From Actinomycetes bacterium (GTDB lineage: Bacteria > Actinomycetota > Actinomycetes > JAHEKZ01), in NCBI GenBank assembly GCA_024644435.1, contig JAHEKZ010000023.1, positions 1 to 32,409 on the forward strand: a stretch of 32,409 nt of DNA. The letters are read 5' to 3'. Both the position numbers and the translations under genes were made by a program. The notes under the pieces were generated by a model, which saw nothing but the letters and a program-made list of their open reading frames with translations, made no database searches and was not told the origin of the DNA. Positions 1 through 32,409 of the stretch are shown piece after piece. The stretch's first letter is position 1, and each line of letters opens with the position of its first letter.

Positions 1-232
1 CATGGCGCTCGCCGCCGACCGTGAAGGCCAACCGCCCCTCGATCACCTGGACGACGACCGGTCGAGCCGCTGAGTGGTCGGTCAGCTCCTGACCGGCATC
101 CATGGCAAAAGCCACCACGCGCGCGGCGTCATTGCTCACCACCGTGCGCGATGTGGTCGCCTCGGTCGTGATCGGAAGATCGGCGTGCAGCTGAGCTACC
201 ACGGCAGACTCAGCCACGGGTGACTTCGACAT
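1..232 (-). CDS. Cupin-domain protein, C-terminus beyond the window
   Basis: The frame opens at an ATG (230-232) behind a strong GAGGAGGT ribosome site and stays open to the left edge, giving 77 residues. The visible part begins MSKSPVAESAVVAQLHADLP and then has a stretch (VVVQVIEGRLAFTVGGER) typical of the first beta-strands of a small cupin barrel. Single-domain cupins of about 100-120 residues bind small ligands or metals and have no one function. No metal-binding histidines can be judged because the core motif is cut. Transcription runs off the left edge, away from the second cupin at 414, so the two genes are divergent. The assignment rests on pattern only, and the substrate is unknown. 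Confidence 0.6.
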   Translation of the reverse strand, partial: MSKSPVAESAVVAQLHADLPITTEATTSRTVVSNDAARVVAFAMDAGQELTDHSAARPVVVQVIEGRLAFTVGGERH

Positions 233-413
233 TCGGACCTCCTCGTTCGTCGGGCGAAGTCTGACGTGTGTGGTGTCGGCGAGGAGTCACAGGGCCAGTA
301 TTGAAGGTGCGCGACGACCCGCCGCTGTGAGGGCCGACGACCGTTGAGCGGTCCTCGGATCCGCCGTGTTCAGGCCCCTGCGAATGCCCTGGTGATCATG
401 TAACAATGGCGCG

Positions 414-803
414 ATGAATGACGAGCACGCGCTTGTGGTGTGGCCACGAGGCGAGATGTCTCCGTTCGAGTCCGATGAACCCCGAGTTCGCGGGCGCTGG
501 ATCAATGGAATGGCGCATCGGGGACGTGACGAGCCCACATTCTCGGAATGGGAGATCGAGCGAGCCGGTGTTCAGGACTGCCATCCCTACTACGAAGTCG
601 CCTACGTCCTTGAGGGTGAGCTCTTCGTCGAGTCCGGAGGGCGGACCGTCCGGCTCCAGCCGGGGGAGGCGGTGCGGGTAAGGCCTGGACACGTCGGCCG
701 CTACTGGGCTCCTGTCTACGCTCGGATATTCGGCGTGGACGGGCCTAATCCCGAAGCACTGCCGAGCTCCGACTTCGACTACTGGGAGATCGACAGCAGG
801 TAG
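414..803 (+). CDS. Small cupin protein, EutQ-like
   Basis: A 129-aa single-domain protein. Residues about 55-110 carry a cupin core: HPYYEVAYVLEGELFVESGG, followed by a turn (RLQPGEAVRVRPGHVG) that matches the G-D/E-x-x-x-x-P-x-G pattern of cupin motif 1-2 loops. The -YYEVAYVLEGEL- segment is like EutQ-type cupins (family knowledge), but nothing around it belongs to ethanolamine use. The enzyme activity, if any, is unknown. The ATG at 414 is chosen because an AACAAT sequence (402-407) ends six bases before it, the same spacing as the leaderless starts elsewhere in this window; no ribosome site is visible. It faces the peptidase gene at 878 and ends before a small hairpin. Confidence 0.72.
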   Translation: MNDEHALVVWPRGEMSPFESDEPRVRGRWINGMAHRGRDEPTFSEWEIERAGVQDCHPYYEVAYVLEGELFVESGGRTVRLQPGEAVRVRPGHVGRYWAPVYARIFGVDGPNPEALPSSDFDYWEIDSR

Positions 804-818
804 CGTGCCCTGGGGTCC

Positions 819-832
819 CCTTCGTCCGAAGG
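819..832. terminator. Possible hairpin terminator between convergent genes
   Basis: CCTTC-gtcc-GAAGG forms a 5-bp stem with a 4-base loop, flanked by GGGG and CCCC that could lengthen it with a bulge. It lies in the 74-bp gap between the convergent cupin and peptidase genes. There is no T-tract, so this is only a candidate. Confidence 0.35.
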
Positions 833-877
833 CCCCACTGAAATGTACGCCAGCGTGGGCTTGCTCGTCTCAGTGAG

Positions 878-1600
878 TTAGGTGAACAGCGGCAGCGCAA
901 GAGCGTCCGGCGAGCTGTGCCGTTCCCACGACTCCCCGACCCGAACGTGGACGCTGCCACGACCAATGACGTGCCATCGGTCGCCGTCGCCGACCATCGC
1001 CGTCTGCTCGTCCACCCCGACGAGCAGGTCATCGCCAGGAACTGTGCTCGTCATGTGCGCGACCAGGCCCGGCGCAAATCGGTCGAGCATGTCCCAGTGC
1101 GGCCCGAGCCAGGTGCGAGGGAACAGCTCCAGTCCCTGTCGCCACAGCTCGGGCGAGAAGCTGTCGGCGCTGCTGTCAGGGGCCTTCCTGCCCAGCGACG
1201 CCATCCCCGCACTGCACCCGATGTACCCCATCCCTCGGTCAAGGCCGTCGAGGATCGCGCGCCACAGCGCAGTGTTCCTCAGTGAGGTCGCCAGGTAGGC
1301 GGGGTTTCCCCCCGAGAAATAGACGATCGACGCCCCAACGACGCGGTCGGCGATGGCTGCGTCGGCGGCGTCGGTCCGGTCGCGAACCTCGAGCACCTCA
1401 GCGGAGACGCCCACCTCAGCGAAGTGCTTCAGCCCGGTCTCTGCCCACCCGCTGAAGATTTCGTCGCCTTCTGGCGCCGACGCGGTGGGCAGAACCAACA
1501 CCCTGCCATCGCCGGTGACCCGTTCGAGGAGCCAGCTGTCGACGTCGTGTGACCACGGCTGGAACTCGCCGGATCCGAGCAGCCCGAACCACCCACTCAT
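878..1600 (-). CDS. Peptidase S51 family (dipeptidase E / cyanophycinase-like) hydrolase
   Basis: A 240-aa protein with the class I glutamine-amidotransferase-like fold of peptidase family S51. The nucleophile elbow GCSAGM places the catalytic serine at Ser130. IVYFSGGNP (about 92-100) is the conserved strand-turn ahead of it, and a histidine in LGPHWDM (His168) is the likely second catalytic residue. Family members include peptidase E (Asp-Xaa dipeptides) and cyanophycinase; the substrate cannot be fixed from sequence. There is no signal peptide, so it is cytoplasmic. Its ATG overlaps the stop of the upstream PIG-L gene as ATGA (1597-1600), so the two are almost certainly co-translated. The pairing suggests linked steps in turnover of an amino-acid or acylated conjugate (inference). 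Confidence 0.8.
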   Translation of the reverse strand: MSGWFGLLGSGEFQPWSHDVDSWLLERVTGDGRVLVLPTASAPEGDEIFSGWAETGLKHFAEVGVSAEVLEVRDRTDAADAAIADRVVGASIVYFSGGNPAYLATSLRNTALWRAILDGLDRGMGYIGCSAGMASLGRKAPDSSADSFSPELWRQGLELFPRTWLGPHWDMLDRFAPGLVAHMTSTVPGDDLLVGVDEQTAMVGDGDRWHVIGRGSVHVRVGESWERHSSPDALALPLFT

Positions 1601-2310
1601 GCGGACTTCGTCTCGGCCAGTCGGAAGGACTCGCGGGCCATCGCTCGCGACCAGTCAGCTTCGCCGAACGCCGCGATGAGCCCCTCCACCTGGCTCTCGT
1701 GCTCGCGAATGGCTGCCACCTTCAGGTCGAGCAGATCGCCGGTGAGGACGAGATCGAGATCGATCTCCTCATCGGCCAACACCGGCGGATCGGCCCCGTC
1801 GCGAAAGGCACCCAGCTTCTGCAGTGACGGAAGGAACTCCTCACCCCATGGGGTCGACTGCACGGCGTAGTAGAGGCGGGCCCCGATGGGCGCGTGGCGC
1901 CGGAAGGCATGTGTCGCCCAGTGGCTCACCGACTTGTGTCCTTCGTGATTCGTCATGCCATCGGGCCCAAAGGTCAGCACGGTGTCGGGAGCCACGTCGG
2001 CCATGATCGATGCGACCTCCGCGGCGCCTTCCTCGCTCAACGGCGTGTGCCAGTCGACGTCCGGCAGGTCAAGGAAGGTGTGCTCTTGGACGCCCAGCAT
2101 CGACAAGCATCTCTGCAGCTCACCGGTACGCACGTCTGCCAGCGTCTGCGGCGGCCAGCGGTCGAGGTCGGTCGAACCGCCTTCGCCCCGGGTCGCGGTG
2201 ACGCAGACCACCCGTGAACCCGCTGCGGCCGCCTGCGCCATCAGGCCGGACGACAGGTACGCCTCGTCGTCCGGATGCGCCCACACGCCCAAAACTGTCC
2301 CGAGGTCCAC
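1597..2310 (-). CDS. PIG-L family (LmbE-like) N-deacetylase
   Basis: A 237-aa zinc-dependent deacetylase. The AHPDDE motif (residues 11-16) gives the first His/Asp ligands and HEGH (122-125) the third, as in MshB, Mca and other PIG-L enzymes that remove acyl groups from N-acyl sugars or conjugates. It is shorter than typical Mca and lacks enough distinguishing sequence to name the substrate. The frame stays open far upstream (to 3015), but that part is antisense to another gene and does not look like protein. The GTG at 2310 is chosen because PIG-L proteins start just before the first strand and because a TACCGT -10 element lies six bases upstream. It is first of a two-gene unit with the S51 peptidase. 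Confidence 0.85.
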   Translation of the reverse strand: MDLGTVLGVWAHPDDEAYLSSGLMAQAAAAGSRVVCVTATRGEGGSTDLDRWPPQTLADVRTGELQRCLSMLGVQEHTFLDLPDVDWHTPLSEEGAAEVASIMADVAPDTVLTFGPDGMTNHEGHKSVSHWATHAFRRHAPIGARLYYAVQSTPWGEEFLPSLQKLGAFRDGADPPVLADEEIDLDLVLTGDLLDLKVAAIREHESQVEGLIAAFGEADWSRAMARESFRLAETKSA

Positions 2311-2322
2311 CGCCCGACGGTA
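2308..2322 (-). promoter_or_regulatory. Leaderless-type -10 element for the PIG-L gene
   Basis: TACCGT (2317-2322, minus strand) is followed by six bases and the GTG start at 2310. No ribosome site is present. It decides the start codon against the long upstream extension. Confidence 0.5.
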
Positions 2323-2410
2323 CCCCGGCCCCACCACCGGTGGTAGCCCGACGATCAAGGAGCGGCCTTGAGGTGTCGAGATCCCATCTGACCCCGCTCG
2401 CGACCCAGGG

Positions 2411-3439
2411 ATGCCCATGTACCCGCCGGATGACTCCCCGTGCTGGACAGGCGACTGGACGGCGGCCACGCCGATGGTCGACCTGTGGGCCCACTCCGCC
2501 GTGATCCGGACAGTGGCGGCCCTACCCAACCTGCACGCATGGCGGCTCGGTGACGACAAGGGATCACGCCGCTCGGTGCTGTGGTGTGCACGCCAGGCAC
2601 AGCAGGAAGCCGCTGTCTCCGGTTCGACCCATGACGGCGTCGCCGTCCTCACGCAGACAGCGCCACCGCCATCGATCCCCTTGGGCGACGTCGACGGCGA
2701 GGGTGAGCTGCTGGGGGTACCCGTACTCCGGGGGTCCTCGTCAATGACAGACGGATTGCTGAGCGCGCTGGCCACGGGCCTGTCACGCGCTGCGGCCGAC
2801 GCCATCGGTGACGCGGTCGGACGCACCAGGACCAGTCCTTCCTCGGGCGACGGCCGACAGCCACCGGAAGGTCCCCCGCCATTCCGCTCCCCTGACGCGG
2901 GAGTTCGTCGATGGGTCGGAGGGATGGTCCAGCTACCCGGAAGCTGGATGCCAGAGCTCGCGATCCTGCCCAACAGCCGTCGCGACGTCGACGACCCGGG
3001 AACCCGTTGGGACACCGAGTCGATGGCGTTCGCAGTGCGTCACTCGGTGCACTCAGCTGACACACGCTTCGCCTCCGACGTGCTAGCCCCGCACGTCACC
3101 GCGCTCATGCTCGACCACGTTCCCGCGGACGCAGCCGTCACCGTGGCCGGCGACGCGATCCACGTCTGGTGGGAGTACACGGCAGAGAGCTGCACCGCTG
3201 CGAGCAAAGTAGCCCGCACCGTCGACGTCGCCAGACGCATTCGAGACGCCCTGCCGACCTTCGTGCTGGCCGACTACCCAGACCACTCGCACCGGGTCGA
3301 GGAGCGACTGGCCGAGCGCGCCGCCCAAGCAGCTGCGTACCGTGCATCGCGCGCCACCGGGGAACACAGCGACCCCACACTCCAACGCATCTACGACACC
3401 GCGCAGGCGGAGTACGAGGCAAGCCGAACGCTCGACTAG
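2411..3439 (+). CDS. Unrecognised protein of about 342 aa
   Basis: I do not recognise the family. The frame has the G/C-ending codon use of its neighbours, so it is likely a real gene. Residues 1-60 have few features. Residues 105-135 contain an Ala/Gly/Ser-rich hydrophobic stretch (LLSALATGLSRAAADAIGDA), too polar for a certain membrane helix. Residues 140-165 are Pro/Ser-rich and look like a linker. The C-terminal part (about 205-300) looks like a folded domain with alternating strands and a VWWEY core, ending in an Ala/Arg-rich helix. No catalytic motif or signal peptide is clear. The start is uncertain: ATG 2411, ATG 2417 (AGGG five bases upstream) and ATG 2474 are all possible. It is divergent from the PIG-L gene, with about 100 bp between starts. 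Confidence 0.6.
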   Translation: MPMYPPDDSPCWTGDWTAATPMVDLWAHSAVIRTVAALPNLHAWRLGDDKGSRRSVLWCARQAQQEAAVSGSTHDGVAVLTQTAPPPSIPLGDVDGEGELLGVPVLRGSSSMTDGLLSALATGLSRAAADAIGDAVGRTRTSPSSGDGRQPPEGPPPFRSPDAGVRRWVGGMVQLPGSWMPELAILPNSRRDVDDPGTRWDTESMAFAVRHSVHSADTRFASDVLAPHVTALMLDHVPADAAVTVAGDAIHVWWEYTAESCTAASKVARTVDVARRIRDALPTFVLADYPDHSHRVEERLAERAAQAAAYRASRATGEHSDPTLQRIYDTAQAEYEASRTLD

Positions 3440-3465
3440 CACGTACCGTGGCGCACGCGGATCCC

Positions 3466-3480
3466 TATCCTGAGCAGATG
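3466..3480 (+). promoter_or_regulatory. Leaderless-type -10 element for the homocysteine methyltransferase
   Basis: TATCCT (3466-3471), then six bases, then ATG 3478. No ribosome-binding site precedes the ATG, so the transcript probably begins at or next to the start codon. The -35 region is not convincing. Confidence 0.5.
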
Positions 3481-4389
3481 ACCTCCCACGACCCGGCCTT
3501 GTCACTGAGGCAGGCGGTTGCGCAGCGCCCCGTTCTCATCGACGGTGGCCTTGCCACGACGCTCGAGCTGCTCGGTCACGACATCTCGGGTGACCTGTGG
3601 TCCGCGCAGATGCTGATCGACCGCCCTGATGCGATCGTCGAGGCGCACCGTGCCTTCTTCGCGGCCGGAGCAGAGGTGGCCACGACCGCTACCTACCAAG
3701 CCACTTTCGACGGCTTCGCAGCACACGGAATCGAGCGCGCAGAGACGGCTCAGCTCATGCGGACGGGCGTCTCACTGGCTCGCCAGGCCGCTTCTGAGGT
3801 GTCCGACCGCGCGACCTGGGTCGTCGCATCACTGGGCCCTTATGGGGCGATGCTCGCCGACGGCTCCGAGTACCACGGCCGCTACGGGCTCACCGTGGGA
3901 GAGCTGAGGGACTTCCACCGGCCGAGACTCGAGGTCCTGGCGGCCGCCGGAGCCGATGTCCTGGCATTCGAGACCGTGCCGAACGCGTACGAGGTCGAGG
4001 CGGTGCTGATGGAGATGGACGGCACCGGCATCGACTGCTGGGTGTCGGTGTCGATCGAGGGGTCGCGCATGAGGTCGGGTGAACCTCTCGCCGACGTCGC
4101 GGCCATGGTCGGTGACGTCGACGAGGTCATTGCCTTCGGCATCAACTGCTCGACCCCCAGCGACGCGTCCGCGGCGGTCGCGACTGCGGCGCGGTCGGGC
4201 AAGCCGGTGGTGATCTATCCGAACAGCGGTGAGGGGTGGGACGCCGCCAACCGCGAGTGGGTGAGCACCGACTCCGCCGCCCTCTTCCCCGTGGCCCGAT
4301 GGACCGCCGAGGGAGCCCGTCTGGTGGGTGGTTGCTGCCGAGTCACCCCCAGCGACATATCGGCGATGGCCGTTCAGCTCGCCGAGTAA
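3478..4389 (+). CDS. mmuM: Homocysteine S-methyltransferase
   Basis: A 303-aa enzyme of the homocysteine/betaine-homocysteine methyltransferase TIM-barrel family. It would transfer a methyl group, probably from S-methylmethionine or S-adenosylmethionine, to homocysteine to make methionine. Evidence: the N-terminal strand VLIDGGLATTLE (19-30), Zn-ligand Cys224 in FGINCSTP, and the paired Cys286-Cys287 in VGGCCRVTP near the C-terminus, the classic three-cysteine zinc site. Its length is right for MmuM. The ATG at 3478 fits the family N-terminus; a longer in-frame extension upstream to 3169 lies inside the preceding gene and is rejected. The stop codon TAA is also the first half of a -10-like sequence for the next gene. 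Confidence 0.9.
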   Translation: MTSHDPALSLRQAVAQRPVLIDGGLATTLELLGHDISGDLWSAQMLIDRPDAIVEAHRAFFAAGAEVATTATYQATFDGFAAHGIERAETAQLMRTGVSLARQAASEVSDRATWVVASLGPYGAMLADGSEYHGRYGLTVGELRDFHRPRLEVLAAAGADVLAFETVPNAYEVEAVLMEMDGTGIDCWVSVSIEGSRMRSGEPLADVAAMVGDVDEVIAFGINCSTPSDASAAVATAARSGKPVVIYPNSGEGWDAANREWVSTDSAALFPVARWTAEGARLVGGCCRVTPSDISAMAVQLAE

Positions 4390-4402
4390 GGTCACCCGGA
4401 TG
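4387..4402 (+). promoter_or_regulatory. -10 element made from the mmuM stop codon, driving the thioesterase gene
   Basis: TAAGGT (4387-4392) begins with the TAA stop of the upstream gene and is followed by seven bases and ATG 4400. No ribosome site is present. This is the same arrangement as other leaderless-type starts in the window. Confidence 0.45.
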
Positions 4403-4813
4403 AAACAGGTCACCATTGGCGTGCGGTGGGCAGATATGGACGCCTACCAGCACGTGAACAATGCCGTCTACCTCAACTACCTCGAGGAGGCCCGCGACAC
4501 CGTCATGGTCGACCTGTTCGGGCCGGAGGCGCTCGACTTCGTCCTCGCCCACGTCGACATCGACTTCCGCGACGAGGTCACCCAGGACGACGGTGAGGTG
4601 ACGGTGCGCAGCCGGGTGGTCGGCTTCGGTCGTTCGAGCGTCCGCAGCCGTGAGGTCGTCCTCAAGCCCGATGGATCATTGGCTGCTGAGGGCGGGGCCG
4701 TTGTCGTTCCCCGCGACACCGCTACCGGTCGCTCCCGCCCCCTCACGGCCGACGAGATCGCCCGGATCGAGGCCGAGCTCGCAGCAGACGCTGCCGCCGG
4801 CATTAGCTTCTGA
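4400..4813 (+). CDS. Acyl-CoA thioesterase, 4HBT hotdog family
   Basis: A 137-aa single hotdog-fold protein. The N-terminal sequence RWADMDAYQHVNNAVYLNYL has the D-x-x-x-H-V-N-N motif (Asp14, His18, Asn20-Asn21) of the 4-hydroxybenzoyl-CoA thioesterase/YbgC-type family; the Asp is catalytic in that family. Glu29 in the following helix (LEEAR) is also typical. It likely hydrolyses acyl-CoA esters in the cytoplasm, usually as a tetramer; chain length is unknown. It starts ten bases after the methyltransferase and ends eight bases before the convergent acyl-CoA dehydrogenase. A longer frame from 4328 is possible on paper but lies inside mmuM. Confidence 0.85.
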   Translation: MKQVTIGVRWADMDAYQHVNNAVYLNYLEEARDTVMVDLFGPEALDFVLAHVDIDFRDEVTQDDGEVTVRSRVVGFGRSSVRSREVVLKPDGSLAAEGGAVVVPRDTATGRSRPLTADEIARIEAELAADAAAGISF

Positions 4814-4821
4814 CAACGTCG

Positions 4822-6000
4822 TCAGGCGGCGGGTTCCTGGCTCGGGAACGTCAACAACCCGCCGATTCCCCGCTTGGCGATCTCGTTGCCGATGATGAGT
4901 CGTTGGATCTCTGACGTGCCCTCCCAGACACGGTCGACCCGAAGCTCGCGGTAGAGCCGCTCGACGGCAAAGTCACGCATGTAGCCGCGCCCCCCGTGGA
5001 TCTGGACCGCCCGGTCGACCACTCGCCCCGCAGCCTCGGACGCAGCCAGCTTCACGACGGCGGCCTTCGCATGCAACGTCTTGCGGTCGAGGTGCCCGGC
5101 GTCGATCTCGCAGCCCACCTGGTAGACGAGCGTTCGGGCCCCAGTGGTGTCGACGATCATGTCTGCGAGCATGGCCTGGATGAGCTGGTGCTTGACCAAC
5201 GGGCCACCACCTTGGATGCGACTCGTGGCGAAGGCGACTGACTCCTCGATCGCGCGGGTAGCCGCTCCCACTGTCCGCGCCCCGATCATCAGCCGCTCCT
5301 CGACGAACCAGTCGCGGATCAGGTCGTACCCCTGACCGATCTCACCCAGAATCTGCTCCTTGCCGACCTCGACGTTGTCGTAGATGAACTCCGGGTGTTC
5401 ATAGACGAAGGTGTGCGTGTACTTCGGAGTGCGCTTGACCGAGAGCCCTGGCGTGTCACGGTCGACGATGAAGAGCGTCGGCTGGTCGTCCACCCAGGCC
5501 AAAGTGAGGATGAAGTCGGCGACGTCTCCAACAGTGACGAACCACTTCTCGCCGTTGATCACATAGCGATCACCTTCACGTTTGGCCGTGGTGGTCATCG
5601 CCAGTGGGTCGGAGCCCGCGAACTCCTCGGTGACGGCAATGGCGTCGCGCCGCTCACCACGGATTCCCGGGAGCAAGTAACGCTCACGCTGTTCGGGTGT
5701 GCACGCCTTCAAGGCGTTCGCCGGGCGCCAGACGGTGTCCCACAGTGCGTTCGTCAACCGGCCCAGACCCTCGTGGTACAGGATCTGCTCCATCGTGCCG
5801 AGGCCGGCGCCGCCCCACTCCTGCGGCATGTTGACTGCCTGCAGACCGGCGTCGAGCACCGCCTGGCGAATCGACGCATGGGCCTGATCGGAGAGCCCGT
5901 CGTTCATCTCGCACTCGAGCTCGAAGGGCTCGATGAAGGAAGCGAGCTCGCGAACCCGAGCGATCAGATGTTGCTGCTCGGGTGTGTAGCTGAAGTCCAT
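4822..6000 (-). CDS. Acyl-CoA dehydrogenase (operon gene 6)
   Basis: A 392-aa FAD-dependent acyl-CoA dehydrogenase of normal length. It shows the N-terminal helical domain, the central beta domain (IAVTEEFAGSDP, about 121-132; INGEKWFVT, 148-156), the C-terminal helical domain and the FAD/substrate signature HGGRGY (335-340). The catalytic base is probably Glu360 in WEGTSEIQ. It would oxidise an acyl-CoA to the 2-enoyl-CoA and pass electrons to an electron-transfer flavoprotein; no ETF gene is in the window. It is the last gene of the six-gene minus-strand operon, six bases after the CoA synthetase gene, whose end supplies its ribosome site (AAGGAG). It differs clearly in sequence from the first dehydrogenase in the operon, so each probably takes a different intermediate. 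Confidence 0.92.
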   Translation of the reverse strand: MDFSYTPEQQHLIARVRELASFIEPFELECEMNDGLSDQAHASIRQAVLDAGLQAVNMPQEWGGAGLGTMEQILYHEGLGRLTNALWDTVWRPANALKACTPEQRERYLLPGIRGERRDAIAVTEEFAGSDPLAMTTTAKREGDRYVINGEKWFVTVGDVADFILTLAWVDDQPTLFIVDRDTPGLSVKRTPKYTHTFVYEHPEFIYDNVEVGKEQILGEIGQGYDLIRDWFVEERLMIGARTVGAATRAIEESVAFATSRIQGGGPLVKHQLIQAMLADMIVDTTGARTLVYQVGCEIDAGHLDRKTLHAKAAVVKLAASEAAGRVVDRAVQIHGGRGYMRDFAVERLYRELRVDRVWEGTSEIQRLIIGNEIAKRGIGGLLTFPSQEPAA

Positions 6001-6006
6001 GACCGG

Positions 6007-8106
6007 CTATCTCTCCTTGGTGTGTTTGATGACGTCGCCGACGGCGATCGCTCGTGCATCAAGTGCGACCGCACCGTTGGCAGTGGCAAGCAGGGGGTTG
6101 ACCTCGAAATCTCCGATCTCGGGGTGGGCGGAGGCGAAGCGAGTGATCGCGGCGACTTGCTCGGCGACCGCATGCAGGTCGACGGCCGGTCGACCACGAA
6201 CACCGTGGAGGAGGGCGGCGGACCGAAGAGACTTCAACAGCTGCAGTGCACGGTCGGCATCGATCGGCGCCAATGCCGTGGCGACGTCGTCGAGCACTTC
6301 GGTGAGGATGCCGCCACCGCCCACCATGGCGATCGGCCCGAACCTCTCGTCGCGCCGAACCCCGACGATCAGCTCGACACCTGAGCTCGTGTCGACCATC
6401 TGCTCGATCGTGACGGCCGGCGGGGCCAGCCGCTCAACCATCGCGACGTACTCAGCTCGCAGCTCATCGGCATCAACGATGCCCAGCCGGACGCCGCCGA
6501 CGTCGGTCTTGTGCAGCAGGCCCATGGCCTTCAGCACGACCGGGTAGGTCACGTCCGACACAACGGTCTCGAACTCGTCGTGCGACGACACGAGATGGGC
6601 CTGGGGGAACTGCACACCTGCGCCCAGTAGCGCTGACCGGACCTCCCAGTAGCCGAAGGCCTGAAGCGGCTCCTCGGGTTCCGGCAGCGGTACAAGGGTT
6701 GCGGGCTCGATACCGGCCGTCTCACCGAGTGCGCCGACCGCACCCTCGATGGTTCGGTAGACCGGAACTCCGTAGGCACGTAGCTCGGTCGCCGCAGGGC
6801 TCTGCGGGAACATCGAGTGCACCAGGAGCGGCCGACCGTGGACGGCCACCGCGTTCGCGAGGGCGGTCGCGGTCTGCACCTCGAGCTCAGCCAGCGCCGG
6901 CCCATACTGCCCATAGCCGCCGAAGTAGCCACTGACGACCATGGCATCCACCTCGCCGCTGGCCAGGACGGAGGATGCGATGCGGCCAAAGCACGAGAGG
7001 TCCTGCTCTCCGCCACCCGCCACGTCGATCGGATTCACGCTGGTCGCCGCAGCCGGCAGCTCAGCGGCCACAGTGGATGCCAAACCGTCAGAGAAGTGCA
7101 CGACCTCAAGGTCAACTGACGCGGCGACGTCGGCTGCGATCGAAGCGTGTCCGCCTCCATCGGTGATGATCGCGACCCGACGGCCGGCGGCGATCGGGTT
7201 CTTGCGGAGCAGCGCGATGGCATCGGCCATCTGTGACGGGGTGTTCACGCGCACGATCCCGCCGGCAGCACATGCAGCATCCACGACGTCTGACGACGAC
7301 ACGAGGGACGCGGTGTGTGACGACGCCTGGCGAGCCGACGCCTCACTGGCGCCGACGGTGAGCAGAACAACCGCCTTGCCGGCGCGTCTGGCGTCCAAGG
7401 CCGCCTGGGCGAAGCGACGACCGTCGCGGAAGTCTTCGCAGTAGACCGCGATGACCTCGGTCCCGTCATGGGAGGAACTTGCCTCGACGAGGTCGGCGGC
7501 ATCCAGGTGGGCCTGGTTTCCCAGGCTGGCAAATCGCGAGAAGCCGAGCCCATGGTCTGACAACAGCTGCGCAAGCTCGAGTGACAGATTTCCACTCTGC
7601 GAGATGAAGGCGACATCGCCTGCCGGCAAGGGGTTGGACGTCAACGAAAGGCCAGACGAGGCATCGAAAACGCCCAGGCAGTTCGGACCGAGAAGCACCG
7701 CGCCGGCAGCACGAACCCGCTCAACGACGGCGCGCTCACGGGCCTGTCCCTCAGCCCCTGACTCCCCCAACCCGGCACTGATCCCGACCACTGCCCTGGC
7801 GCCTGCTGCCAGCGCGTCGTCGACGGCCGACTCGAAGGCCGCTGCCGGCACGGCCACCACCGCGAGGTCTGCGCTCAGACCAGCACTCACCAGCGACGGT
7901 ACGGCTGGCCGACCCAGCACGACGTCCGCTCTCGCATTGACCAGATGGACCGGGACCGGGCCGGCGAGCGCACCCTTGGCCAGCCAGTTGCCCCACTTGC
8001 GGATGTCGTCGCTCGCGCCGATCACCGCAACGCTCGTGGGGGCGAAAAGGGCCTCCAGCGCGGCATGCCGCTCACGGACGCGATCGGCATCGCCGGGCGT
8101 CGACAT
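6007..8106 (-). CDS. ADP-forming acyl-CoA synthetase (acetate-CoA ligase family)
   Basis: A 699-aa fused alpha-beta protein of the NDP-forming acyl-CoA synthetase superfamily. Domains in order: CoA-binding Rossmann domain (about 20-120; SVAVIGASDD), succinyl-CoA-ligase-like domains (about 150-450; FISQSGNLS) and a C-terminal ATP-grasp domain (about 475-695; LLHKTDVGGVRLG, GPIAMVGGGGILTE). His264 in ASSHTASL is the expected phosphohistidine. In contrast to AMP-forming ligases, these enzymes make acyl-CoA from acid, CoA and ATP with ADP release, or work in reverse to gain ATP. Some members of this superfamily are peptide or acyl-lysine modifiers, but the full domain set favours CoA ligation. 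Its ATG overlaps the stop of the amino-acid dehydrogenase by one base (TGATG). Confidence 0.85.
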   Translation of the reverse strand: MSTPGDADRVRERHAALEALFAPTSVAVIGASDDIRKWGNWLAKGALAGPVPVHLVNARADVVLGRPAVPSLVSAGLSADLAVVAVPAAAFESAVDDALAAGARAVVGISAGLGESGAEGQARERAVVERVRAAGAVLLGPNCLGVFDASSGLSLTSNPLPAGDVAFISQSGNLSLELAQLLSDHGLGFSRFASLGNQAHLDAADLVEASSSHDGTEVIAVYCEDFRDGRRFAQAALDARRAGKAVVLLTVGASEASARQASSHTASLVSSSDVVDAACAAGGIVRVNTPSQMADAIALLRKNPIAAGRRVAIITDGGGHASIAADVAASVDLEVVHFSDGLASTVAAELPAAATSVNPIDVAGGGEQDLSCFGRIASSVLASGEVDAMVVSGYFGGYGQYGPALAELEVQTATALANAVAVHGRPLLVHSMFPQSPAATELRAYGVPVYRTIEGAVGALGETAGIEPATLVPLPEPEEPLQAFGYWEVRSALLGAGVQFPQAHLVSSHDEFETVVSDVTYPVVLKAMGLLHKTDVGGVRLGIVDADELRAEYVAMVERLAPPAVTIEQMVDTSSGVELIVGVRRDERFGPIAMVGGGGILTEVLDDVATALAPIDADRALQLLKSLRSAALLHGVRGRPAVDLHAVAEQVAAITRFASAHPEIGDFEVNPLLATANGAVALDARAIAVGDVIKHTKER

Positions 8107-9314
8107 CAGCGCGCCACCGCAGCTGACTTCACCGACGTGGGGTAGTGCTCAGCTACCAGAGCACGCTTCTCCTCTGAAATCAGCGTGGCCGCCGCACGGG
8201 ATGAGATCCCGTCTCGGCGGGCCCGCTCGAGCAGCTCGCGGGTGAGGGGTCGCAGGACGCCCCTGATCTTGTCGAACGAGCTCTCCGCGTTCGGCTCGAT
8301 GTCGGCGAAGGCGACCCACCACCACCACGCGTTCGTCCCGACGTTGGCCACGAAGTCGGGGACGATCGTCACCCCCCTCTCGCGAAGCTCAGCCTCGGCC
8401 TCGGGCAGGGTGGCCACGTTGGCCGCCTCACAGATGACGCTGGCGCGAACCCGGTCCACGTTGTCGGAGGTGATGACGTACGACATCGCTGCTGGAACGA
8501 GCACGTCCGCCTCAGTGCCGATCCAGTCGTCTCCGGCCGAGATCTCGTCGTCGGCACCGAGAGCGGACCGATCGATGACCCCGAAGACGTCTCGGGTGGC
8601 GAGCAGCTGCTCGACATCGAGACCGCGCGGGTTGTACACGAACCCCTCGCGGTCAGAGATCCCCACAACGCGCACGCCGGCCGCCGCGAGGTAGCGCGCC
8701 GTGGCGCCTCCCATCGAGCCGAATCCCTGGATGACCGCTGTGGAGGATCGAATGTCGCAGCCTCGAAACTCCAACGCCGCAAGGGCTGTCTCCGCGACGC
8801 CGTAGCCGCCGACCAGCTCGCCGAGCCCGATCCCGTCGACCGACCGGGAGAAGGCCACCTTGAGCCGCTCGTAGGCGGCGTCGGCGCCGTCATCCACCAG
8901 AGCCAGAGCGGACTCGGCCGAGGAACGAATGCCCTCTTCGGCGAAGACCTCGTCCATCACGTCCTGCCGAACGCCGAAATCTTCGCCGGTGGCAAAGAGC
9001 GCCTCGATCAGCGGCTTCATGGCACGCCCGAACCGACCGAGCACCTCACGCGACCTCGGGTCGTACGGGTCGCAGTCGATCCCACCCTTGGCTCCCCCGA
9101 GCGGGATGTACCGATCCCCCGGTGAGTAGACGACTGCCTCCTTCAACGTCATGGCCTGGGCGAGGTCGCGCACCTCGTCCAACGTGACGCCGTCACGCAT
9201 GCGAAGACCACCCCCCGCAACGCCCCGGCTCAGGGTGTCAATGACGACGTATCCCTTGATGCCCGTGACCTCGTCGGTCCACGTCAGCTCAAGATAGGAG
9301 TTGTGTGAGCTCAC
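8106..9314 (-). CDS. Glu/Leu/Phe/Val dehydrogenase family amino-acid dehydrogenase
   Basis: A 402-aa NAD(P)-dependent amino-acid dehydrogenase that converts an L-amino acid to its 2-oxo acid and ammonia, or the reverse. Evidence: the glycine-rich GGGLRM (34-39), substrate-binding lysine in AMTLKEA (Lys58), catalytic lysine in PLGGAKGGID (Lys76), catalytic-type Asp112 in TGEDFG, and the Rossmann fingerprint IQGFGSMGG (195-203). A run of four tryptophans (NAWWWWVAF) near residue 335 sits in the active-site C-terminal region; I believe related actinobacterial members share it. The substrate (Glu, Leu, Val, Phe) cannot be told, but the catabolic operon favours a branched-chain or aromatic residue (inference). 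Start is GTG 9314, overlapping the upstream stop as GTGA. Confidence 0.88.
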   Translation of the reverse strand: MSSHNSYLELTWTDEVTGIKGYVVIDTLSRGVAGGGLRMRDGVTLDEVRDLAQAMTLKEAVVYSPGDRYIPLGGAKGGIDCDPYDPRSREVLGRFGRAMKPLIEALFATGEDFGVRQDVMDEVFAEEGIRSSAESALALVDDGADAAYERLKVAFSRSVDGIGLGELVGGYGVAETALAALEFRGCDIRSSTAVIQGFGSMGGATARYLAAAGVRVVGISDREGFVYNPRGLDVEQLLATRDVFGVIDRSALGADDEISAGDDWIGTEADVLVPAAMSYVITSDNVDRVRASVICEAANVATLPEAEAELRERGVTIVPDFVANVGTNAWWWWVAFADIEPNAESSFDKIRGVLRPLTRELLERARRDGISSRAAATLISEEKRALVAEHYPTSVKSAAVAR

Positions 9315-10948
9315 CGTGGTGATCCTTCCGGCGGAGGTGGTTCGGAGACGACCAGGACCGATGGCCCCGGGTGGGAGGCGGAACGACGAAGCTCAGCGAC
9401 CAGCTCGTCGGGCGACTCGACCCGCAGACCACGGGCGCCGAGAGCCTGGGCCAGCAGCACCAGGTCGCGTGGCGGCGCGTCGACCGCGAGAGGCTTCTCG
9501 TCCCGCTCGAGCATCTCGGCCCTGATCTCGCCGTAGCCGCTGTTGTCGAACACGACTATCGCCATCGGGAGACGCTCGGCCGCAGCCACCGCGAGCTCAG
9601 TGGCGGTGAACAGCAGACCGCCGTCCCCGGTGATCCCCACGACCTGGCGGTCGGGCGCCGCGAGGGCGGAGCCCACGGCAGCGGGAACGGTGAAGCCGAG
9701 GGTGCCGAAGCCGGTGGGGAAGTGAAAGCTAGACGCCCGGTGCATGGGCAGCACGCCGATGGTGCCGAAGTACACGCACATGGCGTTGTCGGCGACGACC
9801 ACGGCATCGGGGTCACGACCGACGTCGATCGCGTCGATCCACGGACGCCACCGCGCACCAGCCGTCGCAGCCTCGTCGGTGGCCGCGGCTCGGAGGCGCG
9901 CGACAGCGGCCGGGATGGCTGCAGGCTCAGGTGCACGGTCGGCCAGAGCGCTCTGCAGCTGGCCCAGGACCGCCGCGGCATCACCGACCAGCATGGTGTC
10001 GGCCTCGATGTTCACCGCTGCCATCTCGGCGTCGATGTCGATGCGCACGACATGGCCCTGGGGTGACAGCATGCCCAGCCACATGTCGGAGTTTCCAAGT
10101 TCGGCGCCCACCACGAGCAGAACGTCCGCACCGTCGGCCGCGGCCACGACCGCTGGCGTCCCCATGCGTGAGCCCAGTGACAGTGCGTGCTCGCTGTCGA
10201 TCGCCCCGGTGCCGTTGATCGTGGTGGCCACAGGGGCGCCCAGCTGCTCGGCCACCGCCAGCAGCTCGGTGCCGGCACGCTTGGCGCCACCGCCAGCGAT
10301 GATCATCGGTCGCACGGCAGAAGCGAGAAGCTGCGCTGCCCGGTCGACATCGCCTTGCGCGGCCCGCAGCTGAGGCCCAGGGTCTGCCATGACCAGGTGT
10401 GCGTCGCCGATCTCGTCCAGCAGGTCGAGAGGAACCTGCAGGTGGATCGGACGCGGGCGGCCGGCGGCGAAGAAGGTGAACGCCTCGGCGACGGCGTCGG
10501 CGATCTGCTGGTGGGTGATCGGGGTGACGCATCGTGCTGCGATCCGCTGCATCGCGCCGGTCTGGTCCTTAGCCTCGTGCAGGTACCCCGACCCTGGCCC
10601 GCCCGTGGGCAGCGATCGCGGCATGCCAGGGCTGACCAACACCATCGGGATGGAGTCGGAGTAAGCCTGCGCCACTGCCGTTGCTGCGTTGTAGACCGCA
10701 GGACCACTCGTGACCACCGCTACGCCCGGGCGACCCGAGGTGCGCGCATACCCGTCGGCGGCGTAGCCGGCCCCCTGCTCGTGGGTCGTCGCCACGGTGC
10801 GGATGCCATAGCGGGTCAATGCGTCAAAGACCGACAGGTTGTGGGTGCCGGGGATGCCGAAGATCACGTGAACGTCGTGCGCCGCGAGCGCGGCGACCAC
10901 CACCTCACCCCCGGTCACGCCTGTGAGTCGGGTCGATGTGGTCACCAT
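9311..10948 (-). CDS. Thiamine-diphosphate-dependent enzyme (acetolactate synthase / 2-oxo-acid decarboxylase type)
   Basis: A 545-aa ThDP enzyme with the three-domain layout of acetolactate synthase, benzoylformate decarboxylase and related enzymes. The catalytic glutamate is in THEQGAGYAADGYAR (Glu57). The central domain (about 180-320) carries a typical AGGGAKR start. The ThDP/Mg site is GDGGLLFTATE (GDG 441-443) ending with FDNSGYGE (Asn469). Acetolactate synthase needs a small regulatory subunit, not seen here, and with an amino-acid dehydrogenase next to it a 2-oxo-acid decarboxylase or ligase role is more likely (inference). The ATG at 10948 is preferred over 10990 because it overlaps the end of the SDR gene by seven bases (ATGGTGA) and gives the usual family N-terminus. 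Confidence 0.85.
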   Translation of the reverse strand: MVTTSTRLTGVTGGEVVVAALAAHDVHVIFGIPGTHNLSVFDALTRYGIRTVATTHEQGAGYAADGYARTSGRPGVAVVTSGPAVYNAATAVAQAYSDSIPMVLVSPGMPRSLPTGGPGSGYLHEAKDQTGAMQRIAARCVTPITHQQIADAVAEAFTFFAAGRPRPIHLQVPLDLLDEIGDAHLVMADPGPQLRAAQGDVDRAAQLLASAVRPMIIAGGGAKRAGTELLAVAEQLGAPVATTINGTGAIDSEHALSLGSRMGTPAVVAAADGADVLLVVGAELGNSDMWLGMLSPQGHVVRIDIDAEMAAVNIEADTMLVGDAAAVLGQLQSALADRAPEPAAIPAAVARLRAAATDEAATAGARWRPWIDAIDVGRDPDAVVVADNAMCVYFGTIGVLPMHRASSFHFPTGFGTLGFTVPAAVGSALAAPDRQVVGITGDGGLLFTATELAVAAAERLPMAIVVFDNSGYGEIRAEMLERDEKPLAVDAPPRDLVLLAQALGARGLRVESPDELVAELRRSASHPGPSVLVVSEPPPPEGSPR

Positions 10949-11763
10949 GACGGCGACGCCGAGAAGCCGTACACCTGCTTGCCGAGCCACTGGCCGCCAT
11001 CCACCACGAGCGTGTCACCGGTGACATACGCCGCATCGTCCGACAGCAGGTAGGCAGCCGAGGTTGCCACTTCTTCTGGTGTCGTGAATCGCTTGAGCGG
11101 AACGGAGTTGGTGAGGCTGATCCGGTCCTGCTCGGTCGGCCACAGTGCGGCACCGGCGCCCTCGGTCTCGGTGGGGCCGGGAGCGATGCAGTTGACCCTG
11201 ATCCCGAACCTGGCCCACTCGACCGCAAGCGTTCGCGTCATGGCCTGCACGCCCGCCTTGGCAGCGGCGCTGTGCACGACACCAGGGTGCCCGGTCCACG
11301 CGTATGTGGCGATCACGTTGAGGATCGAGCCGCCGGCGTCCTGCTCCTTGACGATCCGTGCGAACGCCCGCGAGCAGTAGAAGCTGCCGTTGAGCACGAT
11401 GTCGACGACCGCCTTGAAGCCGTTCGGGCTCATCTCCTCAGCGGGGACGACGAAGTTGCCCGCAGCGTTGTTCACCAGCATGTGAAGACCACCCTGCTCG
11501 GCGGCGATCGCGCTGAACGCCTGCTCGACGGCTTCGTGGTCGCGAACATCGAGTGAGTGAGTCGTGATGTTCTCGGTGGCGATCTCTGATGCGGCCTTGG
11601 CGAGCTTGTCGGGGTTGCGACCGATCAGCGCAAGACTCGCCCCGCCGGCGGCGAGGCGGTGTGCAATGCCGAGCCCGATTCCGCTGCCACCCCCCGTGAC
11701 GACCGCGACCCTGCCGGCGAACTGCTGGGGGTCAATGGCGCTCGTGCTGAGGCCCTGTGTCAT
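10942..11763 (-). CDS. Short-chain dehydrogenase, 2,4-dienoyl-CoA reductase type
   Basis: A 273-aa SDR. The cofactor motif is VVTGGGSGIG (21-30), followed by NNAAGNF (98-104). The active site is not the usual Y-x-x-x-K: the segment VIATYAWTGHPGVVHSAAAK has histidine where SDRs have Tyr, with Tyr154 fourteen residues earlier and Lys169 in place. This arrangement is the hallmark of 2,4-dienoyl-CoA reductases such as B. subtilis FadH, which also share the SAAAKAGV and AVEW segments. It would reduce a dienoyl- or enoyl-CoA with NADPH. The ATG at 11763 overlaps the upstream dehydrogenase stop (ATGA); the longer frame to 11904 is antisense-like extension inside that gene. Confidence 0.85.
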   Translation of the reverse strand: MTQGLSTSAIDPQQFAGRVAVVTGGGSGIGLGIAHRLAAGGASLALIGRNPDKLAKAASEIATENITTHSLDVRDHEAVEQAFSAIAAEQGGLHMLVNNAAGNFVVPAEEMSPNGFKAVVDIVLNGSFYCSRAFARIVKEQDAGGSILNVIATYAWTGHPGVVHSAAAKAGVQAMTRTLAVEWARFGIRVNCIAPGPTETEGAGAALWPTEQDRISLTNSVPLKRFTTPEEVATSAAYLLSDDAAYVTGDTLVVDGGQWLGKQVYGFSASPSW

Positions 11764-12950
11764 GACAGTGCTCCGATCGTCGGCGAGGAGGCGAGCTTGC
11801 GAGAGATGATGAGTCGCTGAATGTCTGAGGTGCCTTCTTCGATCTCCTCGAGCTTGGCGTCGCGCATCCACTTCTCCACCAGGAACTCGCGTGAGTATCC
11901 CCATCCGCCGAGCGTCTGGACAGCCCCCCAGGTGCAGAACATCGCCGCCTCGGACGCCACGAGCTTGGCTTGAGCGCAGATCGCAGCGGAGTCAAGCCCG
12001 GCGTCCAGCCGCTTAGCCGCTCTCCACACCAGGAGTCGCGCGGTCTCGACCCGCGTTGCCATGTCGGCCAGTCGGAAGGCAACGGCCTGGTGCTCGATGA
12101 TCGGCTTGCCGAACTGAGAGCGCTGCTGCGCGTACTCCAACGCGTACTCGGTGGCCGCACGAGCGGCCCCGGTAGCGGCCGCCCCCAAGATGGCCCGCGA
12201 GGCGTCGAAGGTGTGCATCAGGCCGTAGAAACCCTGACCTTCTTCGCCCAAGCGGTCTTCGTCGGGGACGAAGACGTCATCGAGGAAGAGCTCAGTGTTG
12301 ACGAGCGCACGCTGGCCCATCTTCTTCATCGGCTTTCCAAAGGTGAGCCCCTCGGCGCCCTTCCGCATCATGAAGGCGGTGACGCCCTTCGAGCGCTGGC
12401 TGGGGTCGGTCTTGGCGAAGACAACGTAGAACTCGGCGGACCCTCCGTTGCTGATCCAAGTCTTCTGTCCGCTGAGTCGGTAGCCACCCTCGACCCGGAC
12501 CGCCTTGGTGGTCATCGCCGCAGAGTCTGAGCCGACCTCTGGCTCGGTAACCGCCAGCGACGTCATGGGTGTGTCGACCTGAGCCAACGGTGTCAGCCAC
12601 CGCTCCTTCTGCTCCGGCGTTCCCAGCTCCATCACGGGGTGGGCGAAGAAGCCGTTGGACGCCACGAGGTTGCCGATCCCTGGGTCACCAGCGCAGAGCT
12701 CCTCCTGCACCAGGCACTGGCTGAAGGTGTCGGTGAAGCCGCCACCGCCGTACTCCTCGGGGAGCATGAAACCGGTCAACCCGATCTCGGCGGCCTTCCG
12801 CCAGATGCCCCATGGCGTCTCGATGTCGGCCTCGTCGACCTCGCGGGCGATGGGTCGGATCTCGCGCTCGGCGAACGAGCGGGTGAGGTCGACGATCGCC
12901 TGCTGCTCGTCGGTGAGGGGCAGCAGTTCGGTCGGCAGGTCGCGCAGCAT
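11760..12950 (-). CDS. Acyl-CoA dehydrogenase (operon gene 1)
   Basis: A 396-aa acyl-CoA dehydrogenase, first gene of the six-gene operon. Signatures: LAVTEPEVGSDSAAM and SGQKTWISNG in the middle domain, MGQRALVNTELFLDDVFVP, QTLGGWGYSREFLVEKWMRD and, near the C-terminus, EEIEEGTSDIQRL with the catalytic Glu. The sequence resembles short/branched-chain and butyryl-CoA-type dehydrogenases. The ATG at 12950 is chosen because GGAGG (12955-12959) lies five bases upstream; ATGs at 12977 and 13004 would also be in frame but fall in the operator region. Expression is probably controlled by the divergent TetR gene through the two palindromes in between. Confidence 0.92.
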   Translation of the reverse strand: MLRDLPTELLPLTDEQQAIVDLTRSFAEREIRPIAREVDEADIETPWGIWRKAAEIGLTGFMLPEEYGGGGFTDTFSQCLVQEELCAGDPGIGNLVASNGFFAHPVMELGTPEQKERWLTPLAQVDTPMTSLAVTEPEVGSDSAAMTTKAVRVEGGYRLSGQKTWISNGGSAEFYVVFAKTDPSQRSKGVTAFMMRKGAEGLTFGKPMKKMGQRALVNTELFLDDVFVPDEDRLGEEGQGFYGLMHTFDASRAILGAAATGAARAATEYALEYAQQRSQFGKPIIEHQAVAFRLADMATRVETARLLVWRAAKRLDAGLDSAAICAQAKLVASEAAMFCTWGAVQTLGGWGYSREFLVEKWMRDAKLEEIEEGTSDIQRLIISRKLASSPTIGALS

Positions 12951-12975
12951 TGATCCTCCACGGGTGAGTGGCTCC

Positions 12976-13004
12976 ATGATGCATCTATCTGACGCGTCAG
13001 TCAA
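12976..13004 (-). promoter_or_regulatory. Predicted promoter of the six-gene catabolic operon
   Basis: On the minus strand TTGACT (12999-13004) is followed by a 17-bp spacer and CATCAT (12976-12981), a 4/6 match to a -10. The spacer contains the operator-like palindrome at 12989-13000, so a bound repressor would block polymerase. Confidence 0.4.
12989..13000. promoter_or_regulatory. Operator-like palindrome 1 (CTGACGCGTCAG)
   Basis: A perfect 12-bp palindrome, CTGACGCGTCAG, upstream of the operon and inside its predicted promoter. It shares the CTGAC-n2-GTCAG core with the second site at 13064. Binding by the adjacent TetR protein is inferred. Confidence 0.65.
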
Positions 13005-13054
13005 TACATCTATAGTGACGTTTTACCAGATGAAATGGGATAACAGCACCATAG

Positions 13055-13094
13055 TTGATCCTGAACTGACGAGTCAGTTAGTATGCAGTACATG
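13055..13094 (+). promoter_or_regulatory. Promoter of the TetR gene, leaderless start
   Basis: TTGATC (13055-13060), an 18-bp spacer, TAGTAT (13079-13084), then seven bases and ATG 13092. There is no ribosome site. The spacer is filled by operator palindrome 2. Confidence 0.6.
13064..13079. promoter_or_regulatory. Operator-like palindrome 2 (AACTGACGAGTCAGTT)
   Basis: A 16-bp palindrome, perfect apart from its two central bases, lying between the -35 and -10 of the TetR gene. It has the same CTGAC-n2-GTCAG core as site 1, 75 bp away centre to centre. The layout predicts autorepression together with control of the operon. Confidence 0.65.
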
Positions 13095-13682
13095 GCAGCC
13101 ACACCCGAAGAAGACCGACGTCGGGCAATCCTCGACGCGGCCGTCACCGTGGTGGTCGAGCGCGGGTACGCCGCCGCCCGGGTCTCCGACATCGCCAAAC
13201 GAGCCGGCACCAGCACCGGAACGGTGCACTACTACTTCCCCACGAAGGTCGACGTGCTCGACGCCGCGCTGCAGCACGCCTCCGAGCGATCACACGCGCG
13301 GCACCGCGCCGAGCTGGCCGCGTTGAACGAACCGAGCGAGCAGCTGCTGCGCCTCATCGACCTGCAGATACCCGACGCCGACGTTGCTGACGAGTGGTCG
13401 ATCTGGTTGGAGTTCTGGAACGAAGCGCGGCGCCGCGATGAGCTGCGAGACCGCAACCACGAGATCTACACACGGTGGGTCGGCATGATCGAGACGATCG
13501 TCCGCAAGGGGCAACGTCAGGGCCAGTTCTCTCTCGACGTCGACCCGGCCGACTTCGCGTTGCGTTTCGCCGGCCTGTTCGACGGCCTCGGGCTGCAGGT
13601 TCTCCTCCAGCCCTCACTGGAGAACCGCTGGCGACTGAGGGCGGCGCTGCGTGGCGTCGTCGAGCGCGAGCTGCTCAGCTGA
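13092..13682 (+). CDS. TetR family transcriptional regulator of the catabolic operon
   Basis: A 196-aa one-component regulator. The N-terminal HTH (about 8-55) reads AILDAA...ERGYAAARVSDIAKRAGTSTGTVHYYFPTK, matching the TetR_N pattern. The C-terminal ligand domain is like the BetI/TetR_C_6 type (WSIWLEFWNEARRRDELR). TetR proteins bind palindromes as dimers and leave on binding a small ligand, often an acyl-CoA or pathway intermediate. An ATG at 13083 is possible, but 13092 is preferred because it follows the TAGTAT -10 by seven bases. It is divergent from the operon and close to two matching palindromes, so the operon is its likely target. Confidence 0.88.
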   Translation: MAATPEEDRRRAILDAAVTVVVERGYAAARVSDIAKRAGTSTGTVHYYFPTKVDVLDAALQHASERSHARHRAELAALNEPSEQLLRLIDLQIPDADVADEWSIWLEFWNEARRRDELRDRNHEIYTRWVGMIETIVRKGQRQGQFSLDVDPADFALRFAGLFDGLGLQVLLQPSLENRWRLRAALRGVVERELLS

Positions 13683-13689
13683 CGGCGTC

Positions 13690-13705
13690 TACCCTCGGCG
13701 TAGTG
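13690..13705 (+). promoter_or_regulatory. Leaderless-type -10 element for the GNAT gene
   Basis: TACCCT (13690-13695), seven bases, GTG 13703. No ribosome site is visible; it lies just after the TetR stop at 13682. Confidence 0.45.
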
Positions 13706-14119
13706 AAAGTTCAACGAGTTGCACCGGACCGCGCCGACCTGGTGCAGGCCGCGCACCAGCTCTTCGACTCAACGCCGCAAGACTCCTGGACCACCCAGTT
13801 CCTGCAGAAGGACGGCCACCACCTGTTGATCGCCGAGATCGACGGGCGTCCGGCCGGTTTCGTGACTGGCGTCGAGGTCGCTCATCCAGACAAAGCACTG
13901 GAGATGATGCTGTACGAGCTGGGGGTCGACGAGGATTACCGTCGCCGCGGCGTTGGACGCGCGTTGGTCCGTGGATTGGTGGCCGTCGCCCGAGAGGCCG
14001 GGTGCGTCGGGATGTGGGTTCCGGTCGAGGCCGGCAACGACACCGCCGTTGCCTTCTACCGGGCGTGCGGGGCAGATGAACCCGAGCCGGCGGCCACGCT
14101 GTGGTGGGATCTCGCTTAG
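13703..14119 (+). CDS. GNAT family N-acetyltransferase
   Basis: A 138-aa acetyltransferase of the GNAT fold. Motif A, LGVDEDYRRRGVGRALVRGL (73-92), is the acetyl-CoA pyrophosphate loop (R-x-x-G-x-G/A). The C-terminal part NDTAVAFYRACGA (112-124) is the usual motif B with its tyrosine. The segment HPDKALEMMLYELGVDE recalls the AAC(3)-I aminoglycoside acetyltransferase group, but the likeness is too general to assign a drug target. The GTG at 13703 is used because the TACCCT -10 sits seven bases upstream; the longer frame from 13475 lies inside the TetR gene. Confidence 0.82.
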   Translation: MKVQRVAPDRADLVQAAHQLFDSTPQDSWTTQFLQKDGHHLLIAEIDGRPAGFVTGVEVAHPDKALEMMLYELGVDEDYRRRGVGRALVRGLVAVAREAGCVGMWVPVEAGNDTAVAFYRACGADEPEPAATLWWDLA

Positions 14120-14169
14120 CCCGGTCACGTCATGTGGTCTCTTCGGCGTTCGCGTGGTAGCCAGTAGGC

Positions 14170-15018
14170 ATGGAGCGCGATGGGAACGGGTGGGTCGAGT
14201 GCCAGCTCGGACATCGCCACTGGGGGCTGCACGGCGCTGCCGGTCTGCTGCTGCACACGGTCGACCCCGACGGAAGCCTGCGCGTCCTCCTTCAGCACCG
14301 CGCCGACTGGTGCCACCACGGAGGAACCTGGGGACTGCCGGGGGGAGCACGCGACAGCCACGAGTCCGTGCAAGATGCCGCCCTGCGTGAGGCCGTCGAG
14401 GAGACCGAGCTCGATGCGGCTCAGGTGCGCGTGCGTCACACCTTCGTCGACGACCACGGCGGTTGGAGCTACACCACGGTGTACGGCGACTGCGTGGCTC
14501 AGCTCGACACGGTCCCCAACGAGGAGTCGGCTGCCCTCGAGTGGGTCAGGGCCGATCGCGTGGACGAGCTGACGCTGCATCCAGGCTTCGGTCACACCTG
14601 GTCCCGCGCGAGGCTCGCGTCACTCGTGCTGGTCGTCGATGCCGCTAACGTCGTGGGGTCAGTTCCCGACGGCTGGTGGAAGGACCGGGCGGGTGCGACC
14701 GAACGGCTCGGTGAGCGACTCCGTCCGTTGCTCTCGACGACGCTAGACGATGACCAGACCTCAGGGGTCATCTCGGGCATCCACGTCGTGGTCGAGGGCG
14801 CGGCACGCGCCGCCGTCATCGCCCCGCCGATCGAGACGGTGCGTGCGGAGGCGTCCGGGGACGACGCAGTGGTAGCGACCGCCCAGTCGCTGTCACACAA
14901 CGGGCAGCAGATGGTGGTGGTCACCAGTGACCGCGAGCTCAGTCGACGCGTCGGTCAGATCGACGACACCATCGCCATCCGTGGCACAGCGTGGTTGCTC
15001 GACCTGCTGACCGGCTGA
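14170..15018 (+). CDS. Nudix hydrolase fused to a PIN/NYN-like domain
   Basis: A 282-aa two-domain protein. Residues 1-145 are a Nudix hydrolase: the box starts at Gly59 and reads G-x5-E-x7-R-E-x2-E-E with REAVEE at 73-78, except that the usual glycine near the end is Glu80 (EETEL). Residues 151-282 look like a PIN/NYN nuclease-type domain: VLVVDAANVVGS (Asp157, Asn160), Asp231-Asp232 in ASGDDAVVATA and VVTSDRELSRRVG (Asp254) fit the acidic metal-binding positions of that fold. Nudix enzymes hydrolyse nucleoside diphosphate linkages; the second domain suggests RNA-directed action (inference). ATG 14170 follows a TAGCCA sequence by six bases. The stop codon touches the stop of the convergent amidohydrolase. 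Confidence 0.8.
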   Translation: MERDGNGWVECQLGHRHWGLHGAAGLLLHTVDPDGSLRVLLQHRADWCHHGGTWGLPGGARDSHESVQDAALREAVEETELDAAQVRVRHTFVDDHGGWSYTTVYGDCVAQLDTVPNEESAALEWVRADRVDELTLHPGFGHTWSRARLASLVLVVDAANVVGSVPDGWWKDRAGATERLGERLRPLLSTTLDDDQTSGVISGIHVVVEGAARAAVIAPPIETVRAEASGDDAVVATAQSLSHNGQQMVVVTSDRELSRRVGQIDDTIAIRGTAWLLDLLTG

Positions 15019-16671
15019 CTACCTGGCGAAGACGCGAGTTCCTTCAACGAAGGTTTGTGCGACCTGAGTGGTGCCGATGTCGCTGGGATCGCCGGCAAAC
15101 GGGTCGCGGTCGAGCAGGGCGAGATCGGCGTACTTCCCGACCTCAAGGGTTCCGGTGACGTCGTCGAGGTGGTTGACCCATGCCGACCCCTGCGTATACG
15201 CGGTGAGCGCTGATTCGAGAGTGATCGCCTGATCGGGCAGGAACGGCTCCTTCGCGGAGTGATCCTCACCGTCGGGTGGCGGCAGGCGAGTGACGGCCAC
15301 GTGCGACCCCCAAAGCACGTCGGGGCTACTCACCGACCAGTCGCTGCCACCGACCAGTCGTGCGCCGGCCCGCTCCAGGGCACCGAACGGGTACTGCCAC
15401 CGCCACCGAGGATCACCGAGGTAGGGAATGGTCAGCTCGTCCATCTGCGGCTCGTGACACGCCCACAGCGGCTGCATGTTGGCACCGACCCCGAGCGCGG
15501 CGAACCGAGGGATGTCATCGGGATGGATCACCTGGATGTGCGCGAGATGGTGACGCAGGTCGTTCATGCCGTTGGCCACGCGGGCCGCCTCGATGCTGTC
15601 GAGCGCCTCGCGCGCCGCCCTGTCGCCGATCACGTGGAAGTGGACCTGAAAGCCCTCGGCGTCCAGCGCGACGACCGCTTCACGCAGCACGGCGGGGTCG
15701 ACAAATGAGAGGCCGGCGTTGGCCGTCTGGCAGCCACACGCGTCGAGGTACGGCGACGTCATGGCTCCCGTGAAGTTCTCGGCGACGCCGTCTTGCATGA
15801 TCTTGATGCTCGTGGCGCGGAAGCGCGTGCCCGTACCCTCCTGGCGGCGGGTGACGTGTTCCGGAATCTGCTCAAGACCGCGTGCGCGGTCCCACCACAG
15901 CGCACCGACGACACGCGCCTTCAACCGGCCGTCGACATCGCCCCGCATGTACGCCTGCAGATTGTCGGGGCGGCCGTTGACCTCACCGACGATGGCGTCC
16001 TGCCAGCCGGTGATTCCGAGTGAGAACAGGTAGTCCTGCGCCACATCGAGTGCGCGGTCGTAGTCGGCATCGGTCGGTGGCGGGACCAAGTGACTGACCA
16101 ACGCCATCGCACCTTCGTGCAGGCAGCCGGTCGGCTCGCCGTCGGCGTCTCGCTCGATCCGGCCATCGCCAGGTTCCGGGGTGTCCCTTGTGATTCCCGC
16201 AGCGGCCAGTGCCACAGAGTTCACCCAGCCGCTGTGGCCATCGCGGTTCGGCAGGAACACCGGGCGGTCCGGCACCACGGCGTCCAGGATCTCCTTGGTC
16301 GGCGTGCCGCCGGGGAATGCCTCCATGGACCATCCACCGCCGAGCACCCACGGGAGGTCGGGGTTGGCCGCCGCGTACGCGGCGACGGCCGCGACGCTCT
16401 CGTCAGAGGTCACGATGTCGTGCAGGTCGCACTGCGACATCTGGGTGCCACCGTAGACCGGGTGCACGTGCGCGTCCTGAAAGCCCGGCGTCAGCAGTCC
16501 GCCGTCGATGCCGACCACCTCGGTGCCAGGACCGGCGAGCGCCTGCACATCGTCGTCGGACCCGACAGCAACAATTCGGCCGCCTCGGACCGCCACCGCC
16601 GCCCGTTCCGGCGGGCGTCCCTGCCCCGTGAAGACCCGACCTCCGACAAAGACCACATCTGCGTTCGCCAT
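15019..16671 (-). CDS. Amidohydrolase, YtcJ-like (amidohydrolase family 3)
   Basis: A 550-aa metal-dependent hydrolase of the YtcJ/amidohydrolase_3 type. Features: N-terminal beta-sandwich (VVFVGGRVFTGQG), first metal pair in PGFQDAHVHP (His68, His70), a lysine in TSIKIMQDG, histidines in VHFHVIGDRA and HHLAHIQ, the late aspartate in GGSDWSVSSP, and a C-terminal closing strand (LEVGKYADLALLDRDPF). Members act on amides, imides or hydantoin-like substrates; the substrate is unknown. No signal peptide. It is divergent from the TetR/exporter unit at 16793, so a shared signal is possible. A 12-bp match to half of the upstream TetR operator lies just ahead of its start. Confidence 0.87.
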   Translation of the reverse strand: MANADVVFVGGRVFTGQGRPPERAAVAVRGGRIVAVGSDDDVQALAGPGTEVVGIDGGLLTPGFQDAHVHPVYGGTQMSQCDLHDIVTSDESVAAVAAYAAANPDLPWVLGGGWSMEAFPGGTPTKEILDAVVPDRPVFLPNRDGHSGWVNSVALAAAGITRDTPEPGDGRIERDADGEPTGCLHEGAMALVSHLVPPPTDADYDRALDVAQDYLFSLGITGWQDAIVGEVNGRPDNLQAYMRGDVDGRLKARVVGALWWDRARGLEQIPEHVTRRQEGTGTRFRATSIKIMQDGVAENFTGAMTSPYLDACGCQTANAGLSFVDPAVLREAVVALDAEGFQVHFHVIGDRAAREALDSIEAARVANGMNDLRHHLAHIQVIHPDDIPRFAALGVGANMQPLWACHEPQMDELTIPYLGDPRWRWQYPFGALERAGARLVGGSDWSVSSPDVLWGSHVAVTRLPPPDGEDHSAKEPFLPDQAITLESALTAYTQGSAWVNHLDDVTGTLEVGKYADLALLDRDPFAGDPSDIGTTQVAQTFVEGTRVFAR

Positions 16672-16712
16672 GCGCGTCAGTCAACCAGCCCGGCCGTTCC
16701 GGAGGGGTCAGG

Positions 16713-16741
16713 TTGACGCACTCCCCTACCCCGGCTAGATT
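16713..16741 (+). promoter_or_regulatory. Promoter of the TetR-exporter unit
   Basis: TTGACG (16713-16718), an exact 17-bp spacer, TAGATT (16736-16741). This is the best sigma-70-type promoter in the window. The predicted start point falls at the first bases of the palindrome at 16748. Confidence 0.7.
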
Positions 16742-16747
16742 CTGCAC

Positions 16748-16768
16748 GAAACGAAACCGTTTCGTTTC
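16748..16768. promoter_or_regulatory. 21-bp TetR operator palindrome
   Basis: GAAACGAAAC-C-GTTTCGTTTC is perfectly symmetric around one central base and sits directly downstream of the -10, over the predicted transcription start. It is the expected binding site for the TetR protein encoded 25 bp downstream. Confidence 0.8.
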
Positions 16769-16792
16769 TTTCGACGTCGCTGGGAGGGTGCC

Positions 16793-17404
16793 ATGACGCC
16801 CCAGGCCGTCGCAGCCCGCCTCCGCCGATCCGACGTCGCACGTCATGCCGAGATCCTCGACGCCACACTCGGCGAGCTGCAGGAGGTCGGCTACGACCGC
16901 ATGACGATGGACGCCGTTGCCAAGCGGGCCGGTGCAAGCAAAGCGACCCTCTACCGCCACTGGCCGAACAAGGCCGAGCTGGTCGTCGCGGCGATCCGGC
17001 AGATGCGTGGCGATGGCGAGGCCGTGCTTCCCGACACCGGGCGACTGCGCGAAGACCTGCTCGCTCTGCTGAAAGGCACCCAACCGCACTCGGCCGAAGA
17101 CCAGCTCTGCGTCATGCGCGGCATGGTGTCGGCCTGCGGGTCGGACGCCGAGCTGGCCACCGCCTTCTACGAGCAGGTGGTCGAGACCAAGCGCTCAGCT
17201 GCGCTGGAGATCATCCGACGAGCCCAGATCCGCGGCGAGGTGTCAGAGACGTCTGATACCGAGTTTCTCGTGGACGCCGCACCCGCCATGCTGATCTTCC
17301 GACACCTGTTCACCTCGCAGACCGTCGATGAGCCCTACCTCACGCGACTCGTCGACGAGGTGTGGCTACCGCTCCTGACCGGATCGGCAGCCGACCGCCC
17401 CTAG
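16793..17404 (+). CDS. TetR family regulator of the DHA2 exporter
   Basis: A 203-aa TetR protein. The HTH (about 18-64) reads AEILDATLGEL...MDAVAKRAGASKATLYRHWPNKAEL, the classic TetR_N form; the rest is the helical ligand-binding domain. The ATG at 16793 follows a GGGAGGG ribosome site (16782-16788). It has a good promoter and a 21-bp palindrome over the start point, so it probably represses itself and the exporter that follows 38 bases after its stop. Drug-exporter regulators of this kind release DNA when they bind the exported compound (family knowledge). The inducer is unknown. Confidence 0.9.
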   Translation: MTPQAVAARLRRSDVARHAEILDATLGELQEVGYDRMTMDAVAKRAGASKATLYRHWPNKAELVVAAIRQMRGDGEAVLPDTGRLREDLLALLKGTQPHSAEDQLCVMRGMVSACGSDAELATAFYEQVVETKRSAALEIIRRAQIRGEVSETSDTEFLVDAAPAMLIFRHLFTSQTVDEPYLTRLVDEVWLPLLTGSAADRP

Positions 17405-17442
17405 ACCTCATCCGCTCCCCCACACCCACCCTGAGGAGTTCC

Positions 17443-18996
17443 ATGTCAAGCCCCGACAAGACCGTCGGTACCGAAGAGCACGCGCATGCGCCGAAGAACC
17501 TGGCGCTCGCGCTCGTCGTGATCTGTACCGCACAGCTGATGGTGGTGCTCGATGCCACGATCGTGAACATCGCGCTGCCCAGCATCCAGAAAGACCTCGG
17601 CTTCTCACAGGCCAACCTGCAGTGGGTGCTGACCGCCTACACGCTCGCCTTCGGTGGCTTTCTGCTGCTCGGTGGACGCGCCGGCGACATCCTCGGCCGC
17701 CGCCGGGTCTTCATCTTCGGCATCCTGCTCTTCACCCTGGGCTCGCTGGGCGGCGGCTTCGCCTGGAGCGAAGCATCGCTGCTCATCTTCCGCGCCGTTC
17801 AGGGCCTCGGGGCGGCCATCGCCGCACCAACAGCGCTGTCGCTCATCGCCACCGAGTTCCCCGAGGGCAAAGAGCGCAACCGCGCCATGGGCGTCTACGC
17901 CGCAATGTCCGGTGCCGGTGCTGCCGTCGGCCTGATCCTCGGCGGAGTCCTCACCGAGTGGGACTGGCGCTGGGTGATGTTCGTCAACGTCCCGATCGGC
18001 CTCTTCATCGCGTTCGTGGCGCCGCGCGCCCTCACCGAGACGGAGCGCCACACGGGCAAGTTCGACCTGCCGGGAGCCATCGCCGCAACCTCCGGTCTCG
18101 CCCTGCTCGTCTACGGGCTCACCCGCGTTGCGACCGACGTCGGCAAGAACGCCGCTGCAGGAGTCGCCGACCCGGCAAACCAGGCTTGGACCGACGGCAC
18201 CAACCTCGCGATCATCGGCGTATCGATCGTTCTGCTGGTGGTCTTCATCCTTCTCGAGGCGCGCAGCCGTCATGCGCTCATGCCCCTGCGGATCTTCGAG
18301 AACCGCAACCGCGCTGGCGCGTACGGGGTCATGCTGATCATCGGCGCCGCGATGTTCGGAATGTTCTTCTATCTGACCCAGTTCGTTCAGGTCATCCTCG
18401 GCTACTCACCCATCAAGGCGGGCTTTGCCTTCCTGCCCGTCAGCGTCTGCATCATCTTGTCTGCCGGCATCGCGTCACAGCTGATCACGCGCTTCGGCGC
18501 CAAGCCGTTCGCCATGCTGGGAACAGCGATGACCGCCCTTGGCATGCTGTGGCTCGCGCAGATCCAGCCTGACTCGACGTATGTCAGCGGACTGCTCGGC
18601 CCGATGGTGGTCTTCGCGCTCGGCCTCGGCTTCACCTTCATGCCGCTGACCCTGGCCGCCGTCTCGCAGATCGACGAGAGCGACGCAGGAATCGCATCGG
18701 GTGTCTTGAACACCACGCAGCAGATCGGTGGGTCGATCGGCCTGGCGGCACTCACGACTGTCTCGGTCACGGTGTTCTCCAGCCAGTTCGCCGACTTCCT
18801 CGCGGGCGGCGGGCAACCGCCTGCCGACGGCCAAGCCCTACCTGCGGAGCTGATCACAGCTCAGGTCGACGGCTGGACGTCTGCCTTCCAGGTCTCTGCC
18901 GGTCTTGCGGTGATCGCCTTCATCATCACCGTGTTCGCCATCAAGGTGACCAAGGAAGAGGCAGCGCACGCCGGCCCCGTTGGCGGCGCGCACTAG
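17443..18996 (+). CDS. MFS multidrug exporter, DHA2 (EmrB/QacA) family
   Basis: A 517-aa integral membrane protein with about 14 predicted helices, the DHA2 count. Family motifs: LDATIVNIALPSI (motif D1) in helix 1, GGRAGDILGRRRVF (motif A) after helix 2, and GAGAAVGLILGGVL (motif C, antiporter) in helix 5. Proton-driven export of drugs or metabolites is expected; the substrate cannot be told. A large extracellular loop (about 460-480, Gly/Pro-rich) precedes the last helix, as in QacA-type proteins. The ATG at 17443 has GAGG ahead of it; the longer frame from 17362 overlaps the TetR gene. It is co-transcribed with the TetR gene and ends six bases before the convergent acyltransferase. Confidence 0.92.
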   Translation: MSSPDKTVGTEEHAHAPKNLALALVVICTAQLMVVLDATIVNIALPSIQKDLGFSQANLQWVLTAYTLAFGGFLLLGGRAGDILGRRRVFIFGILLFTLGSLGGGFAWSEASLLIFRAVQGLGAAIAAPTALSLIATEFPEGKERNRAMGVYAAMSGAGAAVGLILGGVLTEWDWRWVMFVNVPIGLFIAFVAPRALTETERHTGKFDLPGAIAATSGLALLVYGLTRVATDVGKNAAAGVADPANQAWTDGTNLAIIGVSIVLLVVFILLEARSRHALMPLRIFENRNRAGAYGVMLIIGAAMFGMFFYLTQFVQVILGYSPIKAGFAFLPVSVCIILSAGIASQLITRFGAKPFAMLGTAMTALGMLWLAQIQPDSTYVSGLLGPMVVFALGLGFTFMPLTLAAVSQIDESDAGIASGVLNTTQQIGGSIGLAALTTVSVTVFSSQFADFLAGGGQPPADGQALPAELITAQVDGWTSAFQVSAGLAVIAFIITVFAIKVTKEEAAHAGPVGGAH

Positions 18997-19002
18997 TACT
19001 GG

Positions 19003-19698
19003 TCAGTCCTTCGGTGCAGCCGGAGCGGTTCCCCCGAGCCGTTCCGGCTGCCACCACTGGCCCGTTCCGTCGCTCGGGTACTCGTCCTGGGCGCGACGTA
19101 CCAAGGCGATGACCTGTGAACGCAGCTCCGCCGCGGCCGCATCGCCGCGCAAGGTGGGCTCGATCGGCTCACCCACATAGACACTCACGGGCACTTTTCG
19201 CTGTTTGAGGCTCGAGTGCTCGTCGTACGTCCACAGCCGCTGACTACCCCAGACGCCGACAGGAATGAGCGGCGCCTTGCTCGCCTTGGCCAGGCGCTCA
19301 GCCCCGGTCTTGAACTCCTTGGGCTCAAAGGAACGGCTGATGGTGGCCTCGGGGAAGAGCCCCACCACTTCTCCGGCCTTCAGCGCCGCGAGCGCATCGC
19401 GGAAGCTTTGCATCCCGGCCTCACGGTCGACCGAGATGTGATGCATGCCGCGCATCAGCGGACCGGCCACGCGGTGAGCGAAGATCGGCTCCTTGGCCAT
19501 GAAGCGCACATAACGACGAGACTCCCTGGCACCCAGCCCGACGAAAATGAAGTCGAGGTGGCTCACGTGGTTGGACGCCATCACGGCCGGACCCGACAAC
19601 GGAACGTTCTCGCCACCGTCGACGCGAAGGCGTAACCCGAGTGCCTTGAAGGCTGTCATGGTGGCGGCCACCACGGGCGGGTAGACGTAGTCAGACAC
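19003..19698 (-). CDS. plsC: 1-acyl-sn-glycerol-3-phosphate acyltransferase (PlsC family)
   Basis: A 231-aa lysophospholipid acyltransferase. Motif I, NHVSHLDF (H-x4-D, His44 and Asp49), is the catalytic site, and LFPEATISRS gives the FPEG-like motif III for phosphate binding. It would add an acyl chain to lysophosphatidic acid to form phosphatidic acid at the membrane; other lyso-lipids are possible, as these organisms have several paralogues. The GTG at 19698 is chosen because TAGGCT (-10) lies seven bases upstream and the family N-terminus starts here; the frame to 19764 is inside the RNase III-like gene. It may therefore be transcribed separately from the sbcDC unit as well as with it. 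Confidence 0.82.
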   Translation of the reverse strand: MSDYVYPPVVAATMTAFKALGLRLRVDGGENVPLSGPAVMASNHVSHLDFIFVGLGARESRRYVRFMAKEPIFAHRVAGPLMRGMHHISVDREAGMQSFRDALAALKAGEVVGLFPEATISRSFEPKEFKTGAERLAKASKAPLIPVGVWGSQRLWTYDEHSSLKQRKVPVSVYVGEPIEPTLRGDAAAAELRSQVIALVRRAQDEYPSDGTGQWWQPERLGGTAPAAPKD

Positions 19699-19711
19699 GG
19701 CGGGCAGCCTA
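19696..19711 (-). promoter_or_regulatory. -10 element made from the RNase III-like stop codon, driving plsC
   Basis: TAGGCT (19706-19711, minus strand) begins with the TAG stop of the upstream gene and is followed by seven bases and GTG 19698. A weak TTCGTC at 19728-19733 could be the -35 with 16 bp spacing. Confidence 0.45.
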
Positions 19712-20476
19712 GCGGGCGTCGACCGGGACGAACTCCTGAGCAAGCTCCAGGGCTGCGTCAGCACCGTGCACCTCCAGCGCCTCCGCGACCTGGTCTTCGA
19801 CGTGGCTGAGCAGCGTCTCGGCGTCGCCGTGCATCGAAGGGTCGCGGCCGCTCATGACCGCTGCCACTGCCGACGCGCGGTGAAGCTCTGCTCGGCGCTG
19901 AGACAGCTCGCCCTCGTCGGCATCCGGGAAGACCCGTATCAGACCATGGGCGGCACCCAGCTCGAGAAGAGCCGAACCCACGCGTCGGGCGGCGCGTCCA
20001 GCGTCCAGGCCGGGGATCCCGGCCTCGAGCGCACGGCCTGTCTCAGCCTCCATCGGGTGTACCACCCGCGAGGAGAACGCGAGCGCCTGCAACCAACCGC
20101 CGGAAAGCCAGCAGGCCGCCACGCAGGTCTCGACGAGGTCTGCGAGACGCTCTGGGGAGGCAGCCCATTCCAGCCACGAACCCAGGCCCTTCTGCACTGC
20201 CACCTCGGCCAGGTGGCGGTCGGTGGAGTCGACGGCGGCACCCGGTTCGCGGCAGTGCGGGCACTGAGGCTCGCACCACTGATGCACGGCCAGCAGAACG
20301 TCGAGCACAGAGTCGCCGAGAAACTCCAGACGCTGGAAGTGCACGCCGCGTCCATCGCGCACCGCCAGCAGCGTCGGCTCGTCAGGTATCTGCCCCAGGA
20401 CATCGATGATCTGCGCACGTTCGCGCTCGGTGATTGACGGGCGCAGCTCAGGGGGCGGTGTGCTCGGGAGCGTCAC
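19709..20476 (-). CDS. RNase III-like protein with two RNase III domains, one degenerate, no dsRBD
   Basis: A 255-aa protein. Residues about 15-140 match an RNase III catalytic domain: the signature RLEFLGDSVLDVLLA holds Glu51 and Asp55, and LADLVETCVAACWLSGG holds Asp113 and Glu116, the four acidic positions needed for cleavage, in the right spacing. The usual FP-x-EGELS-x2-RA-x-L segment is missing here and is replaced by a cysteine cluster (C68-x3-C72-x2-C75). Residues about 160-250 repeat the fold: LLELGAAHGLIRVFPDADEG and ELSQRRAELHRASAVAAV match the middle, and LLSHVEDQVAEALEVHG the end, but the acidic residues are lost. No dsRNA-binding domain follows. I infer an intramolecular pseudo-dimer. 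Start is GTG 20476, overlapping the sbcC stop (GTGA). It is not the normal housekeeping Rnc. Confidence 0.75.
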   Translation of the reverse strand: MTLPSTPPPELRPSITERERAQIIDVLGQIPDEPTLLAVRDGRGVHFQRLEFLGDSVLDVLLAVHQWCEPQCPHCREPGAAVDSTDRHLAEVAVQKGLGSWLEWAASPERLADLVETCVAACWLSGGWLQALAFSSRVVHPMEAETGRALEAGIPGLDAGRAARRVGSALLELGAAHGLIRVFPDADEGELSQRRAELHRASAVAAVMSGRDPSMHGDAETLLSHVEDQVAEALEVHGADAALELAQEFVPVDAR

Positions 20477-23457
20477 GCTGAGACGACCAGTCGACTCGAG
20501 CCGTCGCGGTTGGGAATCACCGTGATGCGCTCACTGATCCGCTCCTTGAGCTCGGGCACGTGGCTCACGATCCCCACGACGCGGCCGCTGGTACTGAGCC
20601 CCGACAGCACACTGAGGACGTTGTCGAGCGTTTCCTCGTCGAGTGACCCAAAGCCCTCGTCGACGAAGAGCGTTCCGAGGTCGACGCCCCCGGCTTCCGC
20701 CGTCACGACGTCAGCCAGGCCGAGCGCCAAGGCCAACGAGCAGTAGAACGTCTCACCACCCGACAACGTCCGCGGATCGCGCTCTTGGTCGCTGTGCGTG
20801 TCGCGGACCCGCAGCCCAAGGCCGGAACGCCGGTTGCCTTCTCGGTCCTCGACGTGAACCAGCGCATAGCGACCATCGCTCATGGTGGCCAGCCGCTCGT
20901 TTGCCGACGCGACCACGTCGGCAAAGCGTTCCCGGAGGACGAAGGTGGGCAGGCTCATCGACTTGGTGTTGTCCGGCGGCGAGCCACTGACCAGGTCAGC
21001 CAGTCGGATCAGCGGAGCCGTGCGCGCCGCCGTCTGGACCTCTGCCTCGATGGCAGACTCGACGCTAGCCGCTCGCTCCGCGGCCTCGCTGAGTCGCTGC
21101 TTCAACGTTGCCATGCGGCGCTGCGCCGACTCGTGCGCTGTGCGGGCTTGAGCTAGAGCGCTCTCGGCGCCCTTCAGGTCGACGATCTCGTCCATGGCGA
21201 TGCCTGCCATCTCAGGTGAAGCCAACGCCGCCTCGATCTCGACGCGACGCTGGCGCGCTCGCTCGATGTGGGCAGCAATCTCGCGCTGCTCTTCTTCGCT
21301 GAGTCGCGCGGCCGCCACCTCGTCACGGTCAGCGAACTGCGAACGTTGCAGCTCAGTCGCCCACTCGGCCACTCTGGTGTCGAGATCAGCCTTCGACGCG
21401 TGGACCGTCTGGACAGCTTCAGCAGCACGCGCCCAGACGTCCGCCTCTTTCACGAGCGCCGCCACGCGGTCGGAGATCGAGGGATGGCCGTCGAGTGCGG
21501 CAGCGATCCGGCCGCGGTCGGCTTCGAGGGCCGCTGACGCCGCGGACACTTCTGCGTCGAGCCGTGATGCATTGCGGGTCAGCTCATCGCGAACCACGCG
21601 GTTCTCGGCCAGTGCTGCCTCACACGCGGCGATCTCGGCCTCGATCCGGGTGACGTCCTGAGCCGCTATCTCGAGGTCGGCCATGGCCAGGTCGGCATTG
21701 CGCATCCGCGCCTGCGCCTCGACAACGCTGGCGCCGGCAGTGCGACCACGCAGCTCGGCAAGCTCGGACTCGACCCGGGCAGCCTCAGCTGACGCCAGCT
21801 CGAGCGACGCGGTGGCGTCGGCCAGAAGCCGAGCCGCCGTATCGACCTCTCGGCGGTCCACGTCACCTGTTCGCCGGGCTGCGGGGCGGGGGTGGTCACA
21901 TGAACCACACACCGGGCACGGCTCGTCAGCAACCAAAGCGCTGGCCAGGTGACCGGCCATCCCGTCGAGGAACCTGACCCTGATCGCGGTCTCATCAGTG
22001 AGTCGTTGCTGGGCCAACAGCCGAGCGCCTTCGCGTGACGCACGAGCCTTGTCGGCCTTGTCCTGACCGGACTCGAGAGCAGTGGCGGCCTCCAGAACTG
22101 TGGCTGCCGACGCACGCTCAGCAGCTGCTCCGGCATGCTCAGCAGCCAGAGCCCGCGCAGCTTCGAGCTGCTGGCGCAGGGCATCGATCGCCTGCGGGGC
22201 CAGCACGATCGCTTCGTCTGCTTCTCGGTGCTGACGGGCAGCCTCGTCGCGCTGCCGGGCCAGGTCGGAGAGGCTGTGTACCCGCCCCGGAAGGGCCCGT
22301 TCGGCCTCCGCCAAGCCGGCGAGCCCGGCAGCGGCATCACGCAGCGCTCGCTCGTGCTGGGGCCACGTGTGTGGATCGGCATCAGGCACCGACACGGTGG
22401 CTCGACGGGCCTCAAGATCGGTAGTAGCGGCGGCATGTCTACTCTCTGCTGCCGCGAGCCCGTCCAGCGTCGGGGCGAGACGACTCGCCTCAGCTGCCCG
22501 ACGAACAGCTGTCTGCTGCTGCTCGAGTTCGTCTTTCGATGCGTCCCACTCGGCGAGCTCGGTGCGGAGGGCGACCACCCGCAGCCGCGCCTGCTCACGC
22601 GCTTGGCGATCAGACAGATGCTGCCCGGCCTGGTCGGCCGCCGACCCCGCCGCGGCAGCCTCGACCTCGGAGCGCTCGGCGTCGCTCTGCAGGTGAGCCA
22701 CCTGCTTGGTGAGCTCGGCGGCGAGCTCTGCGCCGGCATTCTGCGCAAGGGCCGCCTCGGCTTCGGCATCGAGACCGGCTGCACCGCAGTACGCACGGAC
22801 CGCCCCCGCGACTGCCACCTGGGCGTCCATCCGCGCCTGCTTGGCGTCCTTGCGCTGATCGACCAGGCGGTCGAGGAGCGCGTCGTAGATCTCGGTGCCG
22901 AAGAGCCGCTGCAGCAGCTCGCGACGCACCTCGGGAGTGGACCGCAGGAAGGTCGCGAACTCGCCCTGTGGGAGCACCACGGTCTGGACGAACTGCTCTT
23001 GGCTGAGCCCGACGGCCCTCCTGACCTCGGCGCCCACCTCTTCGATCCGCGTGGCGATGGGCTCTGCATCAGCTGACGTGGTGTCTGCCGGCGACGCCAG
23101 GCGCCACAGCTTGGCTGAGGCGTTCTCGGTGGTCGTGCCCTCTCCGCGTCGCTTGGCGCGCTCGTACTTGGGGGTGCGCCGGATCCGGTAGGTGCCGCTG
23201 GACGTACTGAAGTCGAGCTCAACGAAAGGCGTGGCCCCCGGTGCGGCTACATCGGAGTGCATCCGGTCGGCACTGGACGACCGCCCGGCCACGTCGCCGT
23301 ACAGGGCGAAGACGATCGCGTCGATCAAGGTGGACTTGCCAGCTCCGGTCGGCCCCTCGAGGAGGAAGAGCCCAGACGCGCTGAGCTGCTCGACGTCGAC
23401 CTCACAGATCTCGGCGAAGGGTCCGATCGCGCCAAGCGTGAGGCGGTGCAGCTGCAT
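20473..23457 (-). CDS. sbcC: SbcC, ATPase subunit of the SbcCD nuclease
   Basis: A 994-aa SMC/Rad50-type ATPase. Walker A is GPTGAGKST (35-43), the Q-loop is VLPQGEF (161-167), the ABC signature LSGGETF starts at 898, Walker B is TLFVDEGFGSLD with Asp933-Glu934, and a distal His in VSHVPEL follows. Between them lie long Ala/Glu/Arg-rich coiled coils interrupted by a zinc hook CPVC (Cys514, Cys517). With SbcD it forms the bacterial Mre11-Rad50 complex that cuts hairpins and blocked DNA ends. Length is in the usual range. It overlaps sbcD by one base (TGATG) and the RNase III-like gene by four. Confidence 0.96.
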   Translation of the reverse strand: MQLHRLTLGAIGPFAEICEVDVEQLSASGLFLLEGPTGAGKSTLIDAIVFALYGDVAGRSSSADRMHSDVAAPGATPFVELDFSTSSGTYRIRRTPKYERAKRRGEGTTTENASAKLWRLASPADTTSADAEPIATRIEEVGAEVRRAVGLSQEQFVQTVVLPQGEFATFLRSTPEVRRELLQRLFGTEIYDALLDRLVDQRKDAKQARMDAQVAVAGAVRAYCGAAGLDAEAEAALAQNAGAELAAELTKQVAHLQSDAERSEVEAAAAGSAADQAGQHLSDRQAREQARLRVVALRTELAEWDASKDELEQQQTAVRRAAEASRLAPTLDGLAAAESRHAAATTDLEARRATVSVPDADPHTWPQHERALRDAAAGLAGLAEAERALPGRVHSLSDLARQRDEAARQHREADEAIVLAPQAIDALRQQLEAARALAAEHAGAAAERASAATVLEAATALESGQDKADKARASREGARLLAQQRLTDETAIRVRFLDGMAGHLASALVADEPCPVCGSCDHPRPAARRTGDVDRREVDTAARLLADATASLELASAEAARVESELAELRGRTAGASVVEAQARMRNADLAMADLEIAAQDVTRIEAEIAACEAALAENRVVRDELTRNASRLDAEVSAASAALEADRGRIAAALDGHPSISDRVAALVKEADVWARAAEAVQTVHASKADLDTRVAEWATELQRSQFADRDEVAAARLSEEEQREIAAHIERARQRRVEIEAALASPEMAGIAMDEIVDLKGAESALAQARTAHESAQRRMATLKQRLSEAAERAASVESAIEAEVQTAARTAPLIRLADLVSGSPPDNTKSMSLPTFVLRERFADVVASANERLATMSDGRYALVHVEDREGNRRSGLGLRVRDTHSDQERDPRTLSGGETFYCSLALALGLADVVTAEAGGVDLGTLFVDEGFGSLDEETLDNVLSVLSGLSTSGRVVGIVSHVPELKERISERITVIPNRDGSSRLVVSA

Positions 23458-24638
23458 CAGGCGCTCCGACCGTCGGCGAGTACGCGCTCGTACGCCGACT
23501 CGAAGGCGTCCAGTTCGGCTGGGGAGATGTCTCCCCCCGTGACGTAGCGGACGAACGCCTCAGCCACCTCACTCGGCTGGCTGGGGACGGCAGTCGACCC
23601 TGGGGCCCGATCAACCAAGGGACCGCTTGCCGGCACATGTCGGACGACGAGCGCCTCGGGGAATCGCTCTCGTACCCTTGCCAGTAGTTCTGCAGGGCGC
23701 GCTGCATCGGTAACCGTCACCTGCACCCACGCCTCGGAAGCACTCGCGAGCTCGGGCGACTCGAGGAGCTCGCTGAGCGTTCCGTGCAGCGTGGCCATGG
23801 GGCGCGGTTGGTGGATCGGAACCGACCGCACCGACTGCAACCCGTCGGCCGCGAGGTCGACCAGGAGCGCCTGTTTCTGGTGGTTCACCTCGCTGAACGA
23901 GTAGCGCAGCGGAGAACCGGAGTAGCGCATGCGGTCACCGGCGACCCGCTGGGCGCCGTGCAGGTGGCCGAGGGCGACGTAGTCGACGCCGGAGAAGATC
24001 TCGCTGGCCACGCTGTCTGCTCCACCCACCCGGATATCACGCTCGCTGTCGCTGCGGTCGACCTCCTGCTCGGCCCCCGCCACGGCAAACGCATGCGCCA
24101 TGACCACGCTCCTCAGTGAGGACATCGACTCTTGACGGGACGCGACGTCGCGACGGATGCGACTCATGGCGGCACCCAGCACGGCCTCGTGCGAGCGAGG
24201 CAACGGCTCGTCGTCGTCACTCAGTGCGTGACGCGCGGTATCGGGGTCGAGGAACGGAACCGGGTAGACGAGCACGGCGCCGTGCTCGTCGCTGAGCTCG
24301 ACGGGAGTGCCGATGTCGGTTATCTGGGTGACGACATGCACGCCTTGTCGGTACAGGGCGGCGCCGACCCCCAGCCGGGTTGCGGAGTCGTGGTTGCCGG
24401 GGATCACCACCACCGGGGCGATGTCGGAGAGCTCGGCCAGAGCCCGCGACCAGAGCGCAACCGAGGAGACCGGCGGGACCGCGCGGTCGAAGATGTCGCC
24501 ACAGATCAGCACGGCATCTACCTGCTCGGAGCGAGCGGTAGACACAATCTGCTCGACCATGGATTCCTGGGCCGGGTGCAGGTCGACGCCGTGCAGACCG
24601 CGACCCAGATGCCAGTCGGAGGTGTGCAGCAGGCGCAT
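23457..24638 (-). CDS. sbcD: SbcD, nuclease subunit of the SbcCD complex
   Basis: A 393-aa Mre11-type metallophosphoesterase nuclease. Metal ligands: Asp8 and His10 in TSDWHLGRG, Asp48 in ICGDIFDR, Asn82 and His83 in PGNHDS, His in VMAHAF and the pair in ALGHLH. The C-terminal capping domain (about 275-390) is normal. It acts with SbcC as a 3'-5' exonuclease and hairpin endonuclease in DNA repair and replication. ATG 24638 has no ribosome site but lies six bases after TAGCGT, so it is probably leaderless. The upstream membrane-protein gene on the same strand ends 56 bases away and may be separate. Confidence 0.95.
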   Translation of the reverse strand: MRLLHTSDWHLGRGLHGVDLHPAQESMVEQIVSTARSEQVDAVLICGDIFDRAVPPVSSVALWSRALAELSDIAPVVVIPGNHDSATRLGVGAALYRQGVHVVTQITDIGTPVELSDEHGAVLVYPVPFLDPDTARHALSDDDEPLPRSHEAVLGAAMSRIRRDVASRQESMSSLRSVVMAHAFAVAGAEQEVDRSDSERDIRVGGADSVASEIFSGVDYVALGHLHGAQRVAGDRMRYSGSPLRYSFSEVNHQKQALLVDLAADGLQSVRSVPIHQPRPMATLHGTLSELLESPELASASEAWVQVTVTDAARPAELLARVRERFPEALVVRHVPASGPLVDRAPGSTAVPSQPSEVAEAFVRYVTGGDISPAELDAFESAYERVLADGRSA

Positions 24639-24650
24639 ACGGTGACGCTA
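24636..24650 (-). promoter_or_regulatory. Leaderless-type -10 element for sbcD
   Basis: TAGCGT (24645-24650, minus strand), six bases, ATG 24638, with no ribosome site. The -35 is not convincing. Confidence 0.45.
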
Positions 24651-24694
24651 CCGAGCGCCGCCGACAGATCGCGGGAGGCAAGGCGCCCCGAAGG

Positions 24695-25282
24695 TCAGTA
24701 GATCTGCGACTCGCTCCCCAGCGCAGCGGCGACGTCAGGCGTCGCGTTGAGCGGGGCCGCCACGACGACGTTGCCGTGGGCAACCCACCCGATGGCCGAG
24801 CTGGTCAGCGGGTCGCTCAACAGCGTGGTCACCCAGCTTTCGGCCGCTTCAGGAGAGGGGAACACCCGCACTGCCACAGTCGCGTTGCAGGTCGCCACGT
24901 CACCGGACACCGCGGCTCCGCTGCACACGATTCCGCCATCCTCCAGCGCCCCGAGAACAACCGAAGGGTCAGAGACGGTCAGGGGCAGACTCTCCTGGCT
25001 TGACCCGCCGAGCCAACCGGCAGCCCAGATGGCAACCGCGGCCATACCCAGGGCGAGGGTGCCCCACAGGACCACCTTGAGGCCGCGCCGCGAGCGAGCA
25101 GGCCCCCCGTCATCGGGTGTCCCGTCCAGCGACTCATCGACCTCAGGAACATCTCCGGCGACAGCGTCGAGCGCCAGATCTACGTGGTCGAGGTCATCGT
25201 CGAGCGCCGGCTCAACCGATGAAGCCTCAACGGCTTGATCGTCGACTGTCTCGTCGACGATCGGCTTGTGACCAGCGGACAC
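24695..25282 (-). CDS. Single-pass membrane protein of unknown function
   Basis: A 195-aa protein I do not recognise. Residues 1-62 are strongly acidic (many Asp and Glu) and probably cytoplasmic. A positively charged RSRRGLK stretch precedes one transmembrane helix (about 69-91, VVLWGTLALGMAAVAIWAAGW). Residues 92-195 form a small outside domain with two cysteines (120 and 132) that could make a disulphide. The charge pattern gives an N-in, C-out topology. Start is GTG 25282 behind GGGAGGT. It is upstream of sbcD on the same strand but has no clear link to it. It could be a small anchored lipid- or cell-wall-associated protein; that is a guess. Confidence 0.65.
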   Translation of the reverse strand: MSAGHKPIVDETVDDQAVEASSVEPALDDDLDHVDLALDAVAGDVPEVDESLDGTPDDGGPARSRRGLKVVLWGTLALGMAAVAIWAAGWLGGSSQESLPLTVSDPSVVLGALEDGGIVCSGAAVSGDVATCNATVAVRVFPSPEAAESWVTTLLSDPLTSSAIGWVAHGNVVVAAPLNATPDVAAALGSESQIY

Positions 25283-25469
25283 GTGACCTCCCTAGTAGTC
25301 CCTGGTCAGGAATCGGCTGCCGGAGCCTTCGGCCTTCGCCCCGGTCACCCGATTGGCCCAAACCCGTGGCTCGTTCGTTGTTGAAGCGGGCGTCCTCACG
25401 GGTCAACCCGCGGCCCCGGGGAGCCGAAAGAGGTAGGGGACTTGGGGACAGCACGGGAAGGGGGACTGC

Positions 25470-25742
25470 ATGCCTGCAGCAACAGACCGGATCGACATCT
25501 TGGACGAGGCCGGTCGATCCATCGGTTGGGTCGACCCACGGTCAGGAGCCAGAAACCTGCTCGATCCCGAGCACGCCAAGGAGTTCGACGAAATGGTCGA
25601 CTTCTGGATGAGCGCCGCTGGGGTCGACGGGCCAAGCGAAGGCTCCGACGCGCCCACCGACCGGATGACTGTCGCCGAGATCCGCTTCCCTGATCCGCCC
25701 GTGATTCGCAGCTTGCTGATCCCCTTACGTCCCCTCGGCTGA
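25470..25742 (+). CDS. Small unknown protein, 90 aa
   Basis: A 90-aa frame starting with ATG 25470 behind GGAAGGGGG with a six-base gap, a convincing ribosome site. The sequence is acidic, hydrophilic at first (RIDILDEAGRSIGWVDPRSG) and ends in a hydrophobic VIRSLLIPLRPLG tail. No known domain. It lies 23 bp upstream of the acetoacetyl-CoA synthetase gene in the same direction, so it may share its transcript. The codon use fits a real gene, but I cannot name it. Confidence 0.5.
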   Translation: MPAATDRIDILDEAGRSIGWVDPRSGARNLLDPEHAKEFDEMVDFWMSAAGVDGPSEGSDAPTDRMTVAEIRFPDPPVIRSLLIPLRPLG

Positions 25743-25752
25743 CTCGGTTCGG

Positions 25753-25767
25753 CAAGATGGGGGCGTG
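25753..25767 (+). promoter_or_regulatory. Possible -10 element for the acetoacetyl-CoA synthetase gene
   Basis: CAAGAT (25753-25758), six bases, GTG 25765. The first base differs from the TANNNT pattern. A GGGGG run before the GTG could act as a weak ribosome site instead. Confidence 0.3.
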
Positions 25768-27744
25768 ACCGACACCCCACTGTGGACACCGACGCCCGAC
25801 CAGATCCGCGGAACGCAGCTCGATGCCTTCCGACGCGACATCGAGAAGGCGCACGGCCTCGAGCTGCCTGACTCCGCCGCCCTGCACTCGTGGTCGACCA
25901 CCCAGGTCGCCGACTTCTGGGACGCGGTCTTCCAACGGTGGATCGTCGGTGAGCGCGGCCAACTCCCTGCCTGCGCCGGCGACGACATGGAGCACACCGC
26001 GTTCTTCCCAGACGCCCAGGTGAACTACGCAGAGAATCTCCTGGCCGGTGCGATCGCGTCCCCCGCCGGATCCAGCGGCACAGCCGTCACGTTCGTACGC
26101 GAGGACGACGTCCGTCGATCCCTGACCTGGGGGGAGCTCATCGACCACGCCTACTCCTTCGCGACCTTCCTTCACTCTCACGGCGTTGGGCCAGGCGATC
26201 GCGTCGCGGCCTGGTTGCCGAACACCCCTGAGGTCCTCGTCGCCATGTTGGGGACATCGCTGCTCGGTGCGGTCTTCACCTCCACATCACCGGACTTCGG
26301 CGTTGCCGGGGTGCTCGACCGCTTCGGCCAGGTCGAGCCGACGGTGCTCGTCGGCACCGACGGCTACGTCTATGCCGGCAAGCACCAACCACGCTTGGCT
26401 CGACTCGCCGAAGTAGCCGCTGGGCTACCGACCGTTCGCACCACAGTGGTCGTCGAGGAGCTCGAGGCCTCCCCCGACGTGTCGGCCCTCCCGTCCGCCG
26501 TGCTGTGGTCAGAGGCGATCCGGCAGGGGTCCGAGCTGCCTCGGCGCGAGCCGGTGCGGCAGTCGGTCTCGACGCCGGGCTTCATCCTGTACAGCTCGGG
26601 CACAACTGGTGCACCCAAGTGCATCGTCCACAGCGGCGCCGGGCTCGCGCTCAAACATGCTGTCGAGCAGAGGCTGCAGTCCGATATCCGCGCCGGCGAC
26701 GTGGTGTTCTACTTCACGACCTGCGGCTGGATGATGTGGAACTGGCTCGTCTCTGCCCTGGCCTGTGGAGCATCGCTCGTTCTCTACGACGGGTCGCCCT
26801 TCCACCCCGCCCCTGACCGTCTCTGGGATCTCGTCGACGACCTCGGTGTCACATTCTTCGGAACCTCGGCGAAGTACATCGACGCATCGCGCAAGGCCGG
26901 CGTGACCCCGCGAGAAACTCATGGCCTGCAGACCCTACGCACGATCGCATCGACCGGGTCACCTCTGGTCGACGAGGGATTCGAGTACGTCTACTCCTCG
27001 ATCAAAGAGGATCTGCACCTGGCCTCCATCTCGGGCGGAACCGACATCTGCGGCTGCTTCGTCGCCGGCGACCCGACGCGGCCGGTCTACCGGGGTGAGA
27101 TCCAGGGACCAGTGCTCGGCATGGCTGTCGACGTTTACGACGACGGGGGCACATCGCTTCACTCGTCCCCTGGGGTGCGCGGTGAGCTGGTGTGCACTGC
27201 CCCGTTCCCGTCGATGCCGGTCGGCTTCTGGAACGACCCCCAAGGTGAGCGGTACCACGCGGCCTACTTCAGTCGCTTCGACCGAATCTGGGCGCACGGA
27301 GACTTTGCGTCATGGACGTCGCACGACGGCCTGGTGATTCATGGGCGTTCGGACGCCACGCTCAACGCCGGGGGCGTCCGGATCGGTACCGCCGAGATCT
27401 ATCGGCAGGTCGAGCTTCTCCCCCAGGTCGCGGAGGCTCTCGCGGTTGGGCAGGCATGGGACGACGACACCCGCATCGTGCTCTTCGTGAAACTCGCGGA
27501 CGATACCGCTCTCGACGACTCGCTCGTCACGACGATCAAGCGAACACTGCGCGAGAACTGTTCGCCTCGACACGTTCCGGCCAAGATCGTCGCCGTGACG
27601 GACCTGCCGCGAACACGCAGCAACAAGCTGGCCGAGCTCGCGGTCGCCGATGTGATCCACGGACGCGAGGTGCGGAACAAGGAAGCGCTCGCGAACCCCG
27701 AGTCGTTGGACTACTTCGCCGACCTCGCCGAGCTGCAGACCTGA
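25765..27744 (+). CDS. aacS: Acetoacetyl-CoA synthetase
   Basis: A 659-aa AMP-forming acid-CoA ligase that joins acetoacetate and CoA using ATP. Length and the N-terminal pattern (PLWTPTPDQIRGTQLDAF, then FFPDAQVNYAENLLAG) fit acetoacetate-CoA ligase rather than other acyl ligases. The AMP-binding loop YSSGTTGAPK is at 276-285, SISGGTDICG lies in the middle adenylate region and the C-terminal catalytic lysine is Lys621 in RSNKLAE. It lets the cell use acetoacetate from ketogenic amino acids, fatty acids or polyhydroxybutyrate, which is compatible with the amino-acid catabolic operon upstream (inference). GTG start; convergent with the next gene, 16 bp apart. Confidence 0.93.
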   Translation: MTDTPLWTPTPDQIRGTQLDAFRRDIEKAHGLELPDSAALHSWSTTQVADFWDAVFQRWIVGERGQLPACAGDDMEHTAFFPDAQVNYAENLLAGAIASPAGSSGTAVTFVREDDVRRSLTWGELIDHAYSFATFLHSHGVGPGDRVAAWLPNTPEVLVAMLGTSLLGAVFTSTSPDFGVAGVLDRFGQVEPTVLVGTDGYVYAGKHQPRLARLAEVAAGLPTVRTTVVVEELEASPDVSALPSAVLWSEAIRQGSELPRREPVRQSVSTPGFILYSSGTTGAPKCIVHSGAGLALKHAVEQRLQSDIRAGDVVFYFTTCGWMMWNWLVSALACGASLVLYDGSPFHPAPDRLWDLVDDLGVTFFGTSAKYIDASRKAGVTPRETHGLQTLRTIASTGSPLVDEGFEYVYSSIKEDLHLASISGGTDICGCFVAGDPTRPVYRGEIQGPVLGMAVDVYDDGGTSLHSSPGVRGELVCTAPFPSMPVGFWNDPQGERYHAAYFSRFDRIWAHGDFASWTSHDGLVIHGRSDATLNAGGVRIGTAEIYRQVELLPQVAEALAVGQAWDDDTRIVLFVKLADDTALDDSLVTTIKRTLRENCSPRHVPAKIVAVTDLPRTRSNKLAELAVADVIHGREVRNKEALANPESLDYFADLAELQT

Positions 27745-27760
27745 CGAGGCCTCTATCGCC

Positions 27761-28777
27761 TTAGCCCTTGGACGGGTCGTTCGTGCAATTCTGCGTCCCC
27801 GCGTCCATCACTTTGTCGTTGGTGGCGTCAATGAACGCGTAGCTGTAGGTACCGTCCGATGACAGCGTCAACCGCAGCACACCCACCCGGTCGTCGAAGC
27901 GCACCCGGCTCTTCGGAGCCTTCGCGCCGATCTCGTAGAGCTCCTTGCCGCCGCTCCCGACCGTGAACTGCGTCATGCCGTCGATCGGGGCGAAGCGTTC
28001 GTAGATGTGGTCGTGCCCGTTGAGCACGATGTCGACGCCGCCTGCATCGGCCAGGTCCCACAGTGGCTGGGCGCGCGCGATGGTCGGTTCGTCACCGTTG
28101 TAGCCACCAGAGGTGTGCAGCGGGTGATGCCAGGCCGCTATGGCGCACTCCGCGTCCGAGCGTTTGAGCTCTTTGGAGAGCCACCTGCCTTGCGGTGAGT
28201 CGGGCCCGCACCCACCGACGAACTCGCAGTTGGAGTCGAGCAGGTAGATGCGCCATCCGGCGACCGGGCTGAACGAGCGCCAGGGCTTCTGGGCGGTTCC
28301 GGCTCGCGTGCCGAAGTAGTCGAAGTACCCCGCAGCGCCATCGGTGTACCACTCGTGGTTCCCCGCGATGGGCTCAGTGATGGACCGGAACCGACCGAAC
28401 CACTTGTCGTACACGGCGTTGAAGGCCGCCAGCGAGCCTTCCTCGTACTGGATGTCACCGAGGGGAACGAACCACTCAGCACCCTGCTTCACGAGCCGGT
28501 TCGTCAGCCGGGAGACCACCTCATGTCGGCAGTACTGCGGGTCGTCGAAGACCGGGCTCGTGGGGTCGCAGGCGATGTCTCCGACCGTGACGACGTCAGT
28601 GGTCTTGACCTCTTCGGAGGGTTCGGGTGAGGCAGTGGCTTGCGTCGGTGCCGGAGAGGTGGAACCTGGGTCAGCGCGCTGGGGGTCGGCACCGCTGGAC
28701 CCGACGGAGCACGCGCCCAGCATCAGGGCGCTCGCAGCACCCAGCGCCAGCGCGCGCGCCACCCCCGTCTGGCTCAT
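27761..28777 (-). CDS. Lipoprotein metallophosphoesterase, purple-acid-phosphatase-like
   Basis: A 338-aa exported calcineurin-like phosphoesterase. A signal peptide ends with a lipobox (LMLGAC, Cys23), so it is probably a membrane-anchored lipoprotein; residues 24-58 are a Ser/Pro/Thr-rich linker. The metal-site motifs are all present: VGDIACD (Asp67), PLGDIQYEEG (Asp108, Tyr111), AGNHEW (Asn140, His141), AWHHPLHT (His217) and LNGHDHIYERF (His255, His257). The tyrosine and motif style recall purple acid phosphatases. It likely releases phosphate from extracellular esters. The ATG at 28777 is the first that gives a correct signal peptide; the frame extending to 29305 has no protein-like sequence. 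Its cysteines (Cys70, Cys83, Cys184, Cys190) could form disulphides. Confidence 0.88.
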   Translation of the reverse strand: MSQTGVARALALGAASALMLGACSVGSSGADPQRADPGSTSPAPTQATASPEPSEEVKTTDVVTVGDIACDPTSPVFDDPQYCRHEVVSRLTNRLVKQGAEWFVPLGDIQYEEGSLAAFNAVYDKWFGRFRSITEPIAGNHEWYTDGAAGYFDYFGTRAGTAQKPWRSFSPVAGWRIYLLDSNCEFVGGCGPDSPQGRWLSKELKRSDAECAIAAWHHPLHTSGGYNGDEPTIARAQPLWDLADAGGVDIVLNGHDHIYERFAPIDGMTQFTVGSGGKELYEIGAKAPKSRVRFDDRVGVLRLTLSSDGTYSYAFIDATNDKVMDAGTQNCTNDPSKG

Positions 28778-29093
28778 CAGTGGTAGACCCCCGGGCTCGG
28801 TTCTCAGCAGCAGTGCTGCGCACTCCAGTGTCACCCATGGCGAACCGTGCCTGCGCACCTGGCCGAAGCACCTCACCCATTCAGACGACATCCCACCCCT
28901 CGCCGAGTGCACACCTGGGTGACACCGCCGCAGTGTTGATCGGCCAAGCGGGGGATGCATCTCAGCAGTCGGGTGATACCGACCCGGCGGCACACCCGTT
29001 CGGTGCAGCAAGCGCACACCCAGGACCTCCGAACCACTAGGTGTGAAGGAGAGGGAAGCGTTGACGATCACATCCGGAGGGGAGGCGAACGAC
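28778..29093. other. Intergenic region, no gene seen
   Basis: 316 bp between the divergent phosphatase and small-protein genes. Reading frames here have no protein-like features and overlap in several directions. It must carry both upstream control regions, but I see no clear promoter. Only short imperfect inverted repeats are present (for example CACC-cgttc-GGTG near 28987). Confidence 0.5.
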
Positions 29094-29246
29094 ATGGTCA
29101 TGACGCTGCTCCACGAGCACATCCCGCTCTCGCTGCTCCACGACCTGTGGAATCCCGACGGCCCGGAGTCGTGGGAAATCCTCGCCGTAGAGCGGGGATG
29201 GCTCGACCCGCAGAGTCTGGATCGCACGAAACTCGCGCCCGTCTGA
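29094..29246 (+). CDS. Small conserved-looking protein, 50 aa
   Basis: A 50-aa frame (MVMTLLHEHIPLSLLHDLWN followed by an acidic, Trp-containing tail) starting at ATG 29094. The start is chosen because a strong GGAGGGGAGG ribosome site lies eight bases upstream; GTG 29043 and TTG 29061 are longer options in the same frame. The HEHIPLSLLHDL core, with a following GPESWEILA, is like small actinobacterial proteins of unknown function that I recall by pattern only. No membrane segment or cysteine. It is just upstream of the tRNA-Lys gene. Confidence 0.6.
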   Translation: MVMTLLHEHIPLSLLHDLWNPDGPESWEILAVERGWLDPQSLDRTKLAPV

Positions 29247-29253
29247 GGTCGAT

Positions 29254-29283
29254 TTCGAGGGGCGCCGTCGGCGCTGCTAGAGT
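29254..29283 (+). promoter_or_regulatory. Possible tRNA-Lys promoter
   Basis: TAGAGT (29278-29283) lies 39 bases ahead of the mature tRNA; a weak TTCGAG (29254-29259) is 18 bp upstream of it. Confidence 0.3.
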
Positions 29284-29322
29284 TCTTTCTGCTCCGCTGG
29301 CACACGTGCTGTGCGGGGCATC

Positions 29323-29395
29323 GCGCCGCTAGCTCAACTGGCAGAGCAGCGGACTCTTAATCCGCGGGTTCGGGGTTCGAGTCCCTGGCGGCGCA
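29323..29395 (+). tRNA. trnK: tRNA-Lys, anticodon CTT
   Basis: A 73-nt cloverleaf. The acceptor stem GCGCCGC (29323-29329) pairs perfectly with GCGGCGC (29388-29394), followed by discriminator A. The D-arm is GCTC-loop-GAGC; the anticodon stem GCGGA/TCCGC carries loop CTCTTAA with anticodon CTT; the T-arm is CGGGG-TTCGAGT-CCCTG. CCA is not encoded. It reads AAG lysine codons. Confidence 0.96.
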
Positions 29396-29414
29396 CCCGT
29401 TCTGTGTGAAATCG

Positions 29415-29439
29415 GTGAGTGGGACATTCCCCCGCTCGC
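29415..29439 (+). terminator. Possible hairpin terminator after tRNA-Lys
   Basis: GTGAGTGGG-acattcc-CCCGCTCGC can pair over 9 bp including two G-U pairs, 20 bases after the tRNA. No T-tract follows, so the call is tentative. Confidence 0.35.
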
Positions 29440-29496
29440 GTCGGCTAACGGCGCTTCTGCGACTCTACGACGTCAACCACCTTCAGGTGCGACGCT

Positions 29497-29513
29497 GCCG
29501 GCTAACAGCCAGC
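29497..29513 (-). terminator. Hairpin over the beta-helix gene stop codon
   Basis: On the minus strand GCTGGCT-gtt-AGCCGGC forms a 7-bp stem with one G-U pair that contains the TAG stop. No U-tract follows. It may be a terminator or an RNA-stabilising hairpin. Confidence 0.3.
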
Positions 29514-31037
29514 GCAATCATCTGGGGTATTGGCGTATACCGAGCCAGACGCCGACAAGGTCACGGTCCCCAGATCGTTAAGGACGCCACCACCTGTCAC
29601 CCGGGCGGTGTTCTCAAACACCGTGGCGAGCTCATTGACCAAAACCGTTCCCTTGCTGTTGTAGATCCCACCCCCCTGGCGACCATTGTTGCTTGACACA
29701 TAGGCGGACCCGTTCATGACCATCTCGCCCCGGTTGTACACCCCGCCTCCGAGGTAGTACGAGCGGTTGGCTATCACCGAGGCAGAGTCGTTCATCACAA
29801 CGGGGCCCGACCCATTCGCCGCATTCAAGATCCCACCACCGCGTCGGGAGATGTTCCCAGCCACGGACGAGGAGCCGTTCAAAGTGAGGTCTCCGGAGTT
29901 GTAGATTCCTCCACCTCGACGCCCCGAGTTTTCGGACACCAGCGCTGAACCGCTCATTGTGACTGCTCGGAGACGGACGATCAGAATTCCACCGCCCTTG
30001 GGAGCGGTGTTCGCGGACACCACCGATGATTGGTTGAGGTCCAGTCCGCGGCCATTCGAGTAGATCCCACCGCCGGCAAGAGCGGCGGTGTTATCGACTA
30101 CTGATGCCGCACCGTTCAGCGTTGCTGACCCCTGCAGGTAGAGGCCACCACCAAACGAAGCAGTGCTGTTTCCGGACACTGAAGCCGAATCATCCAGGGT
30201 CATAGTTCCCGAGCCCTGGAAGATGCCACCGCCGCCGCTCGAACTGACGTTGCCGGACACCGAGGCCGAGCCCGCTAACGCCGCCGTCCCCGAGGCAAGG
30301 TAGATGCCACCACCACTCCTGTGGGAGACATTGCTGGACACCGAGGCCGAGCCATCCAACGTGACCAAGCCGCTGTTGACGAATAGGCCACCACCGCCAC
30401 CGTTGCTTGCCACGTTGCCGCTCACCGAGGCCGAGCCATCCAACGTGACCGAGCCTGCGGCCGCGAAGATGCCACCACCAAAGTCTACGGAGGTGTTGTT
30501 GGACACTGAGGATGACGACTCAAGAACGAGTGATCCGCCGTCCACATAGATTCCGCCGCCGCGATCTCCTGATGTGTTGTCAGTCACCGATGACGAGCCG
30601 TTCAGTATGAGCGTCCCAAAGTAGTTACGAATCCCTCCCCCGCGACGTGGGCTGGCCCCGCCCGTGACCGAGACGTCAGTCAGGGTGACTTCAGTCGTCG
30701 CATCGCCGCGCACTCTCAACACCTTCACGACCCCATCGCCATCGAGCGTCGCCTGTGGTGTTTCGGCGGTCGAGATGCCGAGCAGCGTGAGGTTTTGACG
30801 GATTGTGAAGCCACCCACACAGACGCCGGAGAACTGAACGGTGTCACCAGCGCTGGCGAGATCAATCGCCTCCTGGAGATCCGAACTCGGAGCAGTTCCC
30901 GCCGTCACGTTCTCGGCCACACAGGTCGTGGCGGCAGCCTCCGCCGACGGCGGCGAGCCGAACAACGCCACCAGCGTGACACCGAGTGTCGCGACGACCG
31001 CGGTCGAGCGTGCGTTGACTCGCCCAACAGCACTCAT
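29502..31037 (-). CDS. Secreted right-handed beta-helix repeat protein
   Basis: A 511-aa exported protein. Residues 1-35 are a signal peptide (hydrophobic VVATLGVTLVALFG, likely cut after AEA). Residues 40-130 look like the first turns of a parallel beta-helix (LQEAIDLASAGDTVQFSG, the pattern of pectate-lyase-like folds). Residues 133-511 are 14 imperfect repeats of about 25-30 residues, each beginning GGG(I/L/V) and continuing with L-x-x-S-x-x-V-x-x-N. The C-terminus ends NTPDDCAGC. Proteins of this kind are surface or secreted adhesins or carbohydrate-active proteins; no catalytic residues can be named. ATG 31037 is chosen because GGAGG lies six bases upstream; a GTG one codon earlier is also possible. 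Codon use is a little less GC-rich than the rest of the window. Confidence 0.85.
   Translation of the reverse strand: MSAVGRVNARSTAVVATLGVTLVALFGSPPSAEAAATTCVAENVTAGTAPSSDLQEAIDLASAGDTVQFSGVCVGGFTIRQNLTLLGISTAETPQATLDGDGVVKVLRVRGDATTEVTLTDVSVTGGASPRRGGGIRNYFGTLILNGSSSVTDNTSGDRGGGIYVDGGSLVLESSSSVSNNTSVDFGGGIFAAAGSVTLDGSASVSGNVASNGGGGGLFVNSGLVTLDGSASVSSNVSHRSGGGIYLASGTAALAGSASVSGNVSSSGGGGIFQGSGTMTLDDSASVSGNSTASFGGGLYLQGSATLNGAASVVDNTAALAGGGIYSNGRGLDLNQSSVVSANTAPKGGGILIVRLRAVTMSGSALVSENSGRRGGGIYNSGDLTLNGSSSVAGNISRRGGGILNAANGSGPVVMNDSASVIANRSYYLGGGVYNRGEMVMNGSAYVSSNNGRQGGGIYNSKGTVLVNELATVFENTARVTGGGVLNDLGTVTLSASGSVYANTPDDCAGC
29505..30641 (-). repeat. Tandem coding repeats of about 75-90 bp
   Basis: Fourteen diverged in-frame repeats encode the beta-helix coils (unit starts GGG-hydrophobic, then x-GSASVSGN-like). 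They are best seen at the protein level; the DNA identity between units is moderate, with short near-identical blocks such as those encoding LDGSASVS. Confidence 0.75.
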
Positions 31038-31040
31038 CAC

Positions 31041-31432
31041 TAGCCTCCGATGTCACCTAGCGCTCAGATTTCGAGCACGACGCGCAACTCTGCTTGAGGT
31101 TCTGGTGCAGAATGTACGCCTGAAGGTCAATCAGCGGGGGGGTTTGGAGTGTTCTCACCTACGGCCCGGTAGCCGCCAGAGGCACTCAACCGGGGCACCG
31201 AGCGACAGTTGTTCGGCCGCACGCTCAGGGGCAGGAGCGGATGGCTGAACGCGTGGTCACTAGATCAATGCCGCAAAGTCTCCAGCTCGGCTTAGCCACC
31301 CATAGTCGCCGAGACGCGGTTGTCGAGGACCATGCCCACGCTAGCGAGAGGTAGTTCTCTCGTCCTGTCGACGGGGTCAGGGCCCTGGTGTCTGCTGGCG
31401 TAACCGCGTGGTTTGCTGCAGTCACCTCGGCT
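31041..31432. other. Intergenic region, no gene seen
   Basis: 392 bp between two minus-strand genes. Short reading frames here (for example a 66-aa one at 31225-31425) lack ribosome sites and protein-like sequence. It contains a seven-G run (31136-31142), the upstream region of the beta-helix gene and a hairpin at 31345. A TTGACC at 31125-31130 (minus) could be a -35, but no -10 follows at the right distance. Confidence 0.5.
31345..31362 (-). terminator. Possible hairpin terminator of the right-edge gene
   Basis: CGAGAG-(6-base loop)-CTCTCG, a perfect 6-bp stem that one G-U pair can extend, lies about 70 bases after the stop at 31433. No U-tract follows. Confidence 0.35.
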
Positions 31433-32409
31433 CTAGCCGAAGCGTATCGACGCGACGACCTGCTGTATCTCGTGCCTCACGGCAAGTCCGGAGCCCGGGT
31501 GGCTAATGGCCTCGACGACGAGGAACGAACCGTCAACGTCCACGATCCACAGCCGGATCGTGTCGCCTCTGCGCGCGCCCGACCACATTCCGTCGACTCC
31601 ATTGTCGGGCCAGGTGTACAAGAATCCGGGCTGACATGTTCCCTCCCCTTCGACCCTCAAGACCGCAGTCGCAGCCTGCTGACCCCCAACCCTGGTAGCT
31701 GCGGGCTGCTTGCCCGGTGCTAGACCAGTCCAAGGGAGGCGCCCGGCCGACGTCGCGTAGTGGACGAGGTCACCGGTTGGGTTTCCCCACCACTGACCGC
31801 AGGGTCTCACCCCATCAGGCACTCCTTGCGGGGCCGCCAGGAAGAAGATCGTCTCGGCGCTAGGACCCCCGGAGGTGCTCTTGCCGAAGTAGATATCTTG
31901 CTCGTTCCACCAACCCGAACCGGGCACGCCGAACGACACGGGAGTTCCACCAACGGTCAGCGTGTACCTCTTGTCTGCCTGTAGGCGACCGATCGGTGGC
32001 GGATGGAAATCGGGATCTGAAGAGGCCTGGCAGGCTGCCGTCACCATGACCGGCAGGACTGTGGATCCGGTGTTCAGCACCTCAGGGACCGCCAGCTGCC
32101 CGAGTGCTCCAGAAGCGTCGTGGTATCCGACGACAATCTCTGCTGCCGAAGCGGGCGGGGATTCCCCGCAGGGGGGATCGATGCTGACCCTTAACGTTGC
32201 CACGCCACCGAATCCGTTGACTTCCACATCCAGAGGTGGTCCAGGTCCTTCGAGAACCGGAGCCGGGCCAGGGGGGTCGATCACCTGCGTTCTGATCCAC
32301 GACGGTGCCCAGATATCACTTGGTGTCGCTCCAACGGTCAGGGCCGTCAGGTTGTCGATGTAGACGGTTGACCCCGAGTTGTTCTGCAGCTTGATTTCGA
32401 GCTGTCCGT
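31433..32409 (-). CDS. Extracellular-type protein, 5' end beyond the window
   Basis: The frame that appears to start at GTG 32284 is in fact open to the right edge: the 41 codons before it read GQLEIKLQNNSGSTVYIDN and on, with no stop, so the true start lies outside. At least 324 residues are visible. The first part resembles a beta-sandwich, perhaps a carbohydrate-binding or discoidin-like module (inference); a Pro/Gly-rich linker (DPPGPAPVLEGPGPPLD) follows, then a beta-rich region with scattered cysteines, and a C-terminal domain (about the last 130 residues) with several tryptophans (CGQWWGNP, LYTWPDNGVDGMWSG). No enzyme motif is recognised. It is probably secreted, in keeping with the beta-helix protein next to it. 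Confidence 0.68.
   Translation of the reverse strand, partial: GQLEIKLQNNSGSTVYIDNLTALTVGATPSDIWAPSWIRTQVIDPPGPAPVLEGPGPPLDVEVNGFGGVATLRVSIDPPCGESPPASAAEIVVGYHDASGALGQLAVPEVLNTGSTVLPVMVTAACQASSDPDFHPPPIGRLQADKRYTLTVGGTPVSFGVPGSGWWNEQDIYFGKSTSGGPSAETIFFLAAPQGVPDGVRPCGQWWGNPTGDLVHYATSAGRLPWTGLAPGKQPAATRVGGQQAATAVLRVEGEGTCQPGFLYTWPDNGVDGMWSGARRGDTIRLWIVDVDGSFLVVEAISHPGSGLAVRHEIQQVVASIRFG

Follow-up and report, generated by a model that had tools for sequence, protein, structure and literature searches.

A 2021 review of the RNase III family assigns one RNase III domain per chain to all bacterial RNase III proteins; chains with two are, in its scheme, confined to Drosha and Dicer, the inactive plant protein RNC1 being the exception (PMC8708148). 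A gene in the 32,409-nucleotide stretch of actinomycete DNA analysed here (the window) raises the question of whether a small bacterial protein can hold two such domains and, if so, how its two halves share the work. The preliminary description of this gene, which drew the same line between the bacterial layout and that of Dicer and Drosha as the review does, had read its product as a single chain of two RNase III domains, with catalytic residues in the first alone. Profile tests, nine relatives and an alignment with Drosha all bore this reading out. No report of a two-domain bacterial RNase III was found in the open-licence literature that was searched, and an earlier report may exist.

The tandem gene and its relatives

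As shown in Table 1, the tandem gene lies on the minus strand in the order sbcD, sbcC, tandem gene, acyltransferase, and the same order was found in its relatives within the genus of the window (g1), as far as their contigs reach. The acyltransferase frame as listed overlaps the tandem gene, and its true start is probably internal. PADLOC returned nothing for the tandem protein. Elsewhere in the window, a 512-aa frame (29502-31040, minus strand) matched a short repeat that occurs in the polymorphic membrane proteins of Chlamydia and is perhaps a secreted repeat protein. The second half of a 514-aa frame (27761-29305, minus strand), which adjoins a tRNA-Lys gene at 29323-29397, contains a calcineurin-like phosphoesterase domain.

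Table 1. Coordinates of the tandem gene, its domains and residues, and the neighbouring genes in the window
Feature	Position	Strand	Basis or remark
Tandem RNase III-like gene	19709..20476	-	255 aa, GTG start
Domain 1 (residues 15-139), RNase III domain, intact catalytic quartet	20060..20434	-	Pfam PF00636, alignments
E51 (E. coli E41)	20324..20326	-	invariant in 10 relatives
D55 (E. coli D45)	20312..20314	-	invariant in 10 relatives
Short Cys loop (C68, C72, C75) replacing the usual EGxLS segment of domain 1	20252..20275	-	
D113 (E. coli D114)	20138..20140	-	invariant in 10 relatives
E116 (E. coli E117)	20129..20131	-	invariant in 10 relatives
Domain 2 (residues 140-250), degenerate RNase III domain	19727..20059	-	HMM and shuffles, hhalign and decoys
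R161, at E. coli E38 position	19994..19996	-	invariant in one alignment, 8/10 in another
R164, at E. coli E41 position	19985..19987	-	alignments
S168, at E. coli D45 position	19973..19975	-	alignments
E188, at E. coli E65 position, DEGELS motif	19913..19915	-	invariant in all ten
S224, at E. coli D114 position	19805..19807	-	alignments
E227, at E. coli E117 position, retained	19796..19798	-	alignments
sbcC, 994 aa	20473..23457	-	overlaps tandem gene start by 4 nt
sbcD, 393 aa	23457..24638	-	TIGR00619 above cut-off
Acyltransferase (PF01553), downstream of tandem gene	19003..19764	-	

A search of 60 related genomes yielded orthologs in three other genomes of g1, and the gene was thus present in 4/4 genomes of that genus, one copy being cut by a contig end. 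A profile search of 395 genomes of the class added three more distant proteins in g66, a genus of another order, and a search of that order gave further g66 members together with two proteins in a third genus, g139. The two-domain layout was therefore found in three genera of two orders of the Actinomycetes. Repeating the class search with all ten proteins added none, and 396 genomes across the phylum contained, beyond the g1, g66 and g139 members, canonical RNase III only. Some g66 genomes were without the tandem protein. The relatives were 27-59% identical to the window protein. The g66 proteins (about 295 aa) are encoded beside an NlpC/P60-like gene and an SDR-like gene and the g139 proteins (about 255 aa) beside a MaoC-like gene and an SSB-like (single-strand-binding protein) gene, these names having been read off the sequences; no neighbour of the tandem gene was common to different genera. 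The named nearest relatives (L036-L038) all came from metagenome-assembled genomes, and no cultured member was seen. At two loci (L042 and L044, from genomes G396 and G402), a stop codon was counted inside the matched stretch; the frames used contain no stop between the start that was chosen and their end, and the counted stop probably sits at the edge of the match.

The history of the tandem was followed in a tree of both halves and canonical RNase III. The N-terminal halves formed one clade (support 98/93), and the C-terminal halves fell on one side of a branch with weaker support (87/68) and long branches. In both halves, g1 and g139 grouped together and g66 stood apart. Since the two halves show one tree order, the tandem probably arose once, through a single fusion or duplication that preceded the separation of the genera; how the deeper branches join is uncertain, given the long branches of the C-terminal halves. 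A canonical RNase III gene is kept elsewhere in the genome of the window, indicating that the tandem copy is an extra one, and every tandem-bearing genome had another RNase III match, save one that is 78% complete. An origin from a phage or plasmid was also considered; no relative with two domains turned up in viral contigs, phages or plasmids, and the idea was dropped.

Two RNase III domains, one with an intact quartet

The whole tandem protein matched Pfam Ribonuclease_3 (PF00636) in two stretches with 45.1 bits (E 1.9e-11), above the family cut-off of 27 bits, and residues 48-127 covered the entire profile. Residues 1-140 alone scored 28.3 bits, which is also above the cut-off. Only two Pfam families appeared up to an E of 1, both of them RNase III, and the Pfam search found no dsRBD in the chain, in agreement with the preliminary description. 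The cleavage site of E. coli RNase III contains four metal-binding residues, E41, D45, D114 and E117 (PMC9291653). The quartet proposed earlier for the first half, E51, D55, D113 and E116, aligned on exactly these residues, and this E, D, D, E set was invariant in 10/10 proteins. Domain 1 also keeps F52 in the alignment and has Gln48 at the position of E. coli E38.

The EGxLS segment has been lost from domain 1 and is kept in domain 2. C72, C75, C118 and C122 were invariant in g1, and C72, C75 and C118 were also found in g139; these cysteines of domain 1 may form a metal site replacing the lost segment. The idea that domain 1 has no E65 counterpart at all was dropped because a Glu (E69 in the window protein) aligns there in 7/10 rows.

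The second half is the less obvious of the two. On its own it scored 21.3 bits against PF00636 (E 4.8e-4), under the family cut-off, as might be expected if it resembled RNase III by chance or composition only. However, a canonical RNase III HMM built from 44 sequences out of the loci examined gave it 19.4 bits, whereas the best of 5000 shuffles reached 12.1 bits and unrelated ORFs of all loci at most 4.2 bits (three higher-scoring entries in that list were RNase III fragments). The preliminary description had held that residues 160-250 repeat the RNase III fold and had named an HMM-HMM search as a way of checking this; when the ten second halves were compared with canonical RNase III in hhalign, the match reached 98.1% with an E of 6.5e-14 over 93 columns, far above 30 column-shuffled decoys (at most 0.4%). 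In addition, in the relative L011 the second half was the stronger RNase III match. Because the shuffles, the unrelated ORFs and the decoys all scored so much lower, a chance resemblance is extremely improbable, and by these profile comparisons the second half is an RNase III domain. TIGR02191 placed its best stretch here as well (residues 167-207 against profile positions 41-81), with 40 bits against an equivalog cut-off of 166.25.

The catalytic positions of domain 2 are broken. The preliminary description was right to place Arg and Ser at the first two acidic positions (R164 and S168), whereas the third is Ser224 and not His; His225 is the residue right after it. The quartet reads R/S/S/E in g1, A/(D, T or N)/D/Q in g66, where the second position varies among those three residues, and E/A/D/E in g139, so that at least one quartet residue has been lost in every genus, with a different set in each. 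A kept quartet in domain 1 and a variable one in domain 2 are what would be expected if catalysis were required of domain 1 only. At the same time, dN/dS was 0.08-0.63 across both halves, pointing to purifying selection, and a value below 1 in the second half suggests that the dead half is still needed. Whether g139 has an Arg at the position of R161 depended on the alignment. Domain 2 of the window protein carries Arg165 where E. coli RNase III has F42, and the F42R change abolishes the activity of the E. coli enzyme (PMC8708148 Table 1); the usual interface must therefore be altered.

Comparison with known RNase III proteins

The tandem protein shares with class I bacterial RNase III (Rnc) the quartet of domain 1 and the match to the RNase III profile. 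In contrast to Rnc, which has one domain and a dsRBD and forms a homodimer, it has two domains, one of them dead, and no dsRBD. Mini-III consists of an RNase III domain without a dsRBD and is like the tandem protein in that respect. However, each Mini-III chain contains a single domain (class I, PMC8708148), and the TIGR family search returned no Mini-III model among the matches of the tandem protein.

Two RNase III domains in one chain are the common feature with Drosha and Dicer (classes III and IV). A profile built from the ten proteins aligned with human Drosha in one collinear stretch running from its first RNase III domain into its second (profile positions 48-222 against 615-851 of the chain; whole-chain E 5.5e-15). 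Both of these eukaryotic proteins are large and multidomain and have a dsRBD in addition to two working sites, whereas the tandem protein has 255 aa and one site; it carries neither a helicase, a PAZ or other extra domains nor a dsRBD, and its domains are not both catalytic, the quartet of domain 2 being broken. Plant RNC1 also has two RNase III domains in one chain; both are inactive, and the protein acts in chloroplast intron splicing (PMC8708148, PMC11241334). An RNC1-like protein would have no intact quartet in either domain, whereas that of domain 1 is invariant here and domain 2 alone has lost such residues freely; an inactive protein of that kind is therefore very unlikely. In trypanosomes, KREN1-3 with KREPB6-8 join a catalytic RNase III protein to a non-catalytic one, and cutting may thereby be limited to a single strand of a duplex (PMC9508840). 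By its residue pattern the tandem protein would likewise combine an active with an inactive RNase III part, but the trypanosome partners are distinct polypeptides that carry zinc fingers and belong to an editing complex.

A putative single-site enzyme and its alternatives

In an ordinary RNase III dimer, each domain holds one site, and the two sites act on opposite strands. One functional subunit is reportedly enough for catalysis in artificial heterodimers of E. coli RNase III (Conrad 2002, cited in PMC9508840). In the tandem protein, the halves may pair within one chain: domain 1 would carry one complete two-metal active site, and domain 2 would stand in for the second subunit of the ordinary dimer, completing the RNA-binding valley and doing no cutting. 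As a pseudo-dimer with one intact site should cut one strand, such an enzyme would nick structured RNA on one strand at one site, without a dsRBD. We regard a self-contained single-chain pseudo-dimer with one active site, cutting one strand of structured RNA, as the probable form of this protein, going by its sequence.

In E. coli RNase III, the two ends of the RNA-binding valley are occupied by E38 and E65, which face the RNA (PMC9291653), and the E38A protein binds dsRNA strongly and the E65A protein weakly (PMC8708148 Table 1). The repulsive E38 is replaced by Gln48 in domain 1 and by Arg161 in domain 2; these two residues may help to hold RNA and would in this way compensate for the lack of a dsRBD. 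Both halves are net acidic, however, which does not suggest strong RNA binding. The fuller proposal, a natural bacterial RNA nickase in which the change of acidic RNA-facing positions to Arg lets the dead half hold structured RNA without a dsRBD, appears to us evenly balanced between right and wrong. Two AlphaFold2 runs, each with four orthologs, gave models of low confidence (pTM 0.46 and 0.49; mean pLDDT 51 and 54). A Foldseek search with these low-confidence models ranked RNase III entries first, with E values of at least 0.13, which are not significant.

The arrangement of the chains could be different. Bacterial RNase III acts as a homodimer (PMC8708148), and with the quartet and F52 kept in domain 1, this domain might pair with domain 1 of another chain to give a two-site RNase III making double-strand cuts, domain 2 being left to bind RNA or a partner. 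Against this, the EGxLS segment that is lost from domain 1 is the one that domain 2 keeps, suggesting a division of labour between the halves, and a homodimer of first domains would have no obvious need for a second domain under purifying selection. We therefore consider the two-chain arrangement unlikely. The substrate could be different as well: the tandem gene overlaps sbcC by 4 nt in the window as well as at the orthologous loci, which would suit a third gene of an sbcDC operon whose product acts together with SbcCD on DNA or RNA-DNA ends. However, the g66 and g139 relatives adjoin other genes, and since the link to SbcCD is confined to one genus, it was given little weight; a role of this kind seems less likely still.

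The single-chain pseudo-dimer thus remains the reading that we prefer. If it is correct, the tandem enzyme would be a handy one-site tool for strand-choice tests and for placing nicks in dsRNA. For the RNase III family, a small bacterial two-domain protein of this type would show how a homodimer can become a single chain with specialised halves.
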